A stretch of DNA of 63,276 bases from Prochlorococcus sp. AG-436-D21 (GTDB taxonomy: Bacteria > Cyanobacteriota > Cyanobacteriia > PCC-6307 > Cyanobiaceae): assembly GCA_003212655.1 (NCBI GenBank), contig QCPF01000006.1, forward strand, positions 1 to 63,276, in the 5' to 3' direction. How positions within the stretch are numbered: the stretch's first letter is position 1; each line of letters starts with the position of its first letter. Positions 1 to 63,276 of the stretch are shown here, in pieces. The notes beneath the pieces are model-generated. The model had not been told where the DNA came from, searched no databases, and was given only the letters and a program-made list of their open reading frames with translations. Made by a program: the position numbers and the translations under genes.

Positions 1-417
1 AAAATCGTTACCTTTTCTGAGAATTATGAATAGCGAAATCGTTACTATAATTATTCCAACCCATGATTTAGTTGTAAGATTTTCATTAATAAAAAATTCT
101 CCTGATAAAGCTGCTATTAACGGAGAAAGAGTTTCTATAGATAAAGTTTTTCTTGTACCAATTGTTTGTAGTGACTTTAAATAGAAAGTATCACCTAAAC
201 CAATACCTATTATTCCACTAATTAGTAGTATAAATATGTTTTTTAATGCAGTTGTAGAACTTAGATTGATAAAAGCAGGTATAAAAATAAAAAAAGCTAT
301 TATATTTTTTATTAAATTAATATCTATAGATTTATATTTTTGAGTTTGCGCGCGCCAAATAAAGCACGCATATGTCCAAGATGTAGCAGCTCCAAAAGCA
401 GAAAGGATTCCAATCAA
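1..417 (-). CDS. EamA/DMT-family membrane transporter, N-terminal part, runs off the left edge
   Basis: The reading frame starts on the minus strand near 417 and stays open to base 1, so only about the first 139 residues are present. They form repeated hydrophobic segments (LIGILSAFGAATSWTYACF, a run around IIAFFIFIPAF, IFILLISGIIGIGLGDTFYL, and WVGIIIVTISLFIIL), with the short loops and the GLGDTFY pattern usual for EamA (drug/metabolite transporter) proteins of the inner membrane. An in-frame TAA lies four codons before the chosen TTG, so no ATG start is available upstream. The substrate cannot be told from sequence. Family call good; start codon less sure. Confidence 0.72.
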   Translation of the reverse strand, partial: MIGILSAFGAATSWTYACFIWRAQTQKYKSIDINLIKNIIAFFIFIPAFINLSSTTALKNIFILLISGIIGIGLGDTFYLKSLQTIGTRKTLSIETLSPLIAALSGEFFINENLTTKSWVGIIIVTISLFIILRKGNDF

Positions 418-438
418 AACGAATAATTTTTAAAAATT

Positions 439-537
439 TTATTTTATAAATTGAGTAAATGCTAAAAAGAATACATAAATAAGAATCAAAATCCCCGGTA
501 AGTACTGAATTAGTGATTTGAAATTATTTTTTTTCAT
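439..537 (-). CDS. tiny single-span membrane protein (32 aa), unrecognised
   Basis: A 32-codon frame with an ATG start begins MKKNNFKSLIQYLPGIL and continues into one clear hydrophobic span ending FTQFIK. The pattern of positive N-terminus, about 20 hydrophobic residues and a short tail is that of many one-helix cyanobacterial membrane proteins. It lies between the transporter start and the next small membrane gene, all on the minus strand and nearly touching, so they could be co-transcribed. I do not recognise it as a known photosystem or cytochrome subunit (it does not resemble PetN or Psb30). It may also be chance in AT-rich DNA. Confidence 0.35.
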   Translation of the reverse strand: MKKNNFKSLIQYLPGILILIYVFFLAFTQFIK

Positions 538-555
538 ATTTTCAAAAAATTTATC

Positions 556-792
556 TTAAACAGTTTTTTTATTAGTAGGGTACAAACTCTCTAACTTCTT
601 TCTTCTTTGAACTTTCGCATTAATTCTTTCTTCTTTTTCTTTTTTCTTGATCTCATCATTTATCTTATTTTGTCTATATCCAAACCAAAGTAGCACCCAA
701 ATAACAGAAGTTATTAAAAGAAGAGCAGTATATTGACCAGTCATTGGAAAACTGGCCTCAGAATATTTAACGTAAGAAAATATTAGACTCAT
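556..792 (-). CDS. small membrane protein with C-terminal SLYP tail (78 aa)
   Basis: This 78-residue protein has one transmembrane span at about residues 22-40 (ALLLITSVIWVLLWFGY), then a highly charged helical stretch rich in Lys and Glu, and ends RRKKLESLYPTNKKTV. The same architecture and tail recur in the small gene at 11313-11486 (…INSLYPKK), which suggests a paralogous family. An internal Met at residue 17 is an alternative start. Function is unknown to me. The charged tail on one side of the membrane could dock a partner protein, but that is inference. Confidence 0.6.
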   Translation of the reverse strand: MSLIFSYVKYSEASFPMTGQYTALLLITSVIWVLLWFGYRQNKINDEIKKKEKEERINAKVQRRKKLESLYPTNKKTV

Positions 793-941
793 TTAATCAA
801 GTTAAAGCATAAAAATAACGACTGCGTTGATTTCTTTTAGAAATTTAAAAATTAGTTAATTGCTGCTATTTATTATGTAGTTTTATAGTTTTTGGAGTAA
901 TTTTTCTTTGTAACTCCTTGCTATTATCAGATTGAAGCATA

Positions 942-2201
942 TTGAATAATAAGTTTTTGGAACCTTTTGATTTAGCAGTTGTAGGAGGCGGTGCAGCTGG
1001 TTTTATGACAGCAATTACTGCTGCTGAATATGGTGTAAAAAGAATAATAATTCTTGAAGGGACTTCAAAACTTATGGAGAAAGTAAGGATTAGTGGAGGG
1101 GGAAGATGTAACGTCACTAATGCGACATGGATACCGAATGAACTAATTGAGAATTACCCCAGAGGTGGAATTCAGCTCTTGGAATCATTTAATCGTTTTG
1201 CTGCTGGAGATGTATACGATTGGTTTGAGAAAAAAGGGTTAAAATTAAAAATTGAGGAAGATCTAAGAGTATTCCCAGTGTCTAATTCTTCTTCAGATGT
1301 TATTGATTGTTTGAAAAAAAGTGCTTTATCAAAAAACGTAGAGATACTAACAAAATTTTTTGTAAAAGAAATTTCAAAAACTCCAGATAATATATTCAAT
1401 ATTTTTAGTCTTAAAAAAGCAAAGGTAACTGCAAAAAATATTATTCTTTCAACTGGAGGCAATCCAAGCGGATATAAATTAGCTCAAAATCTTGGACACA
1501 CCATTGTTAAACCTGTACCATCGCTTTTTACTTTTTCTACAAAAGAACCAAATTTGGATGAATGTAGTGGGGTATCGATAAGGGGCATAGATATAGAAAT
1601 TAATTTAAACAATAAGAATTTTCAAAATAGAGGCGATTTACTAATAACGCATTGGGGGTTTAGTGGGCCAGCAGTTTTAAAACTTTCATCAATTGCAGCT
1701 AGGGAACTTTATAGCCAAAAATATAAATTTAATTTAATCATTAAATGGTCTTCTTTAAGTTATGAGGAGTTAAAAGAAAAAATTAATTATTTAAGATTAA
1801 ATAAAGGCAAGGTGAATCTTATTAATAGTAGACCTGTGCCACTATTAACAAAAAGATTATGGATTTTTTTATTAAAGAAAATAGGTATTGATAAAGAGAA
1901 AAAGTGGTCTGATTTACTGGCGGATGAAAGAGAGAAAATGATAAATACTCTAATGAGGGATAAATATATAATTTCGGGCAAAGGCCCATTTGGAGAGGAA
2001 TTTGTTACTTCTGGAGGCGTAAAAATTAATGAGGTTAACTTTAAAAGTATGGGTAGCTTAATTTGTCCAGGTTTATTTTTTTCTGGAGAAGTTTTGGATG
2101 TTGATGGAATCACTGGTGGATTTAATTTTCAACATTGTTGGACAAGTGGATGGATCGCTGGGATGGCAGTCTCAAAGTTAAGTCAATCAATAAAAAATTA
2201 A
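942..2201 (+). CDS. HI0933/YhiN-family FAD-binding flavoprotein
   Basis: A 419-residue flavoprotein of the HI0933/YhiN family (often labelled aminoacetone oxidase family). The FAD-binding Rossmann motif is at the N-terminus (DLAVVGGGAAGFMTA, residues 9-23), followed by the family signature KVRISGGGRCNVTNA near residue 47. The C-terminal FAD-contacting segment GEVLDVDGITGGFNFQHCW lies near residues 380-400. Length is normal for the family. The start is a TTG; the first residues before the Rossmann fold are short, as expected. The physiological substrate is not established for this family, so the name gives the fold rather than a reaction. It stands alone, with about 120 bp to the next gene. 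Confidence 0.88.
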   Translation: MNNKFLEPFDLAVVGGGAAGFMTAITAAEYGVKRIIILEGTSKLMEKVRISGGGRCNVTNATWIPNELIENYPRGGIQLLESFNRFAAGDVYDWFEKKGLKLKIEEDLRVFPVSNSSSDVIDCLKKSALSKNVEILTKFFVKEISKTPDNIFNIFSLKKAKVTAKNIILSTGGNPSGYKLAQNLGHTIVKPVPSLFTFSTKEPNLDECSGVSIRGIDIEINLNNKNFQNRGDLLITHWGFSGPAVLKLSSIAARELYSQKYKFNLIIKWSSLSYEELKEKINYLRLNKGKVNLINSRPVPLLTKRLWIFLLKKIGIDKEKKWSDLLADEREKMINTLMRDKYIISGKGPFGEEFVTSGGVKINEVNFKSMGSLICPGLFFSGEVLDVDGITGGFNFQHCWTSGWIAGMAVSKLSQSIKN

Positions 2202-2320
2202 TAAGTAATAAATCAGTAAGTAACAATTCAATAAGTTTATCTTTTTTTTATTAAGTATTAGAAGGAAAAAGTTTTTTGGAGAAACTTTAATTTTAAAGTT
2301 TTAATTATTGGTGAAGATTA

Positions 2321-3070
2321 ATGCAGAATCTTGTATCAAAAAAAGAAGAAGAGGAAAGAAGATTAAAAGCTTTAGCAGAATATAGGATTTTGGGAACCAA
2401 GCCAGAATCATGTTATGACGATATTACAAAAATTGCTGCTACAACCTGTAATGTGCCTATTTCTTTAATGACTTTGGTAGACAAAGATAAACAATGGTTT
2501 AAATCCAAAATAGGACTTCAAATATCAGAAACTAGAAGAGATTGGTCTTTTTGTACACATGCAATAAAAGAAAATAGTCCATTAATTATTCATGATGCTT
2601 TCCAAGATGAAAGATTTATAAATAATCCATTGGTAACTGGAGATCCAAAGATTCGTTTTTATGCAGGTTTTCCCCTTAGAAATAGTGATGGTAATAAGCT
2701 TGGAACTCTGTGTGTAATAGACAGAAAGCCAGGAAATCTAACTACACAACAATTTAATATTATGGAATTATTATCCAAGCAAATAGTTTCATTTTTAGAG
2801 CTTAGAAAAAAGTCATTAAATTTGCTAGATGCGTTATCTAATTTGCATAAACAGGAAGGGATTTTATCTGTATGTTCATATTGCAGAGAAGTGAAAAATA
2901 AGGAGGGCGATTGGATGCATTTAGAAAAATATCTTTCGAAAATTAGTGATATTAGATTCAGTCATGGGGTGTGTGATAATTGTATGGAAAAACATTTCCC
3001 AGATGTAATCGAAGTGTGGAATAAAAAGGATTTTTTTGAAGATGGCCAAAAAAGGTTTTTAGAATCTTAG
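2321..3070 (+). CDS. GAF-domain protein with a C-terminal Cys-cluster module
   Basis: Residues about 20-165 form a GAF domain (motifs CNVPISLMTLVDKDKQWFKS, FCTHAI, and FYAGFPLRNSDGNKLGTLCVID). This domain in sensors binds small ligands or chromophores. After a short helical linker, residues 183-228 form a compact module with two Cys pairs, C185/C188 (CSYC) and C218/C221 (CDNC), around a WMHLEKYLS stretch. That module is known as a tail on cyanobacterial and other two-component sensors. No kinase, cyclase or output domain is present, so this is probably a sensor or scaffold that signals through another protein. No Cys is placed like the usual bilin attachment site of phytochromes; ligand unknown. 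Confidence 0.82.
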   Translation: MQNLVSKKEEEERRLKALAEYRILGTKPESCYDDITKIAATTCNVPISLMTLVDKDKQWFKSKIGLQISETRRDWSFCTHAIKENSPLIIHDAFQDERFINNPLVTGDPKIRFYAGFPLRNSDGNKLGTLCVIDRKPGNLTTQQFNIMELLSKQIVSFLELRKKSLNLLDALSNLHKQEGILSVCSYCREVKNKEGDWMHLEKYLSKISDIRFSHGVCDNCMEKHFPDVIEVWNKKDFFEDGQKRFLES

Positions 3071-3158
3071 AATAAATAATTAGCTTTTTAATGTTTAATA
3101 TATTTTCTAAACAAATTCTTTATTTGGTGGTTAGTATTGTATAAATTTTGACTAGAAA

Positions 3159-3644
3159 ATGTTATTAGGAACTTTATTAACAGGTGAAATTGCTAAAAGT
3201 GCGTTAGTAGCATATGTTCATTATTTAGGAATTATATTGTGTTTCGGTTCTCTTTTATTTGAAAGATTGACTCTCAAAGTTGGTCTTAATAGAAATGAGA
3301 CGATTTCAATGATAATTGCAGATGTGGTCTATGGTTTGGCAGGAGTGGCAATATTGGTTACTGGGATTTTGCGTGTTAAGTATTTTGGTCAAGGAGGTGA
3401 TTTTTATACAGGTAATCCTGTTTTTTGGATAAAAGTTTCTCTTTACATTCTGGTGGGATTACTTTCTTTATATCCAACAACAACCTATATTTTATGGGCC
3501 ATACCATTAAGTAAGAATAAATTACCTGAAATATCTGAAAATCTAGTTAAGAGGTTCAGACTAATCATTACTACTGAATTAGTGGGCTTCGCAACAATAC
3601 CTTTGTTTGCCACTCTCATGGCTAGAGGTGTAGGTTTAGGTTGA
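3159..3644 (+). CDS. DUF2214 family membrane protein
   Basis: A 161-residue integral membrane protein with four hydrophobic spans. The first runs through AYVHYLGIILCFGSLLFERL, the second through VVYGLAGVAILVTGIL, the third through FWIKVSLYILVGLLSLYPT, and the last is near the C-terminus (ELVGFATIPLFATLM). The HYLG and LFERL motifs and the overall size match the DUF2214 family found in cyanobacteria and proteobacteria. No reaction is known. The stop codon overlaps the TTG start of the following DUF1643 gene by four bases, so the two are probably translated from one message. Confidence 0.8.
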   Translation: MLLGTLLTGEIAKSALVAYVHYLGIILCFGSLLFERLTLKVGLNRNETISMIIADVVYGLAGVAILVTGILRVKYFGQGGDFYTGNPVFWIKVSLYILVGLLSLYPTTTYILWAIPLSKNKLPEISENLVKRFRLIITTELVGFATIPLFATLMARGVGLG

Positions 3645-4177
3645 ATAATTTATTTCTAGAAAGAGATTGTTTAATAAGTGCAAACAAACTATATAGATGG
3701 AGTTTAAGTTATAAGATTTCTAAATTAAAAAAAGAGATTATCTTTATTGGTTTAAATCCCTCATTATCGGATAGAGTTTTCTTGGACAACACAACAAAAA
3801 AGATAATCAAAATTTCGAAAAACAATAATTACGGCAAAGTAAAATTAATAAATCTATTTGCTCTGATTTCAAGCAAACCAGAAAAGCTTTTTAAACATAA
3901 AAACCCTGTGGGCTATCTAAACAATAATCATATTTATAAAAACTTAAAACACTGGTCTGAAAGTGAAAATTGTGATTTATGGTTAGGTTGGGGTAACAAA
4001 GGTAAATTTCTAAATAGAAATAAAAAAATATCAAAAAAAATAATGCAATATAACTCAATTAGGAAAAATAATTTTGATAATCCTCTTGGGCCGCTTTTAA
4101 TAAAGAAAACAATCAAAGATAATCCAATACACCCTCTATACTGTTCTGATAATTCCATCCTCGAATCTTATTTTTAG
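3641..4177 (+). CDS. DUF1643 domain protein
   Basis: The 178-residue product has the DUF1643 pattern: an early RWSLSY segment, EIIFIGLNPS at about residues 34-43 followed by a short DNTT loop, then LINLFAL and a D-LWLGWGN stretch near residue 115. Family members are cytosolic and small, and their function is not established. The TTG start overlaps the stop of the DUF2214 gene in the sequence TTGA, which argues for translational coupling. The C-terminal part is very Lys/Asn-rich, normal for this AT-rich genome. Confidence 0.8.
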   Translation: MNNLFLERDCLISANKLYRWSLSYKISKLKKEIIFIGLNPSLSDRVFLDNTTKKIIKISKNNNYGKVKLINLFALISSKPEKLFKHKNPVGYLNNNHIYKNLKHWSESENCDLWLGWGNKGKFLNRNKKISKKIMQYNSIRKNNFDNPLGPLLIKKTIKDNPIHPLYCSDNSILESYF

Positions 4178-4259
4178 GTAGTAAGGCTCAAATGCAAACC
4201 AGTATTTTTAGCTATTCCATTAAATATGTGTTAATTTTTATTAGATAAGTTAACCTAAT

Positions 4260-4388
4260 ATGAAAATTTCAAAGCAATTAAATAAACTAAAAAACTTGAA
4301 TGTTGAGGCAGAAAAATGTTCTACAAGAGAAGAAGCAAAAAAAATAATCAATAAAGCAAATAAAGCACAAAGTAAAATCAACAAATAA
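4260..4388 (+). CDS. small basic helical protein (42 aa), unrecognised
   Basis: A 42-codon ATG frame encodes a Lys-rich, Cys-poor peptide (begins MKISKQLNKLKNLNVEAEKC, ends KAQSKINK). It would form one or two amphipathic helices; there is no membrane span. It sits alone in a 300-bp gap between the DUF1643 and pirin genes. Heptad-like spacing of Leu and Ile and the regular charge alternation look selected rather than random, but AT-rich DNA easily gives Lys-rich frames. I do not recognise the family. Confidence 0.45.
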   Translation: MKISKQLNKLKNLNVEAEKCSTREEAKKIINKANKAQSKINK

Positions 4389-4476
4389 ATAAAAAGTAAT
4401 TTCACTTATTCATAAATTATAATTTTTCAAAAATATTTAATTTACACAAATCCACCATATTTATTTCTTAGTATTT

Positions 4477-5208
4477 ATGTCTTTGAAAATAATTAAAATA
4501 AGGAAATCGCACGAAAGATTTAGATCGACTAGAGAATGGCTAAATTCGATGCATTCATTTTCTTTCGCAGAGCATAGAGATCCAAAATGGGATAATTTTG
4601 GGAAAATTAGAGTTATAAACGAAGATATTATTTCTCCTAATGCAGGATTTAATACACATTCTCATGCAAATATGGAAATAATTACTGTCGTAACAAAAGG
4701 AGCAATAACTCATAGAGACTCTTTAAACAATCTTGGAAAAATTCACAAAGATGAAGTGCAAGTTATGTCTGCAGGTACTGGAATCTCTCATAGCGAGAAG
4801 AATGAAGAAAATGAGAATTGTAAGTTGTTCCAGATTTGGATATACCCTCAAAAAGAAAATATCAAACCTCGATATGATCAAATTTCATTAAATGAAAAGT
4901 TGTGGGACAATCTTATTTTTAATTACAAAGACGGTAAAAATAATAAGCTTTTTCTAAATCAAAGTATCTCTTTATGGCGGTGTAAATATAAGCCAATTAA
5001 AGAAAAAAAATTGCCATTAAAAATCGATAAATATAATTGGATACAAATAATAGAAGGTAATCTTTTATTAAAAAGTAAAGACTCTAATTCAAATATATTT
5101 CTCGAATCTGGAGATGGCTTGGGTTTTGAAGTTAATTATTATGATGATGTTTCTATAGATACTGAAAAAAACTTAGATTTTCTCTTATTTTCGATGCCTT
5201 CCTTATAA
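4477..5208 (+). CDS. pirin family protein
   Basis: A 243-residue bicupin of the pirin family. The N-terminal cupin carries the metal-binding pattern: FNTHSHANMEIITVV at about residues 58-72, with two His and a Glu, then THRDS, and GTGISHSEKNEE near residues 100-112 that supplies another His. The second cupin is degenerate, as usual. Pirins bind iron; some are quercetin 2,3-dioxygenases and others are transcription cofactors, and the role in picocyanobacteria is not fixed. The ATG start at 4477 lies shortly before the conserved region RSTREWLNSMHSFSF. Length is typical for the short pirins. Confidence 0.9.
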   Translation: MSLKIIKIRKSHERFRSTREWLNSMHSFSFAEHRDPKWDNFGKIRVINEDIISPNAGFNTHSHANMEIITVVTKGAITHRDSLNNLGKIHKDEVQVMSAGTGISHSEKNEENENCKLFQIWIYPQKENIKPRYDQISLNEKLWDNLIFNYKDGKNNKLFLNQSISLWRCKYKPIKEKKLPLKIDKYNWIQIIEGNLLLKSKDSNSNIFLESGDGLGFEVNYYDDVSIDTEKNLDFLLFSMPSL

Positions 5209-5221
5209 ATTATCTTTTATT

Positions 5222-5536
5222 TTACCCATCAACTCCTTTATTAAATGCATTTAAGGCTTGCAAAGCCATATTAAGGTGAACTTCCATAGCACCAAGTGCA
5301 ATTAAAGAATTTGGTGATTTGTCTTTTAGTAAATTCTCTTTTCTTTTTGATAACTCATTAACTACCTTCTTAGTTGAAGCTTCCCAATTGTTGATTAACT
5401 CTTCAAATTCTCTTTTTTCGGGGCTTTCTATTTCTGTTAATTCATCAGAAAAATGAGAATCCTTTTGTGCCTTAAGCATCAAGTGACTTAATTTTTTATG
5501 ACTTATTGCTTGAGGTAAATTGTTAGATTCACTCAT
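5222..5536 (-). CDS. conserved small helical protein (104 aa), unknown function
   Basis: A 104-residue, all-helical, soluble protein. It begins MSESNNLPQAISHKKLSHLM, has a charged middle (ELTEIESPEKREFEELINNW) and ends in a less polar helix with SLIALGAMEVHLNMALQAL. It has no catalytic-looking cluster. The length, sensible composition and clean ATG start suggest a real gene; I think it belongs to a group of hypothetical proteins seen in marine picocyanobacteria but cannot name a function. It converges with the pirin gene across 13 bp. Confidence 0.65.
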   Translation of the reverse strand: MSESNNLPQAISHKKLSHLMLKAQKDSHFSDELTEIESPEKREFEELINNWEASTKKVVNELSKRKENLLKDKSPNSLIALGAMEVHLNMALQALNAFNKGVDG

Positions 5537-5654
5537 TGCTAGTAGTTAATTTATAGTCAAAATCTAACTAATTAAGTGTACGTTTGCTAGAGGGAAGACG
5601 GTTGTGATGACCGACCTGAAAAATTACGAAATAATACTTGAACAAAAAATGGAT

Positions 5655-7055
5655 TTATAAACCTTTAATTTTTTCAATTATTAGTTTCTTGAAATAATCT
5701 CCACGCTCTTCATAATTTTTAAATTGATCAAAACTAGAGCATGAGGGTGAGAATAATAATGTTCCAACCCTATTATTTTGTAAATAATGAAAAACAAAAT
5801 TTAAAAGTTCTTTTAGTTCTGAAAATTCAAAAATATTTTTTTTAAATCCTTCATTAATAAGCGCCATTTTTAGGACTTTTGAGCTTTCTCCAAAAAGGAA
5901 AACACATTTAACTTTTTTCTTTAAGACTTTTATCCACTCACTATATTCATTACCTTTTAATCTACCCCCAGCAATGATTATTATTTGACCTTCAATTGAA
6001 CTTATTCCTGCAATAGATGAGTCAAAATTTGTAGCTTTACTATCATTAATTATTTCCAGATCATTATTTTTAAAAATTGTTTCCATCCTATGGGGTAATT
6101 GTTTGTAATTAGATAAAGAATCCTTAATCTTCTTTACAGATAATCCAACTTTTCTTGCTGCTGCAATTACCAATAAAAGATTTTGAAGATTATGCTTTCC
6201 TTTTAACGCAAAATGTTCAAGTTTGAATAGTCTCTTGCCTCTCTCAACAATAAATGCTTGATCATCTATCCAATAATCGCATTGAATAAAACTAGATTTA
6301 TCGAAACTAGTTGTTATCCAAACACCTCTTGATAGCGCACTGTAGTGATTTCTTAAGTTTTTATCGTCATAATTATAAATTCTAAAATCAGATTTTTCTA
6401 GCAAGCTTTTTTTTATGTTGAAATAGTTTTCAAGTGTTTTATGCCTTTCAAGATGATCTTCTGTGAAGGTTGTCCATATTCCAATATTAGGTTTTACTTC
6501 TGGAGATATTTCTATTTGATAACTGCTTAATTCAGCTACAACCCAATCAATTTTTTCATGTTTTTTGGAGTGAGCATACTTACATAAAGGTGTACCAATA
6601 TTTCCAGCAAAAGGCGCATATAATCCAGTATCACAGAGTATATGGCTTAGTAGATGAGTAACAGTAGTCTTGCCATTAGTGCCAGTAATACCTATCCAAT
6701 TTGTGTCTTTTAAAATTTCCCATGCAACATTAATTTCTCCAATTACTTTAATTCCCTTTTTTTTTAATTCAATAATAGTTATATGGTCATAAGGTATTGA
6801 TGGACTAACAACAACAGATTCGATCTCTTTCAAAAAAGGTTGAATTTCTTCAAATAAAAATTCTTTATTCAGAGAAACTATGATATTAAGCTCTTCTAAT
6901 GCTGTTTTTCTTTCTAAGAATTCTATCCCATCTTTACTTTCCCAAACAATTACTCTCTTATTTATGCTTCTCAAATACTTGGCAGCCCAAAATCCAGATT
7001 TACCTAATCCAATTACAAGATTAATATTTCTTTTACTTGAATGATTATCTATCAT
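5655..7055 (-). CDS. murD: UDP-N-acetylmuramoylalanine--D-glutamate ligase
   Basis: MurD adds D-glutamate to UDP-MurNAc-L-Ala in the cytoplasm, the second amino-acid step of peptidoglycan synthesis. The N-terminal Rossmann-like part reads [17 protein letters not shown]. The ATP loop is [17 protein letters not shown], followed by the Mur-family motifs ELSSYQIE and FTEDHLERH and the late [11 protein letters not shown] and [20 protein letters not shown]. All are intact. The frame stays open upstream to a possible start at 7103, but I prefer the Met at 7055 ([10 protein letters not shown]), because the extra 16 residues (Asn/Ile-rich) do not look like MurD. The gene is monocistronic here and divergent from the small gene at 7156. 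Confidence 0.95.
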
Positions 7056-7155
7056 TAAATTTATAATTGCATTTATATTAATTGTGTTTAAAGGGTAATT
7101 CAATCATGAGATCTTTCTTCAGTATTTATAGTATTCGCCCAAGAAAAGTTAATTA

Positions 7156-7422
7156 ATGGAAGATAATACTGCAAAATATTGGTTCTCTTGGTTTTATGAA
7201 AAGTGGGAGAAAAATGCTCCAGGTGAATTAATTGAACAAGGTTTAACTCCGTCTCAGATTGCTGAGCGCTTTGTTAATGAAAACCATGATAGTTTTATTC
7301 AATTGTCAAAAAAAATTGATGAAAAAAATTATGATGCTTTAACTGAATTTATGAAACTCTCAGAGAGTGAATTACATATCTTGAAGTATTTTCTAAAGTT
7401 AGTAAAAATGAAAAATTTATAA
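7156..7422 (+). CDS. conserved small protein (88 aa), unknown function
   Basis: An 88-residue soluble protein with an aromatic N-terminus (KYWFSWFYEKWEKNAPGEL), a helical LTPSQIAERFVNENHDSF segment and a Leu-rich C-terminal helix. There is no signal, span or catalytic cluster. The conserved-looking Trp/Tyr pattern and non-random composition support a real gene. It is divergent from murD and its last six bases overlap the 3' end of the convergent dehydrogenase gene. I do not recognise a named family. Confidence 0.65.
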   Translation: MEDNTAKYWFSWFYEKWEKNAPGELIEQGLTPSQIAERFVNENHDSFIQLSKKIDEKNYDALTEFMKLSESELHILKYFLKLVKMKNL

Positions 7423-8346
7423 GAAGTTATTAAGTATTTCGAGGCTTTTTTCCCATAAATTTTTTCTTTCTTTTTTATTCATAGCGAAAGGAGAAGTAGG
7501 GGATAGTTTTGGATGACCTCTGAAATTAAATCTAGGACCATAATGATCACCGCCTCTTGCGTCTGGTGAAGTAGCTGCAAAAAGCTGAGGTAAAGCACCC
7601 ATCTCAGCAGTTTGAAAAATAGGACTAAATAATTCCAATGAGAATGTTTCTAATGGTCCAGGGTTAGGTTTTTGAGCAGTAAAGAGATTTGTTTTTGCAA
7701 TTCCTGGGTGAGCAGCTAAAGAAAGTATATTTTTGTGCTTTAAGTTCTCATTTAGTTCCAAAGCAAACATTACATTTGCCAATTTGCTATTGGAGTAAGA
7801 TTCCCATTTGTTGTAATAGTTCTCGGCTTTCAGATTTTTCCAACCGACTTTGCCAAAAAATTGTGCTCCTGAAGTCACCGTCACTATTCTAGATTCTTCT
7901 TTTTTTTCAATAATTGGAAGTAGCTTTAGAGTCAAAAGCATATGAGCTAGATGATTAACTGCAAATTGTATTTCATATCCTTGGGCACTAAGAGTTTTAG
8001 GCGGATGCATAATGCCTGCATTATTGATTAGTAAATCCAAATTTTCAAAATTATCAAAAATTTTGGACTGAACTTCAACAATATTTTTTAAATCTGACAA
8101 ATCTAATTCTAAAGGTGTAAATAATCCTTCAGGATTAAGACCTTTAAGTTTTTTGATAGTTTGATTAGCTTTTTCAAGTGATCTACAAGCTATAACAACA
8201 TGAGCATTTTTTTCTGCTAAAGCCTTTGCAGTGTAGTATCCAAGACCACTATTCGCACCAGTAATTAGCGCTGTTTTGCCTGTAAGGTTTGGAATATTAG
8301 ATGTTTCCCAGTTAGAGATTTTAGGTCTTGAAATAGTGGCAGTCAT
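7417..8346 (-). CDS. short-chain dehydrogenase/reductase (retinol-dehydrogenase / protochlorophyllide-reductase-like)
   Basis: A 309-residue classical-type SDR. The NAD(P)-binding motif TGANSGLGYYTAKAL sits at about residues 29-43, followed by an ACRS segment that favours NADPH. The NNAG motif is present (LLINNAGIMHPP), then the catalytic Ser (VTVTSGAQ) and the YSNSK catalytic Tyr-Lys pair. The length and the overall pattern are those of the retinol-dehydrogenase-like group that also includes light-dependent protochlorophyllide reductase, but it lacks the features I would need to call it Por. The substrate is unknown. It converges with the 88-aa gene with a 6-nt overlap. Confidence 0.88.
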   Translation of the reverse strand: MTATISRPKISNWETSNIPNLTGKTALITGANSGLGYYTAKALAEKNAHVVIACRSLEKANQTIKKLKGLNPEGLFTPLELDLSDLKNIVEVQSKIFDNFENLDLLINNAGIMHPPKTLSAQGYEIQFAVNHLAHMLLTLKLLPIIEKKEESRIVTVTSGAQFFGKVGWKNLKAENYYNKWESYSNSKLANVMFALELNENLKHKNILSLAAHPGIAKTNLFTAQKPNPGPLETFSLELFSPIFQTAEMGALPQLFAATSPDARGGDHYGPRFNFRGHPKLSPTSPFAMNKKERKNLWEKSLEILNNFL

Positions 8347-8453
8347 TAGTAATCCTGCAAATTGCTTTGGAATTTAACCAAAATTTAATTACTTTTCTAC
8401 TGTAAATACTGGAAGTCACTATCGTGAGCTCTTATTGAAGGTACTATTTAATA

Positions 8454-9203
8454 TTATTTTTCAATTGCATATTGCCATTCGTTATTTTGAGATAAACTTT
8501 TCTCCCTAAGTAACTGTAATTTCCTACTATTTATTTTTACAACTATCCCATTAGTTGGATATTTCGCAAATATTTTTTTCTCTAACCAATTTTTTTTATA
8601 TATTTGGATTTCGCTTGTATGATTTGTGAAGTAACTGTCAGGGGTGCTGAAGCCACATTTTTTAAGATAGTTAAGGGTTTCGTATTGATTAAGTCTTCCA
8701 TTAAGTATTTGGAAACAGCAAAAGCGGAGACTTTCTCCAATCCCTTTCTTATCATTGAGGTATTTTCTTGTAATTCTTTGGGAAATGCCGGCAACTTGGT
8801 TTGTAGCATATAGTTCACCTCTAATTTGAAAATCTCGTTTGATAGGAATATAATCGGGGACGTTTTTAATTTGTTTAATTTTGCTTGAGACATCAAATCC
8901 TTTTTTTGTAATAGCTTTATTAAACTTGCCATCTAGATATCTAATTGCAATAGCACAGCCATCAATTTTTGGTTGAATGCTTAATCTTGTTTTCGTTAAC
9001 AAACTTTCCAAAAATTCTTTATAGTTTTCTTTGGCTAATTTTGGCAAAAGTTTATTATTTTTTTGATTAAAATAGTTAGGCTCTTGATCAACAGGAATAA
9101 AGAGCTTTTCAAGTTGCTTAAATGCATCATCGGAAATTATGCCTTCACCTATCCTGTATTGTTCATCTAGATACTTAACATCTCTCACTAATAAATTATT
9201 CAT
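8454..9203 (-). CDS. stand-alone NAD+-dependent DNA-ligase-like adenylation domain (LigA domain Ia plus NTase only)
   Basis: At 249 residues this matches only the first third of LigA (about 670). Residues 5-35 look like domain Ia, which binds the NMN half of NAD+. The nucleotidyltransferase core follows: K79-I-D-G (motif I, the adenylated Lys), R128-G-E130 (motif III), NGIVVKIN at 218-225 (motif IV; the usual first Asp is Asn) and W243 to K249 (motif V), where the protein ends. There is no OB fold, zinc finger, HhH or BRCT domain. By eye, the domain Ia Tyr and one Asp are kept (Y16, D25), but the partner His, Tyr and Asp appear changed (R17, F28, K29). Adenylation chemistry is plausible; nick sealing alone is doubtful. 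Divergent from the photolyase-like gene. Confidence 0.82.
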   Translation of the reverse strand: MNNLLVRDVKYLDEQYRIGEGIISDDAFKQLEKLFIPVDQEPNYFNQKNNKLLPKLAKENYKEFLESLLTKTRLSIQPKIDGCAIAIRYLDGKFNKAITKKGFDVSSKIKQIKNVPDYIPIKRDFQIRGELYATNQVAGISQRITRKYLNDKKGIGESLRFCCFQILNGRLNQYETLNYLKKCGFSTPDSYFTNHTSEIQIYKKNWLEKKIFAKYPTNGIVVKINSRKLQLLREKSLSQNNEWQYAIEK

Positions 9204-9478
9204 AATAATTTTGACAAATATTTAAAAATCTTTTAGAAAAAATCATTTAAATAAAGATTTGAAATTAAAATTAGATCTAAAAAGTAATTGACCACAAAAT
9301 ATCCTCCTACGCAGAGAGCAATTTAAGAGTATAAAATGTACTTATAAGACGTTTAAATTAAATACTTTAATCAAACATATTTACTCAAAAGTGAAATAGA
9401 AAATTTTAAGGATTAATTTAAAGCCAAATTTTTGAAATTCCCATCAATACAAAAAAAATTTTTTAAAGTTGTGAGAAA
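9204..9478. promoter_or_regulatory. 275-bp divergent intergenic region between ligase-like and photolyase-like genes
   Basis: No gene of convincing length is visible on either strand. The stretch must hold both divergent promoters. It is strongly AT-rich except for a more mixed patch at about 9300-9325 (ATCCTCCTACGCAGAGAGC). I could not identify a LexA-like or other known operator with confidence, so a shared light or damage control is only a suggestion. Confidence 0.35.
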
Positions 9479-10627
9479 ATGTCATTTTTATTAAAAGCTC
9501 AAAATACCTGGGAAAATTTTGCGAAATACAAAATCAATGATTATGCAAAATTAAGAAATTTTGATTTTGGGCCAAATAACGAAAGTTCAGTTTCAAAATT
9601 ATCGCCTTTCATTACTCATAGAATATTGTCGGAATATGAGCTGATTCATGATATTAAAAGTAAGTACAAAATCAAAAATTCAACTAAATTTGTTGAAGAA
9701 ATATTTTGGAGAGTTTACTGGAAAGGGTGGATGGAAAATAGACCTAAAGTTTGGAGAAATTTTATTTCAGAAAACAATCTCGATTTTGATTATGAGTTAT
9801 ATGAAAGTGCAATTAATGGCAATACAGAATTAGATTATTTTAATTCTTGGGTACATGAATTAAAGCAGTACAACTATTTGCATAATCATACAAGAATGTG
9901 GTTTGCGAGTACTTGGATATTTAATTTAGGCCTCCCATGGCAATTAGGAGCAAAGTTTTTCTTTAAATATCTTTTTGATGGAGATGCTTCATCTAATCTC
10001 CTTAGCTGGAGATGGGTCGGAGGATTGCAAACGAAGGGAAAACAATATCTTTTTTCATCATCAAACCTCAGAAAGTTTTCAAATAATAGATTTAAAGTAG
10101 AAAAAATAAGTAATCAACAAATTTTTCTTGAAGAATCTAATCAAATACCATTTGAAGATGAGATTTATAAAAATGATATGGATCCTAAATCAGATAATCT
10201 GCTTATGTTTGAAAATGATCTACACCTTGCAACCCTTAAAAATTTACTTCCAAGCTATAAAAAAGTATTTATTATCCTTTTAAAAAATGAACAAAGACAA
10301 ATTAAATTGTCTGAATCTGTATTGAAATTTAAACAAGATTTGGTCTCTGAATTTTTAGAGCAATTTGATAATGTTGAACAGATTGATCCTTATTTTTTGG
10401 AAAATAATTTTAAAAATACTAACGAAATAGACATTATTTATCCTGGAGTGGGAGAAAACTATGATTTCATAACTGAGTTTAAAAATTTACACCATAAAAA
10501 AGTTTTTAATCTTGTGAGGGATGAAGATTTATTTGCTTGGAAATTTGCTAAAAGAGGGTTTTTTAAATTTAAAGAAAATATTCCAAAAATAAATCAGAGA
10601 ATATTAGAAAATTTTTCAAAAAAATAA
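9479..10627 (+). CDS. photolyase/cryptochrome-like protein, apparently circularly permuted (FAD domain first, alpha/beta domain last)
   Basis: Residues 1-205 match the FAD-binding helical domain of photolyases: SKLSPFITHR at 39-48, EEIFWRVYWKGW at 73-84, HNHTRMWFAS at 135-144 and WQLGAKFF…DGDASSNLLSWRW at 154-179. In ordinary photolyases this domain is C-terminal, behind a Rossmann-like domain that starts with a WFRxDLR motif. Here the protein begins directly with the FAD domain, and residues 241-376 look like the missing domain: LLMFENDLHL for the WFRxDLR strand, a strand KVFIILL, a helix at 277-297, a strand IDIIYPG, and FFKFKENIPK near the end, similar to the FTPFxxxW boundary motif. CPD or other DNA lesion repair is likely by family but unproven. 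Confidence 0.82.
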   Translation: MSFLLKAQNTWENFAKYKINDYAKLRNFDFGPNNESSVSKLSPFITHRILSEYELIHDIKSKYKIKNSTKFVEEIFWRVYWKGWMENRPKVWRNFISENNLDFDYELYESAINGNTELDYFNSWVHELKQYNYLHNHTRMWFASTWIFNLGLPWQLGAKFFFKYLFDGDASSNLLSWRWVGGLQTKGKQYLFSSSNLRKFSNNRFKVEKISNQQIFLEESNQIPFEDEIYKNDMDPKSDNLLMFENDLHLATLKNLLPSYKKVFIILLKNEQRQIKLSESVLKFKQDLVSEFLEQFDNVEQIDPYFLENNFKNTNEIDIIYPGVGENYDFITEFKNLHHKKVFNLVRDEDLFAWKFAKRGFFKFKENIPKINQRILENFSKK

Positions 10628-10675
10628 TTTTTAACTTAGTTGAATTCCTAATCAAAAAATAACCTCTTTGGTGAG

Positions 10676-10691
10676 TAAGTATAAATACTTA
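10676..10691. promoter_or_regulatory. perfect 7-bp inverted repeat upstream of doxX-like gene
   Basis: TAAGTAT-AA-ATACTTA is a perfect inverted repeat of 7-bp arms around two bases, about 80 bp before the GTG of the DoxX gene. It has the size and symmetry of a dimeric repressor site. It has no T-tract after it, so it is not a terminator. AT-rich DNA makes short palindromes common, hence low confidence. Confidence 0.25.
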
Positions 10692-10769
10692 TTTAGGTGC
10701 GACTTTTGCTCTTTAATCCACGATGGATACTGTGACTAGTTATTTTTACTTAAGGATAATTTTTTAATA

Positions 10770-11321
10770 GTGCTTTCAACAATTCTTACCAAGTCGTTCA
10801 GCAAAGATACTGCTTTATTAATTCTTAGAGTTATAACTGGAACTGTTCTTATACATCACGGTTATGAGAAATTAGCAAACATAGAAAATTTCGCTGATGC
10901 TTTTGTAAGACCATTACATCTCCCATTCCCAATATTTTTATCATACATAGCGGCATTCTCAGAAATAGGAGGTAGTTGGTTATTAATTATCGGCTTAGCA
11001 ACAAGATTCGGAGCTTTGGCAATTGTTGGAACAATTTCTGTTGCTATATATCATGCACTTGTTACTTCAGGTTTTAATATTTTCTTACTAGAGCTTTTAC
11101 TTTTATATTTCGCTTCAGCAACTTCAATTGCATTAACAGGTCCCGGTAATTTTTCCTTAGATGAAGTCATTATCAGAATTTTGAAATCTGAAGATGAGGA
11201 AGAAATTATACCTTCAACAAAAGCAAAACCTTCCAAGCAAATTGAAGTTAAAGAAGAAACAAACAAAGGTGGTTTATTTCAATTTCTGCAAACCAACATA
11301 CTCTCAGATACTTCAAGCTAA
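10770..11321 (+). CDS. DoxX family membrane protein
   Basis: A 183-residue inner-membrane protein. It opens with the DoxX pattern LLILRVITGTVLIHHGYEKLAN (residues about 16-37) and has four spans, through FLSYIAAFSEIGGSWLLIIGLATRFGAL, VGTISVAIYHAL and LLLLYFASATSIALTGPG. The tail after residue 138 is hydrophilic and Glu/Lys-rich (EDEEEIIP…), longer than in minimal DoxX proteins. The family is linked to redox or quinone metabolism in some bacteria, but the role here is unknown. The start is a GTG. The 3' end overlaps by 9 nt the small convergent gene. Confidence 0.85.
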   Translation: MLSTILTKSFSKDTALLILRVITGTVLIHHGYEKLANIENFADAFVRPLHLPFPIFLSYIAAFSEIGGSWLLIIGLATRFGALAIVGTISVAIYHALVTSGFNIFLLELLLLYFASATSIALTGPGNFSLDEVIIRILKSEDEEEIIPSTKAKPSKQIEVKEETNKGGLFQFLQTNILSDTSS

Positions 11322-11486
11322 TTTTTTAGGATAAAGACTATTTATTAGTTCTAACCTTTTTCTATAACTGTTTCTCTTCTCAAGTTTTATCTTAATCGTT
11401 GCTTCACAAAGACTTATAAAAAGCCCTATAGCAGTTACCCAAGATAGAAAAATGAAAGGGTTTTCAGGAATTTCTGAGAAATTCAT
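11313..11486 (-). CDS. small membrane protein with C-terminal SLYP tail (57 aa)
   Basis: I take the Met at 11486 (MNFSEIPENPFIFLSWV) as start; the frame is open up to 11522, giving 69 aa. One transmembrane span covers FIFLSWVTAIGLFISLCEA. The basic tail ends RKRLELINSLYPKKLA, close to the RRKKLESLYPTNKK end of the protein at 556-792, with similar membrane-then-charged layout. These look like paralogs. Function unknown. The gene converges with the DoxX gene and overlaps its end. Confidence 0.55.
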   Translation of the reverse strand: MNFSEIPENPFIFLSWVTAIGLFISLCEATIKIKLEKRNSYRKRLELINSLYPKKLA

Positions 11487-11560
11487 ATAAATATTACTTC
11501 TTTTTTTAAACTGACTGATCACTATATGTATTTCAACCTAAATATACAATTTAGAAATAT

Positions 11561-12112
11561 TTAAGGATTAATTTCAACTTTTTCCCATTTTTTAACTTTT
11601 TCCCAAAGATATCGTTTATGAACGGGCTGTTCTAATTTAAGAAGATCTACTGAATATATTTCAAAATTAAGAACCACAAAATTTTCTGACTTCGGTAGAT
11701 TGGATAATCTTTCATGAGTAGATTGGACTTTTGGGTTTATTTTCTCTCCAGGAGATCCCCAAAACCAAGAAGATTTTGATTTTTCTGATAATGAATCCCA
11801 ATAATTTTTGTTATCACTTAATTCACGTATTTTTCCTTTAAATCTATATTGTGATTTGGTTTTCAAAAAAAACCATAATATTTCTGCATTAGGGTTGGAT
11901 TTTAAATGCCCAATTTTTTCACTTCTTCTATCTGTGAAAATTATCATTGAACTATCTTTATGCCATCCTCTGAAAACAACTGTTCTTAATCTTGGCTCAT
12001 TTTCTTCGCTGACTGTTGCAAGCTGTATCCATTTATTAGAGAGTGATTTGCCCTCTTTGTTTCTAGAAGATTTTAAATCTTGCCTCCAACTGGGTAAGTT
12101 GTTATCAGGCAT
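11561..12112 (-). CDS. pyridoxamine 5'-phosphate oxidase-like FMN-binding protein
   Basis: The 183-residue protein has the split-barrel flavin-binding pattern of the cyanobacterial/plant PPOX group: N-terminal LPSWRQDL, then QLATVSEENEPRLRTVVFRGW at about residues 30-50, FTDRRSEKIGHLKSNPNAEILWFF, and YRFKG-KI. The C-terminal HKRYLWE segment matches the family end. Members bind FMN; whether this one oxidises pyridoxamine phosphate or another substrate is not settled for this group. Its start lies 8 nt inside the end of the upstream membrane gene, so both are likely one transcript. Confidence 0.85.
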   Translation of the reverse strand: MPDNNLPSWRQDLKSSRNKEGKSLSNKWIQLATVSEENEPRLRTVVFRGWHKDSSMIIFTDRRSEKIGHLKSNPNAEILWFFLKTKSQYRFKGKIRELSDNKNYWDSLSEKSKSSWFWGSPGEKINPKVQSTHERLSNLPKSENFVVLNFEIYSVDLLKLEQPVHKRYLWEKVKKWEKVEINP

Positions 12113-12722
12113 TTAATTTAGGCAATATTAGACCACTTTTCTTTTTGTATTCTTCGAATGAATCATATTTTGAGAGCGATTTATCTTTTTTTATCATTCT
12201 TGGTAGAAAAACTATAGAGAAAAATATTGCAAGAATTACTAATGGAACGAAACTCATTGAGAGGATGGCGAATGATAGATAAATTAGTATTTCTCCTAAA
12301 TAATTTGTATTTCTTATATTTTCGAAAAATCCTTCTTTAATTAGATCTTTTTTTAATTTAAGAGAAAAATATTTTTGGGCATCACTAGCAAAGTGTAGAA
12401 ACACACCAATTATATTTATAGATACAGAAGCAGCTATTACAATATTTGGAACAGATTTCTCAGATGAGATAAGAATATAGGGAGCTACCCAGTAACTACC
12501 AAGGAAAATAAAACCAGTAACTGAAGTTAAAAAATTGATTTTTTCTTTAAAATAAGGATCTGGGAATATCTTTTCTTTTAAAAGCCAAAGTAATCCATAA
12601 GTACCATGCAGAGCTAAATAAACGTAGGGAGCGATCGTAAAATTATCAAAAAAAATCATAAGACCTATCACTACAAATGCAGTGAGACCCTTATGGAGAT
12701 TAATTATTTGATTAAGTTTCAT
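12105..12722 (-). CDS. membrane protein of the DUF1295 / isoprenylcysteine methyltransferase-like family
   Basis: A 205-residue multi-span protein with about five hydrophobic segments, including LTAFVVIGLMIFFDNFTIAP and VIAASVSINIIGVFLHFASDAQK. The C-terminal part carries the family signature: GFFENIRNTNYLGEILIYLSFAIL (RNPxYxGE-like), then PRMIKKDKSLSKYDSFEEYKKK. This pattern is shared by DUF1295, 5-alpha-reductase-like and ICMT-like enzymes that work on lipid-like substrates in the membrane. Which reaction applies is unknown. It overlaps the PPOX-like gene by 8 nt. Confidence 0.75.
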   Translation of the reverse strand: MKLNQIINLHKGLTAFVVIGLMIFFDNFTIAPYVYLALHGTYGLLWLLKEKIFPDPYFKEKINFLTSVTGFIFLGSYWVAPYILISSEKSVPNIVIAASVSINIIGVFLHFASDAQKYFSLKLKKDLIKEGFFENIRNTNYLGEILIYLSFAILSMSFVPLVILAIFFSIVFLPRMIKKDKSLSKYDSFEEYKKKSGLILPKLNA

Positions 12723-12790
12723 CTTTTTGAATAATCTAAAAAATGAAATTATTTTCTGTGGATCTAACCTAAGTAGTCAAAAGTTTTAAT

Positions 12791-12861
12791 GGGCGATACT
12801 GGATTCGAACCAGTGGCCACTACCGTGTCGAGGTAGTGCTCTACCACTGAGCTAATCGCCC
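12791..12861 (-). tRNA. tRNA-Val (GAC)
   Basis: On the minus strand the sequence folds as a 71-nt cloverleaf: acceptor GGGCGAT/ATCGCCC, D arm GCTC…GAGC, anticodon stem CTACC/GGTAG with the loop TCGACAC (anticodon GAC), and T arm ACTGG-TTCGAAT-CCAGT. CCA is not encoded. Reads GUC and GUU valine codons. Confidence 0.95.
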
Positions 12862-12911
12862 AAATTGAAGAAATTTTTTATTCCCCTTATAAGAAAATAG
12901 CAGGTTGCGTT

Positions 12912-13703
12912 TCATTTTCTAAGTAATTTAACTTTCCATCGTTCTCTTTTGGTTATTTCTAAATTTAAAATTTCAATAAATCCTTTATTTTCAAGTTCTA
13001 GTTTGTCGCCAATTTTTAGATTAATTGTTGGTTTATTAACTTTGCTTCCATTTAATCTGAGCATTCCATTTTCTATCCTTTCAATGATTTTGGTTCGTGA
13101 TACCCTAAAGCCCGCTGAAGCTATAGCATCTAATCTTGTTGAGGCTTCTACTGTATTTACAAGTTTTTTTGATCTTCCAGAAGGTATTTGTAATTCATCT
13201 ATACCTACTACATTAATTTTTACTTTTACGTCTCTTAAATAAAAAATCTTTTCATCTAGATGCTCAATATCTAAATTATCAATTATCCCTTGTGCTCCCC
13301 TATCGCCAATAGTCCATATATCCCCAACTTTTAATTGATTAACCCCATTTTTAATTAAGAGGGATCTAAAATCGTCTTGAGTAGCATTATCAAATAAAAA
13401 ATTCCCATTAATTTTTATTCCTTGAGCTGGAAAATTACTTTTTAGCGCATCCTCCTCAGGAATATTATCCCCTCTAAAGCAAGCTATCCTAGATCTTTGA
13501 GAGGAGGAGAATCCTCCATAAATAAAAAATTTGAAATCATTTAAATTTTCAAAATCTTTTAAAATCTCTTCGCAAACATAGGTTGAATTAAACCCAGTCC
13601 AATAAGTTTCCCAGTGTTTGTAAGCTAAGTTAGCAATATTTATTAATTCCTCAGTTTCTTTTTTGTAGTTTGAATTTATTAAGATTTCTTTTAAGTCAAT
13701 CAT
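12912..13703 (-). CDS. photosystem II S4 domain protein (YlmH-type RNA-binding)
   Basis: A 263-residue protein of the group named photosystem II S4 domain protein in cyanobacteria, related to YlmH. Residues about 60-175 form the YlmH-like part, with the motif FSSSQRSRIACFR and a DIWTIGDRGAQGII stretch. The S4 RNA-binding domain is C-terminal (STRLDAIASAGFRVSRTKI, then ENGMLRLNGSKVNKP). Binding of structured RNA, probably on the ribosome, is expected from the fold; the link to photosystem II is by family name and I cannot verify it. The start codon lies immediately next to the stop of the upstream gene, consistent with one transcript. Confidence 0.88.
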   Translation of the reverse strand: MIDLKEILINSNYKKETEELINIANLAYKHWETYWTGFNSTYVCEEILKDFENLNDFKFFIYGGFSSSQRSRIACFRGDNIPEEDALKSNFPAQGIKINGNFLFDNATQDDFRSLLIKNGVNQLKVGDIWTIGDRGAQGIIDNLDIEHLDEKIFYLRDVKVKINVVGIDELQIPSGRSKKLVNTVEASTRLDAIASAGFRVSRTKIIERIENGMLRLNGSKVNKPTINLKIGDKLELENKGFIEILNLEITKRERWKVKLLRK

Positions 13704-14270
13704 TTAGCCTTCTAAAAAAATTATATCTTTTGCTTCTGATTGTTTTATCAAAGCCCAAGGTAATTCAGTTCCAATTTGATTTTCAAGTAGAACAAGCCAT
13801 TTACCCTCTTTATTAAAATTAATGATTGATCTTAACTCTTTATTTCTATTAATGTTGATACTTGCAGAAGAGACAATGCTTCCTAAATATCCTGAACCCA
13901 TTCCTAATACTCCTCCAATGAGAGATTCCCCGATGTTATTTAAACCAAGAAAGCTGAAGGTAGATAAATTTGTCATATTAGAAAAAGCTATTCCTGCTAT
14001 AAACCCAAACGGCATTAGCCATCTGCTCATATCTTTTTGCCTGATCTTCCTATCAAGTTTAGGATTTAAGATTCTTATATCTTCAAAATTTTGAGATTTG
14101 AATAAGATATTTGCTTTCGCATTTAGCAATTCTGTTTCGTCTGATGATATTTTCTCACTTATTGGTGGGATCAAAATAGCTTCAGAGAGCATTACTGATT
14201 TTTCGTTGAAAACATCAAATAGCTGGATACATTTATTAATGTCTTCAAATATCACAATACTTTTAGTCAA
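13704..14270 (-). CDS. conserved cyanobacterial protein with a central glycine-rich membrane segment
   Basis: A 188-residue protein with a soluble N-terminal half, then a hydrophobic centre (WLMPFGFIAGIAFSNMTNL followed by GESLIGGVLGMGSGYLGSIV, about residues 84-132) and a soluble C-terminal part ending in ELPWALIKQSEAKDII. Regular glycines in the second segment resemble a glycine-zipper membrane helix. No enzyme motif is seen. It is directly joined to the PSII S4 gene, which hints at a shared process, but the function is unknown. Confidence 0.7.
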   Translation of the reverse strand: MTKSIVIFEDINKCIQLFDVFNEKSVMLSEAILIPPISEKISSDETELLNAKANILFKSQNFEDIRILNPKLDRKIRQKDMSRWLMPFGFIAGIAFSNMTNLSTFSFLGLNNIGESLIGGVLGMGSGYLGSIVSSASININRNKELRSIINFNKEGKWLVLLENQIGTELPWALIKQSEAKDIIFLEG

Positions 14271-14369
14271 ATTTCAATCCTCAAATGTTTGTGTGTTATT
14301 CAAATTAATAAAATAAGATACATACACTATAGATTAAGTTAAAGTAAAAGATTAAAGAACCAATCTTAA

Positions 14370-15956
14370 ATGACAAAAGTTCTCATTACAGATCCAATTG
14401 ATCAAAAAGGAATCGATATTCTTTCACAAGTTGCTCAGGTTGATCAGAAGATAGGGATCTCAGACTCTGAGTTAGCTTCCATTATTGAAGATTATGATGC
14501 CTTAATGATTCGCTCTGGTACTCAAGTGACCGAAGAAATTATTAACTCTTCAAGTAAACTGAGAATCATTGGGAGAGCAGGAGTTGGAGTCGATAATGTA
14601 GATGTTAAGGCTGCTACGCAAAAAGGAGTCCTTGTTGTTAATTCTCCAGGGGGTAACACAATAGCAGCGGCTGAACATACTATAGCTATGATGTTGGCCT
14701 TATCTAGGCATATTCCAATTGCTAATAGTAGTACTTTGTTAGGTAAATGGGAGAGAAAGAAATTCGTTGGGAATGAGCTTTATAAGAAAAAATTAGGTGT
14801 AGTAGGTTTAGGGAAAATTGGTGCTCATGTAGCAAAAGTTGCTAATGCATTAGGGATGGAAGTTTGCGGATATGATCCATTTGTTTCAACTGAAAGAGCT
14901 CAACAAATCCAAGTTAAACTATCTGATCTAGAAGATTTATTCCAACAATCCGATTATGTAACTTTGCATTTACCTCGCACACCAGAGACAGAGAATTTAG
15001 TCAATATGGATGTGCTTAAAAATATGAAAAGTAGCGCAAAATTAATTAATTGTGCTCGAGGAGGCTTGATTGATGAAGAGGCATTAGCACAAGCTTTAAA
15101 TCAATCATTGATTGCAGGTGCTGCAATAGATGTCTTTTCTAAAGAACCTTTGGAATCTAATTCACCACTTTTGAAGGTTGAAAAGAATCTTATTCTTACC
15201 CCCCACTTAGGGGCATCTACTCGGGAAGCACAAGAAAATGTAGCTGTTGATGTTGCGGAACAAATAAGGGATGTCTTGCTTGGTTTATCTGCTAGAACTG
15301 CAGTAAATATTCCAGGTTTGAGCCCTGATATTATGGATAGTCTGAAACCTCATTTGCAGTTAGCTGAAACCATGGGTCTGCTTATAAGCCAGCTTTCAGG
15401 TGGACAGATACAGAAACTAGAAGTAAAGCTTCAAGGTGAATTTGTTCAACATCCTTCTCAGCCATTAATAATAGCTAGTCTAAAAGGCCTTCTAAGTAAA
15501 GCTTTGGGAGATAGGATTAATTATGTGAATGCTTCGCTAGAAGCAGATTCAAGAGGTATTTCAGTAGTCGAGAATAAAGATGAGGCAAGACCTGAATTTG
15601 CTAGTGGTTCGCTTCAGTTAACCACTTATGGAGATAACGGCGACCATAGCGTAGCGGGAAGCATTTTTGCTGATGGGGAATTAAGAATTATTAGTATTGA
15701 TCAATACCCAGTTAATGTATCACCAAGCAGATATATGTTGGTTACTAGGCACAGGGATATGCCTGGTATTATTGGCAAGCTGGGGTCTTTATTAGGTAGC
15801 AATAATGTAAATATTGCCTCAATGCAAGTTGGGCGCAAAATTGTAAGAGGGGAAGCTGTTATGGTTCTAAGTATTGATGATCCAATACCTAATAAGTTGC
15901 TTGATACCATTATTGAAGTGGATGGGATTACCAACGCTAATCCAGTTACTCTATGA
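14370..15956 (+). CDS. serA: D-3-phosphoglycerate dehydrogenase
   Basis: SerA oxidises 3-phosphoglycerate to phosphohydroxypyruvate with NAD+, the first step of serine synthesis. The 528-residue length is that of the long form: a substrate-binding domain, a nucleotide-binding domain (GVVGLGKIGAHVAKVA near residue 142), an intervening domain and a C-terminal ACT domain (YMLVTRHRDMPGIIGKLGSLL, from about 452). Catalytic residues are seen as the Arg in NCARGGLIDEEAL, a Glu near it, and the His of LILTPHLGAST. The ACT domain implies feedback control by an amino acid. Followed after 18 bp by prmA on the same strand. Confidence 0.96.
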   Translation: MTKVLITDPIDQKGIDILSQVAQVDQKIGISDSELASIIEDYDALMIRSGTQVTEEIINSSSKLRIIGRAGVGVDNVDVKAATQKGVLVVNSPGGNTIAAAEHTIAMMLALSRHIPIANSSTLLGKWERKKFVGNELYKKKLGVVGLGKIGAHVAKVANALGMEVCGYDPFVSTERAQQIQVKLSDLEDLFQQSDYVTLHLPRTPETENLVNMDVLKNMKSSAKLINCARGGLIDEEALAQALNQSLIAGAAIDVFSKEPLESNSPLLKVEKNLILTPHLGASTREAQENVAVDVAEQIRDVLLGLSARTAVNIPGLSPDIMDSLKPHLQLAETMGLLISQLSGGQIQKLEVKLQGEFVQHPSQPLIIASLKGLLSKALGDRINYVNASLEADSRGISVVENKDEARPEFASGSLQLTTYGDNGDHSVAGSIFADGELRIISIDQYPVNVSPSRYMLVTRHRDMPGIIGKLGSLLGSNNVNIASMQVGRKIVRGEAVMVLSIDDPIPNKLLDTIIEVDGITNANPVTL

Positions 15957-15974
15957 AGTGGCTTTAACTAGTTA

Positions 15975-16886
15975 ATGGAAACTAAAGATTGGTATAAACT
16001 AACTTTTCTGATAGAAAGTGATTCTGAAGAAATTATTATTTGGAAATTAAATGAGCTGGGAATATTTAGTTTTTCATTTGAATATTTAATTAAAAATGAA
16101 AATAAAAAAGAAGTTAATATATGGCTTCCAATTGATGATTGGGATGAGAGTTCTAGAAGTAGTTTTGAAAAAATAATTATCAAACTTTTAAACATTAATC
16201 CCCCTAAGAATAAATTTTTTGAATGGAGTATTATCAAAGAGGAGGATTGGTTAACAAGTTGGAAGAAATATTGGGCTCCTGAATTAGTAGGAAATCATTT
16301 TTTAATATTGCCTTGTTGGATAAATCTAAATAAAAAATTTAAAGATAAACAAATCATAAAAATTGATCCCGGAGCAGCTTTTGGTACAGGAAGTCACCCT
16401 TCAACTTATCTTTGCTTGGAAAAAATGGAGAATATTTTATTTTCTGATAAAAAGGTATTAGATATTGGGAGCGGTAGCGGGATTTTGAGTGTCGCCGCAA
16501 GATTACTTGGTGCTAAAGAGGTTTGTGCCGTGGATAATGATTATTTAGCTATAAATTCAACAAAATCTAATTTCCAACTAAATTTCGGTAATTTAAACAA
16601 ATTAAATACATATTTGGGATCTTTTAATGAGGTAATTTTAAAAAATCAACTCGAAAAATTTGATTTTGTTTTATGCAATATTCTTGCTGAAGTAATAAAA
16701 GGAATGATTCCAAATATCTATAAGTGCTTGAGAAACAATGGGGAAGTCATTTTCAGTGGAATTCTGAATTCACAAAAGGATGAAATTATAAAAATATTAA
16801 TTCAGCATGACTTGAAATTATTGGATGTATCAACTAGAAAAGATTGGGCATGCATTTCTGCGCAAAAAGCCAGCAATTCAACCTAA
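15975..16886 (+). CDS. prmA: ribosomal protein L11 methyltransferase
   Basis: PrmA trimethylates ribosomal protein L11 using S-adenosylmethionine. The 303 residues show the N-terminal substrate-recognition domain (starts [11 protein letters not shown]), a linker with [17 protein letters not shown], then the Rossmann methyltransferase with [15 protein letters not shown] and [13 protein letters not shown] (the NxLA-type motif IV). Length is normal. It follows serA by 18 bp and may share its transcript. It is more Asn/Lys-rich than bacterial relatives because of base composition. Confidence 0.93.
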
Positions 16887-16956
16887 GTATAAGTTTTTCT
16901 TATAGATACTCTTTCATACATTTTATTGTGTCATTTTTTACTTCAAAATCTCACAT

Positions 16957-16971
16957 ATCGACCTAATCGAT
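16957..16971. promoter_or_regulatory. short inverted repeat in the petF leader
   Basis: ATCGA-CCTAA-TCGAT, arms of 5 bp, lies about 50 bp before the ferredoxin ATG. It could be an operator or a small leader hairpin; there is no T-tract. A TATT-rich -10-like element lies just downstream (GATAGGTATTAAT). Weak evidence. Confidence 0.2.
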
Positions 16972-17020
16972 GTTAAAAATGTATTTGATAGGTATTAATT
17001 ACCAACAATTTTTTATTTAA

Positions 17021-17320
17021 ATGGCTTCTTACAAAGTTACTCTCATCAGCGAGGGTGAAGGTCTCAATTCAACTATTGAAGTACCTGATGACCAATACAT
17101 CCTCGATGCGGCTGAAGAACAAGGTATCGACCTTCCTTATTCCTGCAGAGCTGGTGCATGTTCAACATGTGCTGGAAAAGTTACTTCAGGTAGTGTTGAT
17201 CAGTCTGATCAAAGTTTCTTGGATGACGACCAACTAGAAGCTGGTTTTGTTCTTACTTGTGTTGCTTATCCAACATCTGACGTAACAATTACAACTCATG
17301 CTGAGGAAGAATTGTACTAA
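17021..17320 (+). CDS. petF: plant-type [2Fe-2S] ferredoxin
   Basis: A 99-residue ferredoxin that carries electrons from photosystem I to FNR and other acceptors in the cytoplasm. The cluster-binding Cys pattern is intact: [15 protein letters not shown] at about residues 39-53 gives three Cys and the fourth is in FVLTCVAYP. The acidic surface ([16 protein letters not shown] and HAEEELY at the C-terminus) matches photosynthetic ferredoxins. Codon use is better tuned than neighbours (more C-ending codons), as expected of a highly expressed gene. It is followed by a strong terminator. Confidence 0.97.
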
Positions 17321-17365
17321 TTATAAAAATTTAACTTTTCTAAGTTGATTATTGATAATTTCTCT

Positions 17366-17396
17366 GCCACCCTCTATGAAGGTGGCTTTTTTTTTT
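17366..17396 (+). terminator. Rho-independent terminator after petF
   Basis: GCCACC-CTCTATGAA-GGTGGC forms a 6-bp GC-rich stem followed by ten T residues, 45 bp after the ferredoxin stop. The stem is far more GC-rich than its surroundings. This is the clearest intrinsic terminator in the window. Confidence 0.92.
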
Positions 17397-17400
17397 GTGA

Positions 17401-17769
17401 ATGGATAAATTTGAATTTTTCAAGACTGGCAGTGTTCAATCAAGTTATGGTGGTCAGTACAGTTATAAGGTAATTGGCCCATGTTGCAGACTTTATGATA
17501 GGGAAGAGTTACCATGGCCCTGCTCTAGGCTTGCTTGGAGAAGTAAGGAGCCTAGTTGGAGAAGAATAGGGTCTAGGTTCGTTGCTGATATGGCTTCAAG
17601 AAAATGTCCATCTTACTCAGTTCAGATTTTGGAGCCTGGATCAAAACCTGTTGAGACAGTAATAACTCTTTTTTCAAAGAAATTTTCTTCTGATATACAA
17701 GAATGGTGGTATAGCAAAAAACCAGGCTCAAAAGAACCTGGTAATATCTTCCCTTCTGAAATAGGTTAG
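17401..17769 (+). CDS. conserved cyanobacterial protein (122 aa), unknown function
   Basis: A 122-residue soluble protein, rich in Trp, Arg, Cys and Pro compared with its neighbours (ELPWPCSRLAWRSKEPSWRR at about residues 36-55). Such composition in an AT-rich genome shows strong amino-acid constraint, so the gene is real. It has Cys at 28, 29, 41 and in KCPSY, which could bind metal. The ATG falls right after the petF terminator, so its promoter must overlap that region or it is read through. No family name known to me. Confidence 0.75.
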   Translation: MDKFEFFKTGSVQSSYGGQYSYKVIGPCCRLYDREELPWPCSRLAWRSKEPSWRRIGSRFVADMASRKCPSYSVQILEPGSKPVETVITLFSKKFSSDIQEWWYSKKPGSKEPGNIFPSEIG

Positions 17770-17778
17770 CTTTAAATA

Positions 17779-18342
17779 TTATGCTTTTGGCTTTGGTGGC
17801 ATGTAACCTTTTAAGCCAGTGCATTCAAGACTATCAATTGTATTAACTCCAGTTTGTGAGTTAGTTCCACTAGCTCTTTCACATAATGATTTTCTCTGAG
17901 AAAGATCAAGATTTGCATCTGTAAAGTCTGCCCCATCAATAATTGCCCCATCAAAAACACTTTTCATTAGCTCGCCATTGGTAAGATTTGCATCTGTAAA
18001 ATCGGCATTATCAAAGCGTGTTGCATATGCAATAAGGTCAGTCATATTGGCTCCTTTAAAACTAGAGTTTTTTGCAGTCGTCACACTCATATATGCACCT
18101 TGAAGATTAGCTTCTCCTAAATCTTGATTAGATAAATCATATTTAACATATTCAGTATTATGAAGGTCAGCACCGTGAAGATCATCTTTTAGAACGTCAA
18201 CTGATGAAGGATCACTAGGATAGAGTGCATTTGCAGATATTGGATTAATAAGTAACCCAATAATTAATGGAAGAAAAATAAATAGTCTTTTACAAGACTT
18301 ATGTAGTGATGAAAAAATAGAGACCATTTCGATCGACATCAA
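17779..18342 (-). CDS. exported pentapeptide-repeat protein, probably thylakoid-lumenal
   Basis: The 187-residue precursor starts with a signal peptide (SCKRLFIFLPLIIGLLINPISANA). The mature part holds pentapeptide A(D/N)LxX repeats forming a right-handed beta-helix: GADLH, GANMT, NADFTDANLTN, GADFTDANLD. The C-terminal cap has two Cys (KSLCERAS and LECTG) that could form a disulfide, as in other lumenal pentapeptide proteins, and ends GYMPPKPKA. Role unknown. Start could be Met1, Met2 or Met6. It converges on the 122-aa gene with a 9-bp gap. Confidence 0.85.
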   Translation of the reverse strand: MMSIEMVSIFSSLHKSCKRLFIFLPLIIGLLINPISANALYPSDPSSVDVLKDDLHGADLHNTEYVKYDLSNQDLGEANLQGAYMSVTTAKNSSFKGANMTDLIAYATRFDNADFTDANLTNGELMKSVFDGAIIDGADFTDANLDLSQRKSLCERASGTNSQTGVNTIDSLECTGLKGYMPPKPKA

Positions 18343-18413
18343 ATAGAAAAACCTAAGACTATTATTTCATGGGTTGGTCATTTACAACGCTCCTGCTAAC
18401 GAACTGTTGCAGT

Positions 18414-19352
18414 TTATTTTATTTCTGCCGTTAGAAAATCTTTGGCAAGGTAAGTATTTGGAAAAACTTTTTGAGCCTCTTTAAGCAAATCGCTTGGAGT
18501 AATTGCGTTTTTATTAGTATATCTTGGACTTAAATGAGTAATAATTAATTTTTTTGTGTTAGATAATAATGCTGTTTTGGCAGCCATGATTGTTGTGGAA
18601 TGTAATTTTTCGTATGCCATACTTTCATCCTCCACTGAAAAAGTCGATTCATGTACGAGTAAATCGGCATTTTTTGATAGTGAAACAGCTGATTCGCTAA
18701 ACACTGTATCTGTGCAATAAACAAAACTTTCACCTTTTCTAGGAGGTCCACAGAATTCTTTCCCATCGAATGTCCTACCATCCGGTAATACGACTTTTTT
18801 ACCTTGTTGCAGTTCTGAATAAATTGGTCCAGGTGCTATTTTTAGAGACTCTGCTTTTTTGATATCAAATATACCTGGTTTATCTTTTTCACTCACCCTA
18901 TAACCATAAGCAGGTATTTTATGTTTAAGGCAGGCACAATTTACTTTTATTTTGTTGTTTTCAAATAGGATTTTATTTTCTGATGCAAAATTTTCAACTT
19001 CCACAAAATTTAATGGAAAAGACAATTTGCAAAAACTACTTTTAAGTGATGAATTTATAAAACTTCGCAACCCTGAGGGACCGTAAATTTGAATACCCTC
19101 ACTATTTCCTGATAAACCTAAGGTAGCTAAAAGTCCAGGCAAACCATAAATATGATCGCCATGCATATGAGTAATAAATATTTTCTTGATTTGTGAAGAT
19201 TTAATATTGCTTTTCATTATTTGATGTTGCGTTCCTTCTCCGCAATCAAAAAGCCAAACTTCTGATGACTGTGATAATTTAAGTGCTAGGGAAGAAACAT
19301 TTCTCGTTAAGGATGGGACACCTGAGCTTGTTCCTAAGAAGGTGATATTCAC
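18414..19352 (-). CDS. rnz: ribonuclease Z
   Basis: RNase Z cuts the 3' trailer of tRNA precursors, needed here because the three tRNA genes do not encode CCA. The 312-residue metallo-beta-lactamase shows the start MNITFLGTSSGVPSLTRN, the zinc motif THMHGDHIYGLPG at about residues 61-73, FVYCTDTVFSE, the VHESTF and THLSPRY zinc ligands, and an exosite-type segment (about 160-200). Length fits the short bacterial/plant form. Confidence 0.95.
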   Translation of the reverse strand: MNITFLGTSSGVPSLTRNVSSLALKLSQSSEVWLFDCGEGTQHQIMKSNIKSSQIKKIFITHMHGDHIYGLPGLLATLGLSGNSEGIQIYGPSGLRSFINSSLKSSFCKLSFPLNFVEVENFASENKILFENNKIKVNCACLKHKIPAYGYRVSEKDKPGIFDIKKAESLKIAPGPIYSELQQGKKVVLPDGRTFDGKEFCGPPRKGESFVYCTDTVFSESAVSLSKNADLLVHESTFSVEDESMAYEKLHSTTIMAAKTALLSNTKKLIITHLSPRYTNKNAITPSDLLKEAQKVFPNTYLAKDFLTAEIK

Positions 19353-19425
19353 TTATTTATGATATTTTTATTGTTATATCTGGATTAAATTTAGACTTTT
19401 AGTCAAACTTAGGCAAATTAAGCAT

Positions 19426-20616
19426 TTGTTTTTAAACAAAGTGATACTTAAATTTAAAAATAACTATAGAAAATGTTGCCTGATAAGTATTTTATTTATT
19501 TGTATTTTTCAAAGTGAAAGTGTTTTTGCATCCAGAGAACCAATCATTAGAGTTTTGATATCAAAAAATAACAATTTAAGGATCAGATCAGATAGATCAA
19601 TTCCTTTAACAATAGAGGGTAAATTTTTTTCACGCAAAAGAATAAAAGGTCTAACTTTGAAAAATGAGAAAAATAAAAAAATTTTATATTTTGATAGAAA
19701 TAAACAAAAAAAATATGACTTAAAAAGTAATCAAAAATTTCAAGTGAGTTCTTCCGATGGAAGAGGTATTTGGGTAGGTCAGAAGAGATTTGCTGGTAAG
19801 CTTAATCTCTTTGTACTTGATTCTGAAATATTGGTAGTAAATGTTTTAGGAATAGAAAAATACCTTAATAGCGTAGTGGGTTCAGAAATGCCAACAAAAT
19901 GGCCTATTGAAGCATTAAAGGCACAAGCAATTGCCTCGAGAACTTATGCTTTAAAGCAAAAGGGAAATAATTTATTTGATATAGATTCAACTCAGAAAAA
20001 TCAAGTCTATAATGGCTTGGAATCAAGAACTTATAAAACTATCAGAGCCGTTAAAAGTACAAGATCTTTGGTTTTAACTTATAAAAATAAATTAATTAAT
20101 GCTTTGTTTCATAGCAGCTCAGGTGGAATGACAGAAAATAGTCAAGATGTTTGGAAAAATAAATATCCATATTTATCAAGTGTGAAAGATTTTGATAAAA
20201 ATAATCCAAAATTTAGATGGCAAAAAAAAATTTCGAGTAATGAATTAATAAATTTATTTCCAAAGATTGGAGGTTTAAAAAATATAGAGATTCTAGATAT
20301 TACTAGTACAGGGAGGGTAAAAAATATAAAACTTATTGGGGCTTATGGTTCTGATCAAATATCTGGGGTAGATTTTAGAAAAAGAGTAGGCCTGAGCAGT
20401 AATTTTATCAGATTTAAATTTTTTGAGGAAGAATTAAACAACAATACTCCTCAAAAGAAAGGTTTGATAGTTTTTGGACAAGGATCAGGTCATGGAGTCG
20501 GAATGAGTCAGTGGGGGGCTAAATATCTGGCGTCTAGAGGCCAAAAAGCTGAAAGAATATTAAAGCATTTTTATAAGGGTGTGCAGGTTAAACCTTTTAG
20601 AAAAGATTACCTATAG
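19426..20616 (+). CDS. SpoIID/LytB domain protein, exported
   Basis: The 396-residue protein starts with a TTG codon and an N-terminal hydrophobic signal (CCLISILFICIFQSESVFA). The SpoIID domain follows: YLNSVVGSEMPTKWPIEALK and AQAIASRTYAL near residues 145-180, HSSSGGMTENSQDVW, and GQGSGHGVGMSQWGAKYLAS near the end. In SpoIID the domain cleaves peptidoglycan glycan strands; in cyanobacteria it likely acts on the wall in the periplasm. The first Glu of the EMP motif (S-E-M-P) is retained, which is the catalytic position in SpoIID by homology. Ends 3 bp before the convergent truB. Confidence 0.88.
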   Translation: MFLNKVILKFKNNYRKCCLISILFICIFQSESVFASREPIIRVLISKNNNLRIRSDRSIPLTIEGKFFSRKRIKGLTLKNEKNKKILYFDRNKQKKYDLKSNQKFQVSSSDGRGIWVGQKRFAGKLNLFVLDSEILVVNVLGIEKYLNSVVGSEMPTKWPIEALKAQAIASRTYALKQKGNNLFDIDSTQKNQVYNGLESRTYKTIRAVKSTRSLVLTYKNKLINALFHSSSGGMTENSQDVWKNKYPYLSSVKDFDKNNPKFRWQKKISSNELINLFPKIGGLKNIEILDITSTGRVKNIKLIGAYGSDQISGVDFRKRVGLSSNFIRFKFFEEELNNNTPQKKGLIVFGQGSGHGVGMSQWGAKYLASRGQKAERILKHFYKGVQVKPFRKDYL

Positions 20617-20619
20617 AAG

Positions 20620-21537
20620 TTATTTAGCATTAAGGACTAATTTTGGATTTATATTAGATTGCTCTTCATTTAAGAAACCTATCCCAAGTAGTATTTGTTT
20701 TTTATCTATTACTTTTATGGGTTTTTTGTAGTCAAAAGATTTATTTTCCTGAAAGTAATTAATATCAACTCTAATTGCTCTTCCTGTTTGCCAAAAATTG
20801 ATTTGTTCTTCGGTACTTAAGACAAATGATGAAATGTGATTAAGAGCAGAAATTGTTGGAATAATGAAATTTTTCGAGTTTTTTTTATCTTTTTCGATAT
20901 CAGATATTTTTATCGAGTTTTGTTCATCAAAGCCACAAGCTGAAATTCTTTTTAGCTGTAGAAGGCAACCCTCGGAATTAAGAATTTCTCCTAAATCTCT
21001 TGCAATTGCTCTTATGTATGTGCCAGCTGAACATTTAACTTTTATTTCTAATATTCCGTTTATTTGGTCCCATTTCATTAAAGTAAGTTCGTCTATTTTT
21101 ACTTCTCTTGGTGCTAATTCAAAAACTTCATTCCTGAAAGATTTTTTATAAGCCCTCTCACCATTGATGTGCACACTAGATACTTTCGGCGGAATTTGTT
21201 TAATAATTCCCCTAAATCTATTTAAGTATTGATCTAATTTTTCATCACTGATTTTAGGCCAACTTTTTTGATTAATTATTTCTCCGTGAATATCATCAGT
21301 GTTAGTTCTTATCCCTAATTTAATTTGTCCTATGTAAGTTTTACCCTGAGGTAGATATTGAATAAATCTTGTTGCACTGCCTATCGCGATTGGTAATATT
21401 CCTATAACTTCTGGGTCAAGAGTTCCTGTGTGACCGACCTTTTTTGTATTTAGTAACTTCCTTATTTGTTTAACACAATCATGTGAAGTACATCCTTTAT
21501 CTTTATTAATTACTAAGAATCCATCTTTAGTTTCCAT
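20620..21537 (-). CDS. truB: tRNA pseudouridine-55 synthase B
   Basis: TruB isomerises U55 in the T loop of tRNAs. The 305-residue frame begins [20 protein letters not shown] and shows the catalytic-Asp motif [19 protein letters not shown] (Asp near residue 41), the TYIGQIKLG segment, and [19 protein letters not shown]. The C-terminal part is short and Lys-rich. Length is normal. It runs convergent with the SpoIID gene. Confidence 0.96.
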
Positions 21538-21613
21538 TTTTAATATTAAGAATACTTTGAGAAAGATTTATAACCATCCTATGATTTTGATATTGGAAAT
21601 TTAGAGAAAGAAA

Positions 21614-22354
21614 TTGAAAAACAATAATTTTATTTTAAAAGAGTTTTTAGACAATGCTTTTAATTTGAAATCACATTTAATGGAATACTTATCTATTAGA
21701 GAATGTGATTTAGATGGATTCCTTGCAAATGCAAAGATGAATTTGGCAAATTCACATCCTGGAGATGCTTTGAATGATGTTTCGGATTTTTATACTGAAA
21801 TAGTTGGAGATCGGCATGTAGCTGATTTAGCTGCTTGGCATCTCACGAGTAGAGAATACATCGCTGATACTTTAAAACTTCAGCAGAGATTTTCTAGAGA
21901 TTTGGTTTTAGATTTTGGAGGAGGAATTGGAACGCATGCCTTAGCTAACGCTATGTCTTCAAAAGTTGAGCATGTTTTTTTTGTAGATATTAATGAGACA
22001 AATAGAAACTTTGTTGAATACAGGGCGAAGAAATTAGGAGTCGAAAAAAAACTTACTTTTTGCAAGACAATTCAAGATACACAAATATCTAAATTTGATA
22101 CGATAATTTGCCTTGATGTTTTGGAACATCTTGCTGATCCAGCTTCACAAATTGAGATTTTCAATGAGTTTATGGATCCTAATTCTATTGCTTTATTTAA
22201 TTGGTATTTTTTCAAAGGAGAAAAAAATGAATATCCGTTTCATATCGACGACATTCAAATTGTTGAAAAATTTTTTGAGACTCTTCAATCAAATTTTTTA
22301 GAAGTTTTTCATCCTATTCTTATAACTACAAGAGCTTATAAGAAAATTAGATAA
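21614..22354 (+). CDS. class I SAM-dependent methyltransferase, substrate unknown
   Basis: Within the 246 residues the central Rossmann domain is clear: [18 protein letters not shown] (motif I, about residue 96), then [20 protein letters not shown] (post-I acidic Asp) and [16 protein letters not shown] (motif IV). The N-terminal 80 residues are helical and specific to this group. Such enzymes methylate small molecules, sugars or proteins. No partner is visible; the convergent neighbours are ribosomal protein genes with an 8-nt overlap. TTG start. Confidence 0.82.
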
Positions 22355-22607
22355 CTATATTAACTCTTTTTCTATTTCTTAAATTTCTTTTAATGCTTTC
22401 GAAACTTACGGTTCCTTCTTTGAGTGCAAAAAGGGTGTCATCTTTACCTTTTCCGACATTGATACCAGGCAAAAAGGATGTACCTCTTTGGCGAATTAAA
22501 ATTGATCCAGCAGTTACTTTTTCTCCGCCATAAGCTTTCACACCTAATCTTTTGGAATTTGAATCTCTTCCGTTTCTAGTAGAACCTGTTCCTTTTTTAT
22601 GTGCCAT
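22347..22607 (-). CDS. rpmA: 50S ribosomal protein L27
   Basis: The 86-residue protein begins [20 protein letters not shown], the tail that reaches into the peptidyl-transferase centre, and has the usual core ([18 protein letters not shown]). It lies 9 bp downstream of rplU, the normal L21-L27 pair. The last bases overlap the end of the convergent methyltransferase gene. Confidence 0.98.
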
Positions 22608-22616
22608 TAGAATTGT

Positions 22617-23057
22617 TTAATTTGTAGATTTTTCGGATTTTGGTTTAGTTTCCTTTTTGACAGTTTCCTTTTTAGAAGAAGACTTAGGAGCGCTTTTACC
22701 TATTGTAATAGATTTTACCATAACTCTTGTAAGTTCTTGTCTGTGTCCCATCTTCCTTCTTGTCTTTTTTTTCGGACGCATCTTGTAAACAAGAATCTTC
22801 TTATCTCTTTTATGAGAGACCACTTCTAATTCAATTTTGGCGTCTTTAACGTAAGGTTTACCAACATTTATTGCGTCTTTATCCTTCAAAAGTAAAACTT
22901 TTTCAAGTGTTATCTTGTCTTTCTCTTTTGCATTTAACCTATCTATGTCATAGTATCTGTTAACTTCGAACCAAAATTGTTGACCAGAAGTTTCTGCTAT
23001 CGCGTACAATTCATTACTTTTTGGAGAATTGTTTGAGGAGTTTTTAGTGTTTGTCAT
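22617..23057 (-). CDS. rplU: 50S ribosomal protein L21 with Lys-rich C-terminal extension
   Basis: The L21 core covers about residues 18-122 (YAIAETSGQQFWFEVNRYYD, and the KMRPKKKTRRKMGHRQ signature near residue 95). The protein is 146 residues compared with about 103 in E. coli; the surplus is a 17-residue Asn/Ser-rich N-terminus and a C-terminal tail of Lys, Ser, Glu and Thr (KKETVKKETKPKSEKSTN). Such tails are seen in cyanobacterial L21. First gene of the rplU-rpmA pair, divergent from kaiB across 144 bp. Confidence 0.96.
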   Translation of the reverse strand: MTNTKNSSNNSPKSNELYAIAETSGQQFWFEVNRYYDIDRLNAKEKDKITLEKVLLLKDKDAINVGKPYVKDAKIELEVVSHKRDKKILVYKMRPKKKTRRKMGHRQELTRVMVKSITIGKSAPKSSSKKETVKKETKPKSEKSTN

Positions 23058-23201
23058 ATCTTAAAGACGCTTTCAGGCTCAAATTGATAATTTGATTTAG
23101 CCAAATAAGCAATCATAGTGGTTTGTTTATTTTCTTATTTTGTAGTGTAATAAGTCAAGGGTTTGATTTAAATCTTTCATATCGATTCAAGAGCTTTAAC
23201 A

Positions 23202-23516
23202 ATGGCAGCAAGAAAAACATACATTTTAAAACTCTATGTTGCTGGAAATACTCCCAACTCTATGAGAGCTTTAAATACCTTAAGAGAAATTTTAGAAAAT
23301 GAATTCAAAGGAGTTTATGCTTTGAAGGTTATTGATGTACTAAAGCAACCACAACTTGCTGAGGAAGATAAGATTTTAGCCACTCCAACTTTATCTAAAA
23401 TTTTACCGCCACCAGTGAGAAAAATAATAGGCGATCTCTCAGATAGAGAGAAAGTTTTAATTGGTCTAGATCTACTTTTTGATGAATTATCTGAAACTGA
23501 ATATAGTAGAGAGTAA
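23202..23516 (+). CDS. kaiB: circadian clock protein KaiB
   Basis: KaiB is the fold-switching thioredoxin-like clock protein that binds the phosphorylated CI ring of KaiC. The 104 residues start [20 protein letters not shown] and contain [24 protein letters not shown] and the [12 protein letters not shown] segment, all strongly conserved. It is followed 75 bp later by kaiC. No kaiA precedes it: the 144-bp gap to rplU has no coding trace. That fits the Prochlorococcus timer type, which must be reset daily rather than running freely. Confidence 0.97.
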
Positions 23517-23591
23517 GTAATATATTTGAAACTTTTATAATTAAAGATAAATTCAAAATTTATTTTACTTTTGTTTAATTAGTTCAAAACT

Positions 23592-25121
23592 ATGAATGAT
23601 AAGAAATTTGGTAAATCAAATAAAATGCAAGTTCAAAAATTACCAACTGGAATAGAAGGCTTTGATGATGTTTGTAGGGGTGGGTTGCCTGTTTCTCGAA
23701 GTACACTCGTTAGTGGTACTTCAGGAACTGGTAAAACTGTTTTTTCACTACAATATTTACACCATGGAATTTGTAACTTTGATGAGCCTGGAATCTTTGT
23801 CACATTTGAAGAATCACCTCTAGATATAATTAGAAATGCCGCAAGTTTTGGTTGGGATTTACAAGAATTAATTGATCAAAATAAACTTTTTATTTTGGAT
23901 GCTTCTCCTGACCCTGATGGTCAGGATGTTGCGGGTAATTTTGACTTGTCTGGTCTTATTGAGAGAATTAGTTATGCAATTAGAAAATATAAAGCTAAAA
24001 GAGTAGCAATTGATTCAATAACTGCGGTCTTTCAACAGTACGATGCTATTTATGTCGTTAGACGAGAAATATTTAGACTCATAGCAAGATTAAAAGAGAT
24101 AGGTGTGACTACAGTTATGACTACAGAAAGGGTTGATGATTACGGCCCAATTGCTAGATATGGAGTAGAAGAATTTGTATCTGATAATGTTGTCTTATTA
24201 AGAAATGTTCTTGAGTCAGAGAAGAGAAGACGAACTTTAGAAGTTTTGAAGTTAAGAGGTACTGTACATATGAAAGGTGAATATCCATTTACTATGGGAG
24301 GAGATGGAATAAGCGTTTTTGCACTAGGAGCAATGAGATTAACACAGAGATCCTCAAATATTAGGATTAGCTCTGGAGTTAAAGATCTTGATGATATGTG
24401 TGGTGGAGGATATTTTCAAGATTCCATAATTCTTGCCACTGGAGCTACTGGTACAGGCAAAACAATGCTTGTATCAAAATTTGTTGAAGATGCTTATAAC
24501 AATAATGAAAGAGCAATACTTTTTGCATATGAAGAATCTAGGGCTCAATTGCTTAGGAATGCGACTAGCTGGGGAATAGATTTTGAAAAAATGGAAAGTG
24601 ATGGGTTACTGAAAATTATTTGTGCATATCCTGAATCAACTGGTTTAGAAGATCACTTGCAAATTATAAAAACACAAATCAATCAATTTAAACCAAAAAG
24701 AATGGCAATCGATTCTCTTTCTGCATTAGCCAGAGGTGTAAGTTTGAACGCTTTTAGACAGTTTGTTATCGCTGTTACCGGTTATACAAAACAAGAGGAG
24801 ATAGCAGGCTTTTTTACTAATACTGCAGAAGAATTTATGGGGAGTCATTCTATAACTGATTCTCATATTTCTACAATTACAGATACCATATTGTTGCTTC
24901 AATATGTAGAAATAAAAGGTGAGATGGCTCGAGCTTTAAATGTTTTTAAAATGCGGGGATCATGGCATGATAAACGAATAAGAGAATTTATCATTACAAA
25001 TAATGGTCCGGAAATAAAAGATTCTTTTTCTAATTTTGAACAAATATTTAGTGGTGCACCTCATAGAATTGTGCCTGATCAAAATGTTCAAAATATTTTT
25101 AAGGGATTAGAAAAGGATTAG
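23592..25121 (+). CDS. kaiC: circadian clock ATPase/kinase KaiC
   Basis: The 509-residue protein has two RecA-like lobes. CI carries Walker A GTSGTGKT (42-49) and paired Glu E73-E74; CII carries GATGTGKT (284-291) and E314-E315. The autophosphorylation site in HISTITDT is intact (S427, T428), as is the upstream T422, so phosphorylation chemistry should work. The C-terminal A-loop, where KaiA binds in Synechococcus, is present in altered form (SGAPHRIVPD), with a shorter tail. The gene converges with nblS with a 4-nt overlap. Expected to be cytoplasmic, a hexamer. Confidence 0.98.
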   Translation: MNDKKFGKSNKMQVQKLPTGIEGFDDVCRGGLPVSRSTLVSGTSGTGKTVFSLQYLHHGICNFDEPGIFVTFEESPLDIIRNAASFGWDLQELIDQNKLFILDASPDPDGQDVAGNFDLSGLIERISYAIRKYKAKRVAIDSITAVFQQYDAIYVVRREIFRLIARLKEIGVTTVMTTERVDDYGPIARYGVEEFVSDNVVLLRNVLESEKRRRTLEVLKLRGTVHMKGEYPFTMGGDGISVFALGAMRLTQRSSNIRISSGVKDLDDMCGGGYFQDSIILATGATGTGKTMLVSKFVEDAYNNNERAILFAYEESRAQLLRNATSWGIDFEKMESDGLLKIICAYPESTGLEDHLQIIKTQINQFKPKRMAIDSLSALARGVSLNAFRQFVIAVTGYTKQEEIAGFFTNTAEEFMGSHSITDSHISTITDTILLLQYVEIKGEMARALNVFKMRGSWHDKRIREFIITNNGPEIKDSFSNFEQIFSGAPHRIVPDQNVQNIFKGLEKD

Positions 25122-27184
25122 ATAATTTCTTTAATTTCAGAACCTGAAAAAGATTCTGAATTATTAATAGCTTTTGTCAATAATTCATCTTTATCAGATT
25201 GTGCTAATGCTAAATCAAACCAGAAAGTTGTTCCTACACCTAATTCACTAGCCATACGAATCTCCCCACCATGTTTTTCAATTATTCCCCGCACTATAGA
25301 TAAACCTAAACCAGTACCTTGCTCAGTATGAACGGAATTCTCTACTCTATAAAAACGATCAAATATCTTTTCTTGATCAGCCTGAGAAATTCCTGAGCCA
25401 GTATCAGCAATTTCAATTCTTACTTTTGGTAGTGGTGAAACTAATTCACATTGAGGGGCTGCATCATTTTTAATACTTGGAGGGAATGCAGGACAGGAAT
25501 CTGGCCAAGTATAAGCCCTAATAGTTAGGGAGCTATTCTTTGGGCTAAATTTCAATCCATTACCCAGCAAATTATCAAAAACCTGTAGAAGCAAATCAAA
25601 ATTTCCAAGAATTGGAGGAATAGTTTCCTCTATTTCATGAGCTAATGAAACATTTTTTTCTATAGCATTGAGTCTATAATTTCTAAGAGTCTGCTCTATT
25701 GCTGGTTTTATGTCTATTTGCTCTAGCTGAACAATTTTCCCAGACTCCAATCTTGATAAATCTAGTACATCATTTACAAGTCTTGTTAACCTATCAGTCT
25801 CTGAATTTGCAATGCCCAAAAATTCTATTTGTTCTTCATCCGAAAGCTGATCTTTTAAATCATGTAAAGTCTCTACGTAACTTTTGATATTAAAAAGAGG
25901 TGTCCTTAATTCGTGCGAGACGTTACTAATAAATCTATTTTGTGCAGCGTTAAGTTCAACTTCTCTAGTTAAATCTTGGATTGTTACGGCAATTCCTTTT
26001 AATTCAACTTTATTTGTATCTAAAACCGATTGTAATACGATTCTTAAGGTTCTTGCTGGTTCTCCTAAACTGAATCTTAAATCGTCCTTTTCTTTTTCCC
26101 TGTTTAAAATAGATTCTATATTTGTATGTAAGTCATTAGATAAAATCTCGGGTATTTCATTTAGAAAATGTTTACCCTCTAGGAATCTTCCTTCCCAACG
26201 AAATAATCTCTTTGCTGTTGGATTAGTAAGTACAATCTTGCCTTGTGAGTCTAATAATATGGCCCCATCAGCCATTGTAGCTATTAGGGATTGCTGTTTA
26301 ATTTGTGCCGCTTTTAGTTCTTCTATATTAGCTTCGTCATAATTTTCTAACTGTGTCGCCATTCGGTTAAATCCATTTAAGAGTTCTCCTAGATCACCCG
26401 TCATAGGTAAAGAAATTCTGGACTTAAAATTTCCTCTTGAAATTTCTCTAACACCTCTTACTAACTCTCTGACGGGTCTCGTTATTGTTAGTGCATTGAA
26501 TACCGCTCCAAGTATTACTAAAACCCAAATGGAGATAAAAACTGCAATGGTTACTTCTCTAGTTAAGGCAGCACTGGCAAGTGCTTTTTTATTAGGGGTA
26601 ACTCCCAAAGCTAAAGTTCCAAGATATTTGCCTTTCCACAACATTGGTACAAATACATCTGTTACTTGACCCTGAGGCGTCGCATGCTGCCTCACCAAAG
26701 GGAATTGCGGTCTCTTCTTTAATTCCGAGGGCAATTTTAATCTTCGAGTGAGCTGAAACTGACTATCAGAGCTCGTCGGTGTTGCACTGATCGGTATCCC
26801 AAGTTGAACAATATCTTCAGCATCAGTAAAGAATATATAACGCAGGTTTCGGCTTGATCTCCAAAACTTTTCAGCTACATTTGAAATTTCTTTTTTTTGG
26901 TTATTAGCTACTAATTCTGTAACATTCCCAGATAACAATAAGCCAAGATCTCGAGCATATCTAGTATCGTTCATTCCTGCATCTCTTTGAATACTATTTA
27001 AAGCAAAAAAAGTTATTCCTGTCATTAAGAGGCTTACGACAAGAGTTGCAATAGCTAATAACTTTGTTCTTAAACTGAATCCACTCCACCAAGCTATTAG
27101 TCCATTAATCCAATAGTTATTATTTATATTTTCATTATCAGTGATTTTGTATTTTCTACTATCTCCATTATTGGTATCAACCAT
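25118..27184 (-). CDS. nblS: NblS/Hik33-type sensor histidine kinase
   Basis: A 688-residue membrane kinase. Order: TM1 at about 42-62, a periplasmic sensor region, TM2 at about 211-232, HAMP (TRPVRELVRGVREISRGNF), a PAS domain from about 296 (IATMADGAILLDSQGKIVLTNPTA), HisKA with the phospho-accepting H424 in SHELRTPL, and a HATPase with NLLGNGLKFSP, ADTGSGIS and GTGLGLSIV. This is the architecture of NblS (Hik33, DspA, Ycf26), which signals high light, cold and nutrient stress to RpaB-type regulators and controls hli genes; an HLIP gene lies at 48647. Next gene on the same strand, 4 bp upstream, is purD. Confidence 0.93.
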   Translation of the reverse strand: MVDTNNGDSRKYKITDNENINNNYWINGLIAWWSGFSLRTKLLAIATLVVSLLMTGITFFALNSIQRDAGMNDTRYARDLGLLLSGNVTELVANNQKKEISNVAEKFWRSSRNLRYIFFTDAEDIVQLGIPISATPTSSDSQFQLTRRLKLPSELKKRPQFPLVRQHATPQGQVTDVFVPMLWKGKYLGTLALGVTPNKKALASAALTREVTIAVFISIWVLVILGAVFNALTITRPVRELVRGVREISRGNFKSRISLPMTGDLGELLNGFNRMATQLENYDEANIEELKAAQIKQQSLIATMADGAILLDSQGKIVLTNPTAKRLFRWEGRFLEGKHFLNEIPEILSNDLHTNIESILNREKEKDDLRFSLGEPARTLRIVLQSVLDTNKVELKGIAVTIQDLTREVELNAAQNRFISNVSHELRTPLFNIKSYVETLHDLKDQLSDEEQIEFLGIANSETDRLTRLVNDVLDLSRLESGKIVQLEQIDIKPAIEQTLRNYRLNAIEKNVSLAHEIEETIPPILGNFDLLLQVFDNLLGNGLKFSPKNSSLTIRAYTWPDSCPAFPPSIKNDAAPQCELVSPLPKVRIEIADTGSGISQADQEKIFDRFYRVENSVHTEQGTGLGLSIVRGIIEKHGGEIRMASELGVGTTFWFDLALAQSDKDELLTKAINNSESFSGSEIKEII

Positions 27185-27188
27185 GAGC

Positions 27189-28520
27189 TTAATTCTCCTT
27201 AGAAAAGTTTTTTCTTACTTGATGTCCTATATCATTTCTAAAGTAAATACCCTCGAAATGAATTTCTTTTAAATTCTTGTATGCTTTTTCAAAAACCATA
27301 TCGAAATCTTTATCTTGACAGACAATACTTAAGACCCTTCCTCCATCAGTTAATAATTTCCCATTTTTACTTAAAGAAGTACCTGAGTCGAAAATTTGAC
27401 AATGATTTGAGTCAATCTTACCTATATTTATTTGAAAGCCAGTTTTATATTCGTGAGGATAACCTTTGGAGGTAGCTATTACACAACCGCTGACTTTATC
27501 AGAAATATTAATTTTTTCATCACCAGATAAATTTCCCATTGAGCATTTTTCTAAAAGCATTACAAAATTCTGATCCATTAAAGGCATTATTGTTTGGCAT
27601 TCTGGATCGCCAAATCTGCAATTATATTCTATAACTTTAGGCCCAGATTTTGTGATCATTAACCCAAAGTAAATTACGCCTTTATAGTCAATATTTCTTT
27701 TATTAAGTTCATTTATTGTAGGTTCAATTATCTCTTTAATGATTTTATCAAGGTAATCTTTTGTTAATAATGGAGCAGGAGAATATGCCCCCATACCTCC
27801 AGTATTTGGGCCTCTATCTTTTTCGTTAAGTCGTTTGTGATCTTGGGCGGTTGGAAGTAATATATATTTCTCTCCATCACATAAAGCAAAAACTGAAACT
27901 TCCGGCCCTTGAATTTTTTCTTCTAGAACCACTACATTTCCAGAGTTTCCAAATCTACCATTAAAAATTGATTCTGCTGCTTTAAAACATTCATCTGTTG
28001 AATTAGGAATAAAAACACCTTTACCTGAAGCAAGACCATCAGCTTTTACTACCAGTGGTATTGATGATGAATAGATAATTTTTTTGGCTTCTTCTAAAGA
28101 ATTGACTTTCCAAAAGTTGGCAGTTGGAATATTTGCGGCCTGCATAAATTCCTTTGCCCAAGATTTGCTGAATTCTAATTTTGCACCATCTTTATTAGGG
28201 CCAAATACTTTAAAATCTTTTTTACGAAGAAAATCAGCTAATCCATCTGCTAGAGGTATTTCTGGCCCGATTACAACTAAATCTATTTTAAGAAAATCAA
28301 GCTTTTCTACTAGTCCATTTTTATTTTTTATATCAATTTTTATTCTTTTACATTTATTTATTCTTTCTGAACCACCGTTGCCAGGTATTAAATAAACTTT
28401 TTTAACTAATTCATTTTTTTGGATAGCCCAAGCCAAAGAGTTTTCTCTTCCCCCATTGCCAATTATTAAAATATTTTCTAATCTAATAGAGCTCCTAGAA
28501 CTTGGTGGATGTATTCCCAT
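27189..28520 (-). CDS. purD: phosphoribosylamine--glycine ligase
   Basis: PurD joins glycine to phosphoribosylamine with ATP in purine synthesis. The 443-residue ATP-grasp protein has the N-domain ILIIGNGGRENSLAW (usual form GGREHALA, here Asn replaces His), VVIGPEIPLADGLAD, the ATP-grasp loop VVKADGLASGKGVF, and RFGDPECQTIMPL near residue 294. About 16 residues precede the usual start (MGIHPPSSRSSIRL); they may be a lineage extension or an early start choice. Divergent from purC across 134 bp, so both purine genes share a control region. Confidence 0.95.
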   Translation of the reverse strand: MGIHPPSSRSSIRLENILIIGNGGRENSLAWAIQKNELVKKVYLIPGNGGSERINKCKRIKIDIKNKNGLVEKLDFLKIDLVVIGPEIPLADGLADFLRKKDFKVFGPNKDGAKLEFSKSWAKEFMQAANIPTANFWKVNSLEEAKKIIYSSSIPLVVKADGLASGKGVFIPNSTDECFKAAESIFNGRFGNSGNVVVLEEKIQGPEVSVFALCDGEKYILLPTAQDHKRLNEKDRGPNTGGMGAYSPAPLLTKDYLDKIIKEIIEPTINELNKRNIDYKGVIYFGLMITKSGPKVIEYNCRFGDPECQTIMPLMDQNFVMLLEKCSMGNLSGDEKINISDKVSGCVIATSKGYPHEYKTGFQINIGKIDSNHCQIFDSGTSLSKNGKLLTDGGRVLSIVCQDKDFDMVFEKAYKNLKEIHFEGIYFRNDIGHQVRKNFSKEN

Positions 28521-28654
28521 ATATTTGTTTTTTAAGGTTATGAGGTTTCGATGAATAATCAGTTAAAATGAAAATAAAATCATTTGAAGTTGATCTCTAA
28601 TAATTATGTTAATTACAAAAAGTAATTTAGTAATCATAATCAGGTTTTAAATTA

Positions 28655-29392
28655 ATGAAGAATAAATATGAGCTGATTTATGAAGGCAAAGCAAAAAAAG
28701 TATTTAGGCATAATGATATAGACAGAGTAAAAATTGAGTTCAAGGATGATGCTACAGCTTTTAATGCATTGAAAAAAGAAAAATTTGAAGGTAAAGGCAA
28801 ACTTAATTGCTTAATAAGTGCAAGAATCTTTGAGATTCTCATTAATAAGAATATTCCTACTCATTTTATTGAACTTGAAAATGAAAATACAATGATCGCA
28901 AAAAAAATAAAAGTAATTCCACTAGAAATTGTCCTTAGAAATACTGCTTATGGTTCTTTGTGCAAACAGACTACTATTAAACCAGGAACTTCCCTCGCAA
29001 AACCATTAATTGATATCTATCTTAAAAATGATGAACTTAACGATCCCCTTATTACAAAAGATAGAATTGAATTAATGAACATATTAAGTTCTGATGATTT
29101 AGAGTTAATAATTAATTTAACTTTAAAAATTAACGTAATCTTGAAAAGTTTTTTTAAAAATATTCAACTTCAACTTGTGGATTTCAAGTTGGAATTTGGT
29201 TATGATTCTAGAAATAACATTCTTCTCGGTGATGAAATAAGTCCTGATAATTGTAGGTTATGGGATCTTAGCCAAAAAAATGATACAATAATAAGTCTAG
29301 ACAAAGATAGATTTAGGAATGATTTAGGTGGTCTAATTGAAGCTTATAGTGAAATTCACCGAAGAATTAACGATTTTCATAAACCCTACTGA
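28655..29392 (+). CDS. purC: SAICAR synthetase
   Basis: PurC couples aspartate to CAIR with ATP in purine synthesis. The 245 residues begin with the signature YEGKAKKVFRH, and continue with IEFKDDATAFNALKKEKFEGKG, PLEIVLRNTAYGSL, and the late DFKLEFGYD and LLGDEISPDNCRLWD motifs. All expected elements are present and length is typical. Divergent from purD; 37 bp before the Omp85 gene, which may be read from the same promoter. Confidence 0.97.
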   Translation: MKNKYELIYEGKAKKVFRHNDIDRVKIEFKDDATAFNALKKEKFEGKGKLNCLISARIFEILINKNIPTHFIELENENTMIAKKIKVIPLEIVLRNTAYGSLCKQTTIKPGTSLAKPLIDIYLKNDELNDPLITKDRIELMNILSSDDLELIINLTLKINVILKSFFKNIQLQLVDFKLEFGYDSRNNILLGDEISPDNCRLWDLSQKNDTIISLDKDRFRNDLGGLIEAYSEIHRRINDFHKPY

Positions 29393-29429
29393 ATTAATAA
29401 TGAGTTATTTATCTTAGATCAGCAGTACT

Positions 29430-31562
29430 ATGCAAAAATATTTTTTAAAATTTGGGAAGGTTTTAACAAATGTTGCCTGCACCCCCTTGATTTTAATATC
29501 AAATAATTCAGAACTGGCAGCTAAGTATTTGCCAAATGAAGTTGATCAATTAATAATTAACTTTGTAAAACCTAATGTTAACAATGATTTTTTTCAAGAT
29601 ATCGATATCAAAGAAAAGGATAAATTGCTTCTTGCGGAAAATAATAATGACATTAATGAAGAAAGTGTTCTTATCTCAGAAATAATTATCGAAGGTTGGG
29701 AAAATCATCCGGAAGGCAGAAAACTTGAATTGGCTGCATATGATTCTATGAGTATAAAGCCTGGTAGTATTGTTGATAATCGAATTTTAAATCAAGACCT
29801 CAATGCAATATATGCTAGTGGTTGGTTTTCAGGAGTTAAAATAAAGTCTCAAGATGGGCCACTAGGCGTGAGGCTAATAGTAAATGTAGTGCCTAATCCA
29901 ATTTTGAAAAAAGTTGAACTTAAACCAATAAGCACTGTAATCTCAAATGAATACGTAGATGGTATTTTTAATAATTATTACGGGACAACTCTTAACTTAA
30001 ATGAATTTCAAAATAAGATAGACATAATAAAAAAACGTTATGAAAAAGAGGGTTATTCTTTAGCTAGAATTAGTGGCCCCGATAGAATCTCTGAGAACGG
30101 AGTAGTAACATTAAAAGTTAATGAGGGCATTATATCTGACGTAAAAATAAGATTCGCAGATTCTGATGGTGAATTTGTTATTGATGGAGAACCCAGAAAA
30201 GGGAAAACAAAAGACTGGGTCATAAAAAGAGAATTAAAAACACAACCTGGTTCAATATTTAATAGAAAAATTCTAGAGGCTGATATCGGTAGACTATATG
30301 CCACATCATTATTTGATGATGTAAAGGTTTCTCTTGGCCCTGATAATTTAAATTCTGGTCAAGTAATAATTTTTTTAGATGTGAGCGAGCAAAGGACAGG
30401 ATCTTTAACAGGTGGACTAGGGTATAGCAATGGTTCAGGTATCTTTGCAACAATTGGTTTGCAGGAAACAAATGCACTTGGAAGAGCATGGTCCACAAAT
30501 TTAAACCTAAATTTCGGAGAATATTCAACTACCTATAATTTCTCACTATCTGATCCATGGATTAAAGGAGATAAACATAAAACATCTTTTAGGACAAATA
30601 TTTTTTTAAGTAGAGATTATCCACAAGAATTTAAAAGTGAAAACAATGGGCAAATATACGCAGTTGATGATACTACTACTTCAACCTCTGATACTTTTTC
30701 ATCAATTGTTTTAGAAAAAACAGGAGGTGGATTCGCTTTCTCAAGGCCACTTAATGGTGGAGATCCATTTAAGGCCTCTAAATGGAGAGTTCTTGCGGGA
30801 ATGAATTTTAAGAAAGTAAAGATGATTGATGGTGATGGAAACAAAAAACCTCATGGTGATATGACACCAACAACAGGAAATATAAATGATATTATCTGTA
30901 TTGGATTTGCTCCAAAAGATGGTTCATGCCCTGAAGAAAATACATTAATTAGTGTTATTGCGAGTACTTCTAGAAATAACTTGAACAATTCCATTAACCC
31001 AACTGCTGGAAATAAATTTAGCTTTGGTACCGAACAATTTGTTTCAATGGGAAAAAACTCTCCAACTTTTAATAGAATGAGAGCCTCATATTCATTTTTT
31101 ATACCAACAAAATTAATAAATTTAACGAAAGCATGTAACTCTAGTAATGCTACTAGTGAAGACTGTCCCCAAGCTATTGGATTTCAATTTAAGGCGGGAA
31201 CTATTATTGGGGAATTGCCTCCATACGAAGCATTTTGTATGGGAGGAACATCATCTGTTAGAGGTTGGGGATCTTGTGATTTAGCTGTAAGTAGAAGTTT
31301 TGTTGAGGGCACAGCAGAATATAGATTCCCTGTTTGGAGAATGATATCAGGAGCTTTATTTGTCGATGCAGGGAGTGATCTAGGCTCTCAAAAGGAAGTT
31401 CCTGGAAAACCAGGTAAATTATTGCAGAAATCAGGTTCTGGGTTTTCCCTTGGAGGGGGAGTTGGGGTGAAAACACCAATAGGTCCATTAAGAATAGATA
31501 TTGCTAGTAAGGACTTTAGTGGAGATTGGAGATACACACTTGGAGTTGGATGGAAGTTTTAA
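29430..31562 (+). CDS. bamA: Omp85/BamA-family outer-membrane assembly protein
   Basis: A 710-residue Omp85 protein that inserts beta-barrel proteins into the outer membrane and is the cyanobacterial relative of chloroplast Toc75. An N-terminal leader is followed by three POTRA-like repeats between about residues 80 and 320 (SEIIIEGWENHPEG…, LKKVELKPIS…, VKIRFADSDG…), each with the small beta-alpha-alpha-beta pattern. The barrel occupies the remainder (TGGLGYSNGSGIFATIGLQE; late VRGW near residue 611, the VRGF-type motif of the lid loop) and ends in an aromatic strand with final Phe (LGVGWKF). First gene of a tight run with the lipid A genes: lpxC begins at the very next base. Confidence 0.94.
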   Translation: MQKYFLKFGKVLTNVACTPLILISNNSELAAKYLPNEVDQLIINFVKPNVNNDFFQDIDIKEKDKLLLAENNNDINEESVLISEIIIEGWENHPEGRKLELAAYDSMSIKPGSIVDNRILNQDLNAIYASGWFSGVKIKSQDGPLGVRLIVNVVPNPILKKVELKPISTVISNEYVDGIFNNYYGTTLNLNEFQNKIDIIKKRYEKEGYSLARISGPDRISENGVVTLKVNEGIISDVKIRFADSDGEFVIDGEPRKGKTKDWVIKRELKTQPGSIFNRKILEADIGRLYATSLFDDVKVSLGPDNLNSGQVIIFLDVSEQRTGSLTGGLGYSNGSGIFATIGLQETNALGRAWSTNLNLNFGEYSTTYNFSLSDPWIKGDKHKTSFRTNIFLSRDYPQEFKSENNGQIYAVDDTTTSTSDTFSSIVLEKTGGGFAFSRPLNGGDPFKASKWRVLAGMNFKKVKMIDGDGNKKPHGDMTPTTGNINDIICIGFAPKDGSCPEENTLISVIASTSRNNLNNSINPTAGNKFSFGTEQFVSMGKNSPTFNRMRASYSFFIPTKLINLTKACNSSNATSEDCPQAIGFQFKAGTIIGELPPYEAFCMGGTSSVRGWGSCDLAVSRSFVEGTAEYRFPVWRMISGALFVDAGSDLGSQKEVPGKPGKLLQKSGSGFSLGGGVGVKTPIGPLRIDIASKDFSGDWRYTLGVGWKF

Positions 31563-32399
31563 GTGTTTTCTTGGCCTGCTAATTATGATTCTTGTTATAC
31601 CTTGGCTGGTGTTATCTCCAGAGAAGGTATTGGCCTTCACAGTGGAGAAAAAACGAGAGTTAAAATTTCTTCCTATGAAAAAGAAGGATATTATGTTTCT
31701 TTTAAGGATAAACCTAATGAGATTTTTAAGTTAACTCAGGATTTAATTGGAAGTACGATGCTTTGTACTGCGGTTAAATTAGGGGGGAGAAATTTGTATA
31801 CTATTGAACATTTATTATCTTCAATGGCAGGGTGTGGGTTGAGTTATATACATATTGAGGTCGATGGGAAAGAAATTCCTCTTTTAGATGGATCGGCAAT
31901 CCAGTGGGTTAGAGATTTTGAAGAGGTAGGGATAAAAAAGGCACCTAAACCAGATAATTTCTTTCGAGAGATTAATAAGTCTATAATTCTAAATAAAGAA
32001 GGATCAGTTATAGCAGCAACTCCCTCTGAAAAAATTACAATTATATCCACTATAAATTTTACCTATAAAGCAATTGGAAATCAAACTTTCGTTATTGATT
32101 TAAATCCAAAAAGTTTTGTTGAAATGATTGCTCCTGCAAGAACATTTGGTTTTAAAGATCAATTTCAAGAGTTAAGTGAACTTGGATTAATAAAGGGCGG
32201 AAGTTTAGAGAATGCCCTTGTTTGTGACGGTGAAAAATGGGTTAATCCACCATTAAGATTTGATAATGAACCAATAAGACATAAAATTTTAGACTTAATT
32301 GGGGACTTGGCTTTGGTAGGGTTACCTAAGGCTCAAATTTTAGTTTATAAAGGATCACATTCTTTAAATGCTTTATTGGCCTCATCGCTAAAAAATTAA
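31563..32399 (+). CDS. lpxC: UDP-3-O-acyl-N-acetylglucosamine deacetylase
   Basis: LpxC is the committed zinc-dependent step of lipid A synthesis. The 278-residue frame has the N-terminal [15 protein letters not shown], the metal-binding [11 protein letters not shown] (His in the first site), DGSAIQWV, and the second zinc pattern [13 protein letters not shown] with His and Asp near the C-terminus. A GTG at 31563 touches the bamA stop, with no gap, so translation is probably coupled. Length is slightly short compared with E. coli (305). Confidence 0.96.
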
Positions 32400-32416
32400 C
32401 TTTATCTTTAATTGTT

Positions 32417-32875
32417 TTGGAAAAGAAATTATCCAGTGAAAATAACCAACTTTCCTCTCAGCAGATACTAGGTTTATTACCTCACAGATATCCTTTTGCT
32501 CTTGTGGACAGAGTCATAGATCATATTCCTGGGGAGAGAGCTGTTGCAGTAAAAAATGTAACTATTAATGAGCCTCAATTTCAGGGACACTTTCCTGAAA
32601 GGCCCTTGATGCCAGGTGTACTTATTGTTGAATCAATGGCTCAAGTTGGGGGAATTATTGTAACCCAAATGCCTGATCTTCCCAAAGGGCTCTTTGTCTT
32701 TGCTGGAATCAATAATGTTAAATTCAGAAAACCTGTTGTACCAGGAGATCAATTGATAATTTCTTGTGAATTATTGAGTATTAAAAGACAAAGATTTGGC
32801 AAAGTAAAAGGTGAGGCTCATGTTGATGGGAAGTTGGTTTGTGCTGGAGAATTAATGTTCTCATTAGTCGACTAG
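32417..32875 (+). CDS. fabZ: 3-hydroxyacyl-ACP dehydratase FabZ
   Basis: FabZ dehydrates beta-hydroxyacyl-ACP in fatty acid synthesis. In the 152-residue hotdog protein, [14 protein letters not shown] supplies the catalytic His, and [25 protein letters not shown] supplies the catalytic Glu. Start is a TTG 18 bp after lpxC. The position between lpxC and lpxA matches the common layout, where FabZ competes for hydroxyacyl-ACP with lipid A synthesis. Confidence 0.97.
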
Positions 32876-32879
32876 GAAA

Positions 32880-33722
32880 ATGGAAAATAATAATACTGAA
32901 TCAAACTCAAGCTTTAGTGGTGTAAAAGTTCACCCGAACGCTTTTGTTGATCCAAAAGCAGAATTGCATGATGGGGTCATTATCTCTCAAGGAGCTTTTG
33001 TGGGACCTAATGCGACAATAGGGAAAGGAACCGAAATAGGACAGAATGCTGTTATTTCTGGAAGAACTCAAATTGGCAGTAACAATAAAATCTTCCCAAA
33101 TGTTTTTATAGGACTTGACCCCCAAGATCTTAAATACAAAGGGGCCTCAACTGAAGTAATTATTGGAGATAATAATACTTTTAGAGAATGCGTAACGATT
33201 AATAAGGCAACTGAAGAAGGAGAAAAAACTATTATTGGTAATAATAATTTGTTAATGGCTTACACCCATATTGGCCATAATTGCGAACTTGGAAATGGGA
33301 TAGTTTTATCTAATAGCGTTCAAGTTGCAGGCCATGTAAAGGTTGAAGATAAAGCCATTATTGGGGGTTGTTTAGGTATTCATCAATTTGTACACATAGG
33401 ATATTTAGCAATGATTGGAGGAATGACAAGAGTAGATAGGGATGTTCCTCCTTTTTGTTTAGCAGAAGGGCATCCAGGAAGATTGAGAGGTTTAAATAGG
33501 ATTGGGATTAAAAGAAGTGGTTTGATGGAAAATAAGGATTTTGATTTGAAACTTTTGCAAAGTACTTGGAATTTCCTTTTTAAATCTAGTGATGCGATTT
33601 CAAATTCATTGGAAAAAGCAATGAAAGGAGAATTAGATCTTTCATCTTCAAAATTATGTAGTTTTTTAAAAGAATCAATATCTAAGGAAAGACGCGGACC
33701 AATGCCTTTAGTAAATTCATGA
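32880..33722 (+). CDS. lpxA: UDP-N-acetylglucosamine O-acyltransferase
   Basis: LpxA transfers a hydroxyacyl chain to UDP-GlcNAc, the first lipid A reaction. The 280 residues are built of left-handed beta-helix hexapeptide repeats (VHPNAFVDPKAELHDGVIIS, IGKGTEIGQNAVISG), with the expected HIGHNCELGNGIVLSN (catalytic His) and the C-terminal helical part after RLRGLNRIGIKR. It is slightly longer than E. coli LpxA (262) because of a short N-terminal extension. It starts 4 bp after fabZ and overlaps lpxB by 4 nt. Confidence 0.96.
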   Translation: MENNNTESNSSFSGVKVHPNAFVDPKAELHDGVIISQGAFVGPNATIGKGTEIGQNAVISGRTQIGSNNKIFPNVFIGLDPQDLKYKGASTEVIIGDNNTFRECVTINKATEEGEKTIIGNNNLLMAYTHIGHNCELGNGIVLSNSVQVAGHVKVEDKAIIGGCLGIHQFVHIGYLAMIGGMTRVDRDVPPFCLAEGHPGRLRGLNRIGIKRSGLMENKDFDLKLLQSTWNFLFKSSDAISNSLEKAMKGELDLSSSKLCSFLKESISKERRGPMPLVNS

Positions 33723-34897
33723 ATAAAAAAATATTCATAAGTACAGGGGAAGTCTCTGGAGATTTGCACGGAAGTTTATTATCAAAAGCATTATTAGATG
33801 AAGCTAAAAAACAATATATAGATTTAGAAATTTGCGGATTAGGTGGTGAAAGGATGAAAAAAGAAGGCGTAAAAATTCTTAAAGATACTACATCCATTAG
33901 TGCAATAGGAATTTGGGAGGCTTTACCTCTTATTCTTCCAACAATAATAATTCAAAAAAGATTTTATAAGTTTTTAAAAAAATATCCTCCAGATTGCTTA
34001 ATTTTGATTGACTATATGGGTCCAAATATAAAAATTGGAACTAAATTAAAAAAATCGAAGACAAAAATTCCAATTTTTTACTATATTGCTCCTCAAGAAT
34101 GGGCTTGGAGAGTTGGCAATAATACTACAACGAATCTAATAAAATTTTCTGATAAAATTTTTGCGATTTTCAAGAAAGAAGCAGCATTCTACAAAAAGAG
34201 GGGCGGAAATGTTTTGTGGGTTGGCCATCCAATGATTGATTTGACAAAAAAACTTCCTCTAAAGAAAGATGCCAGAACTATTTTAAATCTTCGTCCAAAT
34301 CAAAACATCATACTTTTAATGCCTGCATCAAGACCTCAAGAATTGCGCTATATATTACCTACTTTTATGAAAGCGGCTAAAAAATTACAACAAAAATATC
34401 CAAGTTTGGTTGTTTATATTCCCTCTTGTAGGAGTGGTTTTGATGAAATATTCAAAAATGCTTTTAGAAAATATCAAGTTAAAGGACTTGTGATTTCTCA
34501 AAAAGATAGTGCAAAATTAAAGCCTTATATTTATTCGCTCACTAAAATTGCTCTTTGTAAATCTGGGACAGTCAATATGGAATTAGCTTTATATGGAATT
34601 CCACAGATTGTTGGTTACAGAGTAAGTAGGGTAACTGCTTTTATCGCTAAAAAAATTCTCAATTTCAAAGTAAAATTTATTTCCCCTGTAAATTTGTTAG
34701 TTAATAAATTAATAATCCCTGAGTTTGTACAAAAGGAGTTTGATGAAAAGAAAATTTTCTATAAATCTTGTAGGATTCTTGAGGGGAAATCAGAAAAAAT
34801 AAAAATAAAAAAAGGTTATGCTTTTTTAAAAAAAGAATTAGGTGAAGAGGGCGTAGTCCAGAGAGCTGCAAAAGAGATTATTAATTCTATTATTTGA
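33719..34897 (+). CDS. lpxB: lipid-A-disaccharide synthase
   Basis: LpxB joins UDP-diacyl-GlcN and lipid X to the tetraacyl disaccharide at the inner membrane. The 392 residues contain the GT19 pattern: ISTGEVSGDLHGSLL at the N-terminus, CLILIDYMGPN, YYIAPQEWAWR, VGHPMIDL, LLMPASRPQEL, and CKSGTVNMELALYGIPQIVGY. The start overlaps the lpxA stop in ATGA. Kdo genes are not in this window; cyanobacterial lipid A often lacks Kdo. Confidence 0.96.
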   Translation: MNKKIFISTGEVSGDLHGSLLSKALLDEAKKQYIDLEICGLGGERMKKEGVKILKDTTSISAIGIWEALPLILPTIIIQKRFYKFLKKYPPDCLILIDYMGPNIKIGTKLKKSKTKIPIFYYIAPQEWAWRVGNNTTTNLIKFSDKIFAIFKKEAAFYKKRGGNVLWVGHPMIDLTKKLPLKKDARTILNLRPNQNIILLMPASRPQELRYILPTFMKAAKKLQQKYPSLVVYIPSCRSGFDEIFKNAFRKYQVKGLVISQKDSAKLKPYIYSLTKIALCKSGTVNMELALYGIPQIVGYRVSRVTAFIAKKILNFKVKFISPVNLLVNKLIIPEFVQKEFDEKKIFYKSCRILEGKSEKIKIKKGYAFLKKELGEEGVVQRAAKEIINSII

Positions 34898-34913
34898 ACT
34901 TTATAATAAAAAT

Positions 34914-35522
34914 ATGAAATATTTTATACCTTTAATAATTGCTCTTTCAATATTTATCAACCCTGTAAACGCTTTTGCAGATGAATTGATTCTTGCAGGT
35001 GGTTGTTTTTGGTGTTTAGAACATGATTTAGAGTCATTAAGGGGGATAAATTTTGTACAAAGTGGCTATTCAGGTGGAGATTTACTAAATCCTAACTACG
35101 AAAATCATGAAGGACATCAGGAAGTGGTTTTGGTGGACTATGATTCCCAATTGGTAACTTTACCCGAGATTCTTAGGCTCTATTTTAGGAATATCGATCC
35201 TTTAGACGGCAAGGGTCAATTTTGTGATCGTGGAAATTCTTACAGGCCAGTGATCTTTTTCAAGGATGAAACGGAGGAAAGTGATGCAAAAAATGCAATT
35301 CTTTTGGCCTCTAATGAATTGCGAGTGCCATTAGAAAAAATATCTGTAGAACTAAAATCAAAAGGTAAATTTTGGTTGGCTGAAGAATATCATCAGGATT
35401 TTGCTGAGAGAAATGAATTAAAATATAAGTTCTATAGATTCTCATGTGGGAGAGATCAGAGATTGGATAAATTATGGGGGGATAACGCTAGATCAATAAA
35501 TCTTTGGACTGAAAGATTTTAA
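34914..35522 (+). CDS. msrA: exported peptide methionine sulfoxide reductase A
   Basis: MsrA reduces methionine-S-sulfoxide. The catalytic motif GGCFWCLEHDLESLRG lies at about residues 24-39, after a signal peptide (MKYFIPLIIALSIFINPVNA). The core motifs GYSGGDLLNPNYENHEGHQE and the AEEYHQDF segment are present. The signal implies that the enzyme acts in the periplasm or lumen, unlike ordinary cytosolic MsrA. It follows lpxB by 17 bp and may belong to the envelope gene run. Convergent with pepA across 6 bp. Confidence 0.94.
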   Translation: MKYFIPLIIALSIFINPVNAFADELILAGGCFWCLEHDLESLRGINFVQSGYSGGDLLNPNYENHEGHQEVVLVDYDSQLVTLPEILRLYFRNIDPLDGKGQFCDRGNSYRPVIFFKDETEESDAKNAILLASNELRVPLEKISVELKSKGKFWLAEEYHQDFAERNELKYKFYRFSCGRDQRLDKLWGDNARSINLWTERF

Positions 35523-35528
35523 ATATAG

Positions 35529-37001
35529 TTATTTATTTTTAATCCATTGAACAAGAGTTTTAACTCCAAAACCGGTTGCTCCTGATGGGTTTATTCCCTT
35601 ATTTTTATCAGTCCAACAAGTCCCAGCAATATCAATATGAGCCCATTTAATCTCTTTATCAAAGAATTCCTCTAAAAACAAAGCAGCAGTTATTGACCCA
35701 CCTGCTCTAGGACCTGTATTTTTCATGTCAGCTATATGAGACTTTAACCCTTCTTTATAAGATTTTTGTAAAGGCATTTGCCATAATTCTTCTCCAGACT
35801 GGGCTGATGCAGCTTTTAGATCATTTGCAAGATCATCATTATTACTCCAGAATCCAGCTACATCATTCCCTAATGCAACAACAATAGCACCTGTTAAAGT
35901 GGCGAGATCTATTATTGAATCCGGTTTTAAATTTGATGCGTAAGTTAAAGCATCAGCTAATGTGAGTCTACCCTCTGCATCAGTGTTATTTATTTCAATT
36001 GTCTTACCATTAGATGCTTTAACTACATCCCCAGGATGTACTGCAGATCCATTTATCATGTTTTCGCAAGATGCCACAATAAAATGAATTTCTAATCCCT
36101 TTGGTTTAATTGCTCCAAGTGCTTTTGCAGCTCCTAAAACTGCAGCGCTTCCGCCCATATCATATTTCATCATTTCAATTTGAGAGGCTCCCACTTTCAG
36201 ATTGTATCCTCCAGAATCAAAGGTTAAACCCTTCCCAACAAGCGCAATCTTTTCTTTTATAGGCCCCTCTGACTTTAAAGTAAGATGTATAAATTTAGGA
36301 TCTAGATCAGATCCTTTTGCTACAGCTAAATATGCACCCATCCCTAAATCTTCACAATCTTTTGCCTCTAAAATTTTTACTCTCAAACCATGATCTTTAG
36401 CTATTTGAGAAGCTTGTATAGACATTTCCTGAGGAGTAAGGCTATTTGGAGGCGCGGCTACAAGTCTTCTTGCTAGTTCTACACCTTCACATATTTGTGC
36501 TGTCTCTTCAAAGCTAATATTCTCAAATTTTTTCAAATTCAAAAACTCTATTTCTTTAAGAACTTTCTTTTCATCTTTTTTCTTATTAAATCTATTGTCC
36601 TTATAGGCAGATAATCTGACTGACTCTGCTAATTGATTTATTTCTAGTTGTGAATTTATAAATTCCCAAGGTAGCAAGATGCTCATTTTTTCATTTTTAT
36701 CAACAGTTTTCCTAACTAGATTTCCTATAGAGTTTTCTATATCACTTTTATTTAGGTCTTTTGATTTGCCAAGACCAATTATGAATAAAGTTTCTATTTT
36801 TTGATCTAAAAATTCAAAGGTTAAAGTTTTTCCTTTTTCTCCTTTAAATTTTTTTTGATTAACTTTTTTTAGTAATAATTTTGGGTCAATAATAAATTTT
36901 ATGTTTTCAAGTTGGCTTGCAATTTCTTCCTCTAAAACTCCAAAAATTAATGACGCACCTTGCCAGTTATCTAGATTTTTTTGGAATGTGGAAAATTGCA
37001 T
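35529..37001 (-). CDS. pepA: leucyl aminopeptidase (M17)
   Basis: PepA removes N-terminal residues from peptides using two metal ions. The N-terminal domain (to about 165) is variable. The catalytic domain shows [15 protein letters not shown] (metal-binding Lys/Asp), [14 protein letters not shown] and the M17 signature [15 protein letters not shown] near residue 340. Length of 490 is normal. Hexameric and cytoplasmic by family. Confidence 0.96.
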
Positions 37002-37026
37002 TTGTAAAATTTGTTTTAATTAACTT

Positions 37027-37638
37027 TTAATTGTTTGTGAAAGTAGTTGCCCACCTATCTCGAGTTTCTTTATTAAAAGGTGGTAACCATAAATATATCA
37101 GTTGCTGTTCTAATTTACGTCTTAATTTTACTTCTTTAGGTACATCTAAGAAGAAACGAATATCTTGGTGACTTGAGAGATTGTTGTGAGCTAGGGCTTC
37201 TTTATAGTTCATGAGGTAATTTTTACAGTCATGTTCTCCCTTCCATCTTTTATTTGCTGAATTTGTTTCTCCTATATAAAGGATTATTTTAGAACTCTCC
37301 ATCGAGTCAATTACAAAATACATTGCTGGCCCATTGTGTATATATTGGTTGGTTCTCCAAAAGTTCAATGATAATGGCTGCAAGGAAAACGGATCAATTT
37401 TTCTTTCCTCGGAAATTGTATTTATAGGAAGACTTTTTTGGTGCAAAGTTTTATTGTGAGTATCTTTTGAAATTTTGAATTGGTGATTATATATTCTATC
37501 CCTCCATTCAGTTAGGATTTCGCTTTTGATTTTTAGATTATTTGAGTATTGAAAATTTATTGATGTGTTTACATTTGAACCAAATAATTCAAATTGTCTA
37601 TTTTGCTTTGAAATATTATTTACGTTAAATTTTTCCAA
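37027..37638 (-). CDS. GIY-YIG-like nuclease domain protein
   Basis: In this 203-residue protein, residues 104-192 resemble a GIY-YIG fold: AMYFVI (Y107), ILYIGETN (Y121), the Arg in KRWKGEHD, and Glu/Asn of LEQQLIYLWLPPFNKE (E177, N189). These cover the Tyr pair, Arg and Glu used by the family to cut DNA. The first 100 residues are polar, with a WRDRIYNHQ segment, and do not match a known domain by eye. There is no partner UvrC or homing-intron context. It could be a nuclease for repair or a cyanobacterium-specific variant. Confidence 0.7.
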   Translation of the reverse strand: MEKFNVNNISKQNRQFELFGSNVNTSINFQYSNNLKIKSEILTEWRDRIYNHQFKISKDTHNKTLHQKSLPINTISEERKIDPFSLQPLSLNFWRTNQYIHNGPAMYFVIDSMESSKIILYIGETNSANKRWKGEHDCKNYLMNYKEALAHNNLSSHQDIRFFLDVPKEVKLRRKLEQQLIYLWLPPFNKETRDRWATTFTNN

Positions 37639-37788
37639 TATTTATAAAATATGTCTACTAAATTTAAACCTGAAAAAACATAAATCAAAGAATTATTTAT
37701 AAACTAAAATTTATTAATCTTCGTATCAATTTAAAAGATTCTTGTTATCTTGTAATTGAGCCTTAATATGCGAAGTAAAAAAATAGAA

Positions 37789-38112
37789 ATGGGATTCTTT
37801 GAGTCAGACATCGTTCAAGAAGAAGCTAAAAAGCTTTTTACTGATTACCAAGAACTTATGAAACTTGGTTCTGATTATGGAAAATTTGACAGAGAAGGTA
37901 AAAAAATGTTTATAAAAAAAATGGAATCTCTTATGGATCGTTATAAGGTTTTTATGAAGAGATTTGAATTGTCTGAAGATTTTCAAGCAAAAATGACAGT
38001 AGAACAATTAAAGACACAGTTAAGTCAATTTGGGATTACTCCTGATCAAATGTTCGATCAAATGAATAAAACCTTAATAAGAATGAAGGATGAACTTGAT
38101 AAAACTTCTTAA
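37789..38112 (+). CDS. DUF1825 family protein
   Basis: A 107-residue all-helical protein that begins MGFFESDIVQEEAKKLF, the usual start of the cyanobacterial DUF1825 family. The open frame goes back to a TTG at 37756, but the extra residues (MSLNMRSKKIE) are not part of the family, so I prefer the ATG at 37789. Next comes KKMFIKKMESLMDRYKVFMK and a C-terminal LKTQLSQFGITPDQMFDQM. Role unknown. It is followed by tyrS after 19 bp. Confidence 0.85.
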   Translation: MGFFESDIVQEEAKKLFTDYQELMKLGSDYGKFDREGKKMFIKKMESLMDRYKVFMKRFELSEDFQAKMTVEQLKTQLSQFGITPDQMFDQMNKTLIRMKDELDKTS

Positions 38113-38131
38113 AGTAAACGGTTAAAGCTTC

Positions 38132-39370
38132 ATGACTGATAATTTAAAATTGCCATCATGGCTGTCAAGAGGAATAGAAGAATATTTTCCAATTAAGGGA
38201 ACAGATCAAACCTTTTCGGAGATAATTGATCATGCGAAAAAAAATAATAAAAAATTAAGGGTTAAACTCGGCATCGATCCAACTGGAACCGATATTCATC
38301 TTGGGCACAGCATATTGTTTAAAAAACTTAGGGCATTCCAAGATAATGGACATATTGCAGTTTTAATTATTGGGGATTTTACTGCTCAAATTGGAGATCC
38401 AACCGGAAAAAATAAAACAAGAGTTCAGTTATCGGAAAAACAAGTTAAGGATAATGCAAAAACATACTTAACCCAATTGGGAATGGGTAAGCCAGCCAAT
38501 GAATCTATTTTAGATTTTGATGCAAAAGATAGAATAGAAATTAGATATAACAGTGAATGGTTAAAAGGATTAAATCTTAATTCCATAATTGAATTAATGG
38601 GGAGTGCAACAGTTAGTCAAATGCTAGCTAAGGAAGAATTTAATAAAAGGTACACTGCGCAAGTTCCAATTTCTTTGCATGAATTCTTATATCCACTATT
38701 ACAAGGTTACGATTCGGTAGTTGTTCAATCAGATATTGAGCTTGGAGGCACAGATCAGAAATTTAATATTGCAATAGGAAGAGACCTTCAAAGGCATTTT
38801 AAACAAGACCCTCAATTTGGTGTTCTGCTGCCAATTTTGACAGGTTTAGATGGAGTTAAGAAGATGAGTAAATCTGAATCTAACACCGTCGGTTTAACTG
38901 AAGAATCTCTTTCAATGTATTCAAAATTAGAAAAAGTACCCGACAATATAATACCCACCTATTTTGAATTACTTACTGAATTAGATTTAAGTTTTTTGGA
39001 AAACTCAAATCCTCGTGAATTACAGAGAAGAATGGCTTTAGAAGTTACTACTTTATTTCATGGGGCCGAAGAAGCATTAAAGGCGCAATCAAACTGTGAA
39101 AAATTATTCCTTGGACACAAAGAAAAAGTTGGAGAAATTCCAGAGATTTCTTTAAAAGAAGTAGTTTTTCCAGTAAAGTTTTTCTACTTATTAAGTTCTC
39201 TAAAACTTTTCAAATCTAGCAGCGAATCCAAAAGATCTATTAAAGGTGGGGGTGTAAAAATTGATAGTCAAAAAGTAATAAATCCTGATTTAGTTTTTAA
39301 TTCAAAAAATGATTTGGAAGGAAAAATTTTGCAAATTGGAAAAAAAATAATTAAGAGGTTTGAAAGCTGA
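38132..39370 (+). CDS. tyrS: tyrosyl-tRNA synthetase
   Basis: TyrRS loads tyrosine on its tRNA. The 412-residue class I synthetase shows the HIGH-type motif HLGH at residues 56-59 and an intact KMSKS at 244-248, with [11 protein letters not shown] for tRNA/amino-acid contacts. A C-terminal S4-like domain covers about 345-410 ([17 protein letters not shown]). Length is typical of the TyrZ-type subgroup. pyrF follows after a few bases. Confidence 0.96.
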
Positions 39371-39376
39371 AAATTG

Positions 39377-40105
39377 ATGAATAACAGATTTAATTCAGAA
39401 GATAAAATAATATTGGCAATTGATGGATTAGATGTAAGTCAAGCAAAATTACTTTTGGAAAAATGTCCTAATATTAAGTGGGTTAAAGTTGGTTTAGAAC
39501 TTTTTGTTAGGGAAGGTCCAAGAGTTATTGAAATATTAAAAGGTTTAAATAAAAAAATTTTTTTAGACTTAAAATTTCATGATATTCCAAATACCATGCG
39601 TTCAGCATGTTTCCAAGTTTCAAAATTAGGGGTTGATATAATTTCTATTCATGCTTCAGCAGGTTTAAAAGCTCTTAAGGATTCGAAAAAAGCATCTTTA
39701 GAAGGAGCCACCTCAGTCAGTGTAAAACCTCCATTGGTTGTAGGAATAACTGTTTTAACAAGCTTTTCTCTTAAAGATTTTCAAACTGAACTTGATAGAA
39801 ATAATTCAATTGAAGAAAATGTATTTAGACTTGCAAAGTTGTCTTTTGATGCCGGATTAGATGGATGTGTTTGTTCCCCTTGGGAGGTAAAAATGTTGAG
39901 ATCTATTTATAAGGATAATTTTGAACTAATTACACCAGGTATCAGATTAAATATTGACAATAAAGATGATCAAAATAGAATTATGACTCCCTATGAAGCT
40001 ATAGATAATGGCGCGTCTAAGTTGGTCATTGGTAGATTAATTTCAAAAGCTATAGATCCTAATAAAGCTCTAATAGAAATATTTAAATCTATTGATTCCG
40101 ATTAA
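39377..40105 (+). CDS. pyrF: orotidine 5'-phosphate decarboxylase
   Basis: PyrF decarboxylates OMP to UMP, the last step of pyrimidine synthesis. The barrel begins [18 protein letters not shown], then [12 protein letters not shown], and the catalytic KFHD in [13 protein letters not shown] (Lys-x-x-x-Asp). The phosphate-gripping end reads ITPGIRL and [10 protein letters not shown] take the ATG at 39377; a TTG just before gives one more residue. The 3' end overlaps the convergent plsY gene by 17 nt. Confidence 0.95.
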
Positions 40106-40682
40106 TTTTGGATTCTTCTCCCTTAAGCAATCTTGTTATGTTTGTTCTATGTTTCCAGATTACTAATAATGCAACAATTAAACTTATAAAAAAGTATGAG
40201 TGCATAAATTTACCTAGGTAAAAAAACATAAAAATAGGAAGTAAGATTGCAGCTGAAATACTTGATAAAGAAACAAATTTAGTTTTTGTTAGGACTATTA
40301 AAAAAATGCCAAGAGATGCGAGTCCAACTTTCCAAGAAAGAGCTAAAAACATACCTAATCCAGTTGCAACAGCTTTCCCTCCTTTACCTCTAAGCCATAT
40401 TGGCCAAATATGTCCTGAGATAGCGGATATCCCTGCTATAACTTCTATTAATCCTTGATCTGTGTAATATTGAGCAATTTTTACTGCAATAAGGCCTTTC
40501 CCAACATCAATGATAAATACAAAAAGTGCTGGCCATTTCCCAACATTTCTTAAGACGTTTGTGGCACCTGTAGATCCAGAACCTATAGTTCTTAGATCTA
40601 TATTTTTGAGATATTTTCCAATTAAAAAACCTGTCGGAAGTGACCCTAAAAGATAACTTGCAAAAATTATTAAGATATTCAT
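40089..40682 (-). CDS. plsY: acyl-phosphate:glycerol-3-phosphate acyltransferase
   Basis: PlsY makes lysophosphatidate in the inner membrane. The 197 residues have about five spans and the family motifs: [14 protein letters not shown] at the N-terminus, [15 protein letters not shown] (phosphate/G3P loop), and [15 protein letters not shown]. All three cytosolic loops match PlsY. It shares its 3' end with pyrF on the opposite strand. Confidence 0.95.
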
Positions 40683-40687
40683 AAAGC

Positions 40688-41698
40688 TTAGTTTAATTCA
40701 AGATCATCGTAAATTTCATTATCTGAACCAGCAAATGCAACCCATAATGGGAATTGAAGTATTGGAATTTCAACAGAGGTTTCTGCTGCATCAATGATAA
40801 TAAATGGCAATTCTTCATTCGCTTCTAATCTATCAGCTCTCTCGATGACACCTTCAGACCTTTCAAAAAGAACAATCCCACTATTAGGTCCAAAGTCATC
40901 CCTTGTTAAACCAAGTGAATCTTGAAGAATTCTTCTCCATTCACCTAATCGTTCAGGCTGCGAAGCTAAAATAAGAGTCTGAAATTGATCTCCATATAAC
41001 TCTCCAAGAATAGATATTAAGCCAGCTGATAACAAGGCATTTTTTTGTCGAGATCCTCTACTTTCAAGAGAACCTCTTCCGCCCATGTTAAAGAACCAAT
41101 CATCCATAATTTCTATATCTGAGGAATCAAGACTCCGTCTTAATTTCCAAGGTTCTGCATAAAAGTCGGGTTGTTCTGTGAAACTTGAAAAGCAACTTTT
41201 TATAATCTCTTCATCTGGCTTAAATGTCTCGGAAAGAGCAGGAACATTAACTACATTATTTGTGCTATTCTCTTGCTTTTTCTCATCAAGGGGAGAAGGC
41301 TTTACGATTATTGGTTGAGAAACTAATTCAAGTTTCTCTACGTTTTGTGAAAGATTCTGCAAAGCTCCAGTTAAGTACTCTTGAAAGCCTTTAACTCTTT
41401 TAGCAATATTATCTGACTGTCCTTTAAAATTAGACTCAATATCTTTTTCTATTTCATTTTTTTTTGTTTCTAACTCTTTTATTTCTTTAACTAAAGAATC
41501 TTTTTTTGACAAGAGATCTCTAAAAATATCATTAGAAATTTCATCAAAAGATTTAGTTGATTTATCGTTCTTCGGTGTATTTTTTTTATTTTGAGTTGTA
41601 TTTTTCTTACTAATTTGTTTTGTTTTATCATCTGAAATTAACTTATCTATTTTTAATTCCTTTTCAGGATTATTGTCGGAAATTTCTGTATTGGTCAT
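40688..41698 (-). CDS. DUF3086 family protein
   Basis: A 336-residue cyanobacterial protein. Residues 1-55 are Lys/Asn/Thr-rich and disordered; about 60-125 form a coiled coil ([20 protein letters not shown]…); about 165-336 form the conserved domain, with [53 protein letters not shown] and FVAFAGSD-like C-terminal sequence ([12 protein letters not shown]). The family has no known function. It is 5 bp from plsY and 35 bp from the DUF3119 gene, a set of neighbours also found together in other picocyanobacteria as far as I recall. Confidence 0.85.
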
Positions 41699-41733
41699 TT
41701 AAATAATTTTGATGATTAGGCAAAGTCTGAATT

Positions 41734-42150
41734 TTAAGAATTTTTAATTTCCAGGGAGTCAACTTTTTTTATGAGCTCATCTTTTAATTGCTTTGGATTA
41801 AATAAAATTGGTAATAAATGAGGACTGGACTTTTCTCTAAAATAAAAAATACCTGGGATTATGGGGAAAAAGAATTTCCATGATAACCAGTTCTTGAATG
41901 GAAAAGTTCTAATCTCTTTCCCTAATTGTAAAACGATAAAATCATCATTTGTTATTTTTATTCTTAAGGTGAATGACTGAAGTAATAAAAAAAAGCTAAA
42001 AGAAGCAAAAACTATTGTTGGTAAAGAACCAATATTCAAAAACAAAAGCATAAAACTTAAAACTATTAGAATGATTGGCAACTGAAATGAAGGAGATATT
42101 ATTACTGGCTCTTCTTTTTTTGATTTAGTATTAAACATAGGATCATCCAA
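41734..42150 (-). CDS. DUF3119 family membrane protein
   Basis: A 138-residue protein with two adjacent spans (SFQLPIILIVLSFMLLFLNIG and TIVFASFSFFLLLQSFTLRI, about residues 21-65) followed by a cytoplasmic PH-like part with FIVLQLGKEIRTFPFKNWLSW and FFPIIPGIFYFREKSSPHLLPI. This matches the cyanobacterial DUF3119 group. Role unknown; overlap of 8 nt with the MlaE-type permease suggests that it works with that transporter in lipid movement. Confidence 0.82.
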   Translation of the reverse strand: MDDPMFNTKSKKEEPVIISPSFQLPIILIVLSFMLLFLNIGSLPTIVFASFSFFLLLQSFTLRIKITNDDFIVLQLGKEIRTFPFKNWLSWKFFFPIIPGIFYFREKSSPHLLPILFNPKQLKDELIKKVDSLEIKNS

Positions 42151-42898
42151 ATAAAATTTGTGTTAGCAATACATCCATTAAAGATACAGTAACGAGAGTC
42201 ATTACAACTGCACCTGTTGTACTTGTTCCAACTTCTTTTGGACCTCCTTTGGTTGTAAGTCCATATCCACAAGCAATGATTGAAATAAGTAATCCGAACA
42301 CTACAGATTTTATTAACATTGAAGTTAAGTCTGCACTGGTTAAACTCACATTGCCTGATCTTACAGATGTCCAAAAAACTATTGGAGGAACTTTATAAAA
42401 AATTGTGCTCCAAATTTGCCCACTCCATAAAGCTACAGATAAAAACAAAAGACACTGTATTGGAGACATTATTACCATCGATAGTAACCTTGGGACTACC
42501 AAATATTGGACTGGTTCGGTCCTTAACATGGTTATTGCCTCAATTTGTTCTGTGACTTTCATAGTACCCAGTTGAGCAGCATAGGCAGTTGCAACCTTTC
42601 CAGTCATTAAAGTAGCAGTTAGAAGAGGAGCCATTTCTCTTGCCATGCCTACTGCTAATAAACCTCCAATTTCACTTGAAACTCCCATACTTGTAAGTTG
42701 TGATGCAACTTGAATATTAAAAACTGTACCTGCGGCTATTCCAGTAATTAATACAATTAACAAACTGCCGGGACCTGACTCCATAAGTTGCTCAAAGAGA
42801 TCATTTTTGGAAATTTTACCCTTAAAGATAAAATTAATTGCTTGCCCGCCAATGACTAGGCTGCTTAGAAGTCTCTTGAAAAAATCAAAGTAATACAT
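42143..42898 (-). CDS. MlaE-family ABC transporter permease
   Basis: The 251-residue permease has the MlaE pattern: LVIGGQAINFI, SGPGSLLIVLITGIAAGTVF, the long conserved VGMAREMAPLLTATLMTGKVATAYAAQLGTM, EQIEAITMLRTEPVQYLVVPRLL, and a late GYGLTTKGGPKEVG. Such permeases pair with an ATPase and an MCE protein to move phospholipids between membranes; in chloroplasts the relative is TGD1. The ATPase and MCE partners are not in this window. DUF3119 overlaps its end. Confidence 0.92.
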   Translation of the reverse strand: MYYFDFFKRLLSSLVIGGQAINFIFKGKISKNDLFEQLMESGPGSLLIVLITGIAAGTVFNIQVASQLTSMGVSSEIGGLLAVGMAREMAPLLTATLMTGKVATAYAAQLGTMKVTEQIEAITMLRTEPVQYLVVPRLLSMVIMSPIQCLLFLSVALWSGQIWSTIFYKVPPIVFWTSVRSGNVSLTSADLTSMLIKSVVFGLLISIIACGYGLTTKGGPKEVGTSTTGAVVMTLVTVSLMDVLLTQILFG

Positions 42899-42907
42899 AT
42901 CTTTATA

Positions 42908-44305
42908 TTAGTTTGTAATTAATTTTCGATCCCATTTTCTCATGATTAAAAGACCAATGATTACCAATATTGAGGGTATAAAACCAATACATAATCTAAT
43001 AGTTAATTGTGCTGAGTAGCATTGTTCAATAATATTTAGGCCATCTTTATCAACAAAGCATGATTGATAACCTGATAAATATAATAAAAATCCTAATAAT
43101 TGAACACTAAACGCGATACCAATCTTCTGAATAAGTACCATCCAAGCAGTATATAATCCTGCTGGTTTCTCTGGGTCTTCATCTATTGCATCAGGAAGTA
43201 GTGACCAAGGGATAAGAAAAGCGGTTGAAGCTCCAATCCCAATAAGACAGATTATGAAAATTAAAAGAATGAACAGAAATATATTGCTGGCATTTAGGAA
43301 TAAACTATCTCCAGCTCCTGAAATTTTTGATATTGAAGGCAAAAATAAAGCTGCTGTACATGAAATAATCCACATAATCGCTCCATAGTTTAACGCTGAA
43401 ATCCTGTTCAATTTATTTGATACTCTGGTCCATATTTGTAAACCCACTAAAGCGCTAATTTGGAAAGGTATCGGGATCCACTTCGCAATATATGTTGGTA
43501 CGTTCAGTACATCCTCGACATAGATTAACGCTACTGTTTGCATTAATTGTAAGGCGCACCAGAGAAGAATATAGAGCGTAATAACTTTTAGAAATTTTTT
43601 ATTTCTGAAGATCCTTTTGAATTGAAGTGTTATGGCTTCAACTTTTCCTGAAGGCCTTCTTGCTTTTTTTGCGAATGGAGCTAATCCCCAACAAGAAATT
43701 AATGTTGCAGCAACTGCAATACACCCACTTATTTTACCCATTAAAAAATATTCATTATTTGCTGATCCTTCTGAACCTAATACAACTCCAGCAATTATTA
43801 AACCAGTAAGTCCTGCGATTATTGAGCCAGTAAATCTAGATGCGTTTAGTCTTGTTCTTATTGCTGTTTTTTCAGAAATTTCAGTAGAAAGAGCTGCGAA
43901 AGGAAGATTAATACTTGTATAAGCAGTCATTACGATTATAGAAATTATGGCATAGTAAATAGTCTTGGTTAGCACTGATCCAGTGGGTGTCCACCATATC
44001 GCAGCTAAAGAGAAACCAAGGGGAACAGATGCTGCTACCATCCAAGGGATTCTAGGCCCCCATCTTGATTTAGTACGATCACTTAACCATCCAATTAACG
44101 GATCATTTACTGCATCCCATATCTTTATTAACATTAATAATGATCCTGCAATTATTACTGGTAAACCAGCAGAAATAAAGAATTTGAAAAGAAAAAACCC
44201 AAACTGTGTCGCGACTAAACCAGTGCCTGCATCTCCTAGCCCATAAGAGAACATTAATCTTGTTGTTGATCTAGAAATATTTTTTTTCGAGTGTGAATTT
44301 TCCAA
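42908..44305 (-). CDS. GPH-family sugar:cation symporter (MelB-like)
   Basis: A 465-residue, 12-span transporter. Motifs of the glycoside-pentoside-hexuronide family are clear: SYGLGDAGTGLVATQFG in helix 1, KIWDAVNDPLIGWLSDRTKSRWGPR (cation/sugar site and loop) near residues 66-90, and FAALSTEISEKTAIRTRLNA. The substrate is unknown. It lies just upstream of the tRNA-Gly, across from glgX; a link to sugar or compatible-solute handling would be inference. Confidence 0.88.
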   Translation of the reverse strand: MENSHSKKNISRSTTRLMFSYGLGDAGTGLVATQFGFFLFKFFISAGLPVIIAGSLLMLIKIWDAVNDPLIGWLSDRTKSRWGPRIPWMVAASVPLGFSLAAIWWTPTGSVLTKTIYYAIISIIVMTAYTSINLPFAALSTEISEKTAIRTRLNASRFTGSIIAGLTGLIIAGVVLGSEGSANNEYFLMGKISGCIAVAATLISCWGLAPFAKKARRPSGKVEAITLQFKRIFRNKKFLKVITLYILLWCALQLMQTVALIYVEDVLNVPTYIAKWIPIPFQISALVGLQIWTRVSNKLNRISALNYGAIMWIISCTAALFLPSISKISGAGDSLFLNASNIFLFILLIFIICLIGIGASTAFLIPWSLLPDAIDEDPEKPAGLYTAWMVLIQKIGIAFSVQLLGFLLYLSGYQSCFVDKDGLNIIEQCYSAQLTIRLCIGFIPSILVIIGLLIMRKWDRKLITN

Positions 44306-44366
44306 TCTTTTAACTTTGTTTATTGTTTGATAATGTATTATTGCAATGGTAATTCTATTACTTAAT

Positions 44367-44437
44367 GCGGGCGTGGTTTAGTGGTAAAACCTCAGCCTTC
44401 CAAGCTGAAGATGCGGGTTCGATTCCCGCCGCCCGCT
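44367..44437 (+). tRNA. tRNA-Gly (TCC)
   Basis: A cloverleaf with acceptor GCGGGCG/CGCCCGC, D arm GTTT…AAAC, anticodon stem TCAGC/GCTGA around loop CTTCCAA (anticodon TCC), and T arm CGGGT-TCGATTC-CCGC-type. CCA not encoded. It ends two bases before the stop of the convergent glgX gene. Confidence 0.96.
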
Positions 44438-44438
44438 T

Positions 44439-46472
44439 TTAGAATAAATTATTTTTTGCCCCAAATACTTCTTCTGAAATGATTAATAAAGAGCTTCTAC
44501 TCTTTATTGAAACAGATTTTTCATTAATAGTTAAGGGTTCAAAAATCTCAGACATGCTAGTGTCAATTACTTTTAACCAATTATATTTACATTTCGGCAA
44601 GGGGAAATCGATACTTTTTGAATATGCATTTAAACCTATCCAGACTAGTGGATTATTATTGCCTTTGTTAATGCTAAAGGCAACTGTGTGAGACCAACTA
44701 CTCCAATCGGGGCTATCTAACTTTGTTCCATGCCAATGATATGTTGGAATATTTTCATTGCTTTGATTATTAGAGAAGAATGATGGATTGAAAATGTTTA
44801 TTAATTTTTTTCGGATTTTTATGACGTATTTAAAATATTCTAATAATTCCAAATCTTGTTGACCATGTTCCCAATTCATCCAACCCAATAAATTATTTTG
44901 GCACCAAGAATTATTGTTCCCGCCTTGTGATCTTCCGATCTCATCACCCATAAGTATCATTGGAACACCTTTTGAGATAAGTAAACTAAGAATAAGATTT
45001 TTTTGTTGTCTTTTTCTTAAATCATTGATTAATAAGTTCGTAGTTGGTCCCTCTGTACCATGATTCCAAGAATTGTTATGGTTATCTCCATCTCTATTTT
45101 GTTCTCTATTGGCAAAATTATGTTTTCTATTGAAAGTCACTAAGTCTTTTAGAGTAAATCCATCATGTGAAGTAACAAAATTTATCGACTTTGGGAAAAT
45201 ATATTCTTTTTTATAAATAGATGGCGTCCCTTTTATTTTATCGCTCATATTCCAAGCTGTATCTTTATCCCCTTTCCAAAATCTCCTCAAGTCATCTCTA
45301 AAATGACCATTCCAAGTGAAAGTATTCTTAGATGGGAAATCACCTAATTTATATAAACCGCCACAATCCCATGGCTCACTTATGAACTTGATATCGATAA
45401 GTTCTGGTTCACATTCTATATCTTCAAAAATTGGAGGATTATCAAGCGGTGAAAGATTTTCTCCTCTTGATAGGGCAATTCCTAAATCAAATCTAAAACC
45501 ATCAACTCCTAATTCACTCGCCCAACATTTCAATGATTCAATTATTAATTTTCTAACTAATCCCCTGTTTGCTGCAATAGTATTACCACATCCGGAGACG
45601 TCCTGATAATTTTTATCTTTTCCAATAAAGTAATAAAGATTTTCATCTATACCTTTCCAAGATATTGCTGGCCCTTTTGAATCACCTTCGGAAGTGTGAT
45701 TGTATACAACATCTAAGATGACTTCAATGTCTGCTTTATGACATTCCTCTACAAATCTTCTAAATTCCTCTCTATTCTTTTCGGCGGATTCATTCGAAAG
45801 ATATTCAAAATGCGGAGTAAACCAATTAATTGGACTATAACCCCAAAAATTTTTTAGACCATTTGGGGCATCAGTAGGATCAAAACAAAAAATTGGAAGT
45901 AATTCAATTGTTGTAATACCCAGTTCTTTGAGATACTGAATTTTTTTTAAAAATTTCTTAAAACAACTTTCATCTTTATCAGTTGATTCAGTGAAAGATT
46001 TGACGTGGAGTTCGTAAATAATTGTTTCTTCCCAAGAATGTTTCGGTCTTGGATAATCCTTAAAATTAAACAATTTTCTATCGCAAACAACACTTTTAAG
46101 ACAAGAATTAGTATTTTCTTGATTTTTTAATGCATTTTCTCTTTTATAACTTCTCCATCCGGTAATACCCCTTGAACATGGATCAAGTAATACTTTTTTT
46201 TCATAGTTATTATTAATCTCATTATTTTTTTGTTTCACTCTAAAAGCATAAATACAACCTTCATCTAGATTTTTTATTTCCGCATGCCAGTATGGACCTG
46301 TATTATGGGTCTGATCTAATTTGAATATGCTTTTTGGGGAATTAGAGTCCTCTTTCTCGAACAATAAGATTTCTACATATTCTGCATTTGTGGCTACTAA
46401 GGAAAAATTAACCCCTTGTGAAGTTAGAGAACTCCCTAAAGGAAATGGTTTACCTTTATTGAGATGAATCAC
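44439..46472 (-). CDS. glgX: glycogen debranching enzyme (isoamylase-type, GH13)
   Basis: GlgX hydrolyses alpha-1,6 branches of glycogen. The 677 residues comprise an N-terminal CBM48 (PFPLGSSLTSQGVNFSLVA), a GH13 barrel and a C-terminal beta domain. Catalytic elements: the region I DVVYNHTSEG, the nucleophile in GVDGFRFDLGIALS, the acid in FISEPWDCGG, and HD in FVTSHDGFTLKDL. The WGYSPINWFTPH and GRSQGGNNNSWCQ stretches match isoamylases. Glycogen is the night-time carbon store of this organism, linking to the kaiBC and light genes in daily metabolism. Start ATG at 46472. Confidence 0.93.
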   Translation of the reverse strand: MIHLNKGKPFPLGSSLTSQGVNFSLVATNAEYVEILLFEKEDSNSPKSIFKLDQTHNTGPYWHAEIKNLDEGCIYAFRVKQKNNEINNNYEKKVLLDPCSRGITGWRSYKRENALKNQENTNSCLKSVVCDRKLFNFKDYPRPKHSWEETIIYELHVKSFTESTDKDESCFKKFLKKIQYLKELGITTIELLPIFCFDPTDAPNGLKNFWGYSPINWFTPHFEYLSNESAEKNREEFRRFVEECHKADIEVILDVVYNHTSEGDSKGPAISWKGIDENLYYFIGKDKNYQDVSGCGNTIAANRGLVRKLIIESLKCWASELGVDGFRFDLGIALSRGENLSPLDNPPIFEDIECEPELIDIKFISEPWDCGGLYKLGDFPSKNTFTWNGHFRDDLRRFWKGDKDTAWNMSDKIKGTPSIYKKEYIFPKSINFVTSHDGFTLKDLVTFNRKHNFANREQNRDGDNHNNSWNHGTEGPTTNLLINDLRKRQQKNLILSLLISKGVPMILMGDEIGRSQGGNNNSWCQNNLLGWMNWEHGQQDLELLEYFKYVIKIRKKLINIFNPSFFSNNQSNENIPTYHWHGTKLDSPDWSSWSHTVAFSINKGNNNPLVWIGLNAYSKSIDFPLPKCKYNWLKVIDTSMSEIFEPLTINEKSVSIKSRSSLLIISEEVFGAKNNLF

Positions 46473-46887
46473 TTTTTCTTTATCATTGATTAGTTAAATA
46501 TTGAGATAATTTATTTAAATTACTGATATTTGAATAATAGATGCAAAATTTAAAAAAAAACTCAAATTTAAGGCTTCACTAATCAACTTTATTAGATCTT
46601 GGAGAGTATTAATTTTCTAATTAATTACAATTTTTTCATCCATCTGCTCAGTGCATAAAACGTTTTATAGAGAAAGTTTAATAATGAGAAAAAAAGATTT
46701 TTCTTGATTTCAAAATACAAATTGTGTTTTTTCATGTGATGAGAAGGAAATATATCTGAAAATTAATAAAACATAATAAATGGCTCAAATTCTTAAATTC
46801 GTCACCCCTTTGACGTTGTCCCCCTTTGCTAAATGTAGTTAGATTTTTAATGCTAACTCTAGTGCCACCAATGCTTTTTGCTATTCT
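46473..46887. other. sparsely coding intergenic stretch between glgX and small membrane gene
   Basis: No long frame is present. Visible items: a perfect palindrome ATAAAACGTTTTAT at 46655-46668; a weak AT hairpin GAAAAA-AAGA-TTTTTC at 46688-46703; and a locally C-rich patch at 46800-46830 that includes the hairpin CGTCA-CCCCTT-TGACG (46800-46815). The patch lies inside a 20-codon ATG frame (46780-46842, MAQILKFVTPLTLSPFAKCS). Such a GC island in AT-rich DNA suggests a small RNA or a tiny gene; I cannot decide which. Confidence 0.4.
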
Positions 46888-47025
46888 CTAAATGAAGAGG
46901 CTATTTTTTATAAATGAAAAAGCGCGGCTATAAGAAATAAATAATGTTGCTAAAAATGTCCCTAAAATTTGTATAAAGCTTTGCGCCGCCGGCATTTTCG
47001 GTTGCCGTATTTGTATTTGCTCCAT
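46888..47025 (-). CDS. small membrane protein (45 aa), unrecognised
   Basis: Starting at the Met at 47025, the frame gives MEQIQIRQPKMPAAQSFIQI, then a hydrophobic span (LGTFLATLFIS) and a C-terminus YSRAFSFIKNSLFI. The frame is open to 47097, but the added Lys-rich residues look non-native. The bases are clearly more GC-rich than around it (CGCCGCCGGC near 46985), which in this genome usually means constraint at protein or RNA level. It is divergent from hupB, sharing its upstream region. Function unknown. Confidence 0.45.
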   Translation of the reverse strand: MEQIQIRQPKMPAAQSFIQILGTFLATLFISYSRAFSFIKNSLFI

Positions 47026-47038
47026 ATGATGTGAAAGT

Positions 47039-47055
47039 TCGAGGTTTAAACTCGA
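47039..47055 (+). promoter_or_regulatory. hairpin in the hupB leader
   Basis: TCGAG-GTTTAAA-CTCGA, a perfect 5-bp stem with a 7-nt loop, followed by TTTAAATCTTTTTTT, lies about 45 bp before the HU start. It could be a weak terminator for transcripts entering from the left, an attenuator, or an operator. Evidence is symmetry only. Confidence 0.3.
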
Positions 47056-47096
47056 TTTAAATCTTTTTTTAACCCCTAGCTTTAATTTAAATTTCA

Positions 47097-47372
47097 ATGA
47101 ACAAAGCTGATTTAGTAAATCTTGTTGCAGCTCGTACAGAGCTCACAAAAACGGATGTTTCTTTAGTTGTTGATGCAGCTATTGAAACTATTGTTGATTC
47201 AGTAGTGGAAGGCAAAAAAGTCTCTTTACTAGGATTTGGTTCTTTTGAACCAAGAGATCGTTCTGCAAGACAGGGTTTAAACCCTAAGACAGGCGAAAAA
47301 ATAGCAATACCCGCTAAAAGAGTTCCAACATTCTCTGCAGGTAAACTTTTTAAGGATAGAGTTCAAGGGTAA
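47097..47372 (+). CDS. hupB: HU-family DNA-binding protein
   Basis: HU is the small dimeric nucleoid protein that bends and packs DNA. The 91 residues begin MNKADLVNLVAARTELTKTD, with the strand VSLLGFGSFEPRDRSARQGLNPKTGEKI and the arm tip AIPAKRVPTFSAGKLFKD. Length and sequence are fully typical. A terminator follows. Confidence 0.97.
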   Translation: MNKADLVNLVAARTELTKTDVSLVVDAAIETIVDSVVEGKKVSLLGFGSFEPRDRSARQGLNPKTGEKIAIPAKRVPTFSAGKLFKDRVQG

Positions 47373-47403
47373 TTTTTTTAATCTATTTCTTCCTTTAATA
47401 ACA

Positions 47404-47433
47404 AGGTGCTCTTATAGGGCATCTTTTTTTTTT
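47404..47433 (+). terminator. Rho-independent terminator after hupB
   Basis: AGGTGCTC-TTATA-GGGCATCT gives an 8-bp stem (with two G-U pairs) followed by a run of about ten T, 32 bp after the HU stop. Confidence 0.8.
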
Positions 47434-47512
47434 AAAATCGCAAAAAGATGCAATTAGCTCAGTGCCCAATACTCTAAACGAGGTATCCAAAATTTTGAAA
47501 TCTTAAGAAGTA

Positions 47513-47824
47513 ATGAAATGTTTAACTATTTTTTCCCTTAAATTTTTGTTGTTATCTAATTTTGTTATGGCTGAAACAATACCAACAAAGTCTAAGATTT
47601 TAAAAGAAGCAAGTTATTGTATTAAATATTCTCAAGCCCAAGTTTGTAAAGAATTAATTTCTGAAATAGAAAAACTTCAATTACTTGTATTTGATCAAAA
47701 TAGATTTAAATGTCAATCAAGTTTATTGGCGATGCAGTCTGCAATTATAGAAGCTTATTTTTTAAAAAATTTCTCAAATGAAAGAATTTCATTTACGATT
47801 CCATATGTGATTAAAAATTGTTAA
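47513..47824 (+). CDS. small secreted protein (103 aa), unknown function
   Basis: The protein starts MKCLTIFSLKFLLLSNFVMA, a signal peptide with a likely cut after VMA. The mature 83 residues are helical and hold four Cys (YCIKY, QVCKEL, FKCQSS and the C-terminal NC), enough for two disulfides in the periplasm. No known family seen. It is the first of a run of small genes on the plus strand up to 48437. Confidence 0.6.
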   Translation: MKCLTIFSLKFLLLSNFVMAETIPTKSKILKEASYCIKYSQAQVCKELISEIEKLQLLVFDQNRFKCQSSLLAMQSAIIEAYFLKNFSNERISFTIPYVIKNC

Positions 47825-47878
47825 TTATTAAAAAATTTTATTTTTTTGGAATATTATAAATTTGGATTTTATATATGA

Positions 47879-48124
47879 ATGGTAAAAGGTTTCTCTGATA
47901 ATGAAGTTAAAAATGATCCTGAAATAAAAGAATCAAAAAAAGAAAAAAAAGGCTTAGCAGCTTTTCTTAAAGGCAAGAAATTTACTTACACTTTGCCAGG
48001 TAAAAAACAAATAAATATTTTTGGATCAATAGTATTAGGCTTAAATTTGATTTTAATATTGCTAGTCATCCTTTACTTAAAGAACCAAGAATTCCATGAA
48101 TTTGTTTTTAATGTTGGTCGTTAA
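47879..48124 (+). CDS. small membrane protein (81 aa), unknown function
   Basis: Charged N-terminal half (MVKGFSDNEVKNDPEIKESK…KKGLAAFLKGKKFTYTLPG) followed by one transmembrane span INIFGSIVLGLNLILILLVILYL (split as IFGSIVLGLNLILILL and VILYL) and a short tail. Cytoplasmic N-terminus is likely by the positive-inside rule. No family recognised. Confidence 0.6.
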   Translation: MVKGFSDNEVKNDPEIKESKKEKKGLAAFLKGKKFTYTLPGKKQINIFGSIVLGLNLILILLVILYLKNQEFHEFVFNVGR

Positions 48125-48179
48125 ATATTTTGGATCGAAAAAATTTTTTAAATGATATATTTAAATTTTAGAAAATCTT

Positions 48180-48437
48180 ATGAAGGTAGTAAATTTAGTT
48201 TTCCAAGTATTTTTTTTGTTTGTTATAATTTCGTGTTTAATATATAATTTCACAGGTTATGACTCTGCTTTTGAGGCAGACCAGAATTGTCATTCATTTC
48301 TTTCAAGTTACGATAACATATATGGAAAATATGGTTGTGATCATGATACTGAGACACATCAGTGGATACTTTACGAGTCGAATGAAAGTAAAGAACCAGC
48401 AAAAATTATTAAGAAATTTAGATACAAATTTTTATAA
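48180..48437 (+). CDS. small exported or membrane-anchored protein (85 aa), unknown function
   Basis: Starts MKVVNLVFQVFFLFVIISCL, a hydrophobic segment that could be a signal or an anchor, followed by a hydrophilic part with Cys in DQNCHSF and KYGCDHD and His/Trp (ETHQWILYE). Possibly a Cys-stabilised periplasmic domain. Its end overlaps the convergent 70-aa gene by 6 nt. Confidence 0.55.
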   Translation: MKVVNLVFQVFFLFVIISCLIYNFTGYDSAFEADQNCHSFLSSYDNIYGKYGCDHDTETHQWILYESNESKEPAKIIKKFRYKFL

Positions 48438-48644
48438 CTCAAATTTTTTATAAAAAAACTTTGCACTTATTATTGATATTATCGCTGTAATTGTGAAAGT
48501 AAGATACTGATATATGCTTCCTTCTAAGTAAATTTTATTTTTATAAAGAGGATAATCAATGAAAGAGCCTAATGTTCCCCAAATTATTACCCATACAGAT
48601 ATGTATAGGATTGCTTTAATTGGATTAGATTTTTTTTCTTCCAT
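48432..48644 (-). CDS. small two-span membrane protein (70 aa), unknown function
   Basis: Two hydrophobic segments, AILYISVWVIIWGTLGSFIDY and LTFTITAIISIISAKFFY, separated by a short polar loop, with a Lys-rich N-terminus. It is 2 bp downstream of the HLIP gene on the same strand, so probably co-transcribed with it. This position suggests a membrane or light-stress context; function unknown. Confidence 0.6.
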   Translation of the reverse strand: MEEKKSNPIKAILYISVWVIIWGTLGSFIDYPLYKNKIYLEGSIYQYLTFTITAIISIISAKFFYKKFEL

Positions 48645-48646
48645 TT

Positions 48647-48892
48647 TTAATTAATACCAAAAATTGAAGAAGTCACAGGCCTGCCGCTAAAAACCAATTC
48701 GGTTAATATGAGCATTAAGAATCCAATCATAGCTGCTCTACCATTAACAAGTTCGGCGCTGCTATTGAATCCAAAAACATTCTTTACTTCATCCCCTTGA
48801 TTGTCTACCCATTTTGAGTATTCGTTATCACTTGATGATGTATTTATAAAACTATCATTTTGATTTTCAATTGGAGAGTCTTTTTCTTGCAT
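48647..48892 (-). CDS. hli: high-light-inducible protein (HLIP)
   Basis: An 81-residue single-helix relative of plant light-harvesting proteins. The chlorophyll-binding helix reads SAELVNGRAAMIGFLMLILTEL at about residues 45-66 (ExxNGRxAMxGF signature), after a polar N-terminal part and before a short tail. HLIPs bind chlorophyll and carotenoid in thylakoids and protect during high light; Prochlorococcus carries many. Transcription control by NblS is known for hli genes in relatives; nblS lies 21 kb away. The 70-aa membrane gene follows directly. Confidence 0.92.
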   Translation of the reverse strand: MQEKDSPIENQNDSFINTSSSDNEYSKWVDNQGDEVKNVFGFNSSAELVNGRAAMIGFLMLILTELVFSGRPVTSSIFGIN

Positions 48893-48945
48893 TGATTTTT
48901 AAATTTATTCTAGTAATTTTAAACTAATTTATTATTAAATTAACT

Positions 48946-49960
48946 CTATATTCTAAAAAAAATTAAGGCAAAAATTATTATCCATAAAAATTGTAATCTC
49001 AAAATTAATTGACAAATTAATTTGATTTTTTCTGCAGTGCAATTATCTCCAGTCTCATTAATTATTGGCTTTTCAATAATTTCATTTTTATATTTACTTA
49101 TACCTCCCAATTTAATTCCGGAAATATAGGCAAATATAGCTTCTGAAATCCCAGCATTAGGCGAATCATATTTTTTACCATCAAGATAACTTTTTTTTAT
49201 GATTGATCGATACTCATAAAATTTGGAGCTAACTAAAGGTAACGTGATTAAAACTAATCTTGCAGGAACAAACGTAAAAATATCTTCGATTTTTGCACTG
49301 AAAAAACCCAAATACCTAAAATAATCATATTTGTAACCTATCATTGAATCTAAAGTACTTATGGCTTTATAAGAAAAAACCAAGTGACAAAGGTCCTGGT
49401 AGAAAAATTGAAAACTTCATAAAAATAATTCCAATAAAAATCCAAAATAATGGCCCAAAGATTCCATCAACAGAATTTTCGGTAAGGCTCTCGGTACTTG
49501 ATCTCAAGAGATGTTTTATAGAAGATGACCTCACATCCCTACTTACTATTCTTTGTACCTTCTCTTTGATTATTTTGTTATTTTGGTTATTAATTTCCTT
49601 GCGTTCTATTAGTTGTGCAATCTCTTTCACACTTGAAATAAGTCCCTTTGTCGCGATACAACTTGAAAGCCCAAAAAAAATTAATAATCCAGCAAAAAAA
49701 TGATTTCTTGATTGCAAATAATTTATTTCTATCAATTTTCCTAAACCAAAACTGATTCCAATAGTTGATATGGCTACAAAGAAACCACCCCAAAACAATA
49801 TATTTTTATTTTCTCCAAAATTATTTATTAGGTAATCAGATATTTTTTTTATGTAAAAGCCAATTACTTGAACAGGGTGTATTAAGAATCTTGGATCGCC
49901 GATTAATAAATCAAAACCAATCGATCCAAGAAATAGTAAAAATAAATTTATTTCAGCCAA
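48946..49960 (-). pseudogene. cbiB: cobD/cbiB (adenosylcobinamide-phosphate synthase) interrupted by an apparent 1-nt frameshift
   Basis: Two overlapping frames together make one CbiB/CobD protein, which attaches the aminopropanol arm in cobalamin synthesis. The N-terminal part (49367-49960) covers IGDPRFLIHPVQVIG, VSRDVRSSS and SLTENSVDGIFGPLFW, then goes off frame to a stop. The C-terminal part (48946-49383) continues with SYKAISTLDSMIGYKYDYFRYLGFFSAK and DIFTFVPARL. The join is at coding-strand GGTTTTTTC (49365-49375 area); removing one T restores GPLSLGFSYKAIST in one frame. It is otherwise intact, so this may be a sequencing/assembly error in a T run or a very recent inactivation. Overlaps ilvC's end by 13 nt. 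Confidence 0.85.
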
Positions 49961-50937
49961 CTGAACATCGAGCGCAGACCTTTACCCACTTTCTCAATTT
50001 CATGTTTTGAGTTCTCTTCTCTTAATTTTGTCATTAAGGGTTTGTTTTTATCGCATTCTTCTACAAAATTCTTAGCGAAAGTTCCATCTTGAATATCCTT
50101 TAGAATTTTCTGCATTTCTTTCTTTGTATCACTATTAATAAGTCTTTTACCACTAACATAATCTCCATATTCTGCAGTATTTGAAATAGAATCTCTCATC
50201 TGAGATAAGCCTCCCTTCACCATTAAATCAACAATAAGTTTAACTTCATGTAAGCATTCGAAGTAAGCAAGTTCGGGCTGATAGCCTGCCTCTACAAGTG
50301 TTTCGAAGCCTGATTTGACGAGTTCTGATAATCCTCCGCACAAAACCGCTTGTTCTCCAAATAAATCAGTTTCTGTTTCTTCTTTGAAGTTTGTTTCAAG
50401 AATCCCAGCTCTCGTTCCGCCAATCCCTTTAGCGTAAGCCATCGCCAATGATCTTGCATTTCCGGAAGAATCCTGTTCTACTGCAAACAATGCTGGAACT
50501 CCTTGGCCATTCTGATATTCCCAACGAACAGTGTGTCCAGGTCCTTTTGGGGCAATCATTACTACATCCACAAAACTAGGAGGTTTGATAAGTCCAAATC
50601 TTATATTGAAGCCATGAGCAAAACTTAATATCTTTCCTTCTTTTAAGTTTGGTTCTATTTCTTTAAGGTAAACGTCTTTCTGAAACTCATCTGGGAGTAG
50701 AATCATAATCCAGTCTGCTTTTTCGCAAGCTTCAGAAACGCTAAATACTTGTAGACCATCGCTAATAGCTTTGCTTTCAGACTTACTTCCTTTGTATAAT
50801 CCAACAATTACATCAATACCGCTATCTTTAAGGTTTAGGGCATGTGCATGGCCTTGTGAACCATATCCAATAATAGCTATTGTTTTATTATTTAAAAGAC
50901 TTAGATCTGCATCTGTGTCGTAAAAGAGTTGGGTCAT
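49948..50937 (-). CDS. ilvC: ketol-acid reductoisomerase
   Basis: IlvC converts acetolactate or acetohydroxybutyrate to dihydroxy acids in valine, leucine and isoleucine synthesis with NADPH and Mg2+. The 329 residues show [21 protein letters not shown] (cofactor site), [15 protein letters not shown], and the knotted C-terminal domain with [13 protein letters not shown] and [13 protein letters not shown] that bind metal. Length fits the short class I form. The cbiB start lies inside its end (13 nt). Confidence 0.97.
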
Positions 50938-51047
50938 TAGTTGGAGCTTATTTGCATTTGATAATTAATATTTTAGACATTAAAGGTGTAATTAAACCAA
51001 AAAATTATTAATTTAAAAATTAAAATTAAAATATTTATTTAGAAAAT

Positions 51048-51659
51048 TTAAGACTGATTTGCTTCGCTTGGATGTGTGATTACTCTATCAATTAAGCCAT
51101 AGTTTTTTGCTTCTTCCGCACTTAGAAAATAATCTCTATCAGTATCCTTTTCAATTTTCTCAAATGATTGGCCTGTCATATCTGCCATGGACATATTTAA
51201 CATATCTTTAATTCTTAAAATTTCTTTAGCTTCAATTTCAATATCACTTGCTTGACGTTGAGAAGTTCCTCCAAGAGGTTGATGAATCATTATTCTGCTA
51301 TGAGGCAAAGCAACTCTTTTACCTTTTGTGCCAGCAGCCAATAGGAACGCTCCCATTGAGGCTGCGAGGCCTACGCAGATTGTTACTACATCACTTTTTA
51401 CGTATTTAATAGTGTCGTATATAGCCAAGCCAGCAGTAACTGATCCTCCTGGGCTGTTTATATATAGATAGATAGGTTTGGAATTATCATCAGAATCTAA
51501 ATAAAGCATTTGTGCAACAAGGCTATTAGCAATTCCATCATTAACTTCCTGTCCAAGAAAAAGAATTCTTTCAACACCTAGTCTTGTATATATGTCAACC
51601 CACCTTTCGTATTGACTTCCGGGAAGTCTGTAAGGCACGCTTGGAGTTCCTATTGGCAT
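51048..51659 (-). CDS. clpP3: ATP-dependent Clp protease proteolytic subunit
   Basis: A 203-residue catalytically complete ClpP: Ser101 in [11 protein letters not shown], His126 in [10 protein letters not shown], and the Asp in the [13 protein letters not shown] segment. It sits directly downstream of the ClpR gene (24 bp), the pairing of cyanobacterial ClpP3 and ClpR, which form a mixed ring and pair with ClpC. The symbol is assigned from this context. Confidence 0.93.
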
Positions 51660-51683
51660 GATTTTAAAATAGTTTTGTGAAGG

Positions 51684-52355
51684 TTAAATTTTATTTGGCA
51701 AATCTTTTTGACTTGTGAGTATTCTATCGATAACTCCATAATCTAGGGCTTCTTGGGGGTTGAGATAACTCATCCTGTCAGAGTCTTTTGAGAGTTCTTC
51801 GATAGTCTTTCCAGTATTACGAGATAGAATCTCAAGCATTGATTTTTTATTTTTCAAAACTTCCTCAGCTCTTATTTGGATATCGGTTGCTTGGCCTCTT
51901 GCACCGCTTATAGGTTGATGTAAAACAATAGAAGCATGTGGAAGAGCCGCCCTTTGTCCCTTAGTGCCAGATGAAAGGATAACTGCAGCAGTACCCATTG
52001 CTTGTCCAATACATATTGTGTGTACTGGAGGCTTGATGTAGCTTATTGTATCGCAGATAGCGAAAGCTTCTGTTTCAAAACCAACTGCGTCACCAGTGTA
52101 CCAACTTGTTCCTGTTGAATTAATGTAGAAATAGATTGGTTTTTCTGGATCCTCAAACTCTAGATAAAGAAGTTGAGCAATAATTAGCTCAGTAACATCC
52201 ATTCCTAGTTGTCTTTTCGCATCATCATCTGAAAATAATGGTAAACCAAGATAAACAATTCGCTCTTTAAGTAAAAGAGAGGGAAGATCAGGGGGCGGGG
52301 TCCTCATAACGGTGTTTTCGCCGTAATAAGGAGCAGATACAGTCATTTGTATCAA
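51684..52355 (-). CDS. clpR: ClpR, catalytically inactive Clp protease subunit
   Basis: A 223-residue ClpP-like protein in which the catalytic Ser is gone: the GxAASMG motif reads GQAMG at 117-121, while His146 (LHQP) and the later Asp region (SDRMSYLNPQEALDYG) remain. The insertion after YINSTGTSWYTGDAVG (residues about 77-95) is typical of ClpR. ClpR mixes with ClpP3 to make an essential ring in cyanobacteria. Upstream of clpP3 in the same transcript. Confidence 0.94.
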   Translation of the reverse strand: MIQMTVSAPYYGENTVMRTPPPDLPSLLLKERIVYLGLPLFSDDDAKRQLGMDVTELIIAQLLYLEFEDPEKPIYFYINSTGTSWYTGDAVGFETEAFAICDTISYIKPPVHTICIGQAMGTAAVILSSGTKGQRAALPHASIVLHQPISGARGQATDIQIRAEEVLKNKKSMLEILSRNTGKTIEELSKDSDRMSYLNPQEALDYGVIDRILTSQKDLPNKI

Positions 52356-52387
52356 GAAAATTAAGATTGAACTGATTCTAGCTAGAT

Positions 52388-53497
52388 TTAGCCCTGTGTC
52401 GCTGGTGATTTAAAAGATTTGTTTGACTCAGGATTATTTATTAGTTTTCCAAAGACCATTCTTCCAGTGGGAGTTTGTAATGCTCCTGTTATGACAATAT
52501 CTAATCTGCTTCCTACAAAATTCTTTGCCTCATCAATAACAACCATTGTTCCATCATCTAAATATCCAATACCTTGCATTTTTTCTTTACCTTCTCTGAC
52601 AATTTTTATATTAAGTGATTCTCCTGGTTGTACTTCTGGCCTTAAAGCAATAACCAAATCACTCAAATTCATAACTTTTAATTCTTTAACTTCAGCAATC
52701 TGAGACAGATTATAATCAGCTGTAATTAAAGTTCCTGTCATATCTTCAGTAATCTTCAAGAGTTTTTCATCTACCCCATTACCTTCATATTTTGTTGGGT
52801 TTATTACTAGTCTTCTCCCATATAAATCCCTTAATTCTTTTAATAACTTGAGACCTCTTCTTCCTTTCGACCTTTTTTCATTACTGCTTGAGTCAGCTAA
52901 AGTTTGTAATTCGTCAATTACACTTTGAGCAACAATTAATTGCCCTTCCAATAATCCACAACTTAATAGGCCATTGATTCTTCCATCAATAATTACACTG
53001 GTATCTAGAATTTTTGGACTTGCAGCAGGGAGGATACCTTCATTCACTAGATATGCATCAGTATTATTTGGATTAAATAATCTCAATAATGTCCTTCCAT
53101 GGGTATCTGCCAACTTATAACCAAGCACACCAAAGAAAATGTTGCTTAATATAGCTGCTAATGGTTTTGCGAAAAAAACCTCTCTAGGGAAGGGAATTAA
53201 TAGTATTGGAGCTAGTAGGAGATTCGCAACAAGTAATCCTAAAATTAATCCAACAGACCTACTTATGAGTAAGTCTGTAGGCATTGTTCTTATTTGATCA
53301 AGAAAAGTCTTTCTAAGTTGAAGGAATACAAATCCAGCTGCTAATCCTACAAAAAAACCAATTATTGCTAAAACAATTCTAAAACCTTCTACATTAGATA
53401 CCTGTTTGAGTATGTCTACTGGCAATAAATCAACACCAAGCCACCCTGAAGCAGCCCCAGACAATACAAATAAAATTAATACTAAGATATCTGACAT
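52388..53497 (-). CDS. PIN/TRAM domain membrane protein (YacL-like)
   Basis: The 369-residue protein has about four N-terminal spans (residues 1-125), then a PIN domain (KILDTSVIIDGRINGLLSCG from about 162, with acidic metal ligands Asp, Glu and the late TLITADYNLSQIA) and a C-terminal TRAM RNA-binding domain (QPGESLNIKIVREGKEKMQG, DDGTMVVID). The PIN fold suggests an RNase held at the membrane. The role in cyanobacteria is unknown to me. It lies 33 bp upstream of clpR, same strand. Confidence 0.9.
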   Translation of the reverse strand: MSDILVLILFVLSGAASGWLGVDLLPVDILKQVSNVEGFRIVLAIIGFFVGLAAGFVFLQLRKTFLDQIRTMPTDLLISRSVGLILGLLVANLLLAPILLIPFPREVFFAKPLAAILSNIFFGVLGYKLADTHGRTLLRLFNPNNTDAYLVNEGILPAASPKILDTSVIIDGRINGLLSCGLLEGQLIVAQSVIDELQTLADSSSNEKRSKGRRGLKLLKELRDLYGRRLVINPTKYEGNGVDEKLLKITEDMTGTLITADYNLSQIAEVKELKVMNLSDLVIALRPEVQPGESLNIKIVREGKEKMQGIGYLDDGTMVVIDEAKNFVGSRLDIVITGALQTPTGRMVFGKLINNPESNKSFKSPATQG

Positions 53498-53593
53498 ATC
53501 TATAATCTACTAGGATTTATTAATTGAGTAAATAAGGATTTTATTTTTTTCAATCCTTAATACTTTTTTGGAGCTTAAAAATGAACTTAGATT

Positions 53594-54817
53594 ATGAATA
53601 AGTTTCCAAGAAGCGCTTATGTGCACATTCCTTTTTGCCACAGAAGGTGTTTTTATTGTGATTTTGCAGTTATTCCACTAGGAAACGAAGTTGAAACTTT
53701 AAAAGGTTATGGAAGCAAAACAGTTAAAGAGTATTTGCAATTTTTATATAAAGAAATATTGTCAATTAAGCATAAATCACCTCTATCTACAATTTATATA
53801 GGAGGGGGTACACCATCAATTTTAGATCCTGCCCAAATCAAAGAATTAGTTGATCTTTTTAAAGAAAATTATGGAATTGACTATGGTGCTGAAATCACTA
53901 TGGAGGTTGATCCAGCAAGTTTTACTCAAGATGATCTTTTCGGATTCATAAATGCTGGGATAAATAGATTTAGTCTTGGAGTACAAAGTTTTAATAATCA
54001 GATACTTCAAAAGTCGGGAAGGCGTCATTTGAAAGAAGATGCAGAGAAATCTTGTTTATGGTTGAAGAGAGAATATGATTCCGGTTTAATAAAAAGCTGG
54101 AGTTTAGACTTAATTCAAAACTTGCCACTAAGTGGATTTAAAGAATGGCAAGATGACTTAAAAAAAGCAATTACATTTTCACCACCTCATCTATCTATTT
54201 ACGATTTAAATATTGAAAATGGCACTGTTTTTAAAAAATTAATTAATTTAGGCAAATTAAAACTCCCAAGTGATGAAGAAGCTTTTAGGAATAGTCAATC
54301 AACCCATTTAATTTTAAAAAACTCAGGGTATTCAAGATATGAAATCTCAAACTATTGCCTTCCGAGACATCAGTCGAGACATAATAGAGTTTATTGGAGT
54401 GGTTTCGGCTGGTGGAGTTTTGGGCAAGGTTCCACTAGTTCACCTTGGGGGGAAAAGTTTACCCGACCAAGAGTTAGTAAAGAATATAAAGAATGGGTAA
54501 CTAGACAAGATGAACTTAATTTAGATTCATCCCTAACTAATAAGGAGTTTGTTTATAAAGAACTTGATGAGAAAATAATGTTGGGATTAAGACTTAAAGA
54601 GGGTGTAGATATCAAAGAAGTGTTTAAAGAACAAAACTGGGAAAACACAAAATTTGAAAACAACTTCAGTAAATTGGTTGAAGAATGGGCAAGATTTCTT
54701 GAAAGTGGACTACTAGTAAGAAAGGGGAATAGATTCTTTTTGAGTGAGCCTAATGGTATGGAACTTAGTAATCAAGTTCTTGTTTCTATGTTTAAGTGGT
54801 GGGATGAGATTAACTAA
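53594..54817 (+). CDS. hemW: HemW / coproporphyrinogen III oxidase-like radical SAM protein
   Basis: A 407-residue radical SAM protein. The iron-sulfur motif is near the N-terminus: AYVHIPFCHRRCFYCDFAV gives CxxxCxxC. Then YIGGGTPSIL and the EVDPASFTQ segment follow, and the HemN-type C-terminal domain. HemW proteins carry heme and are related to HemN; those lacking the extra N-terminal residues of true HemN, as here, are usually HemW. In this photosynthetic host it may serve heme delivery rather than tetrapyrrole oxidation. Its end overlaps panB by 8 nt. Confidence 0.88.
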   Translation: MNKFPRSAYVHIPFCHRRCFYCDFAVIPLGNEVETLKGYGSKTVKEYLQFLYKEILSIKHKSPLSTIYIGGGTPSILDPAQIKELVDLFKENYGIDYGAEITMEVDPASFTQDDLFGFINAGINRFSLGVQSFNNQILQKSGRRHLKEDAEKSCLWLKREYDSGLIKSWSLDLIQNLPLSGFKEWQDDLKKAITFSPPHLSIYDLNIENGTVFKKLINLGKLKLPSDEEAFRNSQSTHLILKNSGYSRYEISNYCLPRHQSRHNRVYWSGFGWWSFGQGSTSSPWGEKFTRPRVSKEYKEWVTRQDELNLDSSLTNKEFVYKELDEKIMLGLRLKEGVDIKEVFKEQNWENTKFENNFSKLVEEWARFLESGLLVRKGNRFFLSEPNGMELSNQVLVSMFKWWDEIN

Positions 54818-55583
54818 ATCTTTCAGAGTCTACCCATTCTTTTAATTTATCCTTAAATAATTTCTTTCCTTGGATAATTGGTTGGCAAAATGGGGGTTGA
54901 TCATCATTAAGGCCTAACAAATCTGCAGTAACTCTTACTTGCCCATCACAATAATTACCTGCGCCGATACCTATTGTGGGAATTGTTAAAGAATTTTGTA
55001 TTTCCTTTGCAAGCAAATTAGGAATATGTTCAAGAACTATTGAAAAACATCCTAATTGTTCAAGAATTAAAGCCTCTTTCTTGATTTTCTCTTGGCTTGC
55101 TAAGCTTTCTCCTTGTTTTTTTAATCCAATATTTAGATAGCTTTGTGGTGTAAGACCTATATGACCCATAACAGGTATTCCCATTCTTATTAATCTAGAA
55201 ATAACTTTTTGTATTTCTGGTTCAGCTCCTTCTACTTTTACAGCTTTTGCATAAGTGCTCTGAATGATTTTTCCTGCATACTCAACGGCTTTATCCTCAC
55301 CACATTGGTAAGTCAGAAAAGGCATATCTGAGACAACTAAAGGTTGTTCCTCAATTTTCTTCTTAAATCCTCTTGAAACAGCATTAGTATGATAAATTAT
55401 GTTTTCTAAAGTTAATGGCAATGTTGATTTGTATCCTAAGCAGACCATTGCTAATGAATCTCCTACTAGTACGAGATCAACATTTGCTTGTTCTGCAATA
55501 GATCCTGATATGGAGTCCCATGCAGTAAGTGCAATGATTTTGCGAGATTTCTTTTTATAATTAACTAGTTCTGAAGGTAACAT
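54810..55583 (-). CDS. panB: 3-methyl-2-oxobutanoate hydroxymethyltransferase
   Basis: PanB adds a hydroxymethyl group to ketoisovalerate, the first step to pantothenate and CoA. The 257-residue TIM barrel shows ALTAWDSISGSIAEQANVDLVLVGDSLAM, DMPFLTY, VKVEGA, PVMGHIGLTPQS (Mg and substrate site) and IGIGAGNYCDGQVRV. Length is normal. The gene converges with hemW. Confidence 0.96.
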   Translation of the reverse strand: MLPSELVNYKKKSRKIIALTAWDSISGSIAEQANVDLVLVGDSLAMVCLGYKSTLPLTLENIIYHTNAVSRGFKKKIEEQPLVVSDMPFLTYQCGEDKAVEYAGKIIQSTYAKAVKVEGAEPEIQKVISRLIRMGIPVMGHIGLTPQSYLNIGLKKQGESLASQEKIKKEALILEQLGCFSIVLEHIPNLLAKEIQNSLTIPTIGIGAGNYCDGQVRVTADLLGLNDDQPPFCQPIIQGKKLFKDKLKEWVDSERFS

Positions 55584-55630
55584 AATAAATTTATGTATCT
55601 TTTTTAATCAAGAATTGCTAATATAATTTT

Positions 55631-55724
55631 GACTCGGCCTTTCGCGGTTTTAACGCCTAAACCTGGTCAGGACCGGAAGGTAGCAGCCACAAGGGATGCT
55701 TGAGGCAGGCGAGATAACCGAGTC
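55631..55724 (+). ncRNA. ffs: signal recognition particle RNA (small bacterial 4.5S type)
   Basis: A 94-nt hairpin RNA with matching ends (GACTCGGC…ACCGAGTC) and the universal SRP tip: GGTCAGGACCGGAAGGTAGCAGCC, here seen as GGTCAGG, CCGGAAGG and AGCAGCC. This is the Ffh-binding domain. It binds Ffh to target membrane proteins, which matters for the many thylakoid proteins. Lies in the divergent gap between panB and ftsZ. Confidence 0.96.
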
Positions 55725-55744
55725 ACTCTATTTTACCTCTTAAC

Positions 55745-56854
55745 CTATATCTTTTTATTTTGTCTTAATTTCAAGAATTCAGGAATACTTGCTCCTGATT
55801 CTTTATTCTCTGAATAATTATATAAGGGTTGATTAGATAATCTGTTTTTAATTCTTTGCTGGTTTAATGGTTGGGTTGTTTCAAATCCTGTAGCAATTAC
55901 AGTAACTTGTATCTCCCCTTCCATTGCTTCATCTACCACTGCACCGACAATAATATTTGCTTCTTGATCAACAACATCATAAATAATTTCAGATGCGGAG
56001 GTCATGTCTTCTAAAGTCATGTCTTTGCCACCAGTTATATTTATAACGCAGCCTTTAGCTCCATCAATTCTTGCTGCTTCTAATAAAGGACTATTCATGG
56101 CTGCCTGTGCTGCTTCTATCGCTCTAGATCTTCCTGAACCTATACCTATTCCGAGAAGAGCAGTGCCAGCTTCAGTCATGACTGATCTTACGTCTGCAAA
56201 ATCAACATTAACTAATCCTGGGCAAGTTATTATGTCACTAATGCCTTTCACGCCCATCCTTAAAACATCATCAGCGTTCCTAAATGCTTCTTGAAGGGGA
56301 GCTCCTGCTATAACGTCTTTTAATCGGTCATTTGGAATAACTATAAGAGTATCAACGTTTTCAGCTAGTCTTGCGATCCCCTCCTCTGCTTGACGCATTC
56401 TTCTTTTCCCTTCAAAAGAAAATGGTTTGGTTACTATACCTACCGTTAAAGCCCCACTTTGTTTTGCTACTTCTGCGACAACTGGTGCTGCTCCTGTACC
56501 AGTTCCACCGCCCATCCCAGCGGCTATAAAAACTAGATCAGATCCCTCTAAAGCTTGTTGAAGCTCTTCTTTGGATTCTTCGGCTGCTTTTTGCCCAATA
56601 CTTGGATTCCCACCTGCACCTAAACCTCTAGTGAGGTTTTGTCCAAGTTGAACTCTACTCTCTGCAGAAGATTGTAGTAGGGCTTGTGCATCGGTATTGA
56701 GGACTCTAAATGAAACACCTTCTAAATCACTATTTATCATCCTGTTGACTGCATTACTGCCACCACCACCTACACCAATAACTTCTATTTTGGCGCTTTG
56801 GCTTGGAAGGATTTCTCTCGATTGATCAAAGTTTGGATTGTTACCGAAGCTCAT
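55745..56854 (-). CDS. ftsZ: cell division protein FtsZ
   Basis: FtsZ is the tubulin-like GTPase that forms the division ring. The 369 residues show [18 protein letters not shown], the GTP loop [17 protein letters not shown], the T7 loop with [12 protein letters not shown], and the conserved C-terminal peptide [13 protein letters not shown] that docks FtsA/ZipN-type partners. A 177-bp AT-rich leader separates it from the upstream ftsQ gene; likely its own promoter there. Confidence 0.98.
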
Positions 56855-57032
56855 CTCTTAATAGGAATCTAATACTAGTATTGGATGCATTATGAACTTA
56901 CTGAGCTCATCTGTAGGAATTTGTTGAGGAAAATCCTAAAAATATTTATTTATTAAATATTTTGTTTGAATGCAAAACCCATATCAACACTACAATAATT
57001 AAAAAAAAATACTCAGAATATTTTTTCAAATA

Positions 57033-57758
57033 TTAGGGTTTGAACACTTTTATTTTTGGTTTATCTGGATTAGTAAGATCAACATTATCTATTTTTTTTG
57101 AAAAGCTACTTTTCTTAAATTCATTTTTAAGATTATTGATTATTTGTAATTGATAGTTGATTAAATTTGGCTTAAATCCTAAGAATATCGTTTTCAAATC
57201 TTTTTCCTCAACAGTAAGTAACCCATCGGATGAAAAAGTTATTTTAACTATTTCTAATTCATTATTCTCCATAGCAATAAAAATTTCAGATAATATTTTT
57301 TTAAATTTTTCTTCCCATCCAAAAACTTGAATGGTTAATTTATTCAAATTTTTTTCTTCCACATTTCGTTTATTTATAAAAATTCCATCTTTATCAATGA
57401 AACCTAATATTTTTTCGTCGTTTAATATTCTCTCACCGTAAGCTATTGGAATTCTTGAATTAATATGAATTTTTAAACCAAAAGGAAATAGTTCTCTACT
57501 TACCAAAACATTCTTGAGAGATAAATTTTGTTTTAACTCTTTTTCTAGCAAATTAGTTTCAACAAAAATTAATCGGACAGGAAAATTTAAAGATGAATTT
57601 TTTATCACATCATTCTGCGAAAATAATTCACTACCAGAAATCCTAATGTCCTGAGTGTCAACTTTTTTGAGTGTTTTTATGCTTAATAAGCTTGTTAAAA
57701 ATAAAAATGAAATTAGAAAAAAAAAGCTTCTATTTTTGATTCCTTTTTTGTTTTTCAC
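57033..57758 (-). CDS. ftsQ: FtsQ-like cell division protein (POTRA)
   Basis: A 241-residue bitopic protein: a Lys-rich N-terminus, one span (SFFFLISFLFLTSLLSI), then a POTRA domain (TQDIRISGSELFSQNDVIKNSS) and a beta domain (LLEKELKQNLSLKNVLVSRE, then IHINSRIPIAYGERI). FtsQ links early and late division proteins in the periplasm. The gene overlaps the upstream 136-aa gene by 4 nt and sits between ddl and ftsZ, the usual dcw order. Confidence 0.88.
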   Translation of the reverse strand: MKNKKGIKNRSFFFLISFLFLTSLLSIKTLKKVDTQDIRISGSELFSQNDVIKNSSLNFPVRLIFVETNLLEKELKQNLSLKNVLVSRELFPFGLKIHINSRIPIAYGERILNDEKILGFIDKDGIFINKRNVEEKNLNKLTIQVFGWEEKFKKILSEIFIAMENNELEIVKITFSSDGLLTVEEKDLKTIFLGFKPNLINYQLQIINNLKNEFKKSSFSKKIDNVDLTNPDKPKIKVFKP

Positions 57759-58165
57759 AAATCACATCGAGCTTTTTCCATCAGTTGTTCCATCCACTCT
57801 CTCGCTTGCTCAGCATCTGAAAATGGAACATCCATCTCTTTCCCATCCCCAACTAATCTCAACCTGCATTTACCTTGAGATTCACTTGTTAGAGGAGCTT
57901 CACCTGAAGTTAGTGCCATTAATTCAACTAATTCCAGTTTCTTGATCGTAAAACAATCTTTTTCTTCAAATTTACCAGCTTCAAATGCGCTCCACTTCAA
58001 CTCCCCATTTTTTAAAGACGCTGCACCTGAACTATCCAACTTGCACAGTTCAGAATCACTAGCCCAACTTCTAAAAAGATTTTGCCTCCTTCTTTCTAAC
58101 CAGCCAAGTGCAGTTAATAAAATGAAGATTAAAAGTAATGGTAACCAAAGTAGTCCATGCAACAT
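57755..58165 (-). CDS. membrane-anchored protein of the division cluster (136 aa), unknown function
   Basis: One N-terminal span (LLWLPLLLIFILLTALGWL) and a cytoplasmic domain that begins ERRRQNLFRSWASDSELCKLD and includes CRLRLVGDGKEMDVPFSDAEQAREWMEQL, a pattern that resembles a PH-like or small alpha/beta domain. GC content is somewhat higher than nearby. It lies between ddl and ftsQ with a 4-nt overlap into ftsQ, so an envelope or division role is likely. I do not recognise it as a named protein. Confidence 0.72.
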   Translation of the reverse strand: MLHGLLWLPLLLIFILLTALGWLERRRQNLFRSWASDSELCKLDSSGAASLKNGELKWSAFEAGKFEEKDCFTIKKLELVELMALTSGEAPLTSESQGKCRLRLVGDGKEMDVPFSDAEQAREWMEQLMEKARCDL

Positions 58166-58175
58166 TTGATTTAAA

Positions 58176-59243
58176 TTACAAATCTAAAGATATATCTACC
58201 AGTTTAGCCACAAGTTGTTCAATTTTTAAACCTGAAGCTTCCCAAAGCATTGGAAACATACTGTTTTTTGTAAAACCAGGAATTGTATTTATTTCATTTA
58301 GTAATATTTTATTTGAAGATTTTTCTAAAAAGAAATCTACTCTCGCAAAACCAAAAATATTTAGTGCTCTACAACTTTTAATAGCAATTTCTTTAATTTC
58401 TTTTGTGATTTTAGAATCTATTTCAGCTGGGATAATTATATTATTATTTGAGTGATATTTTGAATCGTAATCATACCAATCACTTTCGTAATTTACCTCG
58501 CCTATCTCAGAGGTTAAGAGTTTTGAATTTCCAATTATTCCGCATTCAATCTCCCTTACCTCTAAACCTTCCTCTATTAAGATTCTTTGATCTATTTCCC
58601 GAGCCTTTTCTAATGCTACTAATATTTCCGATTCATTTTTGACTTTGGAGATGCCAAGAGATGATCCAGAGTTCGATGGTTTAACAAAAACAGGAAATTT
58701 TAATTTTTTTAAAATTTCATTAATTATTTTATTTTTTACTTGCTTATCGTTGAGATCTTCATTTTGAAAAACTAGATAATTAACTTGTGGAAGTTTAAGA
58801 TTTGAGAAAATTGTTTTCATCAATATTTTATCCATTCCAAGTGCAGAGCCAATAATTCCGCACCCGACTAAAGGTTTCTTTGTAAATCTAATTAAGCCAT
58901 GAATTGATCCGTCTTCTCCGTTAAATCCATGTAAAAGAGGAAACCAAACATCAATATTTTGAAATTCAATTCCGTCAAGGAAGTTAATTTTTTCTTGATT
59001 AAAAGTTTCTTGTTTTTTTGTTTTATAGTTTTCAATTTGACCAACTAGGATTTTTTCTGAAATATCACAATCAAGCCAATCTCCATATTTGTTTATGTAA
59101 AAGGCTTTAACTGTAAAGCGTTCTTTGTTTATTTGAGCATTAAATGCTTGAAAAACTGTTTTTGCCGAGGATATCGATACTTCATGTTCATTGGAACGCC
59201 CGCCAAATATTAATCCAATACATTTTTTCTTCCCCCCGATCAT
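58176..59243 (-). CDS. ddl: D-alanine--D-alanine ligase
   Basis: Ddl makes the D-Ala-D-Ala dipeptide of peptidoglycan. The 355-residue ATP-grasp enzyme shows GLIFGGRSNEHEVSISSAK, LLHGFNGEDGSIHGL, FPVFVKPSNSGSSLGISKV (ATP loop) and ILLNEINTIPGFTKNSMFP (metal and substrate end). Length is normal for the Ddl type with the extra N-terminal insert. It leads the ddl-136aa-ftsQ run. Confidence 0.95.
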   Translation of the reverse strand: MIGGKKKCIGLIFGGRSNEHEVSISSAKTVFQAFNAQINKERFTVKAFYINKYGDWLDCDISEKILVGQIENYKTKKQETFNQEKINFLDGIEFQNIDVWFPLLHGFNGEDGSIHGLIRFTKKPLVGCGIIGSALGMDKILMKTIFSNLKLPQVNYLVFQNEDLNDKQVKNKIINEILKKLKFPVFVKPSNSGSSLGISKVKNESEILVALEKAREIDQRILIEEGLEVREIECGIIGNSKLLTSEIGEVNYESDWYDYDSKYHSNNNIIIPAEIDSKITKEIKEIAIKSCRALNIFGFARVDFFLEKSSNKILLNEINTIPGFTKNSMFPMLWEASGLKIEQLVAKLVDISLDL

Positions 59244-59252
59244 TTAAAAAAT

Positions 59253-60647
59253 TTATAAAGAAAGTTTTCCTGTTAAAGAAAAGGGTCTTGCTTCATTTAT
59301 TCTGACATTTATCTCATCTCCCAACAAAAAATTAAAGTTAATGTTTTTGGGAATCTCTACGAAAGTTAATCTATTTGTTCTCGTTCTACCCATAATTTGA
59401 GAGGAATTTTTTGGATTTAAACCTTCAATTAAAACGCTTTCGACATTATTGATATATCTTTGGTTTCTACTCCTAGCAGTTTTCTCGACCAAATCATTAA
59501 TTTCTTGTAATCTAGCTTTTTTTACTTCTTCCGAAAGTTGATTCGTCCAAACTGCTGCAGGCGTATTTGGTCTTGGAGAGTATGCTGCTGTATTCACCTG
59601 ATCAAAGCCAATTTCTGATATTAACTTTAATGTATCTTGATATTGTTGCTCGGTTTCCCCTGGGAAAGCAACTATCGCGTCAGCTGTGATTGATGCATCT
59701 GGCATTAATGACCTTATGTTCTCGATAATATTTTTATACTTTTTAATAGAATATCCTCTGGACATTTGCTTTAAAATTTCATCATTTCCACTTTGGAAGG
59801 GGATATGGAAATGTTCACAAACTTTATCGAGTTCATAACAAGCTTGAATCAACCTTTTTGAAAAATATCTTGGATGACTAGTAGCAAATCTTATTCTGCG
59901 AATTCCTTTAACATCATGAATATAATACAAAAGATCAGTTAGGGTATTTTCTTTTCTCCCCTCTTTTGTAGTTCCTGGAAGGTCTCTACCATAAGCATCA
60001 ATGTTCTGACCCAAAAGAGTAATTTCTTTAAAATTATCATCAGCTAATTTTTGGATTTCACTTTTTATCGCATTTGGATATCTTGATTGCTCTTTTCCTC
60101 TGACAGAGGGGACTACACAATATGAACATCTTTCATTACATCCATAGATGATATTAACCCAGCCACAAATAGAGCTTTCTCTTCTGGCACTTGTTATATC
60201 TTCAGAAATGAAAGTTTCTTCTGTAGCCGCAACTTGATTTCCTAAATCAACTTTCCCCAGAAGATTCTCAAGGTTATTTACATGTTGAGGGCCCATTACT
60301 AGGTCAAGTTCTGGGACTCTTCTTAGAAGGGATTCTCCCTCTTGCTGAGCAAGACAACCTGCAACAACAAGTTTTAAGCTAGGTGTTTTGTGCTTTCTTT
60401 TTGCTTGTCTTCCTAGAAAGCTATAAACTTTTTGCTCTGCATTATCTCTAATAGTGCATGTATTGTACAAGACCAAATCGGCATTTAATTCATTATCTGC
60501 TTTGGTGTATCCCATTTTCTCTAATGTCCCAGCCATTCTCTCAGAATCAGCCTTGTTCATTTGGCATCCAAATGTGGTTATCCAATAACTGCCAGTAGTT
60601 GAATACTTTTGAGTTTTTTTTTCGTCTGATTTTGTTTTTGTTAGCAC
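59253..60647 (-). CDS. miaB: tRNA-2-methylthio-N6-dimethylallyladenosine synthase
   Basis: MiaB adds a methylthio group to i6A37 in tRNA. The 464 residues comprise the UPF0004 domain with three cluster Cys ([30 protein letters not shown]), the radical SAM core with [11 protein letters not shown], and a C-terminal TRAM domain ([22 protein letters not shown]). MiaB family markers in the radical SAM domain are intact. ddl follows 9 bp downstream. Confidence 0.96.
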
Positions 60648-60719
60648 TTTGCTAGGAATTTTTTATGATTCTTTAATTCAAAATTACAAGTTAAATAATT
60701 TTGCTGCAATATTTTTGAG

Positions 60720-60793
60720 GGCGAGCGAGGGGATTCGAACCCCCGAATAGCGGCGCCACAAGCCGCTGCCTTAACCACTTGGCGACGCCCGCC
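60720..60793 (-). tRNA. tRNA-His (GTG)
   Basis: Minus-strand cloverleaf with an extra 5' G (G-1, from 60793) opposite the discriminator C, the tRNA-His hallmark. Acceptor GCGGGCG/CGCTCGC, anticodon stem AGCGGC/GCCGCT around TTGTGGC (anticodon GTG), T arm GGGGG-TTCGAAT-CCCC-type. CCA is not encoded. Confidence 0.95.
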
Positions 60794-60921
60794 TCACATA
60801 TATAAATTTAACAACTCAAGGGTAATTTTTCATAGCTATTTTTATCTTTTAGAGAAATTTGAATTATTTTCTAATTCAGTAAAGTTTTCTTATGATTTAA
60901 AATAAAAGAAAATTTAAAAAT

Positions 60922-62157
60922 TTGAGTAATTCCGGCACAGCTGAGGTTCTTATTCCCAGAAGCCTTTGTCTAATAGAAGATATAGATAACCTCATTATTG
61001 ATGTAGAGGATTTATGTTCAGTTTCCATTAGTTGGGAGAATGGATTTGTTTCTGAGTTAAAGCCTTTAAAAAATAAAATTACAAAACCTAAAAATATTTT
61101 ATTCCCAAGATTTGTTGAAACGCATTCGCATTTTGATAAATCTTTTACATGGGCAGACTTTCCTAATCTGGAATCAAACTATGGAGGAGCATTATCAGTA
61201 AATCTTGAAGAACATAAAACTAGAACTACAGATAAGGTTCTTGAAAGAGTTGAGAAATCATTAAAACTTGCCATACAAAATGGATACCGTGCCATTAGAA
61301 GTCATATTGATACATACAAAGGTCAATCTATTGATATTTGGATTGAACTTTTTAAATTACAAAAAAAAATTGCATCTGAGTTGACTTTACAATACGTTTC
61401 TCTAGCTCCATTGGAATTCTGGGATACAACTGATGGAGAAGATTTGGCAAAAATATTTTCCTCTAATGGAGGCATTTTAGGAGGTGTTATTTTACCCCCT
61501 TTCAATAAAAAAAATACAAGCAAATTTCTTGCAAAGATGCTTCTTCTTGCTAGTAAATATAAATTAGAAATTGATTTGCATATAGATGAATCAATTATTG
61601 AACCTGGAGCGGGAATAAAAGTTTTATTAGAAACAATCGAAAATTTAAATATTAATAGTATTCCGATCACTTGTAGTCATTTGAGTAGTCTTATTTCTTT
61701 AAGTAATAGAGAGATTTTAAATTTAGGGGAAAAAATGGCTGAGAAAAATATTAAGGTTATTGCCTTACCCCTAACAAATTTTTGGCTGCTCAATCGAAGT
61801 AATAAAACTACTTCATTAAAAAGACCAGTTGCGCCAATAAAGCAATTACAAAAATCACATGTGGATGTATCTCTTGGTAGTGATAATGTTCAAGACCCTT
61901 GGTACCCATTTGGAAATTTTGATCCTTTTTATACGTTGTCTTGCTCGATGCCTATGCTTCAACTAAATCCCTGGGAGAGAATGACTCTATCTTCTATTTT
62001 TTTAGCTCCAAGCAGATTATTAAATTTAAAATGGGATGGCTTAATTAAAAAAGGTTGTCCTGCTGATTTTGTGATTTTAGATGCACAAAGATGGGCAGAT
62101 GTTTTTTCGAGCAATTTAAAGAGAAAAGTATTTATAAACGGCGATTTGTATTGCTAA
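60922..62157 (+). CDS. cytosine-deaminase-like metal-dependent amidohydrolase
   Basis: The 411 residues form an amidohydrolase-fold barrel. Metal ligands are visible: HSHFDK at about residue 70, then HIDT, DLHIDES near residue 218, CSHLSSL, and SLGSDNVQDPWYPFG near residue 313 with the catalytic Asp. The HxH and the DNVQDPW pattern match the CodA-like group. The substrate could be cytosine, another pyrimidine or a related ring; I cannot tell. The start is TTG. A FAD-linked oxidase follows 38 bp later on the same strand, so they may act in one pathway. Confidence 0.85.
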   Translation: MSNSGTAEVLIPRSLCLIEDIDNLIIDVEDLCSVSISWENGFVSELKPLKNKITKPKNILFPRFVETHSHFDKSFTWADFPNLESNYGGALSVNLEEHKTRTTDKVLERVEKSLKLAIQNGYRAIRSHIDTYKGQSIDIWIELFKLQKKIASELTLQYVSLAPLEFWDTTDGEDLAKIFSSNGGILGGVILPPFNKKNTSKFLAKMLLLASKYKLEIDLHIDESIIEPGAGIKVLLETIENLNINSIPITCSHLSSLISLSNREILNLGEKMAEKNIKVIALPLTNFWLLNRSNKTTSLKRPVAPIKQLQKSHVDVSLGSDNVQDPWYPFGNFDPFYTLSCSMPMLQLNPWERMTLSSIFLAPSRLLNLKWDGLIKKGCPADFVILDAQRWADVFSSNLKRKVFINGDLYC

Positions 62158-62195
62158 TTGGCTAATTTATATACAAAGCATAAAAATTTTTATTG

Positions 62196-63276
62196 ATGAT
62201 ATCAAAACTTAAATTTATAGAAAAATTTAGAGAAGTCAAAAACTTAGAGATCATTGAAAATAAATCCGATGTAAAAAGACTTTCAAAAGATTTTTATAAC
62301 TACTCTCCAATCCTTACTGAAAAATTAGAAGAATGTATTGCTGATTTGGTGGTAAGACCTAGTGATTATAAAGCGGTAAAGGAAGTAGCAGAAATTTGTT
62401 GGGAATTTTCTATCCCACTTACTTTAAGGGGTTCAGGTACAGGTAATTATGGACAAGCTGTCCCATTATTTAAAGGAGTTGTAATGCAGATGAGTCAATT
62501 AAATAAGTTAGAAGAATTTGATCCAGATACAGGCTTTGTAAAAGTACAGTCTGGCTGTGTTATGGGAGATTTGAATAAACAATTAGAGAAATATGGGAGG
62601 GAATTGAGGTTACTTCCTAGTACTTGGAAAACTGCAACAATTGGAGGTTTTATTGCAGGTGGATCAGGAGGCATTGGTTCCATTAGGTGGGGATTTTTAA
62701 GAGATCCAGGAAATCTTATAGGTTTAGAGGTAGTAACGATGAATGAAAAACCTGCATTGTTAAAATTTGATGCTGAAGAATCCGAACCTCTAAATCATGC
62801 TTATGGGACTAATGGAATAATTACTTCTTTATTACTTGCTACTGATATCAAACGTAAGTGGTACTCAATAGTTATCGACTGTATTGAATTTGAAAAAACA
62901 ATAGAAATATTAAAAACTCTTACTAGCGCAGCAATTAATCTGAAATTAGGAGCAATTCTTGAAGAAGAAATTGTAGATCAAATGCCAAAATGGTTTAAAA
63001 GTAAATCTAAAAGTCACAAGATATTAATTCAATCTACTCTTGGAGGAATAAAAACCATCGAGCTAATTTGTAAAAAATTTAAAGTTGAATCTACCCTACT
63101 TGGTGAAGAAGAAAAGCTTGTTAACGGAATTTCTGAAGTCGTATGGAATCATACAACTCTTCATATGAGGTCTAGGGATAAAAATTGGACGTATTTACAG
63201 ATGCTTTTGCCACTTAATAATGAACTAGAATTAATTAATTTTTTGAAAAAAAAATGGGGTAAAAAAGTTCTTTGGC
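62196..63276 (+). CDS. FAD-linked oxidase (GlcD/lactate-dehydrogenase type), runs off the right edge
   Basis: The ATG at 62196 opens a frame that is still open at the last base (about 360 codons). Residues about 40-200 form a FAD_binding_4 domain: VVRPSDYKAVKEVAEIC, the flavin loop PLTLRGSGTGNYGQAVPL, VKVQSGCVMGDLN, and GGFIAGGSGGIGSIRWGFLRDPG. Later residues enter the C-terminal oxidase domain. Families with this layout oxidise 2-hydroxy acids such as glycolate or D-lactate, or other alcohols. In a phototroph, glycolate is a plausible substrate but the sequence does not settle it. Confidence 0.85.
   Translation, partial: MISKLKFIEKFREVKNLEIIENKSDVKRLSKDFYNYSPILTEKLEECIADLVVRPSDYKAVKEVAEICWEFSIPLTLRGSGTGNYGQAVPLFKGVVMQMSQLNKLEEFDPDTGFVKVQSGCVMGDLNKQLEKYGRELRLLPSTWKTATIGGFIAGGSGGIGSIRWGFLRDPGNLIGLEVVTMNEKPALLKFDAEESEPLNHAYGTNGIITSLLLATDIKRKWYSIVIDCIEFEKTIEILKTLTSAAINLKLGAILEEEIVDQMPKWFKSKSKSHKILIQSTLGGIKTIELICKKFKVESTLLGEEEKLVNGISEVVWNHTTLHMRSRDKNWTYLQMLLPLNNELELINFLKKKWGKKVLW

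Follow-up and report, generated by a model that had tools for sequence, protein, structure and literature searches.

The analysed window is the whole 63,276-nucleotide stretch of contig QCPF01000006.1 from Prochlorococcus sp. AG-436-D21 (assembly GCA_003212655.1). On its forward strand, an open reading frame with an ATG start (9479-10627) represents a phr7-type gene, whose 382-residue product is a photolyase with its domains in reversed order (NewPHL/Phr7). All motifs that a first-pass annotation of the locus had quoted are present in the translation. The FAD-binding catalytic domain (FAD_binding_7; residues 1-205, 9479-10093), delimited by Pfam, phmmer and alignment, is shortened at its C-terminal end. 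It is followed by a linker with low confidence in the AlphaFold2 model (residues 206-236, 10094-10186) and by a C-terminal domain, or Z-domain (C-domain; residues 237-382, 10187-10624), which probably represents a photolyase alpha/beta domain of the antenna type in shortened form, as judged from models, fold comparison and a profile chain.

Both genes considered in the neighbourhood lie on the reverse strand. The first (8454-9203) codes for a protein of 249 residues whose sole match is the adenylation domain of NAD-dependent DNA ligase (PF01653, E 1.3e-18), and it is still found beside phr7 in another genome of the genus (L036), whose phr7 is 67% identical. A short-chain dehydrogenase gene (7417-8346) lies near phr7, with one gene between. 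In a second genus within the family (L234 and L235), a relative of this dehydrogenase with 53-54% identity directly follows phr7; apart from it, the approximately 8.5 kb examined there gave no match to window ORFs of at least 80 aa.

Full or near-full Phr7 was detected at E <= 1e-170 in 50 of the 61 genomes of the same genus (G000-G060, AG-436-D21 included), with completeness values of 51 to 94% for the 11 genomes without it. Two genomes of the second genus encode a form of 370-371 aa (40% identity over ~380 aa). Among plasmids, 6 of 138 matching records cover at least 80% of Phr7; all six originate from Alphaproteobacteria, and the best plasmid matches are alphaproteobacterial FAD-binding-domain proteins (Ruegeria TM1040: 35% identity, residues 12-371, 2e-67). 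Because the order is conserved in same-genus genomes, in the second genus and on alphaproteobacterial plasmids, the reading frame is neither a chance product nor an assembly artefact. An ordinary photolyase that had been truncated or frameshifted was considered as well and rejected, given that the full-length order recurs in those 50 genomes and in Alphaproteobacteria.

Emmerich and colleagues are said to have described, in 2020, the NewPHL class of photolyases with inverted topology. The alphaproteobacterial plasmid proteins with a FAD-binding domain were taken as NewPHLs, and they stand in here for the characterised NewPHL proteins of D. shibae and M. mesophilicum. On a Novosphingobium THN1 plasmid (L188), a NewPHL-type gene is split into two pieces over two reading frames, owing to a sequencing error or as a pseudogene. 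When the Ruegeria relative was used as query against 386 phylum-wide genomes, 100 matched at E <= 1e-20. The threshold of E <= 1e-50 was reached only by 17 genomes of the same genus (AG-436-D21 included) and by both second-genus genomes. In the remaining 81, the match is weaker and covers the FAD region, to which the alignments of the two second-genus genomes are likewise confined in this search. In a tree of 48 FAD domains, eight Phr7 rows join eight alphaproteobacterial rows with a support of 100/99, and the resulting clade is placed on the Phr4/Phr6 side, apart from ordinary photolyases. In this tree, the alphaproteobacterial group itself has weak support (81/16), long branches meet, and all eight Phr7 rows are of deviant amino-acid make-up. 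A transfer from Alphaproteobacteria would be a natural reading of the patchy distribution, with a direction that the tree leaves unfixed. A phage origin was considered and rejected: viral contigs, scanned twice, contained no relative; in a phage collection, 10 records were 23-27% identical to parts of the segment 6-252, and phrog_25969 matches residues 7-190 (E 1.6e-22).

PF03441 (FAD_binding_7) is the sole Pfam match above cut-off (residues 71-193, E 1.3e-13, 51.2 bits versus a cut-off of 27). Of its 203 profile positions, the match covers 1-128, which reflects the shortening of the domain. In a phmmer search of the PDB, the C-terminal domain of photolyases was matched by parts of the segment 13-206 (best match 3.9e-10). 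Together with an alignment to class I enzymes, these matches back the earlier assignment of residues 1-205 to the FAD-binding domain. In this alignment, E74, W77, R78, N136, M140, W154, D167, D169, N173, W177 and W179 fall on the class I motifs ELAWR, HNRxRM, DW and DGDLAANNGGWQW, and none of them varies among the 11 sequences of alignment A1. The segment EIFWR (residues 74-78, 9698-9712), with its invariant E74, W77 and R78, contains the counterparts of the active-site Glu, Trp and Arg of ELAWR; HNHTRM (residues 135-140, 9881-9898) corresponds to the CPD-photolyase motif HN(R)xRM, whose Asn and Met are likewise invariant here; and DGDASSNLLSWRW (residues 167-179, 9977-10015) is the counterpart of DGDLAANNGGWQW, with its FAD-binding Asp and Asn and the WxW element. 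ELAWR and HN(R)xRM contribute to the active site of these enzymes, and the Glu/Asn/Trp/Met pattern is that of the CPD type; the FAD domain of the AG-436-D21 protein thus carries a CPD-type active site. The third tryptophan of the classical electron chain, located by E. coli numbering, seems not to be conserved, the aligned position being occupied by a residue other than Trp. With 0 cysteines in 382 residues, the protein lacks the four cysteines that define the Fe-S cluster of Phr4 and Phr6 and is therefore without a cluster of the Phr4 kind. The FAD-binding residues of the DGDLAANNGGWQW-type motif are as listed in PMC9426592, and the flavin-facing Asn (here N173) is kept by several subfamilies, NewPHL among them, according to PMC12083526.

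The departure at the third Trp position could be taken as a sign that photolyase activity was lost and that Phr7 acts as a cryptochrome-like light sensor. The Prochlorococcus gene PMM1360, probably the phr7 of strain MED4, might be cited to the same effect; if this identity holds, the other half of the enzyme would lie in the protein itself, as its diverged C-terminal domain. In PMC3441193, PMM1360 is described as a FAD-domain gene with a diel pattern like that of phrA and with expression below phrA. Such a sensor is nevertheless highly improbable: no variation is seen among the 11 aligned sequences at the counterparts of the active-site Glu, Asn, Met and Trp, and relatives repair CPDs in single-stranded DNA, as stated in PMC9426592 (citing Emmerich et al. 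2020) and in PMC13274461, which also gives the inverted topology of NewPHL. By analogy with these relatives, light-excited FADH- would most likely transfer an electron and thereby drive the repair of cyclobutane pyrimidine dimers, and the substrate of the AG-436-D21 enzyme would be the CPD, probably in single-stranded DNA.

The C-domain comprises ~146 residues, versus 202-257 residues in the N-terminal regions of 20 ordinary photolyases, whose boundaries were set approximately. The domain order given in the first-pass annotation stands, with the correction that both the FAD domain and the C-domain are shortened. The full-length AlphaFold2 model, based on an alignment of 36 close sequences (A3; the AG-436-D21 protein and 35 of 54 non-redundant relatives picked from 79), is poor, with a mean pLDDT of 48.3; over residues 231-350, its ten-residue pLDDT means range from 46 to 85 and a strand-helix unit is repeated five times. 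Modelled alone from 33 rows (A4; the AG-436-D21 C-domain and 32 others, 31 of them from the list of 54, plus L177), the C-domain reached a pLDDT of 72.3, with residues 347-364 below 50. The segment LLMFENDLH (residues 241-249, 10199-10225) forms the first predicted strand and is aligned with VVWVHGDRL of the Deinococcus protein (compare IVWIHGDDL in Phr5). At the other end, GFFKFK (residues 360-365, 10556-10573) constitutes a C-terminal aromatic motif that is aligned with the GF[FY]xx[KR] of alphaproteobacterial NewPHLs. The other candidates for the end motif are FFAFW in the Persicobacter protein, FSQFW in L231, FSRYW in Phr5 and GPFWKNW in class I enzymes. Visual comparison alone makes the earlier equation of FFKFK with FTPFxxxW plausible, and the C-domain model has a pLDDT below 50 at this point. 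FFAFW and FSQFW belong to two further reversed-order proteins with divergent C-domains (Persicobacter, L190 2908-4080; L231 1316-2641, reverse strand), which are possible intermediates between Phr5 and the Z-domain of NewPHL.

In a VIA-align comparison of the full-length model, the segment 237-359 superposes on photolyases and cryptochromes (their residues 2-151). This family fills ranks 1-23 without exception and accounts for 39 of the 50 listed rows (best match 7ykn: Z 7.4, rmsd 3.0, 110 aligned); in Foldseek, unrelated proteins head the list for the same model. With the C-domain-alone model, photolyase 4dja comes first (Z 7.7) and other Rossmann-like proteins are mixed in from rank 2, the CARF nuclease Can2 scoring near the photolyases (Z 7.4); photolyases account for 25 of the 50 rows listed, and many alignments overrun the N-terminal domain of the target. 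The model of the domain alone is thus less selective than the full-length one. Foldseek ranks a phosphopantetheine adenylyltransferase, another nucleotide-binding alpha/beta fold, first for the C-domain-alone model and a photolyase fifth. A BFVD search with this model returned 0 matches at E <= 0.001; among the 50 rows listed, a cytidylyltransferase-like protein leads and two viral photolyase entries appear at ranks 3 and 17. Because all Z values are below 8, fold comparison by itself does not decide whether the C-domain is an antenna domain. The Foldseek ranking and the Can2 score would also fit an unrelated Rossmann-like domain (CoaD- or CARF-like) that was recruited to cap the FAD domain, in which case the swap would be only apparent; the photolyases and cryptochromes at VIA-align ranks 1-23 argue against such a recruitment.

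At the profile level, none of Pfam, NCBIfam and PHROGs gave a match above cut-off for the C-domain. Pfam returned two weak matches (E 0.012 and 0.048, both below their cut-offs), with PF00875, the antenna domain, unmatched, and the best sub-threshold NCBIfam match was coaD_prev_kdtB (E 0.039), which again fits a recruited domain. An HMM built from seven alphaproteobacterial C-domains, by comparison, matched the C-domain of the AG-436-D21 protein (E 1.4e-6) as well as the C-domains of the 11 closest relatives (6e-8 to 3.5e-6); the sole row of the decoy set that scored above the Phr7 C-domains was the second frame of the split Novosphingobium gene, itself a true relative. In the reverse HMMER search with a profile of window-type C-domains (those of the AG-436-D21 kind), just 3 of the 7 alphaproteobacterial C-domains ranked above the first decoy. 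In hhalign, the alphaproteobacterial C-domains aligned with Phr6 at P 5.9e-4 and with Phr5 at P 2.5e-3, versus 0.5-0.7 for reversed-profile controls, and these scores were equalled by 0 of 200 column shuffles and by 0 of 28 unrelated families, one of which was a short-chain dehydrogenase (29 families were assembled and one was left out for containing photolyase rows). The Phr5/6 profile in turn aligned with the class I N-terminal domain at P 4.7e-10. For each of 4 Phr5 proteins submitted to Pfam, PF00875 (DNA_photolyase) ranked first, with E values from 1e-4 to 5e-3 that all fall short of the curated cut-off.

Comparisons with Phr5, Phr6 and class I were not significant in hhalign for the window-type C-domain alone (P 0.14-0.54) or for a pool of window-type and alphaproteobacterial C-domains (P 0.16-0.74), and the alphaproteobacterial C-domain did not reach significance when compared directly with class I (P 0.092, matched by 9 of 200 shuffles). 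Pooling weakens the signal of the alphaproteobacterial C-domains (P 0.16-0.27); an earlier pool without the second genus had given P 0.014 against Phr5. In HMMER, shuffles and decoys outranked every antenna domain when the pooled profile was used, and no significant link to Phr5 or class I was obtained. Because the window-type, pooled and direct class I comparisons are not significant, the profile link between the Phr7 C-domain and the antenna proteins Phr5/Phr6 appears to be indirect, via the alphaproteobacterial (NewPHL) C-domains. The profile search against the photolyase N-terminal family that had been proposed earlier gave no significant match in its direct form (PF00875, hhalign) and an indirect link by way of the chain. 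This chain counts against a recruited domain, as does the finding that the nearest relatives of the FAD domain are followed by an undoubted antenna domain, either in a neighbouring gene or fused, and the recruitment of an unrelated Rossmann-like domain is considered unlikely even though a significant HMMER link to antenna domains is missing. With moderate confidence, based on the comparison of the AlphaFold fold and on the profile chain, the last ~146 residues are regarded as a shortened photolyase antenna (alpha/beta) domain. The five strand-helix repeats, the best superposition on the N-terminal domain of photolyases and cryptochromes and the indirect profile link agree with the earlier view that the order is reversed and the protein not truncated. 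By analogy with its relatives, the C-domain would probably pack over the FAD domain like an ordinary antenna domain, shielding the flavin, and would probably no longer hold a strong antenna dye.

In other cyanobacteria, the Phr4-like FAD gene is a separate ORF, mostly of 244-320 aa, often followed by a Phr5-like antenna ORF of 136-219 aa, with some pairs overlapping by 4 bases. A CxxC...C tail is present in 4 of 5 Phr4 proteins inspected, that of L042 being without it. Among 291 genomes of the class, Phr4 was found in 63, Phr5 in 64 and both in 63, such that every genome with a FAD-only gene (63/63) also has the antenna gene, and one genome (G134) has the antenna gene alone. In 44 of the 63, the genes stand in the order phr4-phr5 on one strand with match ends within 400 bases, including one case (G313) of a single fused ORF; in 13, they are further apart on one contig (three within 2 kb), and in 6 they are on different contigs. 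Even where the genes have come apart, the coupling is therefore retained. For this count, Phr4 matches at E <= 1e-65 and Phr5 matches at E <= 1.2e-13 were taken, leaving out 13 Phr7-type matches, 28 matches with E values between 2e-23 and 1e-20 (regarded as ordinary photolyases, with frames of 443-525 aa), G139 and G295 (weak matches only) and secondary matches of G206, G252, G303 and G313. A Fisher test on the pairing treats the genomes as independent, which they are not. Outside the cyanobacteria, plasmid pDrdI of Deinococcus wulumuqiensis (L189, 2935-4374) encodes a fused photolyase, FAD domain first and antenna domain second, that belongs to the Phr6 type; its two domains are separated by a cysteine-rich stretch, and its antenna part is 46% identical to Phr5 over 134 aa.

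The original description of short photolyase-like (SPL) proteins is reportedly that of Xu et al. in 2021. SPLs are described in PMC9649867, PMC9498864 and PMC9178010, the first two of which cite the view that they stand near the family root. If a FAD-only photolyase were ancestral, the C-domain of NewPHL would be a later, independent addition and not a rearranged antenna domain, which would also suit its weak sequence similarity to antenna domains. Whether 'short photolyases' are ancestral single-domain enzymes or halves of a dimer can be tested directly by way of the strict pairing between genes for the FAD part and genes for the antenna part. With 0 FAD-only genes of this family unaccompanied by an antenna gene in the 291 genomes (63/63 paired), the FAD-only gene does not have the appearance, in cyanobacteria, of an independent enzyme with a single domain, and the reversed order is common to Phr4-5, Phr6, the Deinococcus fusion and NewPHL; an ancestral FAD-only enzyme is accordingly judged rather doubtful. 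Because all 63 genomes carry the antenna gene, adjacent in 44, the cyanobacterial 'short photolyases' look like halves of two-gene enzymes, and a pairing that is kept even at a distance suggests an obligate two-subunit photolyase. In its full form, the reading that short cyanobacterial photolyases supply the catalytic subunit, and Phr5, near or distant, the antenna subunit, of a photolyase that obligately needs both genes, and that NewPHL, Phr7 and Phr6 are refusions in swapped order, is put forward tentatively, at slightly under even chances. If it is true, it argues against an antenna-less family ancestor and makes a natural circular permutation traceable step by step, from split genes through overlapping genes and fusion to a reduced antenna.

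Taken together, Prochlorococcus phr7 very probably encodes a NewPHL-class photolyase composed of a FAD domain and a reduced alpha/beta Z-domain, with CPD repair as its probable function and a domain swap that most likely arose by way of split genes. Gene splitting and refusion are a likely route to the swap, which would most likely have passed through a stage of separate FAD and antenna genes, still seen as cyanobacterial phr4-phr5, before fusion. The swapped order, of which the first-pass annotation knew no case, had already been published for phr7 and for phr4/phr5/phr6 by Haney et al. 2022 (mBio, PMC9426592). That paper names phr7, gives its order as FAD domain followed by a C-terminal 'Z-domain' in Prochlorococcus HL and LLI, and describes split phr4/phr5 and fused phr6 of Synechococcus/Cyanobium with the same FAD-first order; its survey appears to cover picocyanobacteria and mentions Nostoc punctiforme with the same set. 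A heterodimer was suggested for the Synechococcus pair in PMC3441193. The domain-swapped photolyase is hence a published class, of which the AG-436-D21 gene is a phr7 family member. A literature search, with most subscription journals outside its reach, found no earlier report of phr4/phr5 pairing more widely in the phylum. The strict pairing across the 291 cyanobacterial genomes is the addition of the present analysis; the published swap is its ordinary part, and the pairing of the split genes is the part worth following.

Compared with the Phr7 of PMC9426592, the AG-436-D21 protein belongs to the same family, shares the order of N-terminal FAD domain and C-terminal Z-domain and lacks Fe-S cysteines; nothing of substance sets it apart, and it is another strain's orthologue, with ~84% identity in the best segment to that of MIT9302, the representative strain for Phr7 in that paper (L169). 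It resembles NewPHL in its inverted topology, its full-length homology to the alphaproteobacterial proteins and its place in a common clade, whereas the Prochlorococcus members form a branch of their own and have a strongly diverged C-domain. Phr4/Phr5 and Phr6, the nearest FAD-domain family outside NewPHL in the tree, likewise have the FAD part first and the antenna part second, but their antenna part can be recognised clearly, most Phr4 and Phr6 proteins carry the CxxC...C tail, and the enzyme is encoded by two genes or one. The SPL class probably contains, in cyanobacteria, the Phr4-type proteins, as suggested by PMC9178010; SPLs have no alpha/beta domain, whereas one is predicted at the C-terminus of the AG-436-D21 Phr7, and the second domain of Phr4-type proteins is a separate gene. 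With class I CPD photolyases (1owl, 1iqr), finally, Phr7 shares the FAD-domain motifs and the active-site residues, whereas those enzymes have full-size domains and an antenna domain N-terminal to the FAD domain, the reverse of the order found here.
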